DNA of 64,000 nt from Methylogaea oryzae (GTDB lineage Bacteria; Pseudomonadota; Gammaproteobacteria; Methylococcales; Methylococcaceae), in assembly GCF_019669985.1 (NCBI RefSeq), contig NZ_AP019782.1, positions 2,474,001 through 2,538,000 on the forward strand, written 5' to 3'. Positions 1 to 64,000 of this stretch are shown here, in pieces. The position numbers and the translations under genes are program-made. Below the pieces are notes generated by a model. The model had not been told where the DNA came from, did not search any database, and saw nothing but the letters and a program-made list of their open reading frames with translations. Every line of letters begins with the position of its first letter. The stretch's first letter is position 1.

Positions 1-977
1 TCGCCCACCGCCCGGGTGATTTTTTCATCCACCTGAAAGCCATAATATCCCTGGGAAACGCACATATGCCCCGCGAAGACGGGAATGTCCTCGGCGATCA
101 AATGGATCCGCTCAGGCATTTCGAAAGGAATGACGTCTCCCGCCTTGAGCTCCAGCATTTCCTGCACGGTCAACGCCACCCGCGCCAAAGTGGCGTGCAC
201 TTCGACCTCGGCGTCATTGACTTCCCGCTCAAGGCTCACCCGCCAACGATCGTCGGTATCGCCGCGGTCGCTTTGAATACCGGCGTCGAGCAACTCCCGG
301 ATGGGCTCCACCATGGAATAAGGCATGGTGACGTGCAAATCGCCGCCGCCGCCTTCCAACTCGATATGGATGGTCGACACCACCACGACTTCCGTCGGGG
401 TCACGATATTGGCGAATTGGGGATTCACTTCCGAATTCAGGTACTCGAATTCCACGTCGAGCACCGGCGACCACGCCTCCACCATGTCCTTGAAGATCAA
501 GTCCACCAGGATGCGGATCACTCGCATCTCCGTCGGCGTGAATTCGCGGCCTTCGATCTTATTGTAAAACTGTCCGCCGCCCCCGAAAAAGTTGTCCACC
601 GCGGTAAACACCAAACGCGGGCTCAGCACCAGCAGGGCTCGGCCGCGCAGGGGGTGGATGCGGATCAGGTTGAGGTTGGTGGGCACGAACAAGCTATGCA
701 CGTACTCAGAGAACTTCACCAACTGGATGCCGGACACGGCGATTTCCGCCGAGCGGCGCAGGAAATTGAACAAGCTGAGGCGGAAATTACGCACAAACCG
801 CTCGTTGATCATTTCTAGCGTGGGCATGCGCCCGCGCACGATGCGGTCCTGGCTGGTGAAGTCGTAGCTGCGGGCGCCGACGTCGTCCAGATCCCCTTCG
901 GTATCGATGGCGCCGTCGTCGACGCCATGCAGCAGGGCGTCGATTTCTTCCTGGGTTAAAAGGTCGGTAACCGCCAT
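1..977 (-). CDS. fliM: FliM, flagellar motor switch protein (3' end cut by window)
   Basis: FliM forms the C-ring of the flagellar basal body with FliG and FliN and binds phospho-CheY to switch rotation direction. Reading the minus strand from the ATG at 977 gives a FliM N-terminus with the CheY-binding LTQEEIDALL motif (about residues 6-15). The central domain includes GRMPTLEMINERF and a GGGG-x-FYNK loop, and the C-terminal domain continues to the window edge. About 325 codons are present, close to the usual full length, so only the last few residues are missing. It begins 16 bases after the fliL stop, so the two genes are one operon. The frame is open to the window edge, so it has no stop here. 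Confidence 0.95.
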   Translation of the reverse strand, partial: MAVTDLLTQEEIDALLHGVDDGAIDTEGDLDDVGARSYDFTSQDRIVRGRMPTLEMINERFVRNFRLSLFNFLRRSAEIAVSGIQLVKFSEYVHSLFVPTNLNLIRIHPLRGRALLVLSPRLVFTAVDNFFGGGGQFYNKIEGREFTPTEMRVIRILVDLIFKDMVEAWSPVLDVEFEYLNSEVNPQFANIVTPTEVVVVSTIHIELEGGGGDLHVTMPYSMVEPIRELLDAGIQSDRGDTDDRWRVSLEREVNDAEVEVHATLARVALTVQEMLELKAGDVIPFEMPERIHLIAEDIPVFAGHMCVSQGYYGFQVDEKITRAVG

Positions 978-993
978 GGTGGTTCTATCTTCT

Positions 994-1518
994 TTATTGC
1001 AAGATAAAGCTGGTGAAAAACACTTGCTCCGCCGCCGCGTCGGGCAATTGCTGCTGGATCACCTTGTTCACCTCCTCCAGCACCTTGGCTTGCAAGGCCT
1101 GCTTGCCCTCGGTTTTTTTCAGTTCGGCGGGATTTTGCCCGGCCAACAACACGCCGAGATTGTTGCGCAGCATGGGCATGTGCTTTTTCAGCACATCCGC
1201 CACCCGAGGATCGTAAGCCAGCACGGTGACGCCCACCTGCAACAGGCGCGCTTCGCTGCCCGGCGGCAAATTCACGACCATATCCCGATCCAGCGGCAGA
1301 TAGAGGGGCTCGCGCGGCGGGGGCGGGGCTTCCGCTTCGGCATGTTCTTCGGATTCGCCACCGGAACCCAGCTTGATCACCCCCGTCACGTACAACAGCA
1401 CGCCGCCCATGCCCAGCACGATCACGATCAAGGCGATGACGACATACAGTAAAACTTTGGATGGCTTGTCCTCTTTGCCCTTCCCCAGGTCCAAATCGCC
1501 TTTATCTGCTTCGGCCAT
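994..1518 (-). CDS. fliL: FliL, flagellar basal body-associated protein
   Basis: FliL is an inner-membrane protein that surrounds the stator units and supports motor torque. The 174-residue product has a charged cytoplasmic N-terminus, one membrane segment (about residues 25-47, LLYVVIALIVIVLG...), an acidic and proline-rich linker, and a periplasmic stomatin-like domain (YLPLDRDMVVNL onward). It ends in TSFILQ, typical of FliL. It lies directly upstream of fliM, the conserved fliLM gene order. A sigma-54-like promoter lies about 35-50 bases upstream of the start. Confidence 0.93.
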   Translation of the reverse strand: MAEADKGDLDLGKGKEDKPSKVLLYVVIALIVIVLGMGGVLLYVTGVIKLGSGGESEEHAEAEAPPPPREPLYLPLDRDMVVNLPPGSEARLLQVGVTVLAYDPRVADVLKKHMPMLRNNLGVLLAGQNPAELKKTEGKQALQAKVLEEVNKVIQQQLPDAAAEQVFFTSFILQ

Positions 1519-1551
1519 AATTAAACGTCTCCCGGTCTTAGATTTCGTTTA

Positions 1552-1568
1552 TACAACATTCAAGCCAA
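1552..1568 (-). promoter_or_regulatory. Candidate sigma-54 promoter for fliLM
   Basis: On the minus strand the sequence TTGGCTTGAATGTTGTA sits just upstream of fliL. It matches TTGGCACG-N4-TTGCA at the -24 GG and most of the -12 element, with T in place of the usual C in the -12 GC. Early and middle flagellar operons in many gammaproteobacteria are driven by FleQ and RpoN, so the site makes sense, but the -12 mismatch lowers confidence. Confidence 0.4.
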
Positions 1569-1644
1569 TCCAGTCGGATAAAGCCGCGCAAGGCCGCCGC
1601 AGACCGAAAAGCAGGCACCGGCGGCCGGACGCGCCAAAATTCCG

Positions 1645-2676
1645 TCACGTCCTGCGCGCTTGGCGCAAAGCCTCGGCCACTTCCGCCACCAACGCCGGCC
1701 CTCGATAAATCAAGCCGCTGTATAGCTGCACCAAGGCGGCACCGGCCTCCAATTTTTCCAGCGCGTGGCGGCCGTTCATGATGCCGCCGGCGGCGATGAT
1801 CGGCAGCCGCCCCCCGGTACAAGCCGCCAGGCGCCGCACCACGGCCGTCGATTTGGCGGTCAACGGCGCGCCGCTCAAGCCGCCAGTCTCGTCGCCGTGG
1901 CGCAAACCGGCCACGCCTTCGCGCCCCACCGTGGTGTTGGTGGCGATGACGCCGTCGATGCCCAACTCCCGCAGCAAGCCGCCGATGGCCTCCACCTCGC
2001 CCTCCGACAAATCCGGCGCGATTTTCACCACCAGCGGCACATACCGCCCGACGGTGCGGGCCAGGGCGCCCTGCTCCGCCTTCAGTGCCCCCAGCAGCGC
2101 CCGCAATTCGTTCTCCCCCTGCAAACGCCTTAGATCCTTGGTATTGGGAGAGGAAATATTCACCGTCACGTATCCGGCATGGACGTATACCTGACGCAGG
2201 CCGGCCAAATAATCGTCCGCCGCCCGCTCCAACGGCGTGTCGAAATTCTTGCCCAGGTTGATCCCGAGTATCCCCCGATAGCGGCTGGCCTGCACCTGGC
2301 GCAGCAGATGCTCGACGCCGTGGTTGTTGAAGCCCATGCGGTTGACGATGGCCTCCGCCTCCACAACCCGGAACAAACGCGGTTGGGGATTGCCCGGCTG
2401 GGGCCGGGGCGTAACCGTGCCGATTTCCAGGAAACCGAAGCCCAATGCCGCCAAGCCGTCGATGCATTCGCCGTTCTTGTCCAATCCGGCCGCCAAGCCG
2501 ACCCGATTGGGAAAACGCAGCCCCATCACGTCGACCGGATCGTCCACCCGCCCTCCGGCCACCAAGCCGGCCATGCCGGACCGCTCCAGCCAGCGCAGGC
2601 AGCGCAAAGTCAACTCGTGGGCGGTTTCCGGCTGCAAACGGAACAAAGCCGGCCGCAGCAAGCCATAAACATCCAT
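1645..2676 (-). CDS. pyrD: Dihydroorotate dehydrogenase, class 2 (quinone)
   Basis: PyrD oxidises dihydroorotate to orotate in pyrimidine synthesis and passes electrons to membrane quinone. The 343-residue product starting at [12 protein letters not shown] has the amphipathic membrane-binding N-terminus of class 2 enzymes. It then has the FMN/quinone region ([28 protein letters not shown]), the catalytic-loop serine in NISSPNT (class 2 uses Ser, not Cys), and the FMN phosphate motif IIAAGGI. The frame is open to an upstream ATG at 2727, but the internal ATG matches the family start. It follows glmM on the same strand. Confidence 0.95.
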
Positions 2677-2707
2677 CAAGCGCTCCTCCTCGCCGTCGAC
2701 AGGGCCG

Positions 2708-4048
2708 TCATGCCGGCAGAGACTCAACCAGGGCGTCCGCCATCCGCTGCGCCCATTGCTCCACCTGGCCGCCGTCGCGGCCTTCCACCATGATGCGGAT
2801 CAACGGCTCGGTGCCGGACGGGCGGATGAGGATGCGGCCCCGGTCGGCCAACTCTTTCTCCACTTCGCGCCGCACCCGCTGGAACGTGTCCAAGCCGTCC
2901 AGGTCCACCCGTTGCTTGATGCGCACGTTGAGCAGGGTCTGCGGGTACTTTTCCATGCCTTTTTTCAAATCGTGCAAGGTCTGCCCGGAGCGGGCCAAGG
3001 CCGCCAGCACCTGCAAGGCGGCGACGATGCCGTCGCCGGTGGTGGTTTTGTCCAGGCAAATGAGGTGGCCGGAGGTTTCGCCGCCCACCACCGCGCCGTG
3101 CTTGAGCATGGCTTCCATCACGTAACGGTCGCCTACCGCCGAACGGTGCAGGGCCAGGCCGCGGCGCCCCAGGGCCTGTTCCAGGCCGAGATTGCTCATG
3201 ACCGTGCCGACCACCGAGTCGCGCACCGTGCCCTCCTCCTGGCCCAGCACGGCGATGATGTAAAGCAGCTCGTCGCCGTCCACCAACTCGCCTTTATGGT
3301 CGACCATGATCAAGCGGTCGCCGTCGCCGTCGAAAGCGATGCCCAAATCCGCGCCGTGCTCCAGCACCGCCTGGCGCAGCTTTTCCGGATGGGTCGACCC
3401 ATAACCGTCGTTGATGTTGACGCCGTTGGGGCTCACGCCGATGCGCACCACGGTGGCGCCGATCTCCTCCAGCACGTGCGGCGCCACATGGTAGGTGGCG
3501 CCGTTGGCGCAGTCCACCACGATGCGCGTACCGGAAAAATCCAGGCGAGAAGCGATGGTACTCTTGCAAAACTCGATGTAACGGCCCGCCGCGTCGGGAA
3601 TGCGGGAGGCCTTACCCAGTTGCAAGGATTCCACGGTGTTCATGGGTTGATCCAACTGGGCCTCGATGCGCATCTCCACCTCGTCCGGCAGCTTGGTGCC
3701 CTCGGACGAGAAAAACTTGATGCCGTTGTCGTAATAGGGATTGTGCGAAGCGCTGATGACGATGCCGGCCTGGGCGCGGAAGGTGCGCGTCAAATAAGCG
3801 ATGGCCGGCGTCGGCATGGGGCCCAGCAACTGGATATTGACCCCCGCCGCCGCCAAACCGGCCTCCAGCGCCGACTCGAACATGTAGCCGGAAATGCGCG
3901 TGTCCTTGCCCACGATGACGTGGGAATAGCCGTCCACGGCCAACACCCGGCCGGCGGCCCAACCCAACTTCAACACGAAGTCGGCGGTGATGGGCGACTC
4001 GCCCACTTTGCCGCGAATGCCGTCGGTACCGAAATATTTACGCTTCAT
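2708..4048 (-). CDS. glmM: Phosphoglucosamine mutase
   Basis: GlmM interconverts glucosamine-6-phosphate and glucosamine-1-phosphate on the way to UDP-GlcNAc for cell wall and LPS. The 446-residue protein starting [13 protein letters not shown] carries the phosphoserine active-site loop ISASHNP, the metal loop DGDGDR, the sugar loop GETSGH and the C-terminal phosphate-binding [11 protein letters not shown]. The frame extends upstream to 4129, but the ATG at 4048 aligns with known GlmM starts. Confidence 0.96.
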
Positions 4049-4254
4049 TGACTCTCCGTAGGACTGAAACCGGCTGTGCGAAGCCTCGCCATGCCGCCAA
4101 AGCGGCGCGCCGCGACACGCCAAGCACACCCGTTCTAATGCGCATAGTTTACCACCGCCGCAAAGGCATACCTAAGCCGCGCCCCATGCGCCGCGCCCCG
4201 CTTTGGCTATAATCCGAACTCGGCACACCGCCGCCACCCCGCGAGGATACCGTC

Positions 4255-4452
4255 ATGCAAAACTTCTTTGACGCGGTCAACGCCTATTTGCTGCACCATC
4301 CCGATCTCCTGGCCTATTTGCACTTCCTGTTCCGCCTCAAGGCGGGTTGCCTGCTGCTGATCATGGGCGTGTTCCTGTTCCTGGTTTACCGCGAAGACTG
4401 GCGCGACTGGCGCACCGCCAAACAGCGCGCCGATTGCCGCCTGGCCGCCTGA
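4255..4452 (+). CDS. Small single-span membrane protein, unknown function
   Basis: This is a 65-residue product with one strong hydrophobic segment (about residues 26-45, LKAGCLLLIMGVFLFLVYRE) followed by a basic, Trp-rich tail. A ribosome site (GAGGA) stands about 7 bases before the ATG. It is divergent from glmM and about 220 bases upstream of the globin-coupled kinase. I do not recognise a family. The clear ribosome site and membrane segment support it being real. Confidence 0.55.
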   Translation: MQNFFDAVNAYLLHHPDLLAYLHFLFRLKAGCLLLIMGVFLFLVYREDWRDWRTAKQRADCRLAA

Positions 4453-4673
4453 CGCGAACGCCGTTCCGCGCCCGGCGCTTCGCCCGGGCCCATTCCCCGC
4501 CAGCCGCCGGGCAACCCCAGCGGCGGGGTGGGGATTTTGATGTTGCGCAACATCAACCAACATCATCTAATAGCCCGAAGAAAATCGGCGAAAAAGCGCG
4601 GCATAAGGCCGCCCGACATCCCTTTGCGGCACAACGACAACAGCGAACGGCCGGAGCCGCTCACGACGCAGGC

Positions 4674-6287
4674 ATGAACAAACTCACCAACGACAACGCC
4701 GACCTGGCGGCGGCCATGGGCATCAGCGAAGAAGAAATCGCCCGCCGCCATGCCTTTCTGCATTTCGGCCCGGCCGAAGCCTCCGTGCTGCGGCGGGTCC
4801 ACGACCACCTCAAAGGCCGGCACGGCCCTTTCGTCGACAGCTTCTACGCCCATCTGCACACTTTCGAGGAAACCCGCGCCATGCTGGCCGATCCGGCCCT
4901 GGTGCAGCGCCTGAAACAAAAGCAGGAAGCCTATTTCGACAGCCTCACCGCGGGCGAATACGGCCTGGCCTACGCCACGGAGCGCTTGAAAATCGGCTTG
5001 GCCCACCAGCAAATCGGCCTCAAGCCGCAGTGGTACGTCGGCGCCTACGGACAGTACCTGACCTGGATGCTGCCGGAAATTTGCCAAGCGCTGGAACAGG
5101 ACGCCGAAGCCAGCATGGCCGCCATGCTGGCCCTGATGAAAACCATCTTGTTCGACATCGAACTGGCCATCAACGCCTATTTCCACGCCGATCACGAAAT
5201 GTTGCGCCTGTTCGCGCAGGTGTTCGAAAGCAATATCGAAGGGGTGCTGATCACCGACACCCAAGGCCGCATCCTGCACGCCAATCACAAAGTAGCAGCC
5301 ATCGCCGGCTATCAACCGCAAGAGCTGATGGGAAAATCCGTGCAGCTGCTACTCTCCGCGCAGGAGCAAGGGGACTTCGCCGAACACTGGACGGATGCGA
5401 AAGCCAGCGGCATCTGGCAGGGAGAAGCGCAGTTTCAAGGGTGCGACGGCCATCGTTTCCCGGCCTGGGTCAACATCAGCGGCGTCAAGGACGAAGCCGG
5501 CGCCACCACGCACTTCGTGGTGGAATTTTCCGACATCACCGAATACCGCAACGCTCAGGAGGCCCTGCAGGAACGCACCGACGAATTGGCCCGCTCCAAC
5601 AAGGAACTGGAGCAATTCGCCTACGTCGCCTCCCATGACTTGCAGGAGCCGCTGCGCATGGTCGCCAGCTTCACCCAGCTGCTGTCGCGCCGCTACAAGG
5701 GAAAGCTGGACGCCGACGCCGACGAGTTCATCGGTTTCGCGGTGGACGGCGCAACGCGCATGCAGCGCCTCATCAACGATTTGCTGGCCTATTCGCGGGT
5801 CGGCACCCACGGCAAATCCTTGGAGCCCATCGACGCCAACGTTTCGCTGCAACGGGCGCTGGCCAATCTGCGCTTGGTCATCGAGGAAAGCGGCGCTGAA
5901 ATCGTGTGCGACACCTTGCCCACCGTCACAGGAGACGCCTCGCAGCTGACCCAGCTGCTGCAAAACCTGATCGGCAACGCCATCAAGTTCCGCGGCGACG
6001 CAGCGCCGCGCGTGCAACTGACGGTGACGCCGGAAGAGAAAGCCTGGCGATTCGAGGTGAGGGACAACGGCATCGGCTTGGCGCCCGAATTCGCCGAACG
6101 GATTTTCGTCATATTCCAGCGCCTGCACACCAAGGAACAATATCCGGGCACGGGGATCGGCCTCGCCATCTGCAAAAAAATCGTGGAACGCCACGGCGGC
6201 CGCATCTGGGTAGAATCGGAACCGGGACAAGGCGCAGCCTTTTGTTTCACCCTACCGAACACCGCATCGCAGGAGAGGAGTTTATGA
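4674..6287 (+). CDS. Globin-coupled sensor histidine kinase
   Basis: This is a 537-residue cytoplasmic kinase with no membrane segment. Residues about 15-175 form a protoglobin/globin-coupled sensor domain. The motif KIGLAHQQIGLKPQWYVGAY carries the likely haem-ligand His, suggesting O2, NO or redox sensing. A PAS domain follows (about 185-300), then a phytochrome-like HisKA with phosphoacceptor His in SHDLQEPLRM, and a HATPase_c domain (N-box QNLIGNAIKF, DNGIGL, GTGIGLAICKKI). The frame is open upstream, but MNKLTNDN at 4674 is the first start consistent with the globin domain. Its stop overlaps the next gene's ATG (ATGA), so kinase and regulator are translationally coupled. The ligand is inferred. 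Confidence 0.9.
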   Translation: MNKLTNDNADLAAAMGISEEEIARRHAFLHFGPAEASVLRRVHDHLKGRHGPFVDSFYAHLHTFEETRAMLADPALVQRLKQKQEAYFDSLTAGEYGLAYATERLKIGLAHQQIGLKPQWYVGAYGQYLTWMLPEICQALEQDAEASMAAMLALMKTILFDIELAINAYFHADHEMLRLFAQVFESNIEGVLITDTQGRILHANHKVAAIAGYQPQELMGKSVQLLLSAQEQGDFAEHWTDAKASGIWQGEAQFQGCDGHRFPAWVNISGVKDEAGATTHFVVEFSDITEYRNAQEALQERTDELARSNKELEQFAYVASHDLQEPLRMVASFTQLLSRRYKGKLDADADEFIGFAVDGATRMQRLINDLLAYSRVGTHGKSLEPIDANVSLQRALANLRLVIEESGAEIVCDTLPTVTGDASQLTQLLQNLIGNAIKFRGDAAPRVQLTVTPEEKAWRFEVRDNGIGLAPEFAERIFVIFQRLHTKEQYPGTGIGLAICKKIVERHGGRIWVESEPGQGAAFCFTLPNTASQERSL

Positions 6288-6739
6288 CCATGGAAACCGT
6301 AGGCCGGCCGGCCGAATTCCTGTTAGTCGAGGACAATCCGGGCGACGTGCGCCTGACCCAGGAAGCCCTGTACGAAAGCAAGGTGCGCAACAACCTGAAC
6401 ATCGTCGGCGACGGCCAGGAAGCGCTGGCGTTCCTGCGACGGGAAGGCAAATACGCCGACGCGCCCCGCCCGGACGTGATCCTGCTGGACCTCAACCTGC
6501 CGAAGAAGGACGGCCGCGAAGTGCTGGCGGAAATCAAGGCGGATCCCTCCCTCAAGCGCATCCCGGTAGTCGTCATCACGTCCTCCGAGGCGGAACAAGA
6601 CATCATCAAAAGCTACGACCTGCACGTCAATTGCTACGTCTCCAAGCCGATGGACTTGGACCAGTTCGTCCGGGTCGTGCAGTCCATCGAGACCTTCTGG
6701 TTGACCATCGTCAAACTGCCCTCCGAAGTGGACGACTAA
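6284..6739 (+). CDS. Single-domain response regulator, Rcp1-like
   Basis: This is a 151-residue stand-alone receiver with the acidic pair in VEDNPGD, phosphoacceptor Asp in LLDLNLP, Thr/Ser in ITSS and Lys in SKP. The insert VDxQEAL...LRREGKYADAPRPD and the C-terminal IETFWL are typical of Rcp1-type partners of phytochrome-like kinases, which matches the HisKA type of the upstream kinase. Its ATG overlaps the kinase stop by 4 bases. With no output domain it probably works as a phosphorelay or a protein-protein switch. Confidence 0.92.
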   Translation: MTMETVGRPAEFLLVEDNPGDVRLTQEALYESKVRNNLNIVGDGQEALAFLRREGKYADAPRPDVILLDLNLPKKDGREVLAEIKADPSLKRIPVVVITSSEAEQDIIKSYDLHVNCYVSKPMDLDQFVRVVQSIETFWLTIVKLPSEVDD

Positions 6740-6742
6740 CCC

Positions 6743-8467
6743 ATGCAAGACGCTCCCGCGAAACTTTTGTTGGTCGAAGACAATCCGGGCGACGCCCGGC
6801 TGGTAGAGGAACTTCTCGTCGACGACAAGCAATGCCATTTCCAATTGGTGCGCGCCAATTCCCTCGGCTCGGCGCACGACCAGCTGGAACGGCACGACGT
6901 CGCGGCCATATTGCTGGACCTCAAGCTGCCGGACGGCGAAGGGCTGAACACGCTGACCCGCATCCACACCATGGCCCCCGGCATCCCCATCGTCGTGTTG
7001 AGCAGCGAGGAGGACGAAGGGCTGGCGATCCGCTCGGTACAGCTGGGCGCCCAGGATTTTCTGGTGAAAGGCAGCATCAACGGCCTGCTGCTGCGCCGCT
7101 CCCTCAGCTACGCCATCGAACGCAAGCGCATGGCGGAACAGCTGCACCACCTCGCCCACCACGACGCCCTCACCGGCCTGGCGAACCGCAAATTGTTCTA
7201 CGACCGCCTGCAGCGCTCCATCAACGCGGCGCGCCGCTCCGGCAAGCGCGCGGTGCTGATGTTCCTCGACCTGACCGGATTCAAGGCCATCAACGACTCC
7301 CTGGGCCACCAGGTGGGCGACTTGCTGTTGCAAGGCGTCAGCCAAAGGCTCACCGACTGCGTGCGGGCCAGCGACTGCGTGGCGCGCCTCGGCGGAGACG
7401 AATTCACCGTCCTGCTGGACGACGTGTCCGGCCCCGAAGACATCCTACCCATCGCGCAGAAAATCCTGGGCGCGCTGTCCGAGCCGTTCACGCTGGAAAG
7501 CGCGCACCTCGTCACCCATGCCAGCCTGGGCGTCGCCCTGTTTCCCGACGACAGCGACGACGCCGCTTCCCTGGTGCGCGCCGCGGACGCCGCCATGTAC
7601 CAAGCCAAGGCAGCCGCCCCCAACGACAGCTGCTTCCGCTTCTTCTCCAAGGAATTGGCCGCCAAAACGCAAGGTTACGCGGACTACGCCCGGCGCCTGG
7701 GCGAGGCCTTCGAGCAAGGCGAATTCGTCCTGCACTATCAGCCGGAAGTGGACATCCGCAGCGGCACGGTCATCGGCATGGAAGCGCTGCTGCGCTGGCA
7801 GCACCCGCAAGAAGGGCTGCTGATGCCGGCGCGTTTTATGGACGCTTTGGAGGAAACCGGGCTGATCGTGCCCGTCGGCGCATGGATATTGCGCAGCGCC
7901 TGCGAGCAAAACACCGCCTGGCAAAAAATGGGATTACCGCCGCTCGCCGTGTCGGTGAACATCTCGCCGCGCCAGTTCCGCCAGCGCGATTTCGTCGACA
8001 GCGTCGCCGCCGCCCTGGAGCGGACAGCGATGCGCGGCAGCCTATTGGAGCTGGAGTTCACCGAGGATTTGCTGCGCGAAAACGAAGAGCATTCCGTGCG
8101 GACGCTGGACAGCCTGAACCGGCTCGGCGTCAAGCTCACCCTGGACAACTTCGGTAGCGGCGTGGTTTCCTTCAAGTCCCTGATGAAGTTCCCCATCCAC
8201 GCCATAAAAATCGACCGTTCCTTGATCCAGGACGCCAGCCACAACGCCAGCGGCGCGGCCATCGCCAAGGCCGCCATCGAAGTGGCCCATATTTTCCACA
8301 TCAAGGGCTTGGCGGAAGGCGTGGAAACGTCCGCCCACCTGGACACGGTCAAACGCATCGCCTGCGACGACGCCCAGGGCTATTTGTACAGCCCTCCCCT
8401 GCCGCCGAGCGCTTTCGCCGAATTGATACAGGGTAACCGTCCCTTGCATGAAAATAGCCTGCAGTAA
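6743..8467 (+). CDS. Response regulator with GGDEF and degenerate EAL domains
   Basis: The 574-residue product has a receiver (about 5-125; VEDNPGD, LLDLKLP), a diguanylate cyclase domain with intact GGDEF and an RASD inhibitory site five residues before it, then an EAL domain. The EAL domain keeps EALLRW, VNISPRQF and EGVET. The metal-binding pair normally DDFGTG reads DNFGSG, losing one Asp, so phosphodiesterase activity may be lost. I infer that it makes c-di-GMP under phosphorelay control. It starts 3 bases after the single-domain regulator and continues the same operon. Confidence 0.92.
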   Translation: MQDAPAKLLLVEDNPGDARLVEELLVDDKQCHFQLVRANSLGSAHDQLERHDVAAILLDLKLPDGEGLNTLTRIHTMAPGIPIVVLSSEEDEGLAIRSVQLGAQDFLVKGSINGLLLRRSLSYAIERKRMAEQLHHLAHHDALTGLANRKLFYDRLQRSINAARRSGKRAVLMFLDLTGFKAINDSLGHQVGDLLLQGVSQRLTDCVRASDCVARLGGDEFTVLLDDVSGPEDILPIAQKILGALSEPFTLESAHLVTHASLGVALFPDDSDDAASLVRAADAAMYQAKAAAPNDSCFRFFSKELAAKTQGYADYARRLGEAFEQGEFVLHYQPEVDIRSGTVIGMEALLRWQHPQEGLLMPARFMDALEETGLIVPVGAWILRSACEQNTAWQKMGLPPLAVSVNISPRQFRQRDFVDSVAAALERTAMRGSLLELEFTEDLLRENEEHSVRTLDSLNRLGVKLTLDNFGSGVVSFKSLMKFPIHAIKIDRSLIQDASHNASGAAIAKAAIEVAHIFHIKGLAEGVETSAHLDTVKRIACDDAQGYLYSPPLPPSAFAELIQGNRPLHENSLQ

Positions 8468-8503
8468 TGCCTCCGAACACGGCGCAATCCTGACGTTACC
8501 GGC

Positions 8504-10564
8504 ATGAAAATACTCCTGGTCGAGGACAACCTGCCCGACGCGGTGTTGCTGCGCGAATTGTTGCGTAGCGACTGGCGCGAACCGCCGGAACTGGTCCACG
8601 CCATCGACATGTCCGACGCGCTGCGCTGCGTGCAGCGAGAGGCTTTCGACGTGGCCCTGCTGGACCTATCGCTGCCGGACGCGTTCGGCGACGAGACCTT
8701 CCGCCGCCTGAACCGGCAAGCCCCTAACCTGCCGATCATCGCCCTCACCGGCCTGGACGACGAAACCCTGGCGACGGAGCTGGCGCAAGCCGGCGCCCAG
8801 GACTACTTAGTCAAGGGCCATCTGGATGCAGGCATACTGCACCGGGCGATCCGCTATGCCATCGAGCGCAAGCGGGCAGAGGAAAAGCTGCGCCTGGCCG
8901 CCACGGTATTCGAAAGCACCTTGGAGGCCATCCTCATCACCGACGCCAACGGCGCCATCATCAGCGTCAATCGGGCCTTTTGCGACATCACCGGCTACAG
9001 CGAAAGCGACGTGCTCGGCCGCAACCCCAACTTGTTGCAATCGGGCCGCCACCGGCGCGGCTTTTTCCGAAAAATGCGCGATGCCCTGGGCCGCAAGGGA
9101 CAATGGCAAGGGGAAACCTGGCATCGGCGCAAAAGCGGCGAAATCTTTCCCACCTGGATGAACGTCAGCGCCGTAGGCTACGCCAATGGCGAAGTCAGCC
9201 ATTATGTGGGGGTTTTCACCGACATCACCGACCTCAAGCATTCGGAAGAACGGTTGGATTACCTGGCCCACCACGACACGCTCACGGGCCTGCCGAACCG
9301 GCTGCTGTTCCACGAACGACTGCGGGAAGCCGCCCTCCACGCCCGGCAAAACAACCGCATCATCGCCCTGATGTTCCTGGACCTGGATCGCTTCAAGATC
9401 GTCAACGACACGCTCGGACACACCGTGGGCGACGAGCTCCTTGCCGCCGTGGCGGAACGCCTGCGCAACTCGGTGCGGGCGTCGGACACGGTGGCGCGCT
9501 TGGGCGGAGACGAATTCGCCGTCGTCGTCAGCGACATGACCGACGGCAGCGATATCGCGCACCGGGCGCAAAAAATCATCGATACCCTGTCGTCGGCCTT
9601 TTCCGTCGGCGGCAACGAGGTCTTCGTCACCACCAGCATCGGCATCACCCTGTTCCCCAACGACAATGGCGAGTGGAGCAAAATGGTGGAAAACGCCGAT
9701 GTCGCCATGTACCACGCCAAACAGCAAGGCCGCAACAACTACCAGTTTTACACGGCGGAAATGAACGCCTGCGCCTACGATCAGTTGATGCTGGAAACCA
9801 GCCTGCGCCACGCCCTGGAACGGGACGAATTCGTGCTGTACTACCAGCCGCAGATCGACATGCCCAGCGGCGACATCGTCGGAGTGGAGGCCTTGATACG
9901 CTGGAACCACCCCGAGCTGGGCCTGGTGCCGCCCAACGACTTCATTCCCCTGCTGGAGGTCACCGGCCTCATCGTCCCCGTGGGCGAATGGGTGATCCGC
10001 ACCGCCTGCCGGCAAGTGAGAACCTGGCTGGACGAGGGCCATCCGCCGCTGACCATGGCGGTGAACCTGTCGGCGCGGCAGTTCCGCGAACAGAATTTAA
10101 AAAGCAACATCGCGGCGATCCTGGCGGAAACGAACATTCCCGCCAACCTGCTGGAGCTGGAAATCACCGAAAGCATCGTCATGGAAAACGTGCAGGAGAC
10201 CGTAGAAATACTACGTCAGTTCAAAGACATGGGACTGAAGGTGGCCATCGACGATTTCGGTACCGGCGCCTCGTCCCTGAGTTATTTGAAGAGTTTTCCG
10301 GTGGACACGCTCAAAATCAGCCACGACTTCGTCCTCAACCTCCCGGCCGACAACGACGACGCCGCCATCGCCAAAGCAGTCATCACGCTGGCGCGCAACA
10401 TGAGCCTGGGCAGCGTGGCGGAAGGCGTGGAAACGTCGGAACAGATGGATTTTTTGCGCTTGCAGCAGTGCGAACGCATGCAAGGCTATTTATTCAGCAA
10501 GGCCTTGCCGCCGGAACAAATGGCCGCTTTGCTGGAGGAACGGCGGCGCGCAGCAGCCACATAG
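8504..10564 (+). CDS. Response regulator with PAS, GGDEF and EAL domains
   Basis: This 686-residue protein has a receiver (VEDNLPDA, LLDLSLP; residues 1-120), a PAS domain (about 135-250), a GGDEF domain with intact GGDEF and an RASD I-site five residues ahead, and an EAL domain. The EAL has EALIRW, VNLSARQF, ELEITES, IDDFGTG and EGVET, so the metal ligands are intact, although the usual KID reads KIS. It is probably bifunctional in c-di-GMP turnover. It is the last gene of the globin-kinase cluster, 36 bases after the previous stop. Confidence 0.92.
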   Translation: MKILLVEDNLPDAVLLRELLRSDWREPPELVHAIDMSDALRCVQREAFDVALLDLSLPDAFGDETFRRLNRQAPNLPIIALTGLDDETLATELAQAGAQDYLVKGHLDAGILHRAIRYAIERKRAEEKLRLAATVFESTLEAILITDANGAIISVNRAFCDITGYSESDVLGRNPNLLQSGRHRRGFFRKMRDALGRKGQWQGETWHRRKSGEIFPTWMNVSAVGYANGEVSHYVGVFTDITDLKHSEERLDYLAHHDTLTGLPNRLLFHERLREAALHARQNNRIIALMFLDLDRFKIVNDTLGHTVGDELLAAVAERLRNSVRASDTVARLGGDEFAVVVSDMTDGSDIAHRAQKIIDTLSSAFSVGGNEVFVTTSIGITLFPNDNGEWSKMVENADVAMYHAKQQGRNNYQFYTAEMNACAYDQLMLETSLRHALERDEFVLYYQPQIDMPSGDIVGVEALIRWNHPELGLVPPNDFIPLLEVTGLIVPVGEWVIRTACRQVRTWLDEGHPPLTMAVNLSARQFREQNLKSNIAAILAETNIPANLLELEITESIVMENVQETVEILRQFKDMGLKVAIDDFGTGASSLSYLKSFPVDTLKISHDFVLNLPADNDDAAIAKAVITLARNMSLGSVAEGVETSEQMDFLRLQQCERMQGYLFSKALPPEQMAALLEERRRAAAT

Positions 10565-10576
10565 CGAAACGAGGCC

Positions 10577-11293
10577 CTAGCTCCCCGCCGTGCCGCACCA
10601 GCGCCTGAACAACCCGGCCGACGCGGCCCCCAGCGCCAGCCAGAACAAGGCGTTGCTGACCAGCGTCGCCGCTCGAAACTGGGCTTGCAGCGCCTCGGGA
10701 GCCAAACTGAGCAGCGCGGGCGGTTGCGGCGCGCCGATAACGTGGGGCGCGGCCAGCAAAAACACCGCGGCGACCCGCAATTGCCAACGCCCTTGCAAGA
10801 ACAGCAGCGCCAATCCGCCGGCCGTCGCCAGGACGGTGCCCAACCACCAATACTGGCGCGCCGCCAAGTCGGCCGCGGCGGTGCCGGGCAGTTCCGGCGG
10901 CAAGCCCAAGCCCGGCGCCACGAAAAACGCCGTATAACCCGCCAATCCCCAAGCCAGGCCCTGCTTCACGCCCAACGGACGACGCAGGGAAAACAACCCG
11001 ACCAAGATCAAGGCGTGGCCGATCCCCAAGGCGCCGTTGGCGGCGGCGGTGGACAGGGTACGCTGCCAACCGTCCTCAGGCTGCCACGCGGCCTCGCCGG
11101 CGACCAGCGTTTCGGACGGCACGGCGGCGGAATCGTGATGGAGGGAGTCGGACCCGGCCTGCGCGTCCTCGTAGGTTTCCGCTTGCAGAATCAGCGGCGT
11201 CACCCACCACGCTTGCGCCAGGGTCAACGGCAGGGAGGCCAGGATGCCGGCGAGCGCCGCGCAAGCGGCGATGCGGCCGAACCGCAGGCTCAA
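10577..11293 (-). CDS. cbtA: CbtA, predicted cobalt transporter membrane subunit
   Basis: CbtA is the multi-span part of the two-protein CbtAB cobalt uptake system tied to cobalamin supply. The product has five or more hydrophobic segments and the family's LILQAETYE and GIGHALILVGLFSL blocks. I start it at the TTG at 11293 (MSLRFGRIAACAALAGIL), which overlaps the cbtB stop and matches family length (238 residues). The frame also remains open upstream to 11404, within cbtB. The overlap indicates translational coupling. Confidence 0.82.
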   Translation of the reverse strand: MSLRFGRIAACAALAGILASLPLTLAQAWWVTPLILQAETYEDAQAGSDSLHHDSAAVPSETLVAGEAAWQPEDGWQRTLSTAAANGALGIGHALILVGLFSLRRPLGVKQGLAWGLAGYTAFFVAPGLGLPPELPGTAAADLAARQYWWLGTVLATAGGLALLFLQGRWQLRVAAVFLLAAPHVIGAPQPPALLSLAPEALQAQFRAATLVSNALFWLALGAASAGLFRRWCGTAGS

Positions 11294-11472
11294 TGGCAGG
11301 GGAAACCCGCCGAATGGCGCGTATCGTGGGTTGCGTTGTGCACGGCATCCACCCGGGCAAAGCCGACAGCGAGCACCAAGCCGAAGCCCAACAACACGGC
11401 GCAAGCGGCGGATAGTAGACGCGCGGACTCGGCGCCGGCCAGCCTGGATATCGCTTGAATAGCCATAGTCAT
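11290..11472 (-). CDS. cbtB: CbtB, small cobalt transporter subunit
   Basis: This is a 60-residue single-span protein ending in a His-rich metal-binding tail (HNATHDTRHSAGFPCH), the signature of CbtB. The start MTMAIQ at 11472 gives the usual length; the frame is open further upstream but the extra residues do not resemble the family. It overlaps cbtA. CbtAB genes are often under cobalamin riboswitches, but I could not find the conserved riboswitch core upstream here. Confidence 0.85.
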   Translation of the reverse strand: MTMAIQAISRLAGAESARLLSAACAVLLGFGLVLAVGFARVDAVHNATHDTRHSAGFPCH

Positions 11473-11848
11473 CTCTTTAACGGGGTCGGAAAACAAGCAC
11501 GCATCGTAGTGCACCGGACGCGCCATATCAAGCGTCTCCGCGCCAGTGCGCCGGCGGGTGTTCGGGCAAAAAAAAGCGGATCGTGGAAAACGATCCGCCA
11601 ACTCTCTCTGAGGAAGTCGTCGTCATGGAGGTAACATGAAAACTTAGAAGGAAGATTACCTTTTGCTAACAAACTGCGGAATGTGGCATGTTGTCGCGCG
11701 GCAAATTGTCGCGGCTTGTCAAGTGGTTCGGGCGACCGCCGGCGTCGATGAACTGGTTTTGCATGGTGCTGGTCAGCTATCATCCTGCCGCTGTATCGAC
11801 GCAGGACCCACGCACCGGCCAGGCCGCCCCATCCTCTAACTCTCCCGC
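11473..11848. other. 376-bp intergenic region between cbtB and the RES gene
   Basis: The region separates two divergent genes. It holds a strong minus-strand terminator (11568-11598) about 95 bases before cbtB. That implies a transcript starting further upstream which ends, or is attenuated, before cbtB. This could be a small RNA or a cbtB leader. No convincing protein gene is visible; a 104-codon minus-strand frame here lacks protein-like composition. Confidence 0.4.
11568..11598 (-). terminator. Rho-independent terminator upstream of cbtB
   Basis: Read on the minus strand, a perfect 8-bp stem GCGGATCG/CGATCCGC with a 7-base loop is followed by eight T. It ends a transcript running toward cbtB, so it is either the end of a small RNA or an attenuator in the cbtB leader. 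Confidence 0.75.
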
Positions 11849-13135
11849 ATGAGCATCGACGTCGCCGACAATACCGCTCGGATATGCCAAACCTGCTTGG
11901 GCGAGCCTTGGTTGAAGGATCGCGTCCGCAGCCGCGGCGCGCCGGAAACCTGCCGTTTTTGCGGCAACAAGGGCAAGTGCGTCACAGTCAAGACCCTGGC
12001 CGGCTGGATCAGGGAGGTTTTGGACCAACATTTCCAGCTCTGCCGGACCTGGTCCCATTACGGCGTCGACGACCACTACAGCCGCTACGAACAAGAGGGC
12101 GACAGCCTGGAACAAATCGTCGGCGACCTGCTCGAAGCGGACGTGCCGGTAGTCGACGCGGCCCTGGACGAATTGACGCTCATCGTGCCGACGGACGGGG
12201 GCGGCGGCCCCAACTACGCGCGGGAGGCGCGCTACGCGGAAACCCGGGAGCATGCGCGCGAGCTGGAAGGCGGATGGGAACACTTTCGCCACGAATTGAA
12301 ACACCGGCCCCGACTGTTCAACGCCGACGCCAAGCAGTTCCTGGACCGCTTGCTGCGCGACACGCAGCCGCTGCGCACCCAGGGCAAACGGGGCAGTCCG
12401 GTCCTCCGCACGGTCAAGCCGGACGAAGCCACGCTGCTGTTCCGCGCCCGACGCGCGCCCCGCCCCGGCAATCTCGAGCGGATACTCTCCTCGCCGGGAG
12501 AACAATTGGGTCCGCCGCCCCCCGAATGCGCGCCGGCGGGCCGGATGAACAGCGCGGGGGTAACGGCGTTTTACGGCGCCTTCGACCGGGAAACCTGCAT
12601 CGCGGAACTGCGTCCGTGCCTCGGCGACACCGTGGTCAGCGGCGCCTTTCGGCTGCGCAAGCCGCTGCGCCTGCTGGATTTTCCCCTGCTGGAGCAGTGC
12701 TACCGGGAGCAACCGCTCAGCTACTTCCAGCCGGACTTCAAGCGAAAATCGGCCTGCCGCCATTTTCTGCGCCGCCTGCACAGCAAAATGCGCCACCCGC
12801 CGCAGCCCGACGACGAGGCGGAACTGCTGTCCACCCAGGTCTTCGCCGAATACCTCAGCGGCGTGGTCAAACCCAGCATCGACGGCGTCGTCTACGCCTC
12901 CGCCCAACGCGAAGGAGGACTCAACGTCGTGCTGTTCAGCCATGTCTTGGATATACAATTGCCGACGGAACGCCCTTCCGTCATGGGAACGGAATCGGCG
13001 CTCCGCATTTGCGACGACAGCGCCATGGTGCACAGAATTTCCGCCATCCACTACCGCTGCGACCACCGCCAAGCGCAGGCGGACGGCCTTGAGTTATCCT
13101 TGGACCCGCACGAATTTCCCGACGACGATGAATAA
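11849..13135 (+). CDS. RES-domain protein, probable NAD+-degrading toxin type
   Basis: The 428-residue product has a cysteine-bearing N-terminal region (CQTCLGEPW, CRFCGNKGKC), a helical HEPN-like middle part, and a C-terminal RES domain (about 195-400). The RES domain has RARRAP, GRMNSAGVTAFYGAFDRETCIAELRP and the conserved later segments of the fold. RES proteins related to ParT/MbcT cleave or phosphorolyse NAD+. This long form with a HEPN/RES N-terminal domain usually occurs without a classical antitoxin, and none is visible nearby. The activity and role (possibly phage defence or stress) are inferred. Confidence 0.75.
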   Translation: MSIDVADNTARICQTCLGEPWLKDRVRSRGAPETCRFCGNKGKCVTVKTLAGWIREVLDQHFQLCRTWSHYGVDDHYSRYEQEGDSLEQIVGDLLEADVPVVDAALDELTLIVPTDGGGGPNYAREARYAETREHARELEGGWEHFRHELKHRPRLFNADAKQFLDRLLRDTQPLRTQGKRGSPVLRTVKPDEATLLFRARRAPRPGNLERILSSPGEQLGPPPPECAPAGRMNSAGVTAFYGAFDRETCIAELRPCLGDTVVSGAFRLRKPLRLLDFPLLEQCYREQPLSYFQPDFKRKSACRHFLRRLHSKMRHPPQPDDEAELLSTQVFAEYLSGVVKPSIDGVVYASAQREGGLNVVLFSHVLDIQLPTERPSVMGTESALRICDDSAMVHRISAIHYRCDHRQAQADGLELSLDPHEFPDDDE

Positions 13136-13658
13136 GCCCCCGTTGATCCCCTTTCGACCACGCAAGACCGCCGGCGGCCTCGCCCTGCCGTGGGCGTTAT
13201 TGCTGCTGACCCTGCCCGGCCCTTCCTGGGCGCGCGGCGCCGACGTTTCCGACGCGGCGCCCCTCGACAGGAGCGCGGACCAAACCCAGCAGACCCGCCA
13301 GCAAATCACCGAGCAAAGCGGCCTGCGACAAGAGCGGCAAAAGGACCAGGACGCCAGGAATCTGGAGGCGCTGCCGCGCGACCGGGTGCAAGAAACCAAC
13401 CAGCAATTGCAACAGCAGCTGCTGGAGCAGCAGCGCCTGACCAACGAAAAGCGCCGGGAGCAACAGGTCAATCGCCAGGACGCCTTTCCCAAGGACAAAA
13501 CCTTGGAACTGCGCCAACAGCTCCGGCAGCAGTTCGGCGAGCAGCGCCAATTGTCCACGGAACGGCGCAGCGAACGGGCGGCCAACCTCCCGGCCGCCCC
13601 TCAGGAAAAGGCGCCGCCGCCCCCGCAAAACGACAGTATCTACGACGCGCCGCGCTAA
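13128..13658 (+). CDS. Secreted Gln/Arg-rich coiled-coil protein, unknown
   Basis: This is a 176-residue product with a basic N-terminus and a hydrophobic signal segment (about residues 16-34, GLALPWALLLLTLPGPSWA). A highly charged helical region follows, with an imperfect repeat of about 38 residues (LRQERQKDQDARNLEALPRD, LTNEKRREQQVNRQDAFPKD, LSTERRSERAANLPAAPQ). It overlaps the RES gene stop by 8 bases, suggesting co-translation. The repeats suggest an extended periplasmic coiled coil. I do not recognise a family. Confidence 0.6.
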   Translation: MNKPPLIPFRPRKTAGGLALPWALLLLTLPGPSWARGADVSDAAPLDRSADQTQQTRQQITEQSGLRQERQKDQDARNLEALPRDRVQETNQQLQQQLLEQQRLTNEKRREQQVNRQDAFPKDKTLELRQQLRQQFGEQRQLSTERRSERAANLPAAPQEKAPPPPQNDSIYDAPR

Positions 13659-13721
13659 CCCGTCGGAGCCGATGGGGAAGCGCCGCGCTCAGGTAAAACC
13701 GAAGCGGCGGCGAAAACGCAC

Positions 13722-16700
13722 CTAGAGGGCGATATTTTCCTGAGCCGCCAAGGCTCGCAGGCGCAGGGCGGCGTTTCCGTAGTCCAACGCTTCGATCGAA
13801 CGCACGACTTCGGCGAAGGACTCGCCGCAGCCCAAACGCGCCGCCGCCGGCGCCAAACGCATGGCGGTGGCGATGGCGGATACGCTCTCCTCGGCTAATT
13901 GCTGATGCAGGCTCTTGAACAGCGCCGCGCATTGATCGTCGCCCGCGTGCTCCCCTTCGGCGTCCTGCTGCGACGACCAGGCGGCGAGAGCCTCCATCAC
14001 CTCCCGCAGACATCGCTCGGCCGCCGCCATCAACGGCGTCAAGCCGCTTTCCGCGACGCCCTGCTTGACGGCGTCTTCCAACGCGCCGGCGGCCTGCGCC
14101 AACGCCTGGGCGCCGATGTTGCCGGCGACGCCCCGCAGCGTGTGGGCGATCATCACGGCCTGAACGGGCTGGTTGTCGTGCAAGGCTTGGCGGAACTGTT
14201 CCAGGCTGCGGCCCTGATTGCTGAGGAATAGGCTCAGCAGCGTTTGGTACAGCTCCATATCGCCGGCCATCTGGGCCAAGCCCAAGCCGGTGTCGATGCC
14301 CGCCAAGGAAGGCAATGCGTCCGGCAAGGGCGAGGCGGCCGCCGCCGGCCCCGGCTGGGTCGCCGCCTCTTGCACCGCGCCCGCCGCCGGCGGCAACCAA
14401 CGCGCCAGCGTGTCGTAAAACGTCTTCAATTCGATAGGCTTGGCGATATGGGCGTCCATGCCGGCGTCCAGGCAGCGATCTTTGTCCTCGGCCATGGCGT
14501 TGGCGGTCATGGCGATAATCGGCAGCGTTGCCAAGCGGGGCATTTGCCGTATGCGGCGAGTGGCCTCCAGACCATCCATTTCCGGCATGTGCATGTCCAT
14601 CAGCACGCCGTCGAAACGTTCCCGCTCCAACAACGCCAGCGCCGCCCGCCCATTGTCGGCGCAAGCCACTTCCAAGCCCGCTTTGTGCAGGAATTCCGAG
14701 GCGATCTGCTGGTTGACGGCATTGTCTTCCACCACCAGCATCCGCAAGCCCTGGAATCTCGGCCGGTAGTCGGCGGGATTGACCGCCAGCCCGGCCGCAT
14801 CGGCCGGCGCCAGCGCGTTGCCGCACAAGATGGACACGACCTGGTTGAACAAGGCCGATTGCTCGATCGGTTTGGGCAGAAAGCCGTCTATCCCCGCCAA
14901 GTCCTCTTCGTCCGCCGCCCGCTCGTGGCCGTAGCCGCCCACGATCAGCACCTTGGCGCGCTCGCCCGGCCCGGCCTCCCGGTGGATGCGGTGAGCCAGC
15001 TCCAATCCCCCGATCCCCGGCATTTGCCAATCCAGCACCAGCAAACGATAAGGCTCGCCGGCCATAGAGGCGTGCACCTTGTCCATGGCCTCCGCTCCCG
15101 AAGCCGCGTCGTCCACCAGGAAGCCGAAACCGCGCAGGAAGCGGCACAAAATCGAACGGGCCATGGCGTTGTCGTCGGCCACCAAAGCGCGCACGTCCCG
15201 CAGCGTCGCCGGCACGACGTTGGCCGGGCCGGCCAGTTTGCGGCTCACGCCGAAAGCGGCGGTAAAATGGAAGGTGCTGCCCTGTCCCGGCGCGCTCTCC
15301 ACGCCGATATCGCCGCCCATCATTTCCACCAGGCGCTTGCAAATGACCAATCCCAGGCCGGTGCCGCCGTAACGGCGGGTGGTGGACGCGTCGGCTTGGG
15401 AAAACGCTTGGAACAAGCGCGATCGCTGTTCCTCGCCAAGGCCGATGCCGCTATCGCGCACGGCGAAATGCAGCACCACGTTTTCCCCGTCCCGCTTCCG
15501 CACGGAAATGCCGATCACCACCTCGCCTCGCTCGGTGAACTTGACCGCGTTGTTGGCCAAATTGATCAACACCTGCCCCAGCCGCAACGGGTCGCCCACC
15601 AAGGCGGTGGGAAGGTCGCCGGGATAGTCGAACAACATGTCCAGGCCCTTTTCCCCCGCCCGCTGCCCCACCACTTGGCCGACGTGGTCCAGCACCTTGG
15701 CCAAATCGAAATCGATGAACTCCATTTCCAGCTTGCCGGCATCGATTTTGGAGAAGTCCAGGATGTCGTTGATGATGCCCAGGAGATTTTGCGCGGCGTT
15801 GTAGACCTTTTGCACGTAGTCGCGCTGCTGGGGATTAAGCGCCGTATCCAACGCCAATTGGCTCAGCCCGATGATGGCGTTCATGGGCGTACGGATATCG
15901 TGGCTCATATTGGCCAGGAATTCGCCCTTGGCCCGATTGGCGGCGTCAGCGCGCTCCTTGGCGTCGGCCAGCCAGCCCGCCATCTGCTTATATTGGGAGA
16001 TGTCGCGGCTGACGCCGAGGATGCCCAACAACTCGCCGCTCTCGTCGGTGTAGGGCGTCAACACCGTATCGAGGATCACTTCCCGCCCGTCCACGAAGGT
16101 GCAAGCCTGCTCGTCCTGGTACGGCTTGCGCGACTCCAGCAAGTACTTGTCCTGCTGCTGATTGGCTTCGGCGATGTCCCGGGGATACAGGTCGAAGTCG
16201 GTCAACCCTATCAGCTCGGCCTGGGTTTTGCCGAAGGCATGGGTGAAAGCGTGATTGCAGCCCTGGTAAGCGCCGTTGACGTCCTTCCAGAAAACGATGT
16301 CCTGAATGGAATTGACCAGGGAATAGATCAGGGAGCGCTCCCGCGCCAGAGCCGCGGCGATGCGCTTGTGCTCGGTCACGTCGCGGCTGACGCCGAGGAT
16401 GCCCAGGAGGTTGCCCTGCTCGTCCATATAGGGGGTAAGCAAGGTGTCCAGGATCACTTGGCTGCCGTCCACGAACACGCAGCTCTGCTCCTCGTGGAAC
16501 GGCCGCCGCGACTCCAGCAGATAGCCGTCCTGCTTGCGGTTGGATTCGGCGATTTCCCTCGGATACAAGTCGTAATCGCTCATGCCCACCAGCTCGCCCG
16601 CTCTTTTGCCGAACGCGCGGGTGAAAGCCTGGTTGCAGCCTTGGTACAAGCCGTTGCCGTCCTTCCAGAAAATCACGTCCTGGATGGAGTTGACCAAGGA

Positions 16701-18275
16701 ATAAATCAGCGAGCGCTCCTCCTTCAGGGCCGCTTCGATGCGTTTGTGCTCGCTGATGTCGCGGATGGTGGCGATGACCAACACGCCCTCTTCCACCTGA
16801 ATGGGGTTGAGGTTGATGTCCACCGGCAACTCCCGCCCGTCGGACGTGACCGCGCAGACGTCCTGGTTGAACGTCATGCGGTGGGCGTCCGAACGGCCGA
16901 AACCGAATACCTGCTGCTTGTGGGCCCGACGGTAGCGCGCCGGCACCAGCAAATCCACCTTGGCGCCGAGCAATTGCTCGCGCTCGTAGCCGAATACCGC
17001 TTCGGTACGGGAATTGACCATGACGATATCGCCCTGCTCATTCACCATCACCACCGGATCGGGCATGGAATCCAGCACCTGCCGCATGCGCCTTTCCGTG
17101 GCGGCCAATTCCCGCGACTTTTCCTTGAACAGCTGGGTCGCGGCGGCCAACCGGCGGATTTCCTCGGCACCGCCGCTCACGGCCACGTCGATATCCAACT
17201 GCCCGTCGCTCAGCCGCCCCATGGCGTCCGTGAGACCGATCAGCGGATGGATGATCTGGGAACGGAACAGCCAGATGGAAACGCCGATCAGCGCCGCGAT
17301 CAGCAACGGGGTGACGATGCCGTTGCCCAGCGCCAAGGCGGACGCGTCGGCCAAGCCCGCTTGCAGGGAACGGGCGTCCAAGGCCGCCTGCGCCGCCGTT
17401 TCCCGCGTCAATCCGCGCAACGCCTCCAAAGCCGGCTCGTCGTCCACGGCGGCGTAACGAAACAAGTCGGCCGACGGCGTCTTTTTCTCCACCAACGCTT
17501 CGGCGACCTGCACGGCCTGCCGGTAGTTTTCCAACACCTGGCGCAAATGGCCCAACGCCTTTTGCTCCGCCTCGTTGGCGCCCAATCTGGCGTAGGCGTC
17601 CAGCAGTCCCTGCGCTTCCGTCAGCTTATTACGCACCAGCACCGCTTGCGGCGCCTCCTTGCGCAGCAAGTAGTCGTGGAACCGGTGGATCATGCCACCG
17701 TAACCGAGGCAACGTCGCAAGCGATTGAGCAGGCCGACCTTGCCGGAGGCGCCCGAGTCCTCGTGGAAAGCGGCGGCGGACTCCACCTCCAGCACGTCCA
17801 ACGCCCTAAGCGGCGGCGTGTCGTCCACCCTCAGGCGGTAATCGATGTCCTCCGCCCACAAGCCCTCGCCCAGCAGCCGGACGACGTCCAGCGTGGCCTG
17901 ACGGTAGTCGTCCAGGGCCGCCTCCAATTGATCCAGGGCCGCGGCTTCAGTCGGGGAAACGCCCAGGTTGCGGTAACGCTCCAAGGCCGACCGGGCGCCG
18001 CCCAGGGACACTTGCACCGCCGCTCCCTGAGCGGCGTCGCGGCGCAACACCATTTCCTTGTAATGGTGGATCATGCCGCCGTAACCGATTTCTTGGTGCA
18101 AGGCGTTGAGCGCCTGCGCCTTTTCCGCGTGGCTGGCCTCGAACCGGTTCCAAAGCAGGTCCACTTGGGACAAGCGGCGGTTGATGTACAGCGACCCGAC
18201 GATGAGGCAAAGGCCGATCAATAAAAGAAAGCCGCCATAGACCAAGCCTATGGCGCGCAGGCGGATGGGTTTCAC
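13722..18275 (-). CDS. Large hybrid sensor histidine kinase with duplicated sensor and PAS modules
   Basis: This 1517-residue protein has a membrane segment (about 10-32), a long periplasmic helical sensor (33-315), a second membrane segment (about 318-340) and HAMP. Three PAS domains (about 395-770) precede HisKA (His in [13 protein letters not shown], near 795), HATPase_c ([24 protein letters not shown]), two receivers (LVLDWQMP near 1078; GVLMDMHMP near 1228) and a C-terminal HPt domain (His in [13 protein letters not shown], near 1376). This is a complete internal phosphorelay. The sensor contains the motif YGGMIH-x2-K/H-x3-LR twice, and PAS2 and PAS3 are near-duplicates. Ligand and output are unknown. 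It closes a minus-strand signalling cluster. Confidence 0.92.
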
Positions 18276-18300
18276 GGGACGTCGCGGGCCAGCCGGAGCC

Positions 18301-18450
18301 TCAGGGGGACGGTTGATTCAGGAACCAGCCGGCGCCTTGGCGGAATAGGAAGAAACAAAGCTCCATGGCAGCCAGTCCGACGATCAATTTCAGCAGGTTC
18401 TTGCCGTCCAGCTTAGGCCGGTCCCCAGGGTGACGAAAACGGTCGTTCAT
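18301..18450 (-). CDS. Very small single-span membrane protein
   Basis: This is a 49-residue product ([16 protein letters not shown]...) with one hydrophobic segment (about 19-38). Its ATG overlaps the stop of the double-receiver gene (ATGA), and its stop lies 25 bases before the large hybrid kinase start. Coupling to both neighbours makes a real gene likely; the function is unknown. Confidence 0.5.
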
Positions 18451-19244
18451 TGTTGCAACACTCTCGCTAAGATTTCTTTGATGTTTTGCGGCTCGAACGG
18501 CTTGTCGCAAATGGCGGACACGCCGGATTGCTCCACGCTGGCCAAGCGCGTGGCGTCCTGCTCGCTGGTGACCATCAGTATGGGCACGGCCGCGTCGCCC
18601 AGGCGCTGGCGCACATATTGCACCAATTGCAGGCCGTCCATTTCCGGCATGTTGAGGTCGGTGACGATCAGGTCGAAACTGCTGTTGGCGAACATGTCCG
18701 CCGCCTCGCGGCCGTTTTGCGCGGTGCTGATGCGGCTCATGCCCAAATTGCTCAGCACCCGCTTGATATGGCCCCGCGCCGTGCTGCTGTCGTCCACCAC
18801 CAGCACCCGCAAGTCGTCCAAATCGACTTGCGACAGCTCCAGCTCCTGCGGGTCGATGAACTCCATGGTGCTGCGCAGAGCGCGGCGCAATTCTTCCTGG
18901 CCGAACGGCTTGGGCAGGATCGCCACCACGCCGGCCTGGCGGATCGGGTCCAGGGCGTTGAAATGCGTTTCGCTGGAAATCAGCATGAACGGCACGGCTT
19001 GCAGCGTGTCGTGCTGGCGCATGGCGTGAACCAGTTCCGTGGCGGTCATGTCGGGCAAATACATGGCGCTAACGACCAAATCGGGCGGAAACCGCTCCAT
19101 CACGTCCAACGCCTCTTGCCCGCTGGACAAGCCCTCGACGTGGTTGACGCCGGCATCGGCCAGGCTGCGCTGAATAAGCTTCAATTGGGTAGCCGAAGGC
19201 TCCACCAGCAAAATGGACAAATCGGCGACATTAACGGCAGCCAC
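18447..19244 (-). CDS. Tandem double-receiver response regulator
   Basis: This 265-residue protein consists of two receiver domains. The second (about 143-262) is canonical: VVDDSS, phosphoacceptor in IVTDLNMPEMDG, TSE, KPF. The first (about 8-125) has Ala where the phosphoacceptor Asp should be (VVSAMYLP) and VEPS in place of the acidic pair, so it is a pseudo-receiver. With no DNA-binding or enzymatic output it probably acts as a phosphorelay intermediate or adaptor for the flanking hybrid kinases. Confidence 0.88.
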   Translation of the reverse strand: MAAVNVADLSILLVEPSATQLKLIQRSLADAGVNHVEGLSSGQEALDVMERFPPDLVVSAMYLPDMTATELVHAMRQHDTLQAVPFMLISSETHFNALDPIRQAGVVAILPKPFGQEELRRALRSTMEFIDPQELELSQVDLDDLRVLVVDDSSTARGHIKRVLSNLGMSRISTAQNGREAADMFANSSFDLIVTDLNMPEMDGLQLVQYVRQRLGDAAVPILMVTSEQDATRLASVEQSGVSAICDKPFEPQNIKEILARVLQQ

Positions 19245-19369
19245 GCACTTCCCCCCTTTGTTATTATCGATCCGGCGACCGGCCGGCCCAACGGGCCGAA
19301 ACGGCGCAACCCTCCGCTGTTTCCCCAGTTTACCTGTGGTTGTATGGGCCGCGCCAGCCGCCGCCGCGT

Positions 19370-21961
<2,592 letters not shown>

Positions 21962-21985
21962 GAGTAACGATTCGATTCCGAAAAA

Positions 21986-22840
21986 CTAATCGGCCGCGCC
22001 GGCGGCGTAAGATTTCTCAAATTCTTTCAGCGCGTCGAACCAGTTCCCCGGAACACCCCAGTCGCCATAATATTTTTCGATAATATCGCGATACTCCCGG
22101 CTCATCAGAACCTTGTCCATCACCGCTCGGTAACGTTCGGCGACGGCCCTGCCCTCCGCCGTGTCGGCGTCGAGCATGATGGCGATGGGGCGAGTGGTGC
22201 CGGGAATGGCCACTTCAGCGAAGTTATTTTTATCGTCTAGAAAAATACGCTCTATTTCGTAGACGCCGGCAAGGCGGATCAAAATGCATACGTCGATTCT
22301 ATTTTTCCTCAGCATTCTCAAGAGCGATTCGATCGAATCGCTCTCCTCGACGCGAATGCCGTGACTGGTGAAATAATTACTGTCCTCCACCGTGCCGCGC
22401 AGCACGCCCAAGCGGGAACCGCTCAAATCCTGCAACTGGGGCCGCAAGGGCTTGGCCTGGTGCGGTTTGTAATAAAAAAGCGAGGAATTGAACAGCGCGA
22501 TAGGAAAAACGAATCTGGATTTTTTGGTGGTCAGGATGGCCGGATCCCCGACGATATAACTGGCAGCGCTGCGGCGAAACCGCGCAACGGGAATGTAGTC
22601 TATGGAGTAGCGCACATCGGCCGCCTCCGACAGCAATTTCACAATCTCCCCTCCCATGCCGTCGCCGGGAAGCTCCGGCCCCCAGATGGGCGGCGTGGCG
22701 GTGGACTGGAAAGCGACGGAAAACGCTTCCGCCCGGATATCCCGGCTAAGCGTCAGGCACAACAAAGCGAGCCAGGCGGCCGCAGACGCCCCCCGGCGCA
22801 GGCAATCCCACGCTCGATTTTCGGCGGCGGTCGGCGTCAT
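21986..22840 (-). CDS. Periplasmic solute-binding protein, family 3 type (second of pair)
   Basis: The 284-residue product has an N-terminal signal-like hydrophobic stretch (about 18-31) and the two-lobe fold pattern of SBP_bac_3/amino-acid-type binding proteins: GMGGEIVKLL, DYIPVARFRRS, LSGSRLGVLRG, then a C-terminal helix region. No ABC permease or ATPase is nearby, so a sensing role with the downstream hybrid kinase is more likely than transport. Its ATG overlaps the stop of the preceding binding-protein gene (ATGA). Confidence 0.75.
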   Translation of the reverse strand: MTPTAAENRAWDCLRRGASAAAWLALLCLTLSRDIRAEAFSVAFQSTATPPIWGPELPGDGMGGEIVKLLSEAADVRYSIDYIPVARFRRSAASYIVGDPAILTTKKSRFVFPIALFNSSLFYYKPHQAKPLRPQLQDLSGSRLGVLRGTVEDSNYFTSHGIRVEESDSIESLLRMLRKNRIDVCILIRLAGVYEIERIFLDDKNNFAEVAIPGTTRPIAIMLDADTAEGRAVAERYRAVMDKVLMSREYRDIIEKYYGDWGVPGNWFDALKEFEKSYAAGAAD

Positions 22841-23718
22841 TTGGCGGCGGGACGATAACGCTTCAAGCGATCGAGCGCATCAGCGGGCGACGACTGCTTG
22901 CCGCCATATTTCTCCAGCAACGCCAGATAGTCGCCGTTTTTGACGATGAGGCTCATGCCTTTGACGAACGCGGCGCGCAATTCGCCGGCGCGGGGATGTT
23001 TCTTGGAAAACAGGACATACCAAGGCTTCTCCCAAGCGGGCGGGGTCAACCGAACCAATTTATCCGCTTCCTCGGGGTAATTGCTTTTGACCCAATATTG
23101 GCCGGCCAGGTCGGGCAAGCCGGCCAAGTCGATTTTCTTGCTCCGCAGGCCTTCCAACAATGTGCGTAAATCGCCTTGGGCCGCGCGTATTCCCGCCTTG
23201 TTATAGGGCTCCATGTCCTCGTCGGGGAGCGTCCCCAAGGATAAATCCTTCAGCTCGGCGGGATTTCCCGACCAGGACAAACCGTTGCCGTAGGCCGGCT
23301 GGTAGTAATACCAGGCCCCCGTGGACACGTAAAAGGCCTCCGGCGTAACCGTGGCCTTTTCCTGTTCCGACAGGTCGCGCAGTTCGCCCACCATGGCGGC
23401 GGCTTCGCTGTTGAGCAGCGAGTACTTCGCCAGGGGCTTGGCCGGCAACACGTCGATCGCCACGTCCTTGGCGGCCGCTTGAAATGCCGCAGCCACGATC
23501 GCCACGGCCAGACCTTTGTCCGGCAACGCGGCTCCGGCCAGGGGCGCCATTTCGTACGCCACGACGTCGGCGGCTTTTTCCTCGCCGAACATCTGCGGCG
23601 CCACGCGGGGCGCTGTGGCGTTCGCAGCGCAGGAGCAAGCCAGCAACAGGGCCGCCAGCCAACGCGATCGCTTGGCCGGGGCGGAAACGAGGGCATAGGG
23701 AGAGATCGTGGGGTTCAT
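22837..23718 (-). CDS. Periplasmic solute-binding-like protein (first of pair)
   Basis: This is a 293-residue product starting MNPTISPYALVSAPAKRSRW with a clear signal peptide (about 19-35, ALLLACSCAANA). The body resembles extracellular solute-binding proteins: KGLAVAIVAAAFQAA, LGTLPDEDMEPY, and a C-terminal block FVKGMSLIVKNGDYLALLEKYGG, which parallels the ending of its neighbour. The two genes overlap and are probably ancient paralogues. The frame is open upstream to 23778, but the signal peptide fixes the start. There is no transporter partner. Confidence 0.7.
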   Translation of the reverse strand: MNPTISPYALVSAPAKRSRWLAALLLACSCAANATAPRVAPQMFGEEKAADVVAYEMAPLAGAALPDKGLAVAIVAAAFQAAAKDVAIDVLPAKPLAKYSLLNSEAAAMVGELRDLSEQEKATVTPEAFYVSTGAWYYYQPAYGNGLSWSGNPAELKDLSLGTLPDEDMEPYNKAGIRAAQGDLRTLLEGLRSKKIDLAGLPDLAGQYWVKSNYPEEADKLVRLTPPAWEKPWYVLFSKKHPRAGELRAAFVKGMSLIVKNGDYLALLEKYGGKQSSPADALDRLKRYRPAAK

Positions 23719-23732
23719 GATGTTTACTCGGG

Positions 23733-25064
23733 TTAATCGTCGATGGCCGATGCGGACAGGACGAGCAATTTGTCCCATAAATCGAAGTGGTGATTAAACG
23801 GGTGCGTTTGCGAGAGGAAGATGGTGATTTTCTGCTCGGAAGGATCGACGCTGAAACGAGTGGAAAAAATGCCCGCCCACTCGAAAGCGCCCACGCTGCC
23901 GGCATCGACGCCGTGGGCGCGGTCCGCCTGAATCGCCACGCCCAGTCCGAACTTCCAGCCGTCGTCGTGCAGCGTGGTGGCGTTGAGCTCGCCGATTTGA
24001 TTGGTCGCGGTCATCAATTCCACCGTTTTCCGGCTTAACAACCTGGTCCCGTCCAACGTTCCCTTGTTCAGCAGCATCTGGCAAAAGCGATAGTAATCGT
24101 AAGCGGTACTGGTGACGCCGACCCCGCCGGACAGGAAGGTTTTCGGCCCGGCGTACTGGTAACTGGGCGAATAGCGGTAAGCGCCTTCCTGATGCGGGCC
24201 GTCGGTCACTTTTTCCAGGCTCCCTTTCCAATCGCTTTTCCATAAGGCGGAAAGGCGGGACCGTTCGCTTTCCGGCAGGAAGAAGTAGGTATCGTTCATC
24301 TTAAGCGGTTTGAAGACTTTTTCGCGCAGGTAATCGTCCAGCCGCATGCCGGAAACGACCTCCACCAAATAACCTTGCACGTCCGCCGCCATGCCGTATT
24401 CGAAAGCTTCGCCGGGCTGGCGGGCCAAGGGCAGCCGGGCCAACCGCTTCACCATGTCGCCGATGCTGCCGCCGGTTTCGTACAAGCCGCTGCTGATGCC
24501 CGCCTCCTCGTATAAGGCGTGGATTTGCCGGTACAGGGGATCATTGGGATGCCAATCGGCGGCGAAGCCGTACGGCAGGCCGGCGGTGTGGCGGAGGAGA
24601 TCCTTCACCGTGATGTCCCGTTTGGCCGGCACCAGCCTGAACGGCGGGTTGGATCCTTCCGGCAGCATTTCCAGCACTTTCGGGTGGGCGAATTCGGGGA
24701 TGTATTTGGCGACGGGGTCGGACAGCAGCAAACGCCCCTCCTCGTACAACTGCAGCAACGCCACGCTCACCAGCGGCTTGGTCATGGACGCGATGCGGAA
24801 CATGGTGTCTTTCCGCATCGGCTTATCCTCGTCCGCTTGGCCGAACGGCTCGAAATAGGCGATTTTGCCTTTCCGGGCGATCAATACCACGGCGCCGGCC
24901 ATTTTTTTCTCTTCGACGTGCCGGCGGATAAATCCACTCACCCGATCCAGGCGTACCGAGGACAAGCCGACGGTTTCGGGAACGACCGGCCCGACCTCCC
25001 CCGCCATGGCCGGCGGCAACAGCATGGCGCCGACCAACAGCAACGACAACGCTCGGTATTTCAT
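23733..25064 (-). CDS. Serine hydrolase of the class C beta-lactamase / esterase family
   Basis: This is a 443-residue exported protein starting MKYRALSLLLVGAMLLPPAMAG (signal peptide). It has the penicillin-binding-like fold: catalytic SxxK in RIASMTKPLVSVALL, the HTAGLPYG block, a second motif region EYGMAADVQGYLVE where the usual YxN reads YGM, and a C-terminal WAGIFSTRF segment. Such proteins are usually esterases or peptidases rather than antibiotic resistance enzymes. It ends 14 bases before the first binding-protein gene, so it appears to head the operon leading to the hybrid kinase at 19370. Confidence 0.82.
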   Translation of the reverse strand: MKYRALSLLLVGAMLLPPAMAGEVGPVVPETVGLSSVRLDRVSGFIRRHVEEKKMAGAVVLIARKGKIAYFEPFGQADEDKPMRKDTMFRIASMTKPLVSVALLQLYEEGRLLLSDPVAKYIPEFAHPKVLEMLPEGSNPPFRLVPAKRDITVKDLLRHTAGLPYGFAADWHPNDPLYRQIHALYEEAGISSGLYETGGSIGDMVKRLARLPLARQPGEAFEYGMAADVQGYLVEVVSGMRLDDYLREKVFKPLKMNDTYFFLPESERSRLSALWKSDWKGSLEKVTDGPHQEGAYRYSPSYQYAGPKTFLSGGVGVTSTAYDYYRFCQMLLNKGTLDGTRLLSRKTVELMTATNQIGELNATTLHDDGWKFGLGVAIQADRAHGVDAGSVGAFEWAGIFSTRFSVDPSEQKITIFLSQTHPFNHHFDLWDKLLVLSASAIDD

Positions 25065-25139
25065 GGTGTTTATCTCCGCGGGGTTGCATAAAATCCGGCC
25101 GAGCACGCGCCGGCCAAGACTTCCGAAGCGCCGGCCAAC

Positions 25140-26198
25140 TCAGCCGGGAATGACGTAGTTTTTTTCCTCCACCAGGCACAGGCAGGCCGCGGCGACCTGG
25201 GCGTCGTAAATGGCGCCCGCGCCTCGGCGGATTTCCGCCAAGGCCTGCGGCAACCCCACCGCCGGCCGATAGGGCCGATGGGACGCCATGGCTTCCAGGG
25301 TGTCCGCCACCGCGATCACGCGCGCCTCCAGCAAAATGTCCTCGCCTCGCAGCCCGCGGGGATAGCCGCTGCCGTCCATGCGTTCGTGGTGTTGCAGGAT
25401 CATTTCCGCCACCGGCCAGGGAAAACACACGTTGGCGATGATTTCGTGGCCCACTTGCGGATGGGTTTTGACCAGGGAAAACTCGTTTTCCGACAAGCGG
25501 CCGGGACGGTTGAGGATTTCCACCGGAACGTAAATCTTGCCGATGTCGTGCACCATGGCGCCCAGGCGCAGCCCTTCGATGCGCTCCGGCTCCATGCCGA
25601 TTTCCCCCGCGATGGCGACCGCCAGCTTGGACACCCGCGCCTGGTGTCCCGCGGTGTAGGGATCGCGTTTTTCGATGGTGAGGGCGATGGCCTGTATGGT
25701 CTGCTCCAGGATGTCGCTGTACCTGCGCTGGCTTTCCTGCAAACGCTCCAGCGTTTGCACCAGCGCCTGGGAACGCTCCTCGACCATGCCCTGCAAATCC
25801 CGCTGCAAGCGGTAAAGCTTGAGATGGGCCTGCACCCGGGCCAGCACTTCCTCCATCTGGAACGGTTTGGTCAGGTAATCGACCCCGCCCGCCTGGAAGG
25901 CCGCCACCTTGTCCTCCACGTCCTGCAGGGCGCTGATAAAAATCACGGGAATTTCGCGCAATTGCGCATCTTGCTTGAGCCGCCGGCACACCTCGTAGCC
26001 GTCCATGCCGGGCATGCGGATGTCGAGCAAAACCAGATCCGGCGGATAGGAAGCCACCGATTTCAGCGCCAACTCGCCGCTCAGCGCCGGACGGACTTTG
26101 TATCCGGCCTGTTGCAAGATGCCGCTCAACACGTGCAGGTTGTTGGGTTGATCGTCCACGATGACGATATTGCCCTGCCCGTCGCCTCCCCCCCCCAT
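25140..26198 (-). CDS. RpfG-like response regulator with HD-GYP domain
   Basis: This 352-residue protein has an N-terminal receiver (IVDDQPNN, VLLDIRMPGMDG, Lys in TKPF) and a C-terminal HD-GYP c-di-GMP phosphodiesterase domain. The HD-GYP motifs are HDIGKI (near residue 212) and HHERMDGSGYP, with the downstream VIAVADTLEAM block. It probably lowers c-di-GMP and so opposes the GGDEF proteins at 6743-10564. The N-terminal MGGGGDGQGN is an atypical short extension; a later start is possible. Confidence 0.92.
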   Translation of the reverse strand: MGGGGDGQGNIVIVDDQPNNLHVLSGILQQAGYKVRPALSGELALKSVASYPPDLVLLDIRMPGMDGYEVCRRLKQDAQLREIPVIFISALQDVEDKVAAFQAGGVDYLTKPFQMEEVLARVQAHLKLYRLQRDLQGMVEERSQALVQTLERLQESQRRYSDILEQTIQAIALTIEKRDPYTAGHQARVSKLAVAIAGEIGMEPERIEGLRLGAMVHDIGKIYVPVEILNRPGRLSENEFSLVKTHPQVGHEIIANVCFPWPVAEMILQHHERMDGSGYPRGLRGEDILLEARVIAVADTLEAMASHRPYRPAVGLPQALAEIRRGAGAIYDAQVAAACLCLVEEKNYVIPG

Positions 26199-26373
26199 AA
26201 TTGCGCTCCGCTGATTTCCGATGGGCTAAATTGTAGAACCTATCACGAATCCCATGGCCGCATCGGACCAAACGCCCCGCTCGCCTCCGCGGCGCGGCCG
26301 CCGATCCGCCAGCCCCAGCCCGTAGCTAGCGGCGCTACACTATGGAACAACCGACAACAACCGGCTATTCGTC

Positions 26374-29088
26374 ATGCGCCCCAAGGCACGCAGCCCCGCC
26401 CTTCCCAGCGAATCCGCCGCGCCCAGCTGGCATACCCTTGCCGCGGAGCGAGTGCTCACGGAATTGGCCAGCGGCCACGAAGGCTTGAGCAACGCCGAAG
26501 CGGAGCGGCGCCTGAAAGCCCACGGCGCCAACGAGCTGCGGACCGCCGCCGGCGCCTCGGCCTGGCGGCATTTGCTGCGCCAGTTCGCCAACGTGCTAAT
26601 CGTCATCCTGCTGATCGCTACCGCCATTTCCGCTTGGCTGGGGCATACGCTGGAAGCCGTCGCCATCGCCGTCATCGTGCTGTTCGCCGTGCTGCTGGGT
26701 TTTTTCCAGGAGTTCCGCGCCGAAAAGGCCATGGAGGCGTTGCGCAAAATGGCGGCGCCCAACGCCACCGTCCTGCGCGACGGCCAGGAGATTTTGGCGC
26801 CGGCGCGCCAGCTGGTGCCGGGCGACATCGTGTTGCTGCACGCCGGAGACAAGGTGCCGGCCGACTGCCGCCTGCTGGAAGCGGTCAACCTGGAAGCGGA
26901 AGAAGCCGCGTTAACCGGCGAATCGGTGCCCGTGGCAAAAAGCACCGCGCCCCTGGGCCACGCCAAAACGCCGCTGGGCGACCGCGTCAACATGGCTTTC
27001 GGCGGCACGTCCGTCACCCAGGGGCGGGGCCGCGCCGTGGTGGTGAGCACCGGCATGGACAGCGAGTTCGGCCGCATCGTGACCCTGCTGAAAGACGCCG
27101 CGCCCCATAAAACGCCGTTGCAGCAGAACCTCGACAAAGTCGGCGGCAATCTCGCCGTGGCGGCCCTGCTCATCGTCGCCGTCATCATGGCCGCCGGCGT
27201 TTGGCGCGGCGAGCCCGTCATCGACATGCTGATATTCAGCATCGCCCTGGCTGTGGCCGTGGTGCCGGAAGCCCTGCCGGCGGTGGTAACCATATCCCTC
27301 TCCATCGGCGCGCAACGGATGATCCGCCGCAACGCCTTGATCCGCCAATTGCCCGCGGTGGAAACCCTGGGCGGCACTTCGGTCATCTGCTCCGACAAGA
27401 CCGGCACCCTCACCAAGGACGAAATGACCGTCAGGCGGATCGTTTGCGGCGACTCGGACTGGGACGTCGGCGGCGCCGGCTACGCGCCCAGCGGGGCGTT
27501 TCTGCGCGACAACAAGCCGACCGCGGCGGACGCGCCGCTGAAGCGACTACTGCAAGCCGGCGCCCTGGCGGCGGACGCGGAAATCTTCTACGACGACAGC
27601 GAAAAACGCTGGCGCTTGAAGGGCGACCCCACGGAAGGCGCGCTGGTCTGCGCCGCCGCCAAGGCCGGCCTGGCCAAAGCCGATTTGGGCGAACGTTTTC
27701 CCCGCGTCGGCGAAATCCCCTTCTCTTCCGAAAGCAAGCGCATGACCACGTTGCATCGCGTCGACGGCGACGTGGTCGCTTACGCGAAGGGCGCGCCGGA
27801 GGTGATCCTGGCCGGCTGCGCCGCCCGGCTGGACAGCCAGGGCGCAATCGCCTTGGACGCCGAGTCGCACGAAAACATACTGCGGCAGGCCGCCATCATG
27901 GCAGGACAAGCGCTGCGGGTTCTGGCCGTCGCGCAAAAAAGCGACGCCAGCCTGGAAAACGCCGAACGGGACATGCTGTTCCTCGGCTTGGTGGGCATGA
28001 TCGACCCGCCCCGCCCGGAAGCCCGCGAGGCGATCAAGACCTGCCATCGGGCGGGCATCAAAGTGGTGATGATAACCGGCGACCATCCCCATACCGCCCA
28101 GGCCGTGGCGCGGGAACTAGGGCTTCTGGACAACGGCCGGGTGGTCGGCGGCGCGCAGCTGGACGCCATGGACGACGCGCAGCTGGCGCGGGAAGTGGAA
28201 TCCATCGACGTCTATGCCCGCGTATCCCCCTCCCACAAGCTGCGCGTGGTGAAGGCGCTACAGCGAAACGGTCACGTCACCGCCATGACCGGCGACGGCG
28301 TCAACGACGCCCCGGCGCTCAAGCAGGCCGACATCGGCATCGCCATGGGCATTTCCGGCACCGAGGTGTCGAGGGAGGCCGCCGCCATGACGCTCACCGA
28401 CGACAACTTCGCCTCCATAGTCGCCGCCGTGGAGGAAGGCCGCGCCATTTTCGGCAACATCAAGAAGTACCTGATGTACTTGCTCTCCTCCAACCTGGGC
28501 GAGATCGGGCTCATGGGCGGCGCCGCCCTCATGGGCCTGCCCATGCCCCTCAGCGCCGTGCAGATCCTCTACGTCAACCTGGCGACGGACGGCCTGCCGG
28601 CCCTGGCGCTGGCGGTGGACCCGGCCGAAACCGACCTGATGCGGCGCCGCCCCCGCGACGCCCGGCGCGGCATATTCACCAGTCCGGTGGTCGGCCTGAT
28701 GGTGGCGGGCGGCATCTGGTCGGCGCTGGTCAATCTCTGCCTGTTCATCGGGTGCCTGCAATCGGGGCGCAGCGTGGAGCAAGCCATGAGCATGACTTTC
28801 GTCGCGCTGGTGCTGATTCAACTATTCAAAGCCTACAACTTCCGCTCCGACCGCCACTCCGTCTTTCGCGGCCTGTTCAGCAATCGCTGGCTGCTGCTGG
28901 CGGTATCGTGGGAGCTGATATGGCTGTGGCTGGTGGTGGAGCCGCCTTGGCTGCAACCGCTATTCGGCACGGTGGCCTTGTCCTTGGAAGACTGGCTGGT
29001 GGCGGGCGCGGTGGCCGCCAGCATCAGCCCGCTGCTGGAGCTGGTCAAAATCGCCGTGCGCCGGGGATGGCTGGGCCAGGACGGTTGA
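26374..29088 (+). CDS. P-type cation-transporting ATPase, P2 type
   Basis: This is a 904-residue membrane pump with the actuator motif TGES (LTGESVPVAKS), the phosphorylation motif SDKTGTLTKDEM, the hinge MTGDGVNDAPALKQADIG, and about ten membrane segments. Helix 4 carries VPEALPAVVT and helix 6 NLATDGLPALAL, both typical of SERCA/PMR-like P2 ATPases, suggesting Ca2+ (or Mn2+/Na+) export. The exact ion cannot be read from these residues. A start at 26374 gives the expected N-terminal cation-ATPase domain (WHTLAAERVLTEL). Confidence 0.9.
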   Translation: MRPKARSPALPSESAAPSWHTLAAERVLTELASGHEGLSNAEAERRLKAHGANELRTAAGASAWRHLLRQFANVLIVILLIATAISAWLGHTLEAVAIAVIVLFAVLLGFFQEFRAEKAMEALRKMAAPNATVLRDGQEILAPARQLVPGDIVLLHAGDKVPADCRLLEAVNLEAEEAALTGESVPVAKSTAPLGHAKTPLGDRVNMAFGGTSVTQGRGRAVVVSTGMDSEFGRIVTLLKDAAPHKTPLQQNLDKVGGNLAVAALLIVAVIMAAGVWRGEPVIDMLIFSIALAVAVVPEALPAVVTISLSIGAQRMIRRNALIRQLPAVETLGGTSVICSDKTGTLTKDEMTVRRIVCGDSDWDVGGAGYAPSGAFLRDNKPTAADAPLKRLLQAGALAADAEIFYDDSEKRWRLKGDPTEGALVCAAAKAGLAKADLGERFPRVGEIPFSSESKRMTTLHRVDGDVVAYAKGAPEVILAGCAARLDSQGAIALDAESHENILRQAAIMAGQALRVLAVAQKSDASLENAERDMLFLGLVGMIDPPRPEAREAIKTCHRAGIKVVMITGDHPHTAQAVARELGLLDNGRVVGGAQLDAMDDAQLAREVESIDVYARVSPSHKLRVVKALQRNGHVTAMTGDGVNDAPALKQADIGIAMGISGTEVSREAAAMTLTDDNFASIVAAVEEGRAIFGNIKKYLMYLLSSNLGEIGLMGGAALMGLPMPLSAVQILYVNLATDGLPALALAVDPAETDLMRRRPRDARRGIFTSPVVGLMVAGGIWSALVNLCLFIGCLQSGRSVEQAMSMTFVALVLIQLFKAYNFRSDRHSVFRGLFSNRWLLLAVSWELIWLWLVVEPPWLQPLFGTVALSLEDWLVAGAVAASISPLLELVKIAVRRGWLGQDG

Positions 29089-29330
29089 TCGAACGGGGCC
29101 GGGGCGCCACCGTCCCCCGGCCCGCGCCCGACTGTCCCAAACGCATGGATTCAGTGTTTCCTCCCGCGCACCATCGCAGCCTCGCCTCGGCGAAGCCGCG
29201 CCGTACGCGGTTCCCGCGCCGCCGGCCGGCGAGCCGCCGCCGGGGCGCGACATTGCGAAGCTGGCGCAGTCGTCTTTATACTTGGCGTTTTCCCATCCTT
29301 TGTCATATTAAAGAGCGAGGCGCGAGACCC

Positions 29331-30245
29331 ATGGAAAAACCGTTTATCCTGCACATGTTCACCTCGGCTAAAAATCTCAGCCCCTTCGACGTCAACATGG
29401 CGCTGGACGCAGGATGGATTTCCGCCTTGCCCTACCTCAACCTCACCGTCGACGAGATTCAAGCGCTGGTGCAGGACGCCATTTTTTCGCGCAGCCTCAA
29501 AGCGGTGAAGCGCACCGGCATCTTCATCGGCGGCCGGGACACCCTTACCGCCATGCAGATGCTCCGCGCGGCGCAGAAGTCCATGATTCCGCCCTTCGAA
29601 ATCTCCGCTTTCGCCGACCCCAGCGGCGCCTTCACCACCGCCGCCAGCATGGTGGCTGTGGTGGAAAACCACTTGCGCCGCGAGCATGACATCTCGTTGG
29701 AAGGCCTTAACGTGGCGGTATTGGGCGGCACCGGCCCGGTGGGCCAAATCGCCGCCGTGCTGGCGGCGGAGGCCGGCGCCAACGTGTGGATCGTCGGCCG
29801 CCAATTGGAGAAGGCCAGCCAAATCGCCGAAATGTGCAATACGGAATTCGGCGGCGGCAAAATCAAGATTCAGGCGGAAGCCGACGCCAACAAAGGCGAG
29901 CTGATGCAAAAAGCCGACGTGGTATTCGCCACCGCCGCCGCCGGCGTACAGGTGCTCAGCGCGGAAATGGTGGCCGACGCACCGCGCCTGAAAGTGGCCG
30001 CCGACGTGAACGCCGTGCCGCCGTCCGGCATCGCCGGCCTCTCCGCCCACCACAAAGGCACGCCGATCGAAGGCTCCAAGAGCGGCGCCAAGGGCTTCGG
30101 CGCCATGGCCATCGGCAGCGTCAAATACCAAACCCAGTCCCGCATGCTGCACATGATGCGGGAACTGAGGACCGAAACGGACAAGCCCGCCTTCCTGCAC
30201 TACGGGCACGCCTTCGAAATGGCCCGCAAAGTCCTGGCCGACTGA
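29331..30245 (+). CDS. Methylene-tetrahydromethanopterin dehydrogenase (MtdB-type, paralogue 1)
   Basis: MtdB-type enzymes oxidise methylene-H4MPT to methenyl-H4MPT with NAD(P)+ in C1 oxidation to formate. The 304-residue product has SPFDVNMALDAGW at the start, the QDAIFSR and GIFIGGRD blocks, FADPSGAFTTAASMVA, a Rossmann motif VLGGTGPVGQ, and DVNAVPPSGIAG. It is one of two tandem copies and is less like classical MtdB at its C-terminus (ends FEMARKVLAD). The start at 29331 is inside a longer open frame. It could be the MtdC-like form; cofactor preference is not readable. Confidence 0.85.
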   Translation: MEKPFILHMFTSAKNLSPFDVNMALDAGWISALPYLNLTVDEIQALVQDAIFSRSLKAVKRTGIFIGGRDTLTAMQMLRAAQKSMIPPFEISAFADPSGAFTTAASMVAVVENHLRREHDISLEGLNVAVLGGTGPVGQIAAVLAAEAGANVWIVGRQLEKASQIAEMCNTEFGGGKIKIQAEADANKGELMQKADVVFATAAAGVQVLSAEMVADAPRLKVAADVNAVPPSGIAGLSAHHKGTPIEGSKSGAKGFGAMAIGSVKYQTQSRMLHMMRELRTETDKPAFLHYGHAFEMARKVLAD

Positions 30246-30386
30246 CATCCCGCCGCAGCGCCGCCCCGGCGGCGCTATAACCACAAAGAATGCGTTGCTG
30301 ATACCGGCCCGGGGTTTCGCTAAGATTCCCCGGCTCCGGCGCGTCGCCGCGGCCCGAATTCCCTAGAACCCGCAAGCAGAGAAATA

Positions 30387-31298
30387 ATGGAAAAACGCAC
30401 CGTCCTCTACATGCTCGACCCGATGCCCCACAACAGCCCGTTCGACATCAACATGGCGATCGACGCTGATTACGACGTCGTGCTCCCGTTTAACCACGTC
30501 AAGCTGGACGACATCAACGCCCTCACCCAGGACGCCATTTTTTCCCGCGGCCCCCAGGGCACCAAGCACACGGGCATGTTCATCGGCGGCCGCGATATCG
30601 GCCTCGCCATGCAAATGTTGGACGCGGCCCAAAAAGCCATGGTTCCGCCGTTCCAGGTATCGGTCATGGCCGATCCCAGCGGCGGCTTCACCACCGCGGC
30701 AGCCCTGGTGGCGCTGGTTGAAAAGGAATTGAAGGACAAGCACGGCATGGGCCTGCAAGGCGCCAGGGCGGTGGTATTCGGCGGCACCGGCCCGGTGGGC
30801 ATCGCCACCGGCGTGCTGGCGGCGCTGTGCGGCGCGGAAACCACCATCGCAGACCACGCCTCCCTGGACAACGCGCTGGAAAAGGCCGAAACCTACGGCC
30901 GCCTGTTCGACACCCGGCTGGAAGGCACTTGCGCCTCTTCGGAAGCGGACAAGGCCCATTTGCTGCACAATGCGGACGTGGTCTTCTGCACCGCCAAGGC
31001 CGGCATCCAGGTGCTGAAAGCCGCGGTGCTCGCGGAGGCCAAACAGCTGAAAGTGGCCGGCGACGTGAACGCCGTTCCGCCGCTGGGCATCGAAGGCATC
31101 AAAATGAAGGACCTGGGCGCGCCCTTGAAGCACGCCGTCAACAGCCCCGGCGCGGTGGGCATAGGCTCCCTCGCCATCGGCGATTTCAAATACAAGCTGC
31201 AGCACACTTTGCTGAGGCAGCTGCTCATACAGGACGAGCCGTTGTTCGTGGATTTCCGCCAAGCCTTGGCCGAAGCGCGCCGGCTGCTGGGAACCTGA
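30387..31298 (+). CDS. mtdB: Methylene-tetrahydromethanopterin dehydrogenase MtdB (paralogue 2)
   Basis: The 303-residue product begins MEKRTVLYMLDPMPHNSPFDINMAIDA. It carries QDAIFSRGPQ, GMFIGGRD, MADPSGGFTTAAALVA, the Rossmann loop VFGGTGPVGIATG and DVNAVPPLGIEGI. Its ending (EPLFVDFRQALAEARRLLG) matches the classical MtdB C-terminus (EPLCLDFRDA...), making this copy the better MtdB candidate. It lies 141 bases after the first copy and is followed by a strong terminator. Confidence 0.88.
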   Translation: MEKRTVLYMLDPMPHNSPFDINMAIDADYDVVLPFNHVKLDDINALTQDAIFSRGPQGTKHTGMFIGGRDIGLAMQMLDAAQKAMVPPFQVSVMADPSGGFTTAAALVALVEKELKDKHGMGLQGARAVVFGGTGPVGIATGVLAALCGAETTIADHASLDNALEKAETYGRLFDTRLEGTCASSEADKAHLLHNADVVFCTAKAGIQVLKAAVLAEAKQLKVAGDVNAVPPLGIEGIKMKDLGAPLKHAVNSPGAVGIGSLAIGDFKYKLQHTLLRQLLIQDEPLFVDFRQALAEARRLLGT

Positions 31299-31323
31299 TC
31301 GACGGCCAACCGGCCCGATCGGT

Positions 31324-31352
31324 AAAAAGGCCCGCTCTAGGCGGGCCTTTTT
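31324..31352. terminator. Bidirectional Rho-independent terminator between mtdB and the RND operon
   Basis: The stem GGCCCGC/GCGGGCC with loop TCTAG is flanked by AAAAA on the left and TTTTT on the right, so it can stop transcripts from mtdB (plus) and from the RND pump gene (minus). Confidence 0.9.
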
Positions 31353-31401
31353 ATTGCGCGGCGCCGCGCAACGGCGCAGTCGACCGGCTCGGGGCCGACG
31401 C

Positions 31402-34400
31402 TCATGCTTCCTCGCGTTTTTCCTCGAACCAGCGGTACAGGGTCGGCAACACCACCAGGGTGAGCAGCGTCGAGGTCAGCAAGCCGCCGATGACGACGAT
31501 GGCCAGGGGCTTTTGCACCTCGGAACCGGGCCCCGTGGCGAACAGGAAGGGAACCAGGCCCAGCAGCGCCACGGTCGCGGTCATCATCACGGGACGGAAA
31601 CGCTGCTCGCAACCGCGCCGGATGGCCTCGTCCTGGCTCAGCCCGTCGTCCCGCAGGCCGCGGATGCAGGACACCAGCACCACGCCGTTGAGCACGGCGA
31701 TGCCCCACAGGGCGATGAAACCGACCGAGGCGGGCACGGACAGGTATTCGCCGCTGACGAACAGCGCCACCACCCCGCCGATGGAGGCGAAGGGCAGCAC
31801 CAGAATAATCAGCGCGGCAAAGCGCAGGGAGTTGAACAGCATGAACAACAGGAAAAAGATCGCGCCGATGGTGATGGGAATGATGATTTTCAGGTGTCCC
31901 AGCGCCCGCTCCATGTTCTGGAACTGCCCGCCCCACTCCAGGTAATAGCCTTCCGGCAGCGACACCTGGCCGGCCACGGCTTTTTGCAGTTCCGCCACAA
32001 AACCACCCAGGTCGCGGTCGCGCACGTTGATGCCGACGACGATGCGGCGTTTGGCCATTTCCCGGCTGATCTGGGCGGGACCGTCCAGCAGCTCGATTTT
32101 GGTCAAGTCGCCCAGGGGCACCCTGGCGCCGTTGGGCGAGGTGAGCTGGATCGCGTCGATGGCTTCGATGCTGTTGCGGAACTCCTCGGGCAAGCGCACC
32201 GCCGCCGAGAAACGCCTTTCCCCCTCGAAGATCTCCGTCGCCACCTTGCCGCCGATGGCGGTTTCGATGACGTCGTTGATATCCGAGGCGTTGAGGCCGT
32301 GGCGGGCGATGGCTTCGCGCTTCACCGTAACGGTCAGATATTGCTGGCCCGTCACCCGCTCCACGCGGATGTCCTGGGCGCCGGCCACGGCGCCGGCCAC
32401 CCGGGCGATGTCGTTGGCGGCGGCCTTCAATGCCTCCAAATCGTCGCCGAACACTTTCACCGCCACGTCGGAGCGCACGCCCGTGACCATTTCGTCCACA
32501 CGGTCGGAAATCGGCTGGGCCATCACCAGCTGTACGCCGGGCAGCCCGGCATAAAGCTTGTCGCGGATGGCGTCGGCGATGGTGTCCTGGGTCCAGCCGT
32601 CCGGCCACTGATCGCGCGGTTTGAGGCTGACGATGGGCGTCGATTCGTTCTGGCCCTGGGTATCCGCCGGACTTTCGCCGCGGCCGATATTCGTGACCGC
32701 CAGGCTGACGCCGGGGACTTCCATCACCAGGCGCATGGCTTCCATTTCCATCTTGATGCCCTCCTCCAGGGAGATGTTCGGCACCCGGTTGATGGCGGGA
32801 ACGACGGAGCCTTCCTTCATCTCCGGAATGAAGGAGCTGCCGAGGAAAGGCAATAAAGCGGCGGCCAGGACGAACAGGCCGCCCGCCGCCAGGATGACGG
32901 TTTTGCCTTCCGCCATGGCCCAGCCCAGCAGCCGCAGATAGGGCCGCTTGAGGAAGGCGATGATGCGGGTGTCGTGCTCGCCGCCGTCCTTGCCTTGCAG
33001 CAAATAGGAACACAGCACCGGCGTCAGGGTAAGCGACAGGATGAGGGAAATCAGCAGGGCGATGGCGATGGTGTAGGCCAGCGGCGCGAACATTTTGCCC
33101 TCCATGCCTTGCAGGGTCATGAGGGGCAGGAACACCAGGATGATGATGCCGACGCCGAACAGCACCGGCGTGGCGACCTCCTCCGCCGCCAGCATCACCA
33201 CGCGCAGGCGGCTGGTGCCGTGCCCCTTGCGCTCGGTGAGCAGGCTGAAGGCGTTTTCCACCACCACCACCGAACCGTCGACGATCAGGCCGATGGCGAT
33301 GGCCAGGCCGCCCAGGGACATGAGATTGGCGGAAATGCCCAGTTGGTTCATGACGATGAAGGTGACCAAGGGAGTCACCACCAGCGTCGTCACCACGATC
33401 AGGCTGGAGCGCAGGTCGCCGAGGAACAGGAACAGGATGACCACCACCAGCGCGATGCCTTCCAGCAGCACCTTGGTGACGGTGCGCAGGGCGGCGTCCA
33501 CCAGGTCGCTGCGGTCGTAGTAGGGCACGATTTTCAAATCGTCCGGCAGCATGCGCTTGTCGTTGATTTCCTTGACCCGCTGCTTGACGCGGCTCACCAC
33601 GTCCTTGGCGTTGCCGCCGCGCAGCATCATGACGATGCCGCCTACCGATTCCGTATAGCCGTTCTTCAGCACCGCGCCGACGCGGACTTCATGGCCGATT
33701 TTCACCTCCGCCACGTCGTGGATGTGCACCGGCACGCTTTGCTCTTCCTTCAGCACGATGCTGCCGATGTCGTCGACGTTGCGGATCAGGCCGACGCCGC
33801 GGATCAGGTACTGCTCGGCGTAATGGGGCAACACGCCGCCGCCGCTGTTGGCGTTGTTGCGCGCCAGGGCGCCGAACACGTCGCTCAGCGTCACGCCGTA
33901 GTGGCGCATGCGGTCCGGATTGACCAGCACCTGGTACTGCTTGTTGTAGCCGCCCTGGGAGTTGATTTCCGCCACGCCAGCAATGCCGCGCAACAGCGGG
34001 CGCACCACCCAGTCCTGCGTTTCGCGCCGGCTCATCAGTTCATCCGGGCTGAGGGCGCGCCGGCCGTCGTCGTCCCGCTCCAGCGTGTATTGATAGACCT
34101 CGCCCAGGCCGGTGGACACCGGGCCCAGTATGGGCGTGACGCCTTCCGGCATGCGGGAGGAAACCTCCATCAGCCGCTCCATCACCAGCTGCCGCGCGAA
34201 ATAGACCTCGGTGGCGTCGGTGAACACCAGGGTGATGATGGACAAGCCGTTTTTGTTGAGGGAACGCATTTCCGTCAGCCCCGGCAAGCCGGTCATGGCG
34301 ATTTCCAGGGGCACGGTGATGAAACGCTCCACCTCTTCCGGCGAACGGCCCTGCGCTTCGGTGGCGATCTGCACCTGGACGTTGGTCACGTCGGGGAAGG

Positions 34401-34512
34401 CGTCCACCGACAGGGATTGCAGCGCCCGCACGCCGAAAGCCGCCAAGCCCAGCGCCACGGCAAGAATCACGATGCGGTTGCTCAAGCCGCCGCGTATCAG
34501 CGCCTGGATCAC
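31402..34512 (-). CDS. Heavy-metal efflux RND pump, CzcA/CusA family
   Basis: This 1036-residue inner-membrane proton-driven pump has 12 membrane segments and two large periplasmic loops. It has RND motifs including the helix-4 region AIGLIVDGSVVVVEN and the CzcA/CusA-type N-terminus (AFGVRALQSLSVDAFPDVTNVQVQ). The helix-4 motif lies between the Zn/Co (DFG...DGAVV) and Cu/Ag types, so the metal is not assigned. It is the last gene of an operon with the adaptor (36135-37262) and an antiporter. No outer-membrane channel gene is present. Confidence 0.92.
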   Translation of the reverse strand: MIQALIRGGLSNRIVILAVALGLAAFGVRALQSLSVDAFPDVTNVQVQIATEAQGRSPEEVERFITVPLEIAMTGLPGLTEMRSLNKNGLSIITLVFTDATEVYFARQLVMERLMEVSSRMPEGVTPILGPVSTGLGEVYQYTLERDDDGRRALSPDELMSRRETQDWVVRPLLRGIAGVAEINSQGGYNKQYQVLVNPDRMRHYGVTLSDVFGALARNNANSGGGVLPHYAEQYLIRGVGLIRNVDDIGSIVLKEEQSVPVHIHDVAEVKIGHEVRVGAVLKNGYTESVGGIVMMLRGGNAKDVVSRVKQRVKEINDKRMLPDDLKIVPYYDRSDLVDAALRTVTKVLLEGIALVVVILFLFLGDLRSSLIVVTTLVVTPLVTFIVMNQLGISANLMSLGGLAIAIGLIVDGSVVVVENAFSLLTERKGHGTSRLRVVMLAAEEVATPVLFGVGIIILVFLPLMTLQGMEGKMFAPLAYTIAIALLISLILSLTLTPVLCSYLLQGKDGGEHDTRIIAFLKRPYLRLLGWAMAEGKTVILAAGGLFVLAAALLPFLGSSFIPEMKEGSVVPAINRVPNISLEEGIKMEMEAMRLVMEVPGVSLAVTNIGRGESPADTQGQNESTPIVSLKPRDQWPDGWTQDTIADAIRDKLYAGLPGVQLVMAQPISDRVDEMVTGVRSDVAVKVFGDDLEALKAAANDIARVAGAVAGAQDIRVERVTGQQYLTVTVKREAIARHGLNASDINDVIETAIGGKVATEIFEGERRFSAAVRLPEEFRNSIEAIDAIQLTSPNGARVPLGDLTKIELLDGPAQISREMAKRRIVVGINVRDRDLGGFVAELQKAVAGQVSLPEGYYLEWGGQFQNMERALGHLKIIIPITIGAIFFLLFMLFNSLRFAALIILVLPFASIGGVVALFVSGEYLSVPASVGFIALWGIAVLNGVVLVSCIRGLRDDGLSQDEAIRRGCEQRFRPVMMTATVALLGLVPFLFATGPGSEVQKPLAIVVIGGLLTSTLLTLVVLPTLYRWFEEKREEA

Positions 34513-34555
34513 GGCCGGCTCCTAAACAAGCGGCAACAGCGCGGCGACGGCGCCG

Positions 34556-36100
34556 TCACGCCTTTTCCTCGCCCGCTTCCAGCATGCATTCCGCCAACCG
34601 TTGCCCGGCCTGGACCAGGGGATGGAAGATGCGGTTGGCGCCGGCCTGGGACAATAGTTTGTCCTCGTCGTCGCTGTACGCGACGACGCCGATGAGACCG
34701 GCGAACCGGCGGCCGCGCAAGGCCTCCACGGCGCCCAGCCGCGCCTGGAATTCCGGCATGGTCAAAATGACGCCTTCCAGGCCTTCCAATTGGAGGCGCT
34801 CCCACAGTTCCGCGTCCTCGGCATCGCCGTACAACACGCGGCGCCCCCCTTCGCGCAACGCGGCCAGGCAAACCGGGTCGGCATCCAGCCCCAGGGCGCG
34901 AACGCCTTTTTGCTCCAGCATCGCATAGGCGGCGGTGCCGGTGCGGCCCATGCCGATAATCAGCCATTGCGTCATGCCCAGCAATACCGGCAGGCGGTCA
35001 GGGTGCTTGCCGCCCCGCTCGAAACGCAGCAACAGCGGCTCCATGACGGAAAAAATCCGGTGGGAAAAGCGGTTCAGCAGCGCCGCCAGGGCCAGGGACA
35101 AGGCCACGGCGATCCCCATGGTCCGGCCCCAGCCGTCCGGCAGCAAACCGGCGTCGGTGATGACGCGGGAAGTCAGCAAGGCGAACTCGCTGTAAGTCAT
35201 CAACGCCAAGGCGCTAACGAAAGCCGTACGCGCGCGCAAACCGACGAACACGAACAGCAGGAAAAACAGCCCGCCCTGCAAGGGGAGCAGCAGCACCAAT
35301 TGCACGGCGCGAAGCAAATCCTCCCGCAACGGAAGTCCCGCCATACCGATTTGCAGGAAAAACGCGATCAGCAGGATTTCCTTGAGCCCCCATAGCTTAT
35401 CCGCCAACAGCTTGGCGTCCGGGTGCCCGGCGAATAGCGCGCCCATCCACAAGGCCCCCAGTTCGGCGGACACTCCCACCGCTTTCGCCATGGCGCCGCC
35501 GGCCAGGGCGAACAACACGCCCATCAAGAGCTTCATTTCCTGGCTTTCGTTGACGCCGAACAGACGGAACGCCGCCGGCCGCAGCAGCGGCAAGAGCAGC
35601 AACAGCAGCGCCCAATAGCTCGGCCGCCCGCCCCCGGCCAGCGCCAGCAGGCCGACGGCGACCACGTCCTGCAGGATCAGGATGCCGAGGGTGATGCGCC
35701 CGTGCAGGGTGGACAGCTCCGCACCGTCCTCCAGCACCTTGACCGCCAGAACCGTGCTGGAGAAAGCCAGGCTGGCCCCCAGCAACAAGCCCCCGGTGAG
35801 TTGCTGCTCCAAGTAAAAAAACGCCAGGCCGGTGCCCAGGGTGACGAGGCAAAGGTGCAAACCGCCCACCCCCAACACCTCGCGGCGCAATAGGCTGGAA
35901 AACTGCAGTTTCAGGCCGACGGTGAACAGCAGCAGTTCGATGCCCACGTCCGCCAGCGGAGCGATGGCGCCGCTGGTCGGCACCGCGAAGAAGTACAGGC
36001 CGTAACCGGCGGCCAGATAGCCGACCAAGGGCGGCAAGCGGCACAAGCTGGCCAACAAGCCGGCTCCGTAGGCGGCGGCCAGGTAGTAGAGCTCGGTCAT
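34556..36100 (-). CDS. CPA2-family cation/proton antiporter with TrkA-N domain (KefB-like)
   Basis: This 514-residue protein has about 12 membrane segments of the Na_H_Exchanger fold (GIELLLFTVGLKL, ASLAFSSTVLAVKVL, LGILILQDVVAVG). A C-terminal cytosolic nucleotide-binding domain (about 385-510) begins LIIGMGRTGTAAYAML, an NAD-binding glycine motif. Relatives are glutathione- or NAD-gated K+/H+ or Na+/H+ antiporters. It sits 43 bases upstream of the RND pump and 34 bases downstream of the adaptor, so it is co-transcribed with a metal efflux system, perhaps to manage the proton or cation balance. The ion is inferred. Confidence 0.85.
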   Translation of the reverse strand: MTELYYLAAAYGAGLLASLCRLPPLVGYLAAGYGLYFFAVPTSGAIAPLADVGIELLLFTVGLKLQFSSLLRREVLGVGGLHLCLVTLGTGLAFFYLEQQLTGGLLLGASLAFSSTVLAVKVLEDGAELSTLHGRITLGILILQDVVAVGLLALAGGGRPSYWALLLLLLPLLRPAAFRLFGVNESQEMKLLMGVLFALAGGAMAKAVGVSAELGALWMGALFAGHPDAKLLADKLWGLKEILLIAFFLQIGMAGLPLREDLLRAVQLVLLLPLQGGLFFLLFVFVGLRARTAFVSALALMTYSEFALLTSRVITDAGLLPDGWGRTMGIAVALSLALAALLNRFSHRIFSVMEPLLLRFERGGKHPDRLPVLLGMTQWLIIGMGRTGTAAYAMLEQKGVRALGLDADPVCLAALREGGRRVLYGDAEDAELWERLQLEGLEGVILTMPEFQARLGAVEALRGRRFAGLIGVVAYSDDEDKLLSQAGANRIFHPLVQAGQRLAECMLEAGEEKA

Positions 36101-36134
36101 GGCAGGCGAGACGCCGGAGAGCGGTAGCGTGGCA

Positions 36135-37262
36135 TTACTCCAGCTCCTTGCGCAGCCGCTCGCTGTTCAAATGGAAAGCGCCGTCCACCACCACCCGCTC
36201 TCCCCGCTGCAGGCCCTTGAGCACGCGCCGCACCTGGCCGTCCCGTATGCCCAGCTCCACCGGGCGCAAGCTGAACTCGCCCGCGGCGGTTTCCACGTAG
36301 ACATAGTCGCGATTGTCGCCGCGCACCACGGCCGAGTCCGGCAGCACCAAATCCCTGACGCCGCGCTTGCGTATCACCAGGGTGGCCAGCATTTCCGGCT
36401 TGAACAAGCGCTGGGGGTTGGGCATGGCCATGCGCACGGTGACGGTGCGGGTTTCCGGATTCACCAGATCGGCCACGTAGACCAGCCGCCCCTTGATGGG
36501 CGAGCCCGATGCGGCGGGAATTTCCACTTCCGCCTCGTCGCCGGCGCTGACCCAGCGGGCGTCCTGTTCCGGCGCTTCGGCCACCACCCAGACCTCGGAC
36601 AAGTCGGCGATGGTATAGACCGCATCCGCCGGCTGCACGACCTGGCCTTGGGTGATGTTGCGCTCGATGATGGTGCCGGCGAGGGAGGCGGTGATGGCCA
36701 GGTCGGAGTCGATGGCGCGGGTTTCAGTCAAGCGCTGAATGTCGTCCTGGCTCATGCCCAACAGACGCAACTGGTCGGCGGCGGCCTTGCGCTCCACCTC
36801 CACCTCCTGCAATTCGTGCCGGCGCTCCGTCACGATCACATCGCTGACGGCCCCGGCTTTCGCCAGGCGTTCGGCGCGATTGGCGGTCAGCTGCTTAAGG
36901 TTCACCTGGCTCAAGGCTTTAAGATACGCGGCCTGCGCCGCGCCCAGGTCGGCGCTGTGCAAACGGGCCAGCACCTCGCCTTTTTGCACCGCTTGCCCCA
37001 AGCGCGCGCGGATTTCCACGACCCGTCCGCTCACCGCCGAACCGATGCGCGCCACGCGCAACTCGTCCAGCTCCACGCTGCCGGCGATGCGCAATATCGC
37101 GTCGGCCTGCCCTTCGCCCACCGCCGCCACTTTCAGGCGCTGCAACAGCGCGTCGGACGCCACGACGGTGCCCGCCGACGCCGCATCTTCGGCCCGGGGC
37201 GCGGAACACAGCAGTAGGAAAAAAAGGCACAGCGAACCGCAAAGACAATATCGATCAGGCAT
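36135..37262 (-). CDS. Efflux RND periplasmic adaptor (membrane fusion protein)
   Basis: This 375-residue adaptor links the RND pump to an outer-membrane channel. From MPDRYCLCGSLCLFFLLLCSAPRAEDA it has a signal peptide, a lipoyl/barrel-sandwich region (RVARIGSAVSGRVVEIRARLGQAVQKGEVLARL), a helical hairpin, and the beta-barrel and MP domains (EVWVVAEAPEQD, PVELGIRDGQVRRVLKGL). No His-rich N-terminus is present, unlike many Zn-type CzcB proteins. It is the first gene of the operon. Confidence 0.88.
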   Translation of the reverse strand: MPDRYCLCGSLCLFFLLLCSAPRAEDAASAGTVVASDALLQRLKVAAVGEGQADAILRIAGSVELDELRVARIGSAVSGRVVEIRARLGQAVQKGEVLARLHSADLGAAQAAYLKALSQVNLKQLTANRAERLAKAGAVSDVIVTERRHELQEVEVERKAAADQLRLLGMSQDDIQRLTETRAIDSDLAITASLAGTIIERNITQGQVVQPADAVYTIADLSEVWVVAEAPEQDARWVSAGDEAEVEIPAASGSPIKGRLVYVADLVNPETRTVTVRMAMPNPQRLFKPEMLATLVIRKRGVRDLVLPDSAVVRGDNRDYVYVETAAGEFSLRPVELGIRDGQVRRVLKGLQRGERVVVDGAFHLNSERLRKELE

Positions 37263-37427
37263 AGGCAGCAAAACATGGCGCCCGCGCCGCGAAACCGCAG
37301 CGACGAAACGGGCAGAATGATCCTAAGTCTACCTTAAGCCCGGTTCCTAGCCTACGGCGAATCCCCCGCGGGCCATCGTCCGCCTCGCCGGAAATGTCTC
37401 ATCGACGCGCCGGAATTGGCGGGCATC

Positions 37428-37700
37428 TCAAGGCGGGCAGCCTTCCATTTTATAAATGGCATACCCCTGGGCGATGATGTCGTCCAGCATCGTTTGGGGA
37501 GCCGTCGCTTCGCTGTGGCAATAAGCGCAGCTTTCCGCGTTCACCACCGCGCTTTCCTCGCCGATGCTGCGCAGCCACTGCCGCGCATACTCCAGCGCCT
37601 TCGGCTGCTCCCGCTGCAACGTGACAACGTCGAAATGCATGATGCGGCCGTTGGCGCAGCGGGCATAAGTATCGAAAACATGGATTTGTGTCGCATTCAT
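37428..37700 (-). CDS. DUF2024 family protein
   Basis: This 90-residue protein matches the DUF2024 pattern: VFDTYARCANGRIMHFDVVT, ALEYARQWLRSIGEE, then a conserved C-x2-CHSE motif (AYCHSE) and a final MEGCPP. The function of the family is unknown. The CxxCH cluster hints at metal or redox involvement. It is divergent from a marR gene with a perfect palindrome between, so it may be that regulator's target. Confidence 0.8.
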   Translation of the reverse strand: MNATQIHVFDTYARCANGRIMHFDVVTLQREQPKALEYARQWLRSIGEESAVVNAESCAYCHSEATAPQTMLDDIIAQGYAIYKMEGCPP

Positions 37701-37809
37701 TAGAGGAGGCTCCTGAAAAAACGGGGACGCGGCTCTTCACGTCCCCCCAAAATCTCCGAGGATGGATTTTATCGGCGCCGCTGACCGACACACATAGTAG
37801 CGACGCGAT

Positions 37810-37830
37810 ACATTATAAGCTATATAATGT
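37810..37830. promoter_or_regulatory. Perfect palindrome ACATTATA-N5-TATAATGT, probable MarR operator
   Basis: A perfect 8-bp inverted repeat with a 5-bp spacer lies between the divergent DUF2024 and marR genes and overlaps their likely AT-rich promoter region. Size and symmetry fit a MarR-dimer site. That it is bound by the adjacent MarR is inferred from position. Confidence 0.65.
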
Positions 37831-37875
37831 TAACACCCCTTGTCAAGACCATTTTGCCTCGATACCATTATCCCT

Positions 37876-38457
37876 ATGGACGCAGCAAGCATTTACGAAT
37901 ACCTCGAACGCATTTCCCACCTGTTGCGCGCCGACGCGCGCCGCACCGACAGCGGCGCCGGCCTGCAGCCGGTGCAACTCGAAGCGCTGCACTACCTGAG
38001 CCTCTGCAACCAATACAGCAACACGCCTGCGGCGGTCGCCGACTATCTGGGATTGACCAAGGGCACCGTGTCGCAAACCTTGCAAGTGCTGGAAAGCAAC
38101 GGTTATGTGGAAAAGCAGCCCGACGCCAAAGACCGGCGCGTGGTGCATCTACTGTTGACGGAAGAAGGACGGGAACTGGTGGCCAGCGCCATTCCGCCGA
38201 AAACCTTGCGCGGCGGCATAGACAGCCTGTCGGAAAACGCCCGCCAGCAACTGGGGGCGACTTTGCGCTTCCTGCTGGAAGCCATGCAGCGCGAAAACCG
38301 CCGGCGGCCCTTCGGCGTTTGCAGAACCTGCCGTCACAACACCGATCTTGGCGGCGACAGCTTCCGCTGCGAACTCACCGGCGGCACCCTGACGGCGGTG
38401 GACGTAACCCGTATCTGCCGGGAGCACCAGCCCGGCCACATCCGCCCTTCGCTATAA
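37876..38457 (+). CDS. MarR-family regulator with C-terminal Cys cluster
   Basis: This 193-residue protein has a winged helix-turn-helix (about 45-110; ADYLGLTKGTVSQTLQVLESNGYVEKQPDAKDRRVVHL), the MarR signature. After the dimerisation helices it has an unusual tail with four Cys (CRTCRHNTD, FRC, RICREH), which could bind zinc or another metal or act as a redox switch. The start MDAASIY at 37876 is preferred over an upstream in-frame ATG. Confidence 0.87.
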   Translation: MDAASIYEYLERISHLLRADARRTDSGAGLQPVQLEALHYLSLCNQYSNTPAAVADYLGLTKGTVSQTLQVLESNGYVEKQPDAKDRRVVHLLLTEEGRELVASAIPPKTLRGGIDSLSENARQQLGATLRFLLEAMQRENRRRPFGVCRTCRHNTDLGGDSFRCELTGGTLTAVDVTRICREHQPGHIRPSL

Positions 38458-38495
38458 AGCAAAACGGCTACGCGCCGTGGCGGCGCGCAGCCGTT
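38458..38495 (-). terminator. Terminator after glnK
   Basis: On the minus strand a 14-bp stem with one mismatch (left arm AACGGCTGCGCGCC, right arm GGCGCGTAGCCGTT) is followed by a T-rich run. It lies between the convergent marR and glnK genes. Confidence 0.7.
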
Positions 38496-38508
38496 CGCCG
38501 CGATTGGA

Positions 38509-38946
<438 letters not shown>

Positions 38947-40335
38947 TTACAGATGGTAGGCCTGCTCGCCGTGTTCGTTGATATCCAAACCTTCGCGTTC
39001 CACTTCTTCCGGCACGCGCAAGCCGATAGTCCAATCCACCGCTTTATAGGCAAGGAACGATACCACGCCCGACCAAACCACCGTGACGCAAACGCCCCAA
39101 GCCTGGCTGGTCACCTGCGCCAGCATGTCGAACTCGCCGACGGCGTTGGCCACGTAGTCGTAAACCCCCGCGCCGCCCAGGGCCGGCGAGGCGAAGACGC
39201 CGGTCGCCAAGGCGCCGAACATGCCGCCGACGCAATGCACGCCGAACACGTCCAAGGAGTCGTCGTAGTCCAGAGCGTGTTTCAAGCTGGTCACCGCCCA
39301 GAAGCACAGCAGGCCTACCACCAATCCCATGACGATGCTGCCCATGGGGCCGACGAAACCGCAGGCCGGGGTAATCGCCACCAATCCCGCCACCGCGCCG
39401 GAAGCGCCGCCCAGCATGCTCGGCTTGCCGCGGCCGATCCACTCGGCAAAAGTCCAGGACAAGGTCGCAGCGCAAGTCGCCAGCAGGGTGTTGACGAACA
39501 CCAGGGCGGCAACGCCGTTGGCTTCCAGGTTGGAGCCCACGTTGAAACCGAACCAGCCCACCCACAACAGGGACGCCCCCACCATGGTCAAGGTCACGCT
39601 ATGGGGTTTCATGGACTCCCGGCCGTAACCGGTGCGCTTGCCCACCAGCAATGCGCCGACGATGCCGGCGATACCGGCGTTGATGTGCACCACGGTGCCG
39701 CCGGCGAAGTCCAAGGCGCCTTTCTGGAAAATGAAGCCCGCCGTGGCCGCGGCGGCTTCCGCTGCCTTGGCGTCGGTATAAGCGTCGGGACCGGCCCAGT
39801 ACCACACCATATGGGCGATGGGCAGGTAGGCGAAGCTGAACCACAACACCGTGAACACCAGCACCGCGGAAAACTTCACCCGCTCCGCGAAAGCGCCCAC
39901 GATCAAAGCCGGCGTAATGGCCGCGAAGGTCATTTGGAACGCCATATAAATAAACTCCGGCACCGCTACCCCTTTACTGAAGGTCGCCGCCAGGGAATCC
40001 GGCGTGATGCCCTGCAAAAAAGCCTTGCCGAATCCGCCGAAGAAAGCGTTGCCCTCGGTAAACGCCACGCTATAACCGTATATGGCCCACAAAACCCCGA
40101 TCAGGGAAAAAATAACGAATACCTGCATCAAAACAGACAGCATATTTTTCGCCCGCACCATACCGCCGTAGAACAGCGCCAGGCCGGGTATCGTCATGAG
40201 TATCACCAATAGCGTCGCCACGATCATCCAGGCGGTATCGCCCTTATTAACCGTCGGGGCTGCCGCATCGGCCCAAGCCTCCGCGCCGCTAAGCAGCGTC
40301 ATTACCCATACCAAATTCAAGCTCGTACGTTTCAT
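38947..40335 (-). CDS. amtB: Ammonium transporter AmtB
   Basis: AmtB imports ammonium under nitrogen limitation. The 462-residue product has a signal-like N-terminus, eleven membrane segments and the family blocks DTAWMIVATLLVILMTIPGLALFYGGMVR, FAGGTVVHINAGIAG (pore His), NVGSNLEANGVA and DVFGVHCVGGMFGALATG (second pore His). The ATG at 40335 has AGGAG upstream. A TTG at 40341 in the same frame is less likely. A sigma-54-type promoter and an NtrC-like site lie upstream. Confidence 0.95.
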   Translation of the reverse strand: MKRTSLNLVWVMTLLSGAEAWADAAAPTVNKGDTAWMIVATLLVILMTIPGLALFYGGMVRAKNMLSVLMQVFVIFSLIGVLWAIYGYSVAFTEGNAFFGGFGKAFLQGITPDSLAATFSKGVAVPEFIYMAFQMTFAAITPALIVGAFAERVKFSAVLVFTVLWFSFAYLPIAHMVWYWAGPDAYTDAKAAEAAAATAGFIFQKGALDFAGGTVVHINAGIAGIVGALLVGKRTGYGRESMKPHSVTLTMVGASLLWVGWFGFNVGSNLEANGVAALVFVNTLLATCAATLSWTFAEWIGRGKPSMLGGASGAVAGLVAITPACGFVGPMGSIVMGLVVGLLCFWAVTSLKHALDYDDSLDVFGVHCVGGMFGALATGVFASPALGGAGVYDYVANAVGEFDMLAQVTSQAWGVCVTVVWSGVVSFLAYKAVDWTIGLRVPEEVEREGLDINEHGEQAYHL

Positions 40336-40367
40336 CGCCAACTCCTATATACGTGACGATTAACCGC

Positions 40368-40385
40368 ATGCAGAAAGCGGGCCAA
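40368..40385 (-). promoter_or_regulatory. Sigma-54 promoter for amtB-glnK
   Basis: The minus strand reads TTGGCCCGCTTTCTGCAT, matching TTGGCACG-N4-TTGCA with intact -24 GG and -12 GC at correct spacing. It would start transcription roughly 20 bases before the amtB ATG. Confidence 0.75.
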
Positions 40386-40434
40386 GCTATATATGCCGGA
40401 AAACCTGCACATTTTCCCCAAGCCGGCGTCCCTC

Positions 40435-40451
40435 GGCACCATGCAGGTGCA
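40435..40451. promoter_or_regulatory. NtrC-binding-like site upstream of amtB
   Basis: TGCACC-TGCAT-GGTGCC (minus strand) matches the NtrC consensus TGCACC-N5-GGTGCA with one mismatch. It lies about 55 bases upstream of the sigma-54 element, a normal enhancer position. Confidence 0.7.
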
Positions 40452-40620
40452 TATGGCCCGGCAACGCGCTCCATTTTGGCTTTCGGCACGACGGATAGGC
40501 GAAACGGCCCGACGCGGGGTGTTCAAGTCCGGACGATAAGGCTGGAAAACGAGGCGGGGACGGCCGAAGCCTCCCGGAACCGGTGCGCCGCGCGCCCCTC
40601 GAGGGCGCGGCGCACGGCTG

Positions 40621-41913
40621 TCAGAAGCTCACCGAGCCCTGCAACCAGATTTTCTGGGTGTCGGAATAGGTGTTGGTGGCGCTGCGGTTGGGATCGGCCA
40701 CGTAATCGGCGTACTTCAGCAAGACCGAATAGTGCTTGCCGAATTTCTTTTCCACCTGGGCGTCGATCTCGTGGCCGAAATCCACGCCGCCGTTGGCGGA
40801 ACTGAACTCATGGTACTGCACGGTCCACTCGACGCCGAAAGCGGCGGTTTTGGCCGTGCCGTACATGTCGCGCAGGCCGTTCCTAGGTGTGGTGAGGAAC
40901 TTGTCGGCCCAGCCCTGGAAAGCGTGCAGCGTGGCGAGCGGCGTTTGGAAGGCCGCGCCGTTGTCGGCCCCCAGTTCCTCGAACGCGCCTTTCAGCACCA
41001 CGCCATAGACGTCCACCCCGGCCTCGCCCAGCCAGTAATCGGCGTGGTAGTTGATCGGATTGTTCTTGTAGTCGGACTGGTGGGCGTATTCCGCCGTATA
41101 CAGCGCCTTGACGTTTTCGACAATGGGCGTGGAGCCGTCGAAACGCACCCCCACGGTTTTGGTGGAGCGGCTGAACGAATCGGCGATGCCGAGATTGCGC
41201 AGTTCGTTGGTATTGTCGTAATCCAGCCATTCCCCGTGCACGGTCACCTTGCCGAAAGGCAAGCCGGTATAGGCGATATTGAAAATCGGCGAATTCATGC
41301 CGATGGAGCGCGAAGTAATATCCTGCACCTTCCAAATATAACCGGCGGTAATGGTGGTATCCGGCAGGGATTTATTGGTGATGGTGGCGGCGTCGAAAGT
41401 CTGCTGCATTTGCCGCCAACCGACGTCGCCGATAAAGCGGTGGTTATCGAAAGCGATGCGTTGGCGGCCGACCTTGATACTGCTGTCCGGCAGCCCCGCA
41501 TAATTCAACCACAACTGGTTTAACTCGTTGGCCTGCGGATCGACGACCAAGGGATAAGCCGTTTTACCGTTGCGGGTGCTATTGTAATCGTTGGTGCCGA
41601 TATCCTGGTTGCCCTCGTATTCGGCGAACGCCTTAAATCCCTGCCATTCGGGCGTCAGGTAGCCCAAGCGGATGCGCAAAGTGGAGGCGTTGGCCGGGTG
41701 GTCGATGGCCGTCGCCCTGCCGGTGCTCAGAACCCGTTCCTGGTCCACGTATTCGTAACGGTAGCGGGCGTCGAAATTGACTTTGCCATACTTGCCGTCC
41801 TCCAGATTCAGCGCTTTCTCCACCTCTTCATCGAAACCGGCGTATGCCGTGCCGCCGATACCCAGCACGAAACAGGCCGCGGCGAATCGCGCCAAGCCAT
41901 TTGAATAATACAT
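40621..41913 (-). CDS. Outer-membrane beta-barrel porin, alginate-export/porin-like
   Basis: This 430-residue protein has a signal peptide (about 8-24, FAAACFVLGIGGTAYA). It then has many alternating aromatic and polar beta-strand segments (FDARYRYEYVDQE, LRIRLGYLTPEWQGFKAFAEYEG, NQLWLNYAGLPDSSIKVGRQRIAFDN) and a C-terminal Phe (WLQGSVSF), the outer-membrane insertion signal. The pattern is that of the alginate-export/OprD-like porins. The substrate is unknown. It lies 286 bases upstream of amtB on the same strand with its own gap. Confidence 0.78.
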   Translation of the reverse strand: MYYSNGLARFAAACFVLGIGGTAYAGFDEEVEKALNLEDGKYGKVNFDARYRYEYVDQERVLSTGRATAIDHPANASTLRIRLGYLTPEWQGFKAFAEYEGNQDIGTNDYNSTRNGKTAYPLVVDPQANELNQLWLNYAGLPDSSIKVGRQRIAFDNHRFIGDVGWRQMQQTFDAATITNKSLPDTTITAGYIWKVQDITSRSIGMNSPIFNIAYTGLPFGKVTVHGEWLDYDNTNELRNLGIADSFSRSTKTVGVRFDGSTPIVENVKALYTAEYAHQSDYKNNPINYHADYWLGEAGVDVYGVVLKGAFEELGADNGAAFQTPLATLHAFQGWADKFLTTPRNGLRDMYGTAKTAAFGVEWTVQYHEFSSANGGVDFGHEIDAQVEKKFGKHYSVLLKYADYVADPNRSATNTYSDTQKIWLQGSVSF

Positions 41914-42046
41914 TTTTCCCCCCGCGGACGGACTGAAAGTCGCCCGGTCATTATTGCCGACATTTGACTAACGCCCGAAGTATAGCAAGGACCGCACTGC
42001 GCGGTTCTCCAGGTTCGGGAGCCGTCAAGCCGGAGGGCAAACGGGC

Positions 42047-43177
42047 CTATTTGCCGAGCACGCCCACCATTTGATCGGACAGGGCCAGCACATCCTCGAA
42101 CAACTCGTCATGGAAGCGATGGGCCAATTGCTGCGCCACCAATTCGGCATGACCGACGTCCGGCATGGCGATCACGGTTTCGGCCACGTGGGCCGCGACG
42201 CTCTTGACCCCCAGGGTGCGCTCGCCCAAGCGGGAGAACGTCACCGTGCAGTCGCCGTTGCCCGCCCAATGCCACAACAATTGGTATACCCGCGCCTCGC
42301 CCTCGTCGCGGCGCCGGATCAGCACGTCCACCCGGCCGTCTTCCCGCTCGAAACGCCACGTGATGGCCGACTGCGAAATCACCTTGGCGCTCACCGGCCG
42401 CCACTTCAAACGCACGGCCAGCCACCCCACCAGCATCCAGGCCACCGGCAGGGCATGGGGGCCGTGCTCAATTTCCAAGCGCTTGACGTTGTGCAATGCG
42501 CCGGGCGTGACCTCCGGCGCCAGCGATTCGCTCATCAGCTTGCGCCAGGCTTTCAAGCGGCGCCACGCCAGGTTGTAGATCACCTGCTCTTCGTTGCCGG
42601 CGATCCAGCGCGCCACTGCCTGAATGCCCTGGGCCGGGTCGCGCCAACCGATGCTGTCGAAAATCACCTGATCCGCGCCCGCGGCCAAATTGTGGAAAAT
42701 CTCGCCGGCCAGCGGCGGCGGCTGGTTGGACACCCACCACAGGGCGATCGGCAGGTTGCCGATGCACAAGGCGCGGGGGATGGACGGCAGGCGCTTGGCG
42801 GCGCTTTTATGGCAATACACCGTCACTTGCTCGGCGCACAGCTGCCAGCCCTCGCTCACCGAGCGGTAATGGACGGAAACGAAAGCGGTCAAATCCTCCG
42901 CTTCCGACGTTTCGCCCACCAGGAACAGGATGCGGGCGGGATGGACCTCGACGATGCGGGGCAGATATTCCAACACGGTGTTGGCATCCGCCTGGGAATC
43001 GCAATACACCACCAGATTGGACATGCAGGCGCGCGTCAATGTCTGCCCGCCGACGGCGCCGGCGCTGGGACTCACCGAGTCCCACAATCCCGCCAGGGTT
43101 TTTTCGATATCCGCCAGATTCGCCGCCACCGGCGGGCTGGAATAAACCGTGTGGGCCAGCGACTTGGGGGCGCTCAT
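42047..43177 (-). CDS. opcA: OpcA, glucose-6-phosphate dehydrogenase assembly/redox partner
   Basis: OpcA is an allosteric partner of glucose-6-phosphate dehydrogenase, best studied in cyanobacteria. The 376-residue product (from MSAPKSLAHTVYSSPP) contains the family blocks TRACMSNLVVYCDS, HPARILFLVGE, GNLPIALWW, DQVIFDSIGWRDP and WRPVSAKVISQSAITWRFER. Its ATG overlaps the zwf stop by 4 bases, giving a zwf-opcA operon. The frame stays open far upstream through zwf, but only the part from 43177 is OpcA. Confidence 0.88.
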   Translation of the reverse strand: MSAPKSLAHTVYSSPPVAANLADIEKTLAGLWDSVSPSAGAVGGQTLTRACMSNLVVYCDSQADANTVLEYLPRIVEVHPARILFLVGETSEAEDLTAFVSVHYRSVSEGWQLCAEQVTVYCHKSAAKRLPSIPRALCIGNLPIALWWVSNQPPPLAGEIFHNLAAGADQVIFDSIGWRDPAQGIQAVARWIAGNEEQVIYNLAWRRLKAWRKLMSESLAPEVTPGALHNVKRLEIEHGPHALPVAWMLVGWLAVRLKWRPVSAKVISQSAITWRFEREDGRVDVLIRRRDEGEARVYQLLWHWAGNGDCTVTFSRLGERTLGVKSVAAHVAETVIAMPDVGHAELVAQQLAHRFHDELFEDVLALSDQMVGVLGK

Positions 43178-44718
43178 AACAACCGCCACTTGCGTCCGTC
43201 GGTTTCGATCAACCGATCCGCCTCCAACGGCCCCCAGGTGCCCGCCTCGTATTCCGGCAACCAGCGCGAGCGGTTGTCCGCCCAGGCATCGAGGATGTCC
43301 TGAATCCAAATCCACGACGATTCCACCGAGTCGCGCCGCATGAACAGAGTGGCATCCCCCGCCATCACGTCCAGCAGCAAGCGCTCGTAGGCTTCGGGGG
43401 AACGCTCGCCGAAGGTGGAGCCGTAGCGGAAGTCCATCATCACCGGGTAAATGCGCACTTTCGCCCCCGGCAACTTGGTGGCGATGCGCATGGACAGGCC
43501 TTCGTTGGGCTGGATGCTCAAGGCCAGCACATTGGGCTCCAACGGATGGTTGCGGTCCGCGTTGAACATGATGGGCGGCACGCTCTTGAACTGGATGGCG
43601 ATCTCGCTGGCCCGCTTCGGCATGCGCTTGCCGGTGCGGATGTAGAACGGCACGCCGGACCAGCGCCAATTGTCGATGAAAACCTTGAGGGCGACGAAGG
43701 TTTCCGTGGTGGAGGCGTTGTCCACCCGCTCCTCGCGGCGATAACCCGGCACTTCCTCGCCCCGCCAGAAGCCGGCGCCGTACTGGGCGCGCACCACCGA
43801 CTGCTCGACATTGTTGCGGTCGATGGGACGCAGGCAGTGCAGCACATCCTGGCGGCTGTCGCGGATGACGTTGGCGTCCATGGACCAGGGCGGCTCCATG
43901 GCGATCAGGGTCAAGAGCTGCAAAATATGGTTCTGCACCATGTCGCGCAAAGCCCCGGCCTTGTCGTAATAGCCGGCCCGGGTCCCCACGCCGTCTTCCT
44001 CCGCCACGGTGATCTGCACGTGATCGATGTAGCGGGAATTCCACAACGGCTCGAAGATGGCGTTGCCGAAGCGCATGACCAGGATGTTCTGGACGGTTTC
44101 CTTGCCCAGGTAATGGTCGATACGGTAGATCTGCTGCTCGTCGAAGTTCTCGCACAGGCTGGCGTTGATGCGCCGCGCGCTGGCCAAATCGCGGCCGATG
44201 GGCTTTTCCACGATGATGCGGGAGAAGGGGCTGACGCCGTCCATGGGCATCACCAGGCCCGCTTGGTTCAACTGCTGCACGCAGGTTTCGATGAGGGCCG
44301 GCGGAATGGCCAGGTAATAGATGCGGTTGCCGGGGATGCCGAATTTCGCCTCGATCTCGTCGAGGCGCTTTTTCAACTGTTCGTAAGCCTTGGGGTCGGT
44401 GAACGAGCCTTGCTGGAAGTGCAGCTTGACCTCGAAGTCCGGCCAAAACTCCGAATCCAGCGGCTGGCGGGAATACTTTTCCACCCCGTCGCGGGCGAAC
44501 TCCCGGTAGCTTTCGTCGTTCATTTCCTCGAAAGCGAACCCGAGCACGGCGAAATTGGCCGGCAGCTCGCCGTCCAGCGCCTGGTTGTACAACGCCGGCA
44601 ACAGCTTGCGCCGGCTCAGGTCGCCGCCTCCGCCGAAAATCACCAAGGTGCAAGGCTGCGGCCTTTGCGCATCCTTCAGTCCGGCCATCAAGGGATTGTC
44701 CTGGCGTCCTTCTCTCAT
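43174..44718 (-). CDS. zwf: Glucose-6-phosphate 1-dehydrogenase
   Basis: G6PD feeds glucose-6-phosphate into the pentose phosphate or Entner-Doudoroff routes, making NADPH. The 514-residue product has the nucleotide-binding motif IFGGGGDLSRRKLLPALYN, EKPIGRD, the active-site RIDHYLGKE and the C-terminal GTWGP. Length is normal. It is coupled to opcA. In methylotrophs it can also support a dissimilatory hexulose phosphate cycle. Confidence 0.95.
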   Translation of the reverse strand: MREGRQDNPLMAGLKDAQRPQPCTLVIFGGGGDLSRRKLLPALYNQALDGELPANFAVLGFAFEEMNDESYREFARDGVEKYSRQPLDSEFWPDFEVKLHFQQGSFTDPKAYEQLKKRLDEIEAKFGIPGNRIYYLAIPPALIETCVQQLNQAGLVMPMDGVSPFSRIIVEKPIGRDLASARRINASLCENFDEQQIYRIDHYLGKETVQNILVMRFGNAIFEPLWNSRYIDHVQITVAEEDGVGTRAGYYDKAGALRDMVQNHILQLLTLIAMEPPWSMDANVIRDSRQDVLHCLRPIDRNNVEQSVVRAQYGAGFWRGEEVPGYRREERVDNASTTETFVALKVFIDNWRWSGVPFYIRTGKRMPKRASEIAIQFKSVPPIMFNADRNHPLEPNVLALSIQPNEGLSMRIATKLPGAKVRIYPVMMDFRYGSTFGERSPEAYERLLLDVMAGDATLFMRRDSVESSWIWIQDILDAWADNRSRWLPEYEAGTWGPLEADRLIETDGRKWRLL

Positions 44719-45101
44719 GCACTACCTCGTGTTTGGTGAAACTTGATCGCGTTCCCCTGCGACTGGATGCCGGTTCGGAACGCCCGGCGCGGAGCCCTTC
44801 CCCGCGCAGTTTACTCGTTAAGCCGGCGAACCGCAGCGCGTTGTGGGCGGAGCGGAAAAAGGGGCGCCATCCGGCCGCCGGGGACCGGCCGCACCGTCTC
44901 GCCCCCAATCGGAGCAGTGTTTATGCCAATCCCATGCGAACGAAGCAAAACGCCGTACCGCGCGCCCCGGCGGCGAGCGGCGCAAGCGCCGCCATGGTGC
45001 ATCGGGACCGGCCGGACGCCGAATCCGGGCACGGCGGACAGTGGACGCTGCCTCGCCGCCTGGGCTATGCTGTGCGCAGATTCCTTCCCATCCGAACTCC
45101 C
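44719..45101. other. 383-bp divergent intergenic region, zwf / ubiK
   Basis: The region separates zwf (minus) from ubiK (plus) and should hold both promoters. I see no terminator, RNA gene or convincing small protein in it. Two plus-strand open frames run through it, but their composition is not protein-like. Confidence 0.5.
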
Positions 45102-45353
45102 ATGATCGACCCCAGCACCCTCGACGACATCAGCCGCCGTCTCGGCGCAGCCCTGCCCCCCGGCCTGCACGCCCTGCGCAAGGACCTGGAAAAAACCTTC
45201 CACGGCGTATTGCAAGGCGCGTTCCACAGCATGAACCTGGTCAACCGGGAAGAATTCGATGTGCAAAGCGCCGTGCTGGCCCGCACCCGCGCCAAGCTGG
45301 AAAGCCTGGAAGCCCAAGTGGCGGAGCTGGAAAAAAAGCTGCTGGAGCGCTGA
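45102..45353 (+). CDS. ubiK: UbiK (YqiC/BMFP family), ubiquinone synthesis accessory factor
   Basis: UbiK is a small factor that helps the aerobic ubiquinone-synthesis complex with UbiJ. The 83-residue product starts MIDPSTLDDISRRLG. It has the amphipathic helix (LRKDLEKTFHGVLQGAFHSMNLVNREEFDVQ) and a C-terminal coiled coil (ARTRAKLESLEAQVAELEKKL). It lies immediately upstream of comM, a common gene order. Confidence 0.9.
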   Translation: MIDPSTLDDISRRLGAALPPGLHALRKDLEKTFHGVLQGAFHSMNLVNREEFDVQSAVLARTRAKLESLEAQVAELEKKLLER

Positions 45354-45379
45354 TTTGAAAACGCCAGGGATCGGCAGAC

Positions 45380-46228
45380 ATGACCCTTGCCACCGTCTAT
45401 AGCCGGGGCAAGCAAGGCATCCAAGCGCCGCTGGTGACGGTGGAGGCGCACCTGTCCAACGGCCTGCCCAGCCTGTCCATCGTCGGATTGCCGGAAGCGG
45501 CGGTCAAGGAAAGCAAGGACCGGGTGCGCAGCGCCCTGCTCACCTGCCATTTCGAATTCCCGGCCCAACGCATCACCATCAACCTGGCGCCGGCCGATTT
45601 GCCCAAGGAAGGCGGACGCTTCGACCTGGCCATCGCCGTGACCATCCTGGCCGCCTCCGGCCAGATCCGCCAGGCCGAATTGGGCCGCTACGAGTTGCTG
45701 GGCGAACTGTCCCTCAGCGGCGAGCTGCGCCCCGCCAAGGGAGCCCTGCCCGTGGCCGTGGCGGCCCGCGATTGCGGCCGCGCCTTGATCCTGCCCGGAA
45801 GCAACGCCGCCGAGGCCGCCCTGGCCGCCGGCGCGGAAATCCTGGCGGCCAATCACCTGTTGGAAGTCTGCGGCCACCTCAACGGCGAGGCCCCCTTGCC
45901 GGAAACGCCCAGCGACCGGCCGTCCGCCCCGCCCGTCTTCGACGTGGACCTGGCCGACGTGCACGGCCAATACCAAGCCAAGCGCGCCCTGGAAATCGCC
46001 GCCGCCGGCCGCCACAACCTGCTCATGCTAGGCCCGCCCGGCACCGGCAAGTCCATGCTGGCGGCGCGTTTGCCGACCTTGCTGCCGGCACTGAGCGAAG
46101 CGGAAGCCTTGGAAACCGCCGCCATCACCTCGGTCAGCGATCTACCCCTGGACCCCGGCCGCTGGCTGGCGCCGCCCTACAGGGCGCCGCACCATACGGC
46201 GTCCGCCGCCGCCCTGGTCGGCGGCGGT
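45380..46228 (+). pseudogene. comM: comM, 5' part (disrupted by Tn7-like element)
   Basis: ComM (YifB, Mg-chelatase-like AAA+ helicase) promotes branch migration during natural transformation. This part encodes the N-terminal ChlI/Lon-like domain (ATVYSRGKQGIQAPLVTVE, LSIVGLPEAAVKESKDRVR) and the Walker A motif (LGPPGTGKSMLAARL) up to TASAAALVGGG. The sequence then passes into the transposon and stops after 39 foreign residues (stop at 46348). Removing 46224-61728 rejoins it in frame to the 3' part, giving V-GGGG-V-PKPGE and a normal 504-residue protein. The break separates Walker A from Walker B, so the product should be inactive. Confidence 0.95.
46224..46228. repeat. Target-site duplication, left copy (GCGGT)
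   Basis: These five bases directly precede the TGTCAGTT transposon end and match the right copy GCGGC at four of five positions. Tn7-family elements make 5-bp duplications. The last base differs, so either it mutated or the exact end is offset by one base. Confidence 0.7.
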
Positions 46229-46273
46229 TGTCAGTTTTCGAAATTGCCGCGACGTTTTGGAAATAGCTGCGAC
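46229..46273. repeat. Left transposon end with two TnsB-type sites
   Basis: The end begins TGTCAGTT and is followed by GAAATTGCCGCGAC (46240-46253) and GAAATAGCTGCGAC (46260-46273), in the same orientation and 20 bases apart. These match the sites in the right end on the opposite strand. The asymmetry (two left sites, four right) resembles Tn7, which has three and four. Confidence 0.85.
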
Positions 46274-46306
46274 AACTTCGTAACCACCGAATCATATTCA
46301 CCCGCA

Positions 46307-46340
46307 ACGCCATCCTTGCTCGCACAAGGATGGCGTTTTT
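46307..46340 (+). terminator. Terminator just inside the left end
   Basis: A perfect 11-bp stem CGCCATCCTTG/CAAGGATGGCG with a 6-base loop is followed by TTTTT. It would stop comM read-through into the transposon. It lies only 15 bases before the tnsE-like start, so that gene's promoter is either inside the hairpin region or the hairpin acts as an attenuator. Confidence 0.88.
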
Positions 46341-46355
46341 GTTTGTGAGGCAGGC

Positions 46356-48155
46356 ATGGCTGTACCCTTCAACCGCGAACTGAAGCGCGTCAGCAAAGCA
46401 GCGAGGCTCCAAGACCACCTCCCCGAAGGCAACCGCAACTGGATGGCATGGTGGTATTGCGGCATCTATAAAAACCGAGTGGCCGACTCTCAGCCACATG
46501 TCCTTGTAGCGTTCCGTGAATGGTCTTCTGGGGCCTTGTCGGATGAGGTAAGTCATCGGCGCGTACCACTAACAGCGCTTGGTCAGATTCGACTAGGAAC
46601 CATCTGGCGCGAAGGCGTGTGCCACTCGGAAGCCATATACGATACCGCGCGGTTCTCTCTCGACTTTACGCCGGGGGCATGGAGGCTGACATCGTTTGAC
46701 GAAGCGGCCAAACAAGGGCACGCCGCCCCACCATATCCCCACAGCCTTTACCCTTTAAAATACCGCGGCGATAAAAATTGGCTCATTGCATTCGAGCTGC
46801 TCACAGGCGGCACGTTGGTCGTCCCTTGCATCGAGTTTTTCTCCCGGTGCTACGGGCGATCCGAAGAATTGAAACGAATCCTGACAACCTACGAATGGCA
46901 CGGAGAGGACCAAGCCTATACGAGCCGCCTATATGCTCCTCTGGGTGAGTCTGAAGAGCCAGGCAAATGGAAAGTCAAATTGAAAAGGCGGCTCGTCAAT
47001 GGCGATGTCGTCTTTCTTGCCCATGCAAAGTACGACTCCTACACAGAACAAATAGCCAAAGATATTTATGGTCAGCTCGAATCGCAATATGACCCTAACA
47101 ACAAGGCACCTACCTTCATCAGGGTAGCGCCCTGGTTTCAAGGTCCCGCTGAGCTAAAAGTAAATGGTATCTGGTTCAATGACCGGCGATCTTTTCTCGC
47201 CTTACAAGTGCTCGGATGCAGTGATCCCAAAGGAGCACCACTCCAGCGAGATCGAGAGAACACGAACAAGGCAGACCAGCCAGCAAGGGAAGAAGGACTT
47301 GGTGAGGCGTGGGCCGGAGCGCCTGTCCGAAGATCGGTCAAGACACCAGAGATTGTTGATTTAACAGGCGATGAGGAGCCGGATCATGGCGCGGCTATGG
47401 TCGAGATACAAGACCCAGATTTTGAGGTGCTTGGGGAACCCCGCACAGTCATTGACGTCCGAAGAGATCGCGCCAAGGACGCTGCGGGCGCACGAAGTAA
47501 GGGGAGTCATGCAACCTCCTTTTCAAGTGGCGAACCATACGGTTCAGAAAAAGGCGTAGGCTACGCTTCGATCCACGCTCGCCCCGTGATGGACTCAAAT
47601 GGCATATTGCAGGACATGTGGAATGCGATGCAATTCCTGAGTAAGAATCGGCCGGGACTAATCCTGTCCGCTGAGTGGTTTACCTTCGCGGATGGATTCA
47701 ACACGGATGACAAACCAAAGCTAATCCGCCTCCGGCCATTCGATGACAAGACCATAGTAAAAGGCGATATCAGAACGTGGCCATACTTAGATGTAATTAC
47801 CAGGCAGGAGCTAAGAGGCGTCTTGGTCACTCGACTGATGACGTGCGGAAAGGCAGTGTATATCGTCGAAATCCAGCGCCGGGTACGAAAAACGAAGACT
47901 GTAGAAGGAGAAATCAAGGATGATGAGGAGTCTTTCAAAGGGCTGGTCTTCACTCTGAATAAACCGGAAGTGTTTGAAACGTGGCTGATAAGCTTCCTTA
48001 GAGACATTCGTGCGGTCAAGGGAATTGTTCAACGGATTGTGGCTAATTGCCCGGGTAAAGCGGCTGCGTTCAAACATGTCCCAGCGAACAATGAACGAGT
48101 GCCTTGCGAAGCAGCGGTGCTAAATGCTTTGGAAAAGGTGGGGGTTCAGGTATAG
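46356..48155 (+). CDS. TnsE-like target-selection protein
   Basis: This 599-residue protein has no signal or membrane segment. By eye it follows Tn7 TnsE in order. A middle block LLTGGTLVVPCIEFFSRCYG resembles the LARSLFLINSYFCRSCL region. APWFQGPAELKVNGIWFNDRRSFLALQVLG resembles the Q-G-W-x-L-x-V-x-G...D-x-L-V-x-E-I-x-G region. A variable acidic linker follows (about 310-410), then a C-terminal domain (about 425-595) with KAVYIVEIQRR and FKGLVFTLNKPEVFETWLISFLRDIRAVKG. In Tn7, TnsE directs insertion into mobile plasmids through replication intermediates. Here it sits at the opposite end from tnsABC. Homology is inferred from patterns, not a computed alignment. Confidence 0.62.
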   Translation: MAVPFNRELKRVSKAARLQDHLPEGNRNWMAWWYCGIYKNRVADSQPHVLVAFREWSSGALSDEVSHRRVPLTALGQIRLGTIWREGVCHSEAIYDTARFSLDFTPGAWRLTSFDEAAKQGHAAPPYPHSLYPLKYRGDKNWLIAFELLTGGTLVVPCIEFFSRCYGRSEELKRILTTYEWHGEDQAYTSRLYAPLGESEEPGKWKVKLKRRLVNGDVVFLAHAKYDSYTEQIAKDIYGQLESQYDPNNKAPTFIRVAPWFQGPAELKVNGIWFNDRRSFLALQVLGCSDPKGAPLQRDRENTNKADQPAREEGLGEAWAGAPVRRSVKTPEIVDLTGDEEPDHGAAMVEIQDPDFEVLGEPRTVIDVRRDRAKDAAGARSKGSHATSFSSGEPYGSEKGVGYASIHARPVMDSNGILQDMWNAMQFLSKNRPGLILSAEWFTFADGFNTDDKPKLIRLRPFDDKTIVKGDIRTWPYLDVITRQELRGVLVTRLMTCGKAVYIVEIQRRVRKTKTVEGEIKDDEESFKGLVFTLNKPEVFETWLISFLRDIRAVKGIVQRIVANCPGKAAAFKHVPANNERVPCEAAVLNALEKVGVQV

Positions 48156-48214
48156 CCAGAATTAACTACCCCAACAGTTCCAAGGACAAGAAAAGAATTG
48201 ATATCGAGTTATAA

Positions 48215-48673
48215 ATGACGCCAAAAATGCTGAACCCGCATATACGAGGTCCTATTAATGCATATCCCGTCATCCTGGAACGCGGCGAACGAGAAGTGTT
48301 GGTGGATTTCGTAGACATTCCTTGGGCGCACACGATCGGAGACGACGAGGAGAGCGCTCTGCTCAACGCCGTGGACTGCTTAGAAACCGCGTTTGAGGCG
48401 TTGATAGACCGTCGCGAACCGATACCCGAACCGTCCGCGCCAAAACGCGGACAGCGCGTCGTCATCGTGCCGGTGGTTGTTGCCGCCAAGGCGGCGCTCC
48501 ACAACGCCATGCTGGCGGCGGGTGTCCGCAAGGCTGATCTGACCAAGCGCTTGAACATCGCCCCAACACTGGCTGACAGGCTGTTGTCAATGCGCCATCA
48601 AACCCGCATCGAACAGATTGAAAACGCCCTAGCGGCGTTGGGCCAAAAGCTGGTGGTGGACGTGACGCAGTAG
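48215..48673 (+). CDS. HicB-like antitoxin, orphan
   Basis: The 152-residue product has an N-terminal HicB-type partial RNase-H fold (YPVILERGEREVLVDFVDIPWAHTIGDDEESALLNAVDCLETAFEALI) and a C-terminal helix-turn-helix (VRKADLTKRLNIAPTLADRLLSMRHQTRIEQIENALAALG). HicB normally neutralises the RNase HicA encoded next to it. No HicA-sized gene is present on either side; only 59 bases separate it from the tnsE-like gene. A short upstream open stretch ending at 48213 could be a remnant. It may be a stand-alone regulator. Confidence 0.75.
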   Translation: MTPKMLNPHIRGPINAYPVILERGEREVLVDFVDIPWAHTIGDDEESALLNAVDCLETAFEALIDRREPIPEPSAPKRGQRVVIVPVVVAAKAALHNAMLAAGVRKADLTKRLNIAPTLADRLLSMRHQTRIEQIENALAALGQKLVVDVTQ

Positions 48674-48730
48674 CTTACGGCCGACCTCAGCACCAGAAAT
48701 TCCCACGCAACTAGAAAGGAACGACACAAC

Positions 48731-49432
48731 ATGAAACACCACTTCCTCCTAATTACACTGCTTGGGCAACTGTTGCTACCTATAGCCACCGCAGGCACTC
48801 TACTCGAAGGTCGCGTGGTCAGCGTGCATGATGGAGACACTCTCACCGTTCTTACGCCCGAGCATCGCCAAATCAAAATTCGTTTGGCCCAAATCGATGC
48901 CCCAGAAACCAGCCAAGATTTCGGACAGAGATCCAAGCAATCACTGTCCGACCTAGCCTATGGCAAAAACGTCCGCATTGACGCCGAAGCAACCGACAAA
49001 TACGGACGCACTGTGGGCAAAGTGCTAGTCGATGGCCTCGATGCCAATCTGGAGCAAGTAAAGCTAGGTATGGCCTGGGTCTATCGGCAATATGCAAAGG
49101 ATTCCGCCTACTTCACCGCAGAGGACGCCGCCAAGAGCTCGAAGGCGGGCCTGTGGTCGCAACCGAATCCTATCCCGCCCTGGGAGTACCGGCATGGCAG
49201 CCAGAAAGGCAATGCTGTGGTTATCGAGCCGCATACCAAGACCGAAAACGTACGTAGTTCGGTTAATAGCCCACTAGACCCAACCGCCGACAGCGTTCAA
49301 TGCGGAATCAAACGCCTCTGCAAGGAAATGTCTTCTTGTGCCGAAGCCAAGTTTTATATGAACCAGTGTGGCCTATCTCGGTTGGATAGGGATGGGGACG
49401 GAGTGCCATGTGAGGCCTTATGTCCGAACTAA
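48731..49432 (+). CDS. Secreted thermonuclease-like protein with Excalibur domain
   Basis: This 233-residue protein has a signal peptide (about 1-22) and a staphylococcal-nuclease domain (about 25-135; VVSVHDGDTLTV, IRLAQIDAPE, DKYGRTVGKVLVDG, GMAWVYRQYAKD). It ends in an Excalibur calcium-binding motif (DRDGDGVPCE). It probably degrades extracellular or periplasmic DNA. Such genes are common on plasmids and integrative elements. It lies 58 bases after the hicB-like gene with its own ribosome site (AAAGGA). Confidence 0.85.
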   Translation: MKHHFLLITLLGQLLLPIATAGTLLEGRVVSVHDGDTLTVLTPEHRQIKIRLAQIDAPETSQDFGQRSKQSLSDLAYGKNVRIDAEATDKYGRTVGKVLVDGLDANLEQVKLGMAWVYRQYAKDSAYFTAEDAAKSSKAGLWSQPNPIPPWEYRHGSQKGNAVVIEPHTKTENVRSSVNSPLDPTADSVQCGIKRLCKEMSSCAEAKFYMNQCGLSRLDRDGDGVPCEALCPN

Positions 49433-49503
49433 AGGAAACGATCTGCCAGGGGAGCCATGAGATATCGTAAGGCCCGGAAACACGCAATATTTTGGAAATA
49501 GGA

Positions 49504-51651
49504 ATGAATCAGGAACCACTCAAACTGCCGTTTCGTCCACGGGCTAGGTTGCTACAGCTACTTGGAGATCAGCTGATAGGATCGCCTCGACTTGCAATAT
49601 TCGAGTTGGTAAAGAACGCTTACGACGCCGACGCGGAAACGGTGACCGTGACGCTGAAGCACCTCACTACACCAAGCCCGACTATCGTTGTAGAAGATGA
49701 CGGCGAAGGGATGACACTGGAGACGATCCGCGACATCTGGCTGGTGCCTGCTCATGATCATCGGGCCGTTCAGCGTAAGGAGTCCCAACGGACACGACGC
49801 AATCGACTACCGCTCGGTGAGAAGGGGCTTGGCCGTTTCGCAGTTCATAAGCTGGGTGACAAAATCCAACTGGTCACACGCGCAAAGGACAGCTTGGAAT
49901 GCGTTGTCGACATCGACTGGGATGTTCTTATCGAAAAACCATTCCTGTCTGAAGCCGACGTCACCGTACGAACCCGGACGCCCCAGGTATTCATTGGCAC
50001 AAGGACTGGCACGATGCTCACGATCAGCCGACTCAGAGAGAGTAACTGGACGCGAGGAGAAGTGCGCAGACTACTTCGGCAGATCACATCAATTTCATCG
50101 CCATTCGAAGACCGGTCTGATCGATTCAGAACTTTGTTGATAGTCCCTGAGCGTCCCGAGTGGGTCGCCGGTGTTCCCGATGTCGAGGTGTTACTTGACC
50201 GCGCGCCGTGGCGTTTCTCCTTCATCCTAGAAGATGGGCAGCTGGATTGGTCCTATGAATTCAGGGGGGTCACAGGAATCAAACTTGCACCCAGAAGTGC
50301 GGAAATGACAGCGACTTCATTGCTGATTGCCTCGCGTCGCGATGTTGATATCTATGATGATGACCAGGGCGCCAAATCGAAAAAGCCGAAGAAAGTTACT
50401 GCCGACGCAAACCATGCGGAAGGTATTGGACCGATTAGGGGAACATTCTTTGCCTTTGATCGAGACCGGGAGGTTCTCGCGAAACTTGGAGACACCCAGT
50501 TGGTCCAAAACTTCCTTGACGAAAACGGTGGCGTTCGGGTCTATCGTGACGGCATTCGCGTGTACAACTACGGAGAGCCAGGCGATGACTGGCTGGGTCT
50601 TGATCTTCGTCGGGTCAATACTCCGGGCCGCAATCTCAGCAGAAACATCATCATAGGCGCGATTGACCTATCTCTCGCCCATAGTCAAAAGCTTCAGGAA
50701 AAAACCAATCGTGAGGGCTTTGTCGAGAACGACGCATATGCTCGACTTCAGGAACTGGTGCTTGGTGCGCTGTCTATCTTTGAAGTTGAACGCAAGATCG
50801 ACAAAGACAACATCCGTACACTGACTGAGAAGGGCAACGATCCGGAAATCCGAAACATCAGCCAGCCGCTAATGGCGCTGCGCAACGCGGCAAAAAAACA
50901 CAACCTATCCGCGGAACTTGACCCGCTGATCGACAAGGCTGAGAAAAACTACAACGAAATGCGTGACACTATGTTACGTGCCGGTTTGTCCGGTATGGGC
51001 CTAGCCGTCGTTTTCCATGAAATTCAACAGGGTGTGAGACTGCTTTTCGACGCCATCGAATCCGGCGGCAAGCCAGAAACGATACAGGTGCAAGCACGCG
51101 AACTGGTACGAATGCTCGACGGCTTCACCGAACTGCTACGCAAGGGAGACAGGAAGCTTCACAGCCTCAAACACCTCATCCGACGTGTAAGGGACCTCAA
51201 CAAGATTCGGTTCAGAGCCCATAACGTCAAGCTTATCTGTCCAGCCCTCGAGGACAACACCCCGGACATCGAACGAGAATTCTCGTTCGGCCTCATGCTG
51301 GGAGCCTTGAATAATCTTCTCGACAACGCCTTCTATTGGCTCCAAGTGCGCTGGCCGGAAAGCGAAGGCACCGCGCCACGCCAGATCTATATCAATATCG
51401 AACAAGAGCTAGCAGAGGGGCCGGCCATCGTAGTCGCCGACAACGGTCCTGGGTTGGTGGATGACCCAGAACGTCTTACTCGCCCGTTTTTCAGCCGTCG
51501 TCCAGATGGCATGGGGATCGGGCTTTACTACACAAACATGGTGATGGAGCTGAATGGTGGGCGCCTGGGGTTTCCTGACGCCGAGGAAGCTAATGCCCCA
51601 AAAAACCTCGATGGCGCAGTACTCGCATTGATTTTCGGTAAAGGAAGGTAA
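49504..51651 (+). CDS. Protein with two GHKL ATPase domains, putative defence component
   Basis: The product is 715 residues from the ATG at 49504; a TTG at 49492 is in frame. The first GHKL domain is MutL/Hsp90/MORC-like: N-box ELVKNAYDADA, DDGEGM, and the lid GEKGLGRFAVHKLG. A middle region follows, then a second, histidine-kinase-like part: a DHp-like helix with VVFHEIQQGVRLLFDAI (His near 504), N-box LNNLLDNAFYW, VADNGPGL and GMGIGLYYTNMVM. Two complete ATP sites in one soluble chain are unusual. It is followed after 3 bases by a receiver-like gene, then vsr. It may be an ATP-driven sensor in a restriction-type system; that role is inferred from context. Confidence 0.82.
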   Translation: MNQEPLKLPFRPRARLLQLLGDQLIGSPRLAIFELVKNAYDADAETVTVTLKHLTTPSPTIVVEDDGEGMTLETIRDIWLVPAHDHRAVQRKESQRTRRNRLPLGEKGLGRFAVHKLGDKIQLVTRAKDSLECVVDIDWDVLIEKPFLSEADVTVRTRTPQVFIGTRTGTMLTISRLRESNWTRGEVRRLLRQITSISSPFEDRSDRFRTLLIVPERPEWVAGVPDVEVLLDRAPWRFSFILEDGQLDWSYEFRGVTGIKLAPRSAEMTATSLLIASRRDVDIYDDDQGAKSKKPKKVTADANHAEGIGPIRGTFFAFDRDREVLAKLGDTQLVQNFLDENGGVRVYRDGIRVYNYGEPGDDWLGLDLRRVNTPGRNLSRNIIIGAIDLSLAHSQKLQEKTNREGFVENDAYARLQELVLGALSIFEVERKIDKDNIRTLTEKGNDPEIRNISQPLMALRNAAKKHNLSAELDPLIDKAEKNYNEMRDTMLRAGLSGMGLAVVFHEIQQGVRLLFDAIESGGKPETIQVQARELVRMLDGFTELLRKGDRKLHSLKHLIRRVRDLNKIRFRAHNVKLICPALEDNTPDIEREFSFGLMLGALNNLLDNAFYWLQVRWPESEGTAPRQIYINIEQELAEGPAIVVADNGPGLVDDPERLTRPFFSRRPDGMGIGLYYTNMVMELNGGRLGFPDAEEANAPKNLDGAVLALIFGKGR

Positions 51652-51654
51652 GCG

Positions 51655-52980
51655 GTGATTTTTTCTGCACCACGTTTCGTTGTTGTTGATGACAAAGAGC
51701 AGCATCTACTCGCCATCACACAGGCATTTCAGCAACTAGGCTCTCCTTGCCTGGGCATTCATTACGACCCAGCTGAAGACTTGAATAGGGATCACTTCCG
51801 TAGCGTCCGATGCCTGTTTTTTGACCTACATTTAATGGATGGCTTGGCTGGCACAGATCATCGTCGGCATTATGCGTTGATCGCCTCGATACTAGAAGAA
51901 AATATCAGCCCGCGAGGAGGTCCTTTCATCCTTGTCGTTTGGACAGAACACGCGCATCTCAAAAATGAGCTACAGGAGTACCTAGAGGCAAATCTCGACC
52001 CAACCAAACTGTATACCAGACCTTTGGCCGTACTTAGCTTAGCAAAAGAGGAGTTCATCCATACGGACACCGGTACCGTTAAAGATTCAATCGATATCCG
52101 CAATGCCATTAGGCACACAGTGCTGTCAAATGCCCAGCTCGCAGTTTTGCTAGGATGGGAATCCGACGTACAGGGAGCAGCGGGTGACACTATGGCCTCC
52201 CTGCTGAACTTGATACCTATTACCCAGAGAACAAGCGCTTCATTTTCCGGTGCACTAGATAAGATATTAAGCCGACTTGCACGTGAGGCTGTTGGCCCCA
52301 AAAACGTTGAATTAGACCATCGCGCCGCAATTAACAACGCCCTTGCGCCTATTCTGATTGATCGAATCATGAATCAGCGTGTTGAAGAACACCCCAACGA
52401 ACTGTGGAAAAAGGCAGTTACACTTTACGAAGATGAAAGTTCCGCCGATGCTGACGAGGCTGGCCCTATCAATTGGATGCTGCACTTGGCGACACCAGAT
52501 TCAGAAAAAATACGGCCAACCGATTGGGGAGCGGTTGTTGCTTGGCCGTTCGGTTGGACAGATAATGTGCTGTCACGGTGGACAGGACTGACCATTCAAG
52601 AGATGCTATGTGACGAATTCAAACTCAAGACCGACGCAAAGTATAATCCCGTTCTCGTCAGAATTGGAGCGGCCTGTGACTATGCTCAGAACAAGAAAGG
52701 GCCAATTACATACTTATTCGCTCTTGAAGTTCTGGAAGAATATAAGCAGAAGAATAAAACGCCAGATTCTATTTGGAAATCACCTACTTTTGTTAACCCC
52801 ACATCATCGCAGGTCTTTCGCCTTAACGTGCATGTTCGTTTTCCAATAACCTGCATTCGGAAATCTCATTGCCGATGGACGAGTCGTTACCGCCTCCGAG
52901 AGCAATTGCTGATGAATCTTATTACCTCGGCAAGCAATTATATGTCCCGACCAGGCATAGTCCAGTTACCGGTCAGATGA
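51655..52980 (+). CDS. Receiver-like protein with large unknown C-terminal domain
   Basis: The 441-residue product has a GTG start with GGAAGG eight bases upstream. Residues 8-120 resemble a receiver: VVVDDK (Asp12-13), FFDLHLMDG (Asp57) and VVWTE (Thr97), while the usual Lys-Pro reads Arg-Pro (YTRPL). The remaining 320 residues match no family I recognise. It is coupled to the double-GHKL gene and could be its phospho-acceptor. The last 45 residues are Cys- and Arg-rich and unlike the rest. A better-looking continuation exists in another frame (about 52845-53003), so a frameshift is possible. Confidence 0.7.
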   Translation: MIFSAPRFVVVDDKEQHLLAITQAFQQLGSPCLGIHYDPAEDLNRDHFRSVRCLFFDLHLMDGLAGTDHRRHYALIASILEENISPRGGPFILVVWTEHAHLKNELQEYLEANLDPTKLYTRPLAVLSLAKEEFIHTDTGTVKDSIDIRNAIRHTVLSNAQLAVLLGWESDVQGAAGDTMASLLNLIPITQRTSASFSGALDKILSRLAREAVGPKNVELDHRAAINNALAPILIDRIMNQRVEEHPNELWKKAVTLYEDESSADADEAGPINWMLHLATPDSEKIRPTDWGAVVAWPFGWTDNVLSRWTGLTIQEMLCDEFKLKTDAKYNPVLVRIGAACDYAQNKKGPITYLFALEVLEEYKQKNKTPDSIWKSPTFVNPTSSQVFRLNVHVRFPITCIRKSHCRWTSRYRLREQLLMNLITSASNYMSRPGIVQLPVR

Positions 52981-52990
52981 TTGCGAATCT

Positions 52991-53404
52991 TTGGACGTCC
53001 TGACGCCCGAACAACGTTCTGTCCTGATGTCACGAATTCGGGGCAAAGACACAAAGCCCGAGCTTGTGGTCAGGCGCCTTGCGCACGCGCTTGGCTTCCG
53101 CTATAGGCTGCACCGTCGAGACTTACCTGGTAGCCCTGATCTGGTGTTTCCCCGCCTCAGAAAAGTGATTCTGGTGCATGGCTGCTTCTGGCATCGCCAT
53201 CCTGGATGTCGATTTGCTTACTCGCCAAAGTCGAACACCGCGTTCTGGGAGGCGAAATTCGCCGCGAATGTCAAGCGCGATCACCTTACCCAGAAGAGTC
53301 TTGAGGAGCAAGGATGGGATTGCTTGATCATCTGGGAGTGTGAAATCAAAGATATTGTGGAACTTTCCAGGCGCCTGCAAAGATTCCTCGCTGGACAAGA
53401 TTGA
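52991..53404 (+). CDS. vsr: Vsr, very short patch mismatch endonuclease
   Basis: Vsr nicks T:G mismatches formed by deamination of 5-methylcytosine and is usually encoded near a C5 methyltransferase. The 137-residue product has MSRIRGKDTKPELVVRR, the catalytic Asp in LPGSPDLVF, the zinc/His segment VHGCFWHRHPGC, NVKRD and the C-terminal LIIWECE. The TTG start at 52991 is chosen for family length. It begins 10 bases after the receiver-like gene. The methyltransferase at 54427-55407 is its probable partner. Confidence 0.92.
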   Translation: MDVLTPEQRSVLMSRIRGKDTKPELVVRRLAHALGFRYRLHRRDLPGSPDLVFPRLRKVILVHGCFWHRHPGCRFAYSPKSNTAFWEAKFAANVKRDHLTQKSLEEQGWDCLIIWECEIKDIVELSRRLQRFLAGQD

Positions 53405-53486
53405 ACACACCAGGACACGTTTAAAATTGGCTCACATAACACGGCACGCCTGCCTCGGCTAAACTTTGATATTAGGTCTCATCAAT

Positions 53487-54332
53487 ATGCAGCACCTACT
53501 CCATACATCCCTACTCGTGTATGCGCAAATCCGCGACGAACTGAGGCATGTGCTAGACGCCTCTCGCTCAATCGACGAGCGCTACAGCAAATTCGCTGCT
53601 ACCCAACTGCACTACTATTCGGAGCGTTGCCAGTCGCTAAATGTCTTGCTTCAGCAGGGGAAGCTTTGGGATTGCGACATCATCATGCGCGCTGCACTCG
53701 AATGTGCAACGCGCTTCATCTTTGTCAGCATAGCCACTTCAGACGAGAGATATCGTCGAATCGAGGAATACACCATAGAACTAAACGAGATTGAGGACCT
53801 GCTGCGGTCGGAGAAGGCCAAAGCTGCTATCGCGTCATCCACAGATGCCGACACCATCATGCTAGTAGGAGGCGTCATTTTGACTCCTGAGAGGGAAGCA
53901 GAACTTCGCGCGCGATGGCCAAAAGCCAAACGCGCTGCACTAAAGCAAAAGTGGTCGTTCTCCGAAATTGTCCGAGAGCTCACAAACTTCCAGGCCGGAC
54001 AACTAGACCTCCGTAAGTACAAGAGCTTCCTACACGGCTATGGAATCAGTAGTCACCTGATCCACGCAGACCAGACCGCAATGAATTTGGTCTGGGATCG
54101 TGTTCGTCGCGAACCGAATGAGCGCAATACACTTGAGCGCGCCCATTTCGCGCGTCTATCCACCGATCCAGTGTCAGTCTTATTCCTATGTTGGCGTGCG
54201 ATGGTCTTCGCGACAGGCGTCGACTGCAGGAACTCGGAAATTGTTTGCAATCTCCTCCACTTGCATGAAGAAGCGAATGTATTTCACCGCGCCTTCGCGG
54301 AATCACAAGCGCACGTCTATCAACACGGCTAA
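53487..54332 (+). CDS. DUF5677-like helical protein
   Basis: The product is 281 residues from the ATG at 53487; a TTG at 53466 is in frame. It is all-helical, with the pattern of DUF5677: an arginine-containing core helix (CDIIMRAALECATRFIFVS), a middle acidic helix, and HGYGISSHLIHADQTAMNLVWDR, where the SxxxHxD-type residues resemble a buried active or binding site. Biochemical function is unknown. It lies between vsr and dcm within the defence-like cargo, and is convergent with dcm. Confidence 0.6.
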   Translation: MQHLLHTSLLVYAQIRDELRHVLDASRSIDERYSKFAATQLHYYSERCQSLNVLLQQGKLWDCDIIMRAALECATRFIFVSIATSDERYRRIEEYTIELNEIEDLLRSEKAKAAIASSTDADTIMLVGGVILTPEREAELRARWPKAKRAALKQKWSFSEIVRELTNFQAGQLDLRKYKSFLHGYGISSHLIHADQTAMNLVWDRVRREPNERNTLERAHFARLSTDPVSVLFLCWRAMVFATGVDCRNSEIVCNLLHLHEEANVFHRAFAESQAHVYQHG

Positions 54333-54426
54333 CCCCGGCCTCTCGGCAAGGTCGACTGTCAGATCTAGTCTGAACTCCTACACATCATGTGTAACCGGTC
54401 TCGCGGCATATCCGCACCGGAACCAA

Positions 54427-55407
54427 TCATGTTGCCGGGATACCAATATTTTTATTGAAATTGATCCATTGAAATATCGCAGTCATCACATCAGAGCAAA
54501 CGCCATTCCCACAGAGTTTCACCTTCTCGCGCCGACTCCCATATGGGAGCTTGTGCTCATTACCCCCCCCCATGGCTCTCAGCAGCTCACTGGGTTGCAA
54601 CATGCGAAGATAGGGCTCATTGCCATTCCAGGTGACCAAACCGAAACGGTCAATGGTCGTTACCGTACGCAGGGGAACATCGAGTGTTTGCCACCCACCG
54701 CCATAGTCGGAACCGTAATAGACAATGATGAACGGCACACCTCGTCCGAGATGGGCAATTGCGCGTTCTGCACGTTCAATCGTTGCTTTGGCACGCCCGG
54801 GGCTATATAGCTTTGTAGAGCGATAGGAACTCCCCCAGTCTATGGTATCCCTTGCGCACATACGAGTCCCATCCGAAAAAGCCAGAAGTTGCCCTTTCGT
54901 GACAACGGTCCCCTCCCGATCGCAAATCAGGAACATCCGTTTCCGTGCTTGAGCAGAGCCGAAATCGGCTGAGTTCAAGTGCAGATCACTGACTTGGTAA
55001 CCAAGATTTTCGATCGTCTCGACAAGCTCGTTATGCCGATCCCATTTTTTCATTCTGTTCACGTTCTCGACGATCAACCAGCGAGGCTCCATGGCCTCAA
55101 CCCACGGCACTATGCCAATAGCTGTTTCCCGACTGCGCTCAGACCCTGGCTTTGCACCTCTGGCTATTGAATGCGACGTACACTCCGGTGATGTTAGAAG
55201 TACGTCTGGCCTGTAGGTTTGACCTAGACCTTTGATATCCACGTTTTCTATGTAATCGGTCACAACCTCCGCGCAAGGGAAATTGGCCTTGTACGTCTTT
55301 GTCGCCATGTGCCACGCGTCCAGTCCAACCAAAGGACGCCCTCCACCTCGAACGGCCCCCCTGGCACCGAAACCACCGCCACAGAATAAATCAACAAAAG
55401 TTGCCAT
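54427..55407 (-). CDS. DNA C5-cytosine methyltransferase (Dcm family)
   Basis: This 326-residue enzyme methylates cytosine in DNA. It has motif I (FVDLFCGGGFGARG), motif IV with catalytic Cys (TSPECTSHS, where the usual PPC reads PEC), motif VI (VENVNRM), motif VIII (AQARKRMFLI), and motifs IX-X at the C-terminus (LTVxxx-type RTVTTIDR, LCGNGVC). The recognition sequence cannot be read. It is convergent with the DUF5677 gene and paired by function with vsr. Its own 173-bp upstream region separates it from tnsF. Confidence 0.93.
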   Translation of the reverse strand: MATFVDLFCGGGFGARGAVRGGGRPLVGLDAWHMATKTYKANFPCAEVVTDYIENVDIKGLGQTYRPDVLLTSPECTSHSIARGAKPGSERSRETAIGIVPWVEAMEPRWLIVENVNRMKKWDRHNELVETIENLGYQVSDLHLNSADFGSAQARKRMFLICDREGTVVTKGQLLAFSDGTRMCARDTIDWGSSYRSTKLYSPGRAKATIERAERAIAHLGRGVPFIIVYYGSDYGGGWQTLDVPLRTVTTIDRFGLVTWNGNEPYLRMLQPSELLRAMGGGNEHKLPYGSRREKVKLCGNGVCSDVMTAIFQWINFNKNIGIPAT

Positions 55408-55580
55408 CGTTCCTTCGCTCTACCAAGCCCAGTTACTATGACGCCAGGTTACCAGGTCTATGTTGAATTGCAAGCATCCAACAACGCCGGAAGCCCCATC
55501 GATGTGCCGCAACCACGCGGTGGCCAGTATCAACGAGGCATACCAGGCCACTACACACCTTGCATCGCTGCCGCATTACG

Positions 55581-57029
55581 CTACACATCTGGCGCCACCC
55601 TCGGAATCCAATATTGTCTTCCATCCAACCGCACAATGAGCCCGTCATCCGGACTCGCGATGATATCGCCACCAATCACCCTAAGCCCGACCTTCTTCGG
55701 TAGTCCATGGAAATACGCCAGCGCCACCGACACCCATCGTCGAATGAACGCTTCGCCTTCACCAGGCTCCCGCATCAGTAACAACATTTCCGCTTCAAGC
55801 GCCTTCTTCCGATTTGACTTCACCTTGATCTCGTTGACCTTTGGCAACGCGATGTCGGAACCATGCACATTCCTCAGATACCGAACAAAGCCGGAAACCG
55901 CAGCTCGCTGGCCCGGAGTGTTTTCCAGATAAGCATCGAGCACCAGCTGATCCGGAGGTGTCCGCTCCATCTCTTTGCCCTTGAGGAGCAAGGCTGCTGC
56001 GGGGGTCAAGGCGAGCCTGATGGAACGCAGGGTCGTTTTCTCATCCTCCAGCTCTGACATCAAAACCTTGTGATAACCATTCAAAATGGCCCATGCCTGC
56101 GAACCATGACCAACCTTATCCAAAGTTGCCGAAATCCTTCGTCTGTTGGAGTCTTCCTCCCTTGCAACAGCGTCCGTGACCACCAGGTCACTTGCCTGCA
56201 TCCATCTCACAGGCAGCAGCACGCGGCGTAGGCGCTGCGCACCAAAGTGGCCCAGCAACGCGGTATAGTCCGGGATGGTTTTCCAGCGTTGTTCGATATC
56301 CAGGAAGAACGGCAAATAGCGATTCACTGTAATCGCTGCCTTATTTTCTCCGACCTCTTCCGCAAGCCATTTCCCAAAACCTCGGAAATAATCGGCCATT
56401 TGCGGCACTGCGAACGTTGCGCAGTCCACCGCCACTCGCTTATCCAACAATCCACGCCAATAGCACGGTTCGCATTGATTGCCGCGACCGGCTGGCATAG
56501 CTTGACCACATACAGGGCATGCGATGTCACCCTTTTCTCGACATGCCTTGCAGAGCATGTGTCCATCCGGCGCCGGCTCAAGGAGCCGATGTCGACGACA
56601 TGCCTCGCAAGTGCGGTAATCCGCCCTGGCGCACTTCGGACATAGTCGCTTGTCATGCCCTAGGCGAAGAACCCTGGCCAATCGTTTGGAAAGCGTTCCG
56701 CAAACTTCACAGGGTTCTGCCTCACCGAAATACGGTGCGCAGACGTTGCACACAGGGCCGTAGGGAGTGATTTTCCCGACCTCGTACTTTCCTTTGCCGC
56801 ATCGGGCGCATGGCTTGGCGACTTGGCACGACCGACAGACCGCCGCAGGATCGTCCTTCGGCAACCTAGCGAAATTGCCGCATTTCGGGCAGATACGCCG
56901 CTTGAATACGCGGGCGTAGCACGTACCGCAATACCTGTGTTCCTTGTAGACCCGCCATATCCTGGCTACGGTCTTGCCACATTCATCGCACCTATGCTCA
57001 ACAAAGGATGGTGGAGCGAATTCAATCAT
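55581..57029 (-). CDS. tnsF: TnsF-like comM target selector (zinc ribbons plus inactive tyrosine recombinase domain)
   Basis: The 482-residue product has an N-terminal array of at least eight CxxC pairs (residues 14-190), i.e. several tandem zinc ribbons, then a helical region (about 200-310) and a C-terminal part (about 340-475). The C-terminal part is the size of a tyrosine-recombinase catalytic domain but has no R-H-R-Y set near the end (it finishes WIPRVAPDV). TnsF with an inactivated recombinase fold directs Tn6022-like transposons to comM, the gene hit here. Its ATG overlaps the tniQ stop (ATGA), so it belongs to the transposition operon. The assignment rests on context plus domain pattern. 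Confidence 0.8.
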   Translation of the reverse strand: MIEFAPPSFVEHRCDECGKTVARIWRVYKEHRYCGTCYARVFKRRICPKCGNFARLPKDDPAAVCRSCQVAKPCARCGKGKYEVGKITPYGPVCNVCAPYFGEAEPCEVCGTLSKRLARVLRLGHDKRLCPKCARADYRTCEACRRHRLLEPAPDGHMLCKACREKGDIACPVCGQAMPAGRGNQCEPCYWRGLLDKRVAVDCATFAVPQMADYFRGFGKWLAEEVGENKAAITVNRYLPFFLDIEQRWKTIPDYTALLGHFGAQRLRRVLLPVRWMQASDLVVTDAVAREEDSNRRRISATLDKVGHGSQAWAILNGYHKVLMSELEDEKTTLRSIRLALTPAAALLLKGKEMERTPPDQLVLDAYLENTPGQRAAVSGFVRYLRNVHGSDIALPKVNEIKVKSNRKKALEAEMLLLMREPGEGEAFIRRWVSVALAYFHGLPKKVGLRVIGGDIIASPDDGLIVRLDGRQYWIPRVAPDV

Positions 57030-58156
57030 CGCCGCACCATCTCCAGCTTGCGGCGCAATTTAGCCATCATTCGCATGACCTGGTCGCGTGAACGTGGAAC
57101 ACCTGTTTCTTGTCTTGGCTTTCTGTTGCGGGTAACAGGACGATCCGGCAGGGAGTCGACGAGGGAGGAAAGCACGCTTGGCAGTGGTTCCCTTCGATTG
57201 CAAAAGCCCTGCCGAGTAACCCCCACCTCCTTCAGAGCCGTCGCTAGGCTATCCCCACCCGCATCCATCAAACGCCATAGACATCCCAGCAGCTTTTCGC
57301 GGTCATGGACAAGCAGCCGCTCGACTCCCGCCCCCGCCATCACGGGCAAACCGTCTGGTAATGGGGCACCAAGGCGATTCAAGACACCGCGCATCGCTTC
57401 CGTTCCGTATCGATTTTGGCGCCGACACAGGGAAATGAAGAAATCCGCCAGCCCAAACCATTCGGCGGTAGTGAGCGTTTGCCCGTGAAACACCCCATGC
57501 CCTTGGAGAGAAATGGCATCCGCCAAGCGCTGTAGAGCCAGCGCATCCGGCGATTGAGGAACCGGGCTGCCTTCGCCCAGGCCGGCCTTACACGTCGCGC
57601 ATACAGCGACATGCCGGTCTTCCGCCAAGAGCCGATGGGGCTCCACTGGCGCACCGCAGGCACGACAACGATCCAGCAGCAAACAACCATGTTTCTGGCA
57701 ACCGGTATGCCATGCAAGCCGCCATTGAAGCCGATAGTAAGGCTTGGCGTCTTCAGCAAGACACGACGGACAATATTGCAGGCCGCCGTGCCGCTTGGTG
57801 TTACGCGCCCCGAGCGCCAAAATCCATGGCCATGTGGCTTTCTTGGGCGGCAGTCCACCCCAAATCCTGCTGGCAATCGGCTGGAGGGTAGCCGCCTCGA
57901 ACGCTGCGACGGAAATACCGGACAAGAGGGAAAGCAGCGTCACCCGCTCACTTGAGATCGTGCGGTCGGCATCAAGCGTCCAAATCCGCCATTTCGGCCA
58001 GATCTCCCCCGTAAACGTCAAAGGATCGCAGCCCTGGGCCAGAGCGGCCCTTACCAGCCACGAGGACACGATCTCATCGGGAAGCAACTGAACCGGAACG
58101 GCCCAGCGAGGATTTACGCCATCACTTCCCGGATGCCACGTGTAGGCCGCAGCCAT
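57026..58156 (-). CDS. tniQ: TniQ/TnsD-family target-site protein
   Basis: TniQ proteins bridge target DNA or a selector to TnsC. The 376-residue product from MAAAYTWHPGSDG has the N-terminal TniQ signature (VQLLPDEIVSSWLVRAALAQG) and the zinc finger CPSCLAED...HTGCQKHGCLLLDRCRACG. A helical C-terminal region ends in a basic tail. The frame is open to an ATG at 58222. The later ATG has a GAGAG ribosome site, and both starts overlap the tnsC 3' end. It is shorter than Tn7 TnsD (508), consistent with needing TnsF for specificity. Confidence 0.88.
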   Translation of the reverse strand: MAAAYTWHPGSDGVNPRWAVPVQLLPDEIVSSWLVRAALAQGCDPLTFTGEIWPKWRIWTLDADRTISSERVTLLSLLSGISVAAFEAATLQPIASRIWGGLPPKKATWPWILALGARNTKRHGGLQYCPSCLAEDAKPYYRLQWRLAWHTGCQKHGCLLLDRCRACGAPVEPHRLLAEDRHVAVCATCKAGLGEGSPVPQSPDALALQRLADAISLQGHGVFHGQTLTTAEWFGLADFFISLCRRQNRYGTEAMRGVLNRLGAPLPDGLPVMAGAGVERLLVHDREKLLGCLWRLMDAGGDSLATALKEVGVTRQGFCNRREPLPSVLSSLVDSLPDRPVTRNRKPRQETGVPRSRDQVMRMMAKLRRKLEMVRR

Positions 58157-59004
58157 GCCTTGCTCTCTATGGTCGTTTTGTCGATCTGCTCCCTGCCCGT
58201 CTTGATTGCGTCGTTTGCGCACTCAACAATAAGCCGATGCAGGTTGCCTATGTTGCCCTCGGAAATTGTATGCAAAAGACTGGCGAGCTCCGGTTGATGC
58301 AATTTTGAAGGTTGCTTCAAGGGCAACACCTTCTCGAAACCGGCCAACAGGCGCTGGAAGTCCTGGTTCGGTTCCCACAAGGGCAGGCTCATTACCTCAA
58401 ACCGGCTGGCGTGCTGGGGATCGGTATGGAGAACCCGAACGGCCTCTCGCGTACCGACGCCGACGATGGGAATGACCAGCTCGTTGCACAGGAGCTTGAT
58501 AGCGTTCATTACCTCCCGCTGCTTGATGGGCGAACCGGTCAGGAGCGAATGGAACTCATCGATGATGAGCATGCTCACATGGCAAGCCCGAAAAAGATGG
58601 ATGACCTGATACCGCAGCTTGGATGCAGGATCGGTCGCACGATAAGGCGCATAGAACCGCTCAAGGATGGAGATGTACAACCCCTTTTCGTCGGCGCTAG
58701 GTGGAGCCTCCGCCAGGATGATCGGCTTCACCGGTTCGGCGTCCTCGTTGACGTAACCTTGCCCGCACAGATCGCGGAAACGCCGAACGATGGTCGTTTT
58801 GCCATTATTGGGATCGCCAACGATCAGAAGATTGGGCATGCGCGGACGCTCGGGCTTGTGCAAGAGGCCCTGCAGGGTGTCCATGATCTGCTTAGCGGAG
58901 TGATAGCCAATCCAGCGGGGCTGATCCATGAACTGTAGGCGTTCCTTGTCGGACAACGACATGATGTGCCGAAAATCCGGATGGATATGCTCGTAACCGC
59001 TCAT
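58114..59004 (-). CDS. tnsC: TnsC/TniB-type AAA+ transposition regulator
   Basis: TnsC is the ATPase that polymerises on target DNA and links selectors to the TnsAB transposase. The 296-residue protein has Walker A (VGDPNNGKTTIVRRF), Walker B (MLIIDEFHSLL), sensor region PIVGVGTREA and the winged C-terminal helices. It overlaps tnsB by 4 bases and tniQ downstream. Its length is like TniB rather than the longer Tn7 TnsC (555). Confidence 0.93.
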   Translation of the reverse strand: MSGYEHIHPDFRHIMSLSDKERLQFMDQPRWIGYHSAKQIMDTLQGLLHKPERPRMPNLLIVGDPNNGKTTIVRRFRDLCGQGYVNEDAEPVKPIILAEAPPSADEKGLYISILERFYAPYRATDPASKLRYQVIHLFRACHVSMLIIDEFHSLLTGSPIKQREVMNAIKLLCNELVIPIVGVGTREAVRVLHTDPQHASRFEVMSLPLWEPNQDFQRLLAGFEKVLPLKQPSKLHQPELASLLHTISEGNIGNLHRLIVECANDAIKTGREQIDKTTIESKAWLRPTRGIREVMA

Positions 59005-60929
59005 GCAATGTCTCCGAAGGCGTCGATGTCCCCCTCAACAAGACCAGTAACCGGCGCAAGCAAAGGTGCGCTGGGTTTCAGTGGCTCGGCCGGCATGGGT
59101 GCTGCCGGCGATACCTTCTTCTCATGCTCCGTACGCCGCTGCGCCTGACGGCGGGCCTTCTTGGTCTTCTCCTTCGCCTCATCCACGCGACTACGCAACT
59201 CCGTGATGGCATGGAGAATCTGGTGTTCGTTGACGCTCTTTTTGCCTTCTCGCTTGAGCGTCTCACGCGCCTGTTGATATTCCCAAATGCTCATCGACGG
59301 CAGAGATTGATCGGCGAACGGCACTTTGAAGTATTGCTGCAATGCGGGATCGAAGAACCAGACCGCGCTGATGTCCCTTGGATCGCGGCGGAATATGAAC
59401 TCGCGCTTCTTGTCCCGCGCATCCGGGTCTTCCGCATTGATCCATGGACGCAAGGCTTCGGCGTAATAGCTCATGCCGTCGATGGTCACGCCGAACGTCT
59501 GCACGGTGCGCCGGAATGCGGGCAGGAAATCCAAAAGTACAGTTAGGCGATTGGCAGGGCGCGGCGGAATACCGGTGCCCTGTACTTCAGCATTTCCGAA
59601 GATCCCGATCTCCCACTTCTTGAGCGGCGACATGCCGATACCGGAATGCAAGCGCTGGTGATAGACCTTGCAAATGAGCGTCACCAGCCATGTCTCGAAC
59701 TCCGATTTGGTCATGGCGGCGTGTTTCTCCGGGTTGTACTCGTCCTTTTCCCTGATCGAAGAGAAGGTCGTTCCCGGCAAATCGTGAATTTCCTTGAGCA
59801 GCGTGCCCAGCACACGTTCGATATGGCCACCATAGCGTGGCTGCTTGACCGGCCTGAACTCAAGGTTGATGCCGTACATCAGGCATGATTGCTGGAAGTT
59901 GTTGGAACGGAAGTCGGCACCGTTATCGACATGAATGGTCTTGGGAAAGCCCCATACCGGCCATTGGGCATCGACCTTGTGCAACAGAAGCCATTCGTCC
60001 TTTGGCAAAACCGAATGGGTTACGCACATCGCCACCGACGTCTCGGAAGGTGGATCGAAGGAGAGGTAGTAGCCCGTCACCATGCGGCTGTAAACGTCCA
60101 TGGACAGCGTAATCCACGGACGGCCGATGGGCCGCCGGTACACATCGTCCACCAGGATGATGTCGGCGGGAGTGTGGTCTATCTGCACCACCGCCAACGG
60201 ATAGTCGGCGTTGGGGAAACTTCCGGCGGCTGGAAGGAACTTGTTCTTGGCCTTCTCTTTAAAGCCGCGTCCCCTCAGTCGCTGTTTCTCCGTCACCCTG
60301 TTCAGTCGCGACCGGATCGTAGCCGCACTCGGCGCCTCGATACCCCGTTGTTCACATCGGCGAAACACCTCCATGACGGCTTTCTGAGCCGTGGGACGTT
60401 GTGGCGTCAGATAGAAGTCGCGAATGACTTCCTCGATGACTTCCTCGGCAAATACTGGAATGCGGCTCTTGCCTGTTTTCCAGCCGCGCCTTTGGGGAAT
60501 CAACGCCGAAACGGCGCCGTATGCCTTGTAGCGCTTGAGCCAGCGGTAGAGAGTGGCGGCATCAACCCCCACCTCCTTGGAGCGGGCTTCGACTTGATGA
60601 CGGCCTAGATAGAGTTCGTTGGCCAACGGTTTGATAGCTGCAAAACGTTGTTCTGCAACCTTCCAGTCCTCATCGGCAATCGTCGATATGTCTGCCGCCA
60701 ATGGCTTGGCGCCCTTGGCATCGACAGGGCGTAGGTCGCCGATGCGCAACGGAACACTTCGGCCGCTCTCAACGCCAACGGCAACGACCGATTCGAAATC
60801 CAGGACCTGCGCGATGCGATAGACCGTATCCCCGCTTCGAACGAAGTTGCCCACTTGAACATCGACCCGCTGGCGAACCGGTTCAAAGGCGTCATTTGGA
60901 AGCTCGAAATCGTTGCCGTCTTCACTCAT
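59001..60929 (-). CDS. tnsB: TnsB, DDE transposase
   Basis: TnsB binds the repeated end sites and joins the 3' ends to the target. The 642-residue protein has N-terminal helix-turn-helix domains (about 75-240; VDAATLYRWLKRYKAYGAVSAL, AATIRSRLNRVTE) and an rve DDE core. The catalytic residues are Asp in QIDHTPADIILVD, Asp in HVDNGADFR and Glu in YGGHIERVLGTL. A Mu-type C-terminal domain and a basic tail, probably contacting TnsC, follow. It overlaps tnsA by 8 bases and tnsC by 4. Confidence 0.96.
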   Translation of the reverse strand: MSEDGNDFELPNDAFEPVRQRVDVQVGNFVRSGDTVYRIAQVLDFESVVAVGVESGRSVPLRIGDLRPVDAKGAKPLAADISTIADEDWKVAEQRFAAIKPLANELYLGRHQVEARSKEVGVDAATLYRWLKRYKAYGAVSALIPQRRGWKTGKSRIPVFAEEVIEEVIRDFYLTPQRPTAQKAVMEVFRRCEQRGIEAPSAATIRSRLNRVTEKQRLRGRGFKEKAKNKFLPAAGSFPNADYPLAVVQIDHTPADIILVDDVYRRPIGRPWITLSMDVYSRMVTGYYLSFDPPSETSVAMCVTHSVLPKDEWLLLHKVDAQWPVWGFPKTIHVDNGADFRSNNFQQSCLMYGINLEFRPVKQPRYGGHIERVLGTLLKEIHDLPGTTFSSIREKDEYNPEKHAAMTKSEFETWLVTLICKVYHQRLHSGIGMSPLKKWEIGIFGNAEVQGTGIPPRPANRLTVLLDFLPAFRRTVQTFGVTIDGMSYYAEALRPWINAEDPDARDKKREFIFRRDPRDISAVWFFDPALQQYFKVPFADQSLPSMSIWEYQQARETLKREGKKSVNEHQILHAITELRSRVDEAKEKTKKARRQAQRRTEHEKKVSPAAPMPAEPLKPSAPLLAPVTGLVEGDIDAFGDIA

Positions 60930-61577
60930 CGGTCGGCACCCATAGCTCGATGAAGTCGTTCAGCGGACGGGAGATGTCGCAATCAAGCTGACGGGACGCC
61001 AGCAGGTGCCAGATGTGGGCAATGCCCTCGGCCCGATATAGGCCCATGAAATGCCGAGCCAGGAGGTAATGGAACGGCGCAGACCCCATTTGCCGCAGGT
61101 TCTCGATAACCCAGCGGCTTTCCTCAACCGGAAATTGCATCTGCTTGTAACGCTCCAGAAACCGAATGTTCTCCAGAGCTTGGCCACGGATACGGGACTC
61201 ATCATAGACGTGGAACTCCCACCCCTGTTCCTGAGCATGACGCCATGCCGCCTTCCATTTCGGCATCCATTCGCGCCAATGCTTGCGCCATTCCTTCCGC
61301 GGCTTGACCTCGACCAGAACCGGCTTTGGGTAGTCACCGTATTCGCAGTTGCCTAGCCGGTAGTACACAAGAAAATCCGGCGTGTAGGTATAGGTCTGTC
61401 CGTTCTTGCCGGCAAACGGTATCTGGCACGGTTGAGGAATCACATCGAGGACAGCAAGGCAGAACTCCTTGCAAATGAGGAAGTCGCGCTCCAGCGTGGA
61501 TTCATGCTCGATGGGGTCTCACCCCGAAATGCATACACTCCCGACACGCTCCGGCGCGTCGGGCGTATCTTCCGCAT
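60922..61577 (-). pseudogene. tnsA: tnsA, endonuclease, with single-base frameshift
   Basis: TnsA cuts the 5' ends so that the element moves by cut-and-paste. An ATG at 61577 opens MRKIRPTRRSVSGVYAFRGETP in one frame. The sequence IEHESTLERDFLICKEFCLAVLDVIPQP continues in the next frame, with no start codon of its own before a GTG at 61443. The frames join at a run of four C (minus strand; 61513-61516); a fifth C would restore a 218-residue protein. The N-terminal part carries the conserved LERD Glu. The later part has catalytic YTPDFLV and VEVKPR. Starting at GTG 61443 would lose the first catalytic residue. This is a true mutation, a programmed shift or a sequencing error. Confidence 0.85.
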
Positions 61578-61595
61578 CTGGCGAGGTGCGATGGA

Positions 61596-61728
61596 GTCGC
61601 AGCTATTTCCGTTCATTCCGTACCCCGTCGCAACTATTCCATGAAAAACGTCGCAGCTATTTCAAGAAACAATAGCGTAAGCTATTGTTTCTTGAATCGC
61701 ATTGTCGCATTTATTTCTGCAACTGACA
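61596..61728. repeat. Right transposon end with four TnsB-type sites
   Basis: Reverse-complement copies of the 14-bp site occur at 61596-61609 (GTCGCAGCTATTTC), 61627-61640 (GTCGCAACTATTCC), 61650-61663 (GTCGCAGCTATTTC) and 61704-61717 (GTCGCATTTATTTC). The end itself reads AACTGACA (61721-61728), the reverse complement of the left TGTCAGTT. The outermost site is set apart from the third by a palindrome. Confidence 0.88.
61661..61696. repeat. Perfect 16-bp-arm palindrome inside the right end
   Basis: TTCAAGAAACAATAGC, a GTAA loop, and GCTATTGTTTCTTGAA form a perfect hairpin between the third and fourth TnsB-type sites. It could be an insulator-type terminator (it lacks a strong T-run), a protein site, or a feature of end synapsis. 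It also lies in the likely tnsA promoter region. Confidence 0.85.
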
Positions 61729-61733
61729 GCGGC
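61729..61733. repeat. Target-site duplication, right copy (GCGGC)
   Basis: These five bases directly follow the AACTGACA end and match the left copy GCGGT at four of five positions. Keeping only this copy restores the comM reading frame. Confidence 0.7.
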
Positions 61734-62399
61734 GGCGTGCCCAAACCGGGGGAGATTTCCTTAGCCCATGGAGGCGTTTTATTTTTGGACGAGCTGCCGG
61801 AATTCGACCGCAAAGTGCTGGAGGTGCTGCGCGAACCCTTGGAATCCGGCCGCATCGTCATCTCCCGCGCCGCCAACCGGGCGGAATTCCCGGCGAACTT
61901 CCAGTTGTTGGCGGCCATGAACCCTTGTCCCTGCGGCTATTTGGGCGATGCCTCCGGCCGCTGCCATTGCACCGCCGAACAAGTGCAACGCTACCGGGCG
62001 CGCATTTCCGGCCCTTTGCTGGACAGGATAGACCTGCACGTGGAAGTGCCGCGCGTGCCCCACGCCGTGTTGCGGCAAGGCCAGCCCGGCGGCGAGGAAA
62101 GCAGCGCCGCCGTGCGGGCGCGGGTGGAGCGGGCGCGCCGCGTCGCCCGGGCGCGCAGCGGCACGGCCAACGCCCAACTCGGCGTCGCGGAAATCAAACG
62201 CCATTGCGCCTTGGACGGAGACGGGCAAAAGCTGATGGAGCAAGCCATGGACAAGCTCGGGCTGTCCCACCGCGCCTACCACCGCATCCTTAAAGTCGCG
62301 CGCACCATCGCCGACTTGGCCGGCAGCGAAACCATCGCCGTCAACCATCTCGGCGAAGCCATCGGCTACCGGCGCTTGGATCGCGCTATTTCGGGATAA
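61729..62399 (+). pseudogene. comM: comM, 3' part (disrupted by Tn7-like element)
   Basis: The part continues in frame with the 5' half as GGVPKPGEISLAHGGVLFLDELPEF, carrying the Walker B motif. It then has the AAA+ arginine-finger region (SRAANRAEFPANFQLLAAMNPCPCGYLGD) and the C-terminal Mg-chelatase_C domain (RAYHRILKVARTIADLAGSETI). An ATG at 61641, inside the transposon end, could start a fusion product, but without Walker A. The stop at 62399 is 5 bases from the convergent kinase gene's stop. Confidence 0.93.
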
Positions 62400-62404
62400 G
62401 CGGC

Positions 62405-63736
62405 TCAGCCGGCGGCGAGCGGCAACAGCGCCTCCAGTCGCGCGCCCCGGCCTGGTTCGCTTTCCATCCGAAACTCCCCGTCCAGACCGTGCACCCGCTC
62501 GCGCATGCCGCTCAGGCCCATGCCGCAAGGCGTGTTGGGCGCATCGTAACCGCGGCCGTCGTCGGATACGGTCAGGCGCACCTGCTCGGGCGAGACGGTC
62601 AACGCCACCCGCACGTTGGCCGGATCGGCATGCTTGACGGCGTTGCTCAACGCCTCCTGGACGATGCGGAACAAGTTGATCTGCAACGGCTCGGGCAAGT
62701 CGTCCGCCACCGCGTCGCACTCCAGCCTCCAGCGGATATTCGGGCAACGGCTGCGCCAGCCGTCCAGCAAATCCTCCAAGGCGGCTTTCAATCCCAGCTC
62801 TTCCAGCATCAAGGGCCGCATGCGCTGCATCATGCCCCGCACCACCGGGAACAAGCGGTCGCAGAGGGACACCAGCGACACGGCGATGTCGCGCGGCTTG
62901 CCTTCCGGACTCAGCTGCCGCAGGGACACCGCCAAGGCTTTCATGGCGCTGAGGGACTGGCCCAGCTCGTCGTGCAGCTCGCGCACCACGGCGCGGCGCT
63001 CGTCCTCCTGCACTTGCAGCAGGCGGCGCGTGAGACGGCGGTTTTCCGCTTCGCTGCGCTGGGTTTGCGCGCGGGCTTTGCCGAGGGATTCGACGGCGTG
63101 GTTGAACGCGTCGGAAATGCGGCTGAATTCCCGCACGGAGAAGGCCGGCAGGCGCTGGTCGTAATCGCCGTTTTCCATGTGCTGCAAGCCGTCCAGGATG
63201 GTGTTGACGGCATTGAACGCCCGTCCCAGCGTCACGTAGACCAAGGCCAGCACCGCCGTCGCCAGCACCGTCATGAGCTGGATAAAGCCTCGCGCCTCGC
63301 GCCAGGCTTCGCCCATTTCCGCGCCGGGGTCGGCTTCGATGAGGATGCGCGCCGCCAAACCGTTGGCCTGCTCCACGCGCCGTTCCACGCCTTGGGCGGG
63401 CGGCTCCACCGCCCAGCGGAACCATGCGGGAACGCGCTCGGCGGGCGGCGGCGAGGCGAGGGCCAAACGCTGCCAGCGGCCCTCCTGCTCCACCTGGATG
63501 CGTAAATGGCGCGCCGATTCCAGCCGCGCCAGCCGTGCCAGCCAGCGGTCGCTGTCGACGGCCGCGCCCTGTTCTTGCAGTTCCGCCTCCACCAATTGCA
63601 AGGCCAAGCGCACGGACGAGCCGACCTCTTCCTCCACCGAACGGCGGGCGTTGTGCAAGGCCAGCAAGCCGCCCGCCCCGACGATGGCCAACAGGGTCAG
63701 GCCGATCATCAGGTTGAGGCGGAAACGCAGGCTCAT
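62405..63736 (-). CDS. Sensor histidine kinase, NarX/UhpB type (HisKA_3)
   Basis: This 443-residue membrane kinase starts MSLRFRLNLMIGLTLLAIVG with a membrane segment, a periplasmic domain (about 35-160), a second membrane segment (about 163-185) and HAMP (FNAVNTILDGLQHMENGDYDQRLP). A HisKA_3 phosphoacceptor follows in VRELHDELGQSLSAMKAL, then HATPase_c (QEALSNAVKHA, DDGRGYD, GMGLSGMRERV). Its partner would be a LuxR/NarL-type regulator, not seen in the window. The frame is open upstream to 63838, but its ATG overlaps the upstream gene's stop (ATGA), which fixes this start. Confidence 0.9.
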   Translation of the reverse strand: MSLRFRLNLMIGLTLLAIVGAGGLLALHNARRSVEEEVGSSVRLALQLVEAELQEQGAAVDSDRWLARLARLESARHLRIQVEQEGRWQRLALASPPPAERVPAWFRWAVEPPAQGVERRVEQANGLAARILIEADPGAEMGEAWREARGFIQLMTVLATAVLALVYVTLGRAFNAVNTILDGLQHMENGDYDQRLPAFSVREFSRISDAFNHAVESLGKARAQTQRSEAENRRLTRRLLQVQEDERRAVVRELHDELGQSLSAMKALAVSLRQLSPEGKPRDIAVSLVSLCDRLFPVVRGMMQRMRPLMLEELGLKAALEDLLDGWRSRCPNIRWRLECDAVADDLPEPLQINLFRIVQEALSNAVKHADPANVRVALTVSPEQVRLTVSDDGRGYDAPNTPCGMGLSGMRERVHGLDGEFRMESEPGRGARLEALLPLAAG

Positions 63737-64000
63737 GGGCAGGCGTTGTCCCGCGCCGCGGACTCGGGATGCTCGGTCTGCCAGGCGCGCAGCTGGTTGG
63801 ACACGGCGGCGGACGATTTGGGTTGCAGCTTGAGCCAATACTCCTCGCGCTGGCCGGTGCGCGGCTTCACCACCGCCTCGATGCCCTTGGCCTGGGCCTC
63901 GGCGCGCAGCTTATCGGCGCGGTTCTTGTCCTTGAAATACCCCAGGGATACGCCGAGGGCGTGCTCGCCTTCGTTCACCACCACGGTATCGGCGACGCCT
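63733..64000 (-). CDS. SPOR-domain protein (5' end outside window)
   Basis: The frame is open to the window edge and the start is missing. The visible 88 residues contain a SPOR peptidoglycan-binding domain (ALGVSLGYFKDKNRADKLRAEAQAKGIEAVVKPRTGQREEYWLKL), which binds denuded glycan at division sites. A short acidic tail ends DNACP. Its stop overlaps the downstream kinase start. Confidence 0.78.
   Translation of the reverse strand, partial: GVADTVVVNEGEHALGVSLGYFKDKNRADKLRAEAQAKGIEAVVKPRTGQREEYWLKLQPKSSAAVSNQLRAWQTEHPESAARDNACP

Follow-up and report, generated by a model that had tools for sequence, protein, structure and literature searches.

The stretch of DNA that we analysed (the window, 64,000 nucleotides) contains a Tn7-like element inserted in comM, and within that element lies a cassette in which genes for a kinase-like protein (HK), a receiver protein (RR), a Vsr-type endonuclease and a DUF5677 protein are followed, on the opposite strand, by a gene for a C5-cytosine DNA methyltransferase. 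The ORF list and Pfam searches placed these five ORFs, and assigned their domains, as an earlier note on the same DNA had done. The features are as follows.

46229 to 61728, no strand assigned: Tn7-like element in comM, with the cassette as cargo, recognised by Pfam matches of its tns genes, by repeats and by the comM join
49504 to 51651, plus strand: HK, 715 amino acids; N-terminal GHKL and S5 domains, a coiled coil and DHp segment with His505, and a C-terminal HATPase_c kinase core
51655 to 52980, plus strand: RR, 441 amino acids, GTG start; receiver (residues 1–135), helical linker (~136–284) and C-terminal β-barrel (~285–441)
52991 to 53404, plus strand: Vsr-type very short patch endonuclease, 137 amino acids, TTG start (Vsr 4.3e-30; TIGR00632 135.5 bits, above the cut-off)
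53466 to 54332, plus strand: DUF5677 protein, 288 amino acids (DUF5677 1.6e-06), probably a passenger
54427 to 55407, minus strand: C5-cytosine DNA methyltransferase of a DrmMII-like subfamily, 326 amino acids (DNA_methylase 2.2e-30; DrmMII 230.7 bits)
55581 to 57029, minus strand: zinc-ribbon protein of the Tn7-like element
57026 to 58222, minus strand: TniQ of the element
58114 to 59004, minus strand: TnsC/TniB of the element
59001 to 60929, minus strand: TnsB (rve) of the element
60922 to 61443, minus strand: TnsA of the element

That the cassette is Tn7-like cargo, as the earlier note had proposed, was borne out by the genes for TnsA, TnsB/rve, TniB/TnsC and TniQ, by TnsB-type repeats and by the split comM. 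The tns genes run leftward, starting at 61443; TnsB-type repeats (GTCGCAGCTATTTC) lie close to the right end of the element, and the left end carries their inverted copy. When the flanks of the interrupted comM are joined (46223|61729), its reading frame stays open across the junction (...AALVGGGGVPKPGEISLAHGG), and the five bases flanking the two ends of the element, GCGGT and GCGGC, form a near-perfect target duplication. Besides Vsr, no restriction enzyme was recognised in the element by the ORF list, Pfam or PADLOC. Its cargo also includes an ORF of 599 amino acids (46356–48155) that had no Pfam, PADLOC, NCBIfam or PHROGs match and, just upstream of the cassette, both a HicB-like antitoxin ORF with no obvious toxin partner (48215–48673) and a homologue of secreted-type staphylococcal nucleases with an Excalibur domain (48731–49432). 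Two Acinetobacter Tn7-like elements (loci L017 and L018), which occupy the identical chromosomal place, carry a methyltransferase, HK and RR as cargo.

The HK and RR genes are separated by 3 nt and the RR and vsr genes by 10 nt. HK matched both HATPase_c_3 (7.7e-21) and HATPase_c (3.6e-15), and in structure comparison its two ATPase regions matched different groups of proteins. The N-terminal half (residues 1–440) has the fold of MORC3, Hsp90 and MutL-like proteins, with residues 7–434 aligning to MORC3 at Z 23.6 over 307 residues; MutL matched at Z 19.6. GHKL and S5 domains in this arrangement, with the ATP motifs preserved, are those of a MORC/paraMORC-type ATPase. Residues 493–715 have the fold of histidine kinase cores (LvrB, ZraS, ThkA and a FixL chimera), with the LvrB core matching residues 505–715 at Z 19.9. 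Across 70 homologues, both GHKL domains retain their ATP-binding residues without exception; His505, which lies within a VFHE sequence of the putative phospho-helix, is likewise invariant, and an EKTNREG motif is conserved. Structural modelling thus identifies HK as a probable soluble histidine kinase, predicted to have no transmembrane part.

RR had no Pfam family, PADLOC model or PHROGs family. Its AF2 model (pLDDT 93.7) consists of an N-terminal receiver, a helical linker and a small β-barrel. What the earlier note had called a receiver-like partner is a genuine receiver, both by the fold of residues 1–135 (Z ~10) and by its phospho-site, in which D12 and D57 are invariant, D13 is conserved at 94%, K131 at 99%, and residue 97 is Thr or Ser in 65 of 72 sequences. 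Together, HK and RR therefore have the residues that define a two-component pair: a phospho-acceptor His, and a receiver Asp with its acidic pair, Thr/Ser and Lys. The invariance of His505 and Asp57 lends good sequence-based support to the ATP- or phosphate-driven switching that the note had envisaged.

The same note had suggested that the C-terminal part of RR might be a nuclease, and here the prediction pointed elsewhere: residues 120–441 were modelled as the helical linker and small β-barrel, with no nuclease fold. PDB searches returned receivers only, matching the N-terminal part, and the absence of a barrel match in such searches proves nothing. Neither HK nor RR showed a recognisable nuclease fold, and no nuclease or toxin activity was identified for the barrel. 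G292, C341, D342 and R432 of the barrel are invariant, and R413 is also listed as a feature. The best non-receiver fold lead, a weak one, was to PemK/MazF-type toxins (Foldseek against BFVD with the whole RR model: prob 1.00, E 4e-3, TMt 0.63); it serves here as a lead only, since profile comparison gave no support for homology to these toxins (hhalign 0.2%) and the MazF catalytic residues were not evidently retained. Some RRs depart from the common form: those of L009 and L010 have a charged segment of ~35–40 residues inserted in a barrel loop, and that of L019 has a partly duplicated barrel.

We used an alignment of HK to retrieve 80 genome loci and 13 viral-contig loci, which spread across Proteobacteria, Bacteroidota, Chlorobi, Actinobacteria, Spirochaetes, Chloroflexi and other groups, and counted gene contexts in the 63 loci having 5 kb on each side. 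RR adjoined HK in 61 of these 63 loci, and a C5-methyltransferase lay within 5 kb of the pair in 57, being absent from 6. Methyltransferase density per kb was 0.192 within 2.5 kb of HK–RR and then 0.009, 0.006 and 0 moving outward, a ~20-fold enrichment of the nearest interval over those farther out. The association of these genes exceeds chance, and the core consists of the C5-methyltransferase, HK and RR, with Vsr (near the pair in 33/63 loci, absent from 30/63) as a frequent companion. With almost half of the loci lacking it, Vsr, the other nuclease candidate of the earlier note, is improbable as an obligatory nuclease of the system. A DUF5677 gene was found in 2 of ~100 loci, the window and L018, both of them Tn7-like elements; given this rarity it does not belong to the conserved set, was rejected as a system component and is probably a passenger. 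Of the five-gene set originally proposed, the methyltransferase, HK and RR thus stand as the core with Vsr as companion, and DUF5677 drops out. The survey agreed with the view of a mobile set linked to methyltransferase and Vsr genes across phyla, and homologues in housekeeping contexts lacking a methyltransferase, which the note had named as contrary to its proposal, were not encountered.

Restriction enzymes were an optional neighbour: roughly one locus in four has one nearby, and those seen represent at least four unrelated kinds (MvaI/BcnI, AspBHI-Mrr, a type II enzyme and a DUF6998-like protein). A paraMORC-seeded search drifted onto HK itself and was left out of the counts. Two loci, L038 (3397–5499) and L049, encode a second GHKL protein upstream of HK–RR on the opposite strand.

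The linkage was also apparent in the reverse direction. With the window methyltransferase as the sole query against 273 other genomes of the same class, we found four relatives, of which three (67–69% identity) sit in cassettes of methyltransferase, Vsr, RR and HK. The HKs of these three cassettes are only distantly related to that of the window (profile E 1e-106 to 1e-111), and their RRs combine a plain receiver with the C-terminal CD...R signature seen in the window RR. The fourth relative (43% identity) lies with a Vsr gene beside drmB and drmA of DISARM (L155, 7997–16953); a methyltransferase–Vsr pair thus appears common to DISARM and the kinase–receiver systems. In one locus (L154) the islet consists of exactly methyltransferase, Vsr, RR and HK, flanked by a histidine-kinase gene and a laccase-type gene. 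Still smaller sets of methyltransferase, HK and RR occur without a restriction enzyme at L113, where they adjoin glmS, and at L017, where they stand alone after the tns genes; the same trio is present in loci of the published PF19192 type (L111, L113, L114, L115 and L116). HK–RR systems form three deep branches, of which one alone has Pfam models, and the three therefore share one common core of C5-methyltransferase, HK and RR.

Two parts of the cassette are exchanged between otherwise similar systems. The methyltransferases of HK–RR loci fall into about five clusters with little mutual similarity (that of the window, in which SPEC replaces the usual PPC at the catalytic cysteine, belongs to a cluster of 33 loci), and HKs that are 75–83% identical stand beside methyltransferases of unrelated clusters. 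Between the window and L008, for example, identity is 75% for HK, 58% for RR and 69% for Vsr, versus 6% for the methyltransferase. Because unrelated methyltransferases swap beside similar HK–RR pairs, the pair cannot depend on one target sequence; the feature common to the partner methyltransferases is 5-methylcytosine.

The second exchanged part is the RR barrel, whose alleles are 42–48% identical within systems of 81–91% identical kinases (L002 and L008–L012); in L011 and L012 the HKs are 91% identical and the barrels 42%. By barrel type L008 groups with L011, whereas L002, L009 and L010 group with L012, and barrel type is independent of methyltransferase type. In topology tests, in which likelihood gaps exceeded 100 units and the p values are descriptive because the pairs were named after the identities had been seen, the HK data rejected a clade of L008 and L011 (p 4e-6), and the barrel data rejected both L011 with L012 (AU p 7e-94) and L008 with L002 (AU p 3e-45). 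These sequence comparisons indicate that the barrel has been exchanged between near-identical systems, and as the part under exchange it is likely to be the effector or target-facing domain.

By analogy with known systems, we propose, at a probability of roughly one half, that the mobile core of C5-methyltransferase, MORC-type HK and receiver–barrel RR, here accompanied by Vsr, is a methylation-gated defence against foreign DNA. The GHKL–S5 module of HK would work in the manner of MORC and MutL, clamping DNA in an ATP-driven step, and the 5-methylcytosine of the partner methyltransferase would keep it off host DNA in any sequence context. Where DNA lacks this mark, the kinase core would autophosphorylate His505 and pass the phosphate to Asp57 of RR, which would release the C-terminal barrel; this fast-changing, exchangeable domain might act on, or escape from, something supplied by the invader. 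Vsr would mend the T:G mismatches arising from 5-methylcytosine, and HK–RR would take the place of a DISARM-like ATPase arm, signalling by phosphate. More tentatively, the three deep branches may constitute a distinct form of methylation-linked immunity, in which a sequence-nonspecific MORC clamp repressed by 5-methylcytosine feeds a His–Asp phosphorelay and an exchangeable barrel effector, replacing the restriction enzyme or DISARM core. If true, a kinase and its response regulator, not a nuclease, would couple DNA methylation to immunity in bacteria, and two-component signalling, MORC ATPases (eukaryotic silencing factors) and restriction biology would be joined.

A more conventional explanation, proposed in 2021 (PMC8011034), is that HK–RR is a cytoplasmic two-component system controlling expression of the methyltransferase, Vsr or restriction enzyme next to it. 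Its canonical His–Asp architecture and the several unrelated restriction enzyme families near some loci favour this published view, and the presence of a recognisable restriction enzyme at a quarter of loci or more fits an accessory or regulatory role and counts against a defence core. We nevertheless consider it doubtful: the output region of RR matches no known DNA-binding domain, minimal cassettes offer the methyltransferase as the sole possible target, and barrel alleles swap independently of methyltransferase type, which would be unexpected for a dedicated operon regulator.

The pair might instead combine with Vsr into a sequence-specific restriction enzyme, the counterpart of the methyltransferase in a type II-like system, and the existence of cassettes with no other nuclease would suit this arrangement, as would the resemblance of the HK GHKL domain to BbrUII/HgiDII enzymes (84 bits, below the cut-off) and to PADLOC REase_II models. 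Such an enzyme is improbable, however, given that HK and RR persist where an unrelated methyltransferase has replaced the first (as between the window and L008), that Vsr is so often missing and that neither protein has a recognised nuclease fold. Least probable of all would be a 5-methylcytosine-maintenance module with no defence role, in which the MutL-like domain of HK aids Vsr repair and the pair reports the state of that repair. The MutL-type domain with Vsr next door recalls E. coli, in which MutL supports Vsr according to work cited in a passage of PMC2292703, but the methyltransferase is absent from far fewer loci (6/63) than Vsr (30/63), an invariant phospho-site and receiver would be needless for repair, and the surroundings are mobile and rich in restriction–modification (R-M) genes.

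The system is not undescribed, as the earlier note had supposed, because Bellieny-Rabelo 2021 (PMC8011034) had already published HEF_HK/Response_reg_2 two-component-like pairs beside R-M genes, linking them to C5-methyltransferases and Vsr, noting a paraMORC relationship and suggesting R-M regulation, with function not tested; our literature search found no functional study of an HK–RR pair. Like those pairs (PF19191 and PF19192), the window has a kinase built of HATPase_c_3, a His-bearing DHp and HATPase_c, predicted to lack a transmembrane part, an adjacent receiver with an uncharacterised C-terminal part, and C5-methyltransferase, Vsr and R-M neighbours. Membership of the two families was nonetheless ruled out: HK and RR had no Pfam match to PF19191 or PF19192 at E ≤ 1, whereas the positive control L113 matched both, and PF19192 was absent from the whole genome. 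The window proteins are also shorter (HK ~715 versus ~990 amino acids; RR ~440 versus 542–595). A profile of the window HK matched the HKs neighbouring PF19192-type proteins at 1e-70 to 1e-77, and the receiver of the window RR aligned with that of Response_reg_2 (hhalign 94%, E 1e-7), so that the window pair appears from these profiles to be a separate branch homologous to the published one. As far as the literature searched shows, what is new here is the minimal cassette, the search that started from the methyltransferase, the connection with DISARM and the exchange of barrels, and a compact cassette of three or four genes makes the 2021 prediction testable.

The paraMORC/MORC-linked R-M systems of Iyer et al. 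2008 (PMC2292703) likewise join a GHKL–S5 ATPase to C5-methyltransferase and Vsr genes; they include helicases and restriction-fold nucleases, and no kinase core or receiver was described in them. The BbrUII/HgiDII restriction enzymes (NF050001) share a related N-terminal GHKL domain with residues 23–203 of HK, yet the match falls far below their cut-off of 550 bits and the remainder of HK is unrelated and carries the kinase core. A type II R-M system has a cognate restriction endonuclease; none besides Vsr was recognised in the Tn7-like element, and HK–RR is not matched to methyltransferase type. Detocs also uses a two-component signalling pair in phage defence, with a sensor and effector that differ from those of the window system, and we know of no methyltransferase linked to it.

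DISARM offers a closer parallel. Its ATPase is stimulated by unmethylated DNA and lowered by 5-methylcytosine with no reading of sequence (PMC9142583). A DrmA helicase and DrmB beside the methyltransferase were found at L155 only, and the scanned window genes include no DrmA, DrmB or DrmC. What the window shares with DISARM is the DrmMII-like methyltransferase subfamily, the methyltransferase–Vsr pair (L155) and, by the logic that we infer for HK–RR, a sequence-independent ATPase arm working with a C5-methyltransferase; unlike that of DISARM, the arm in the window is a kinase–receiver pair.
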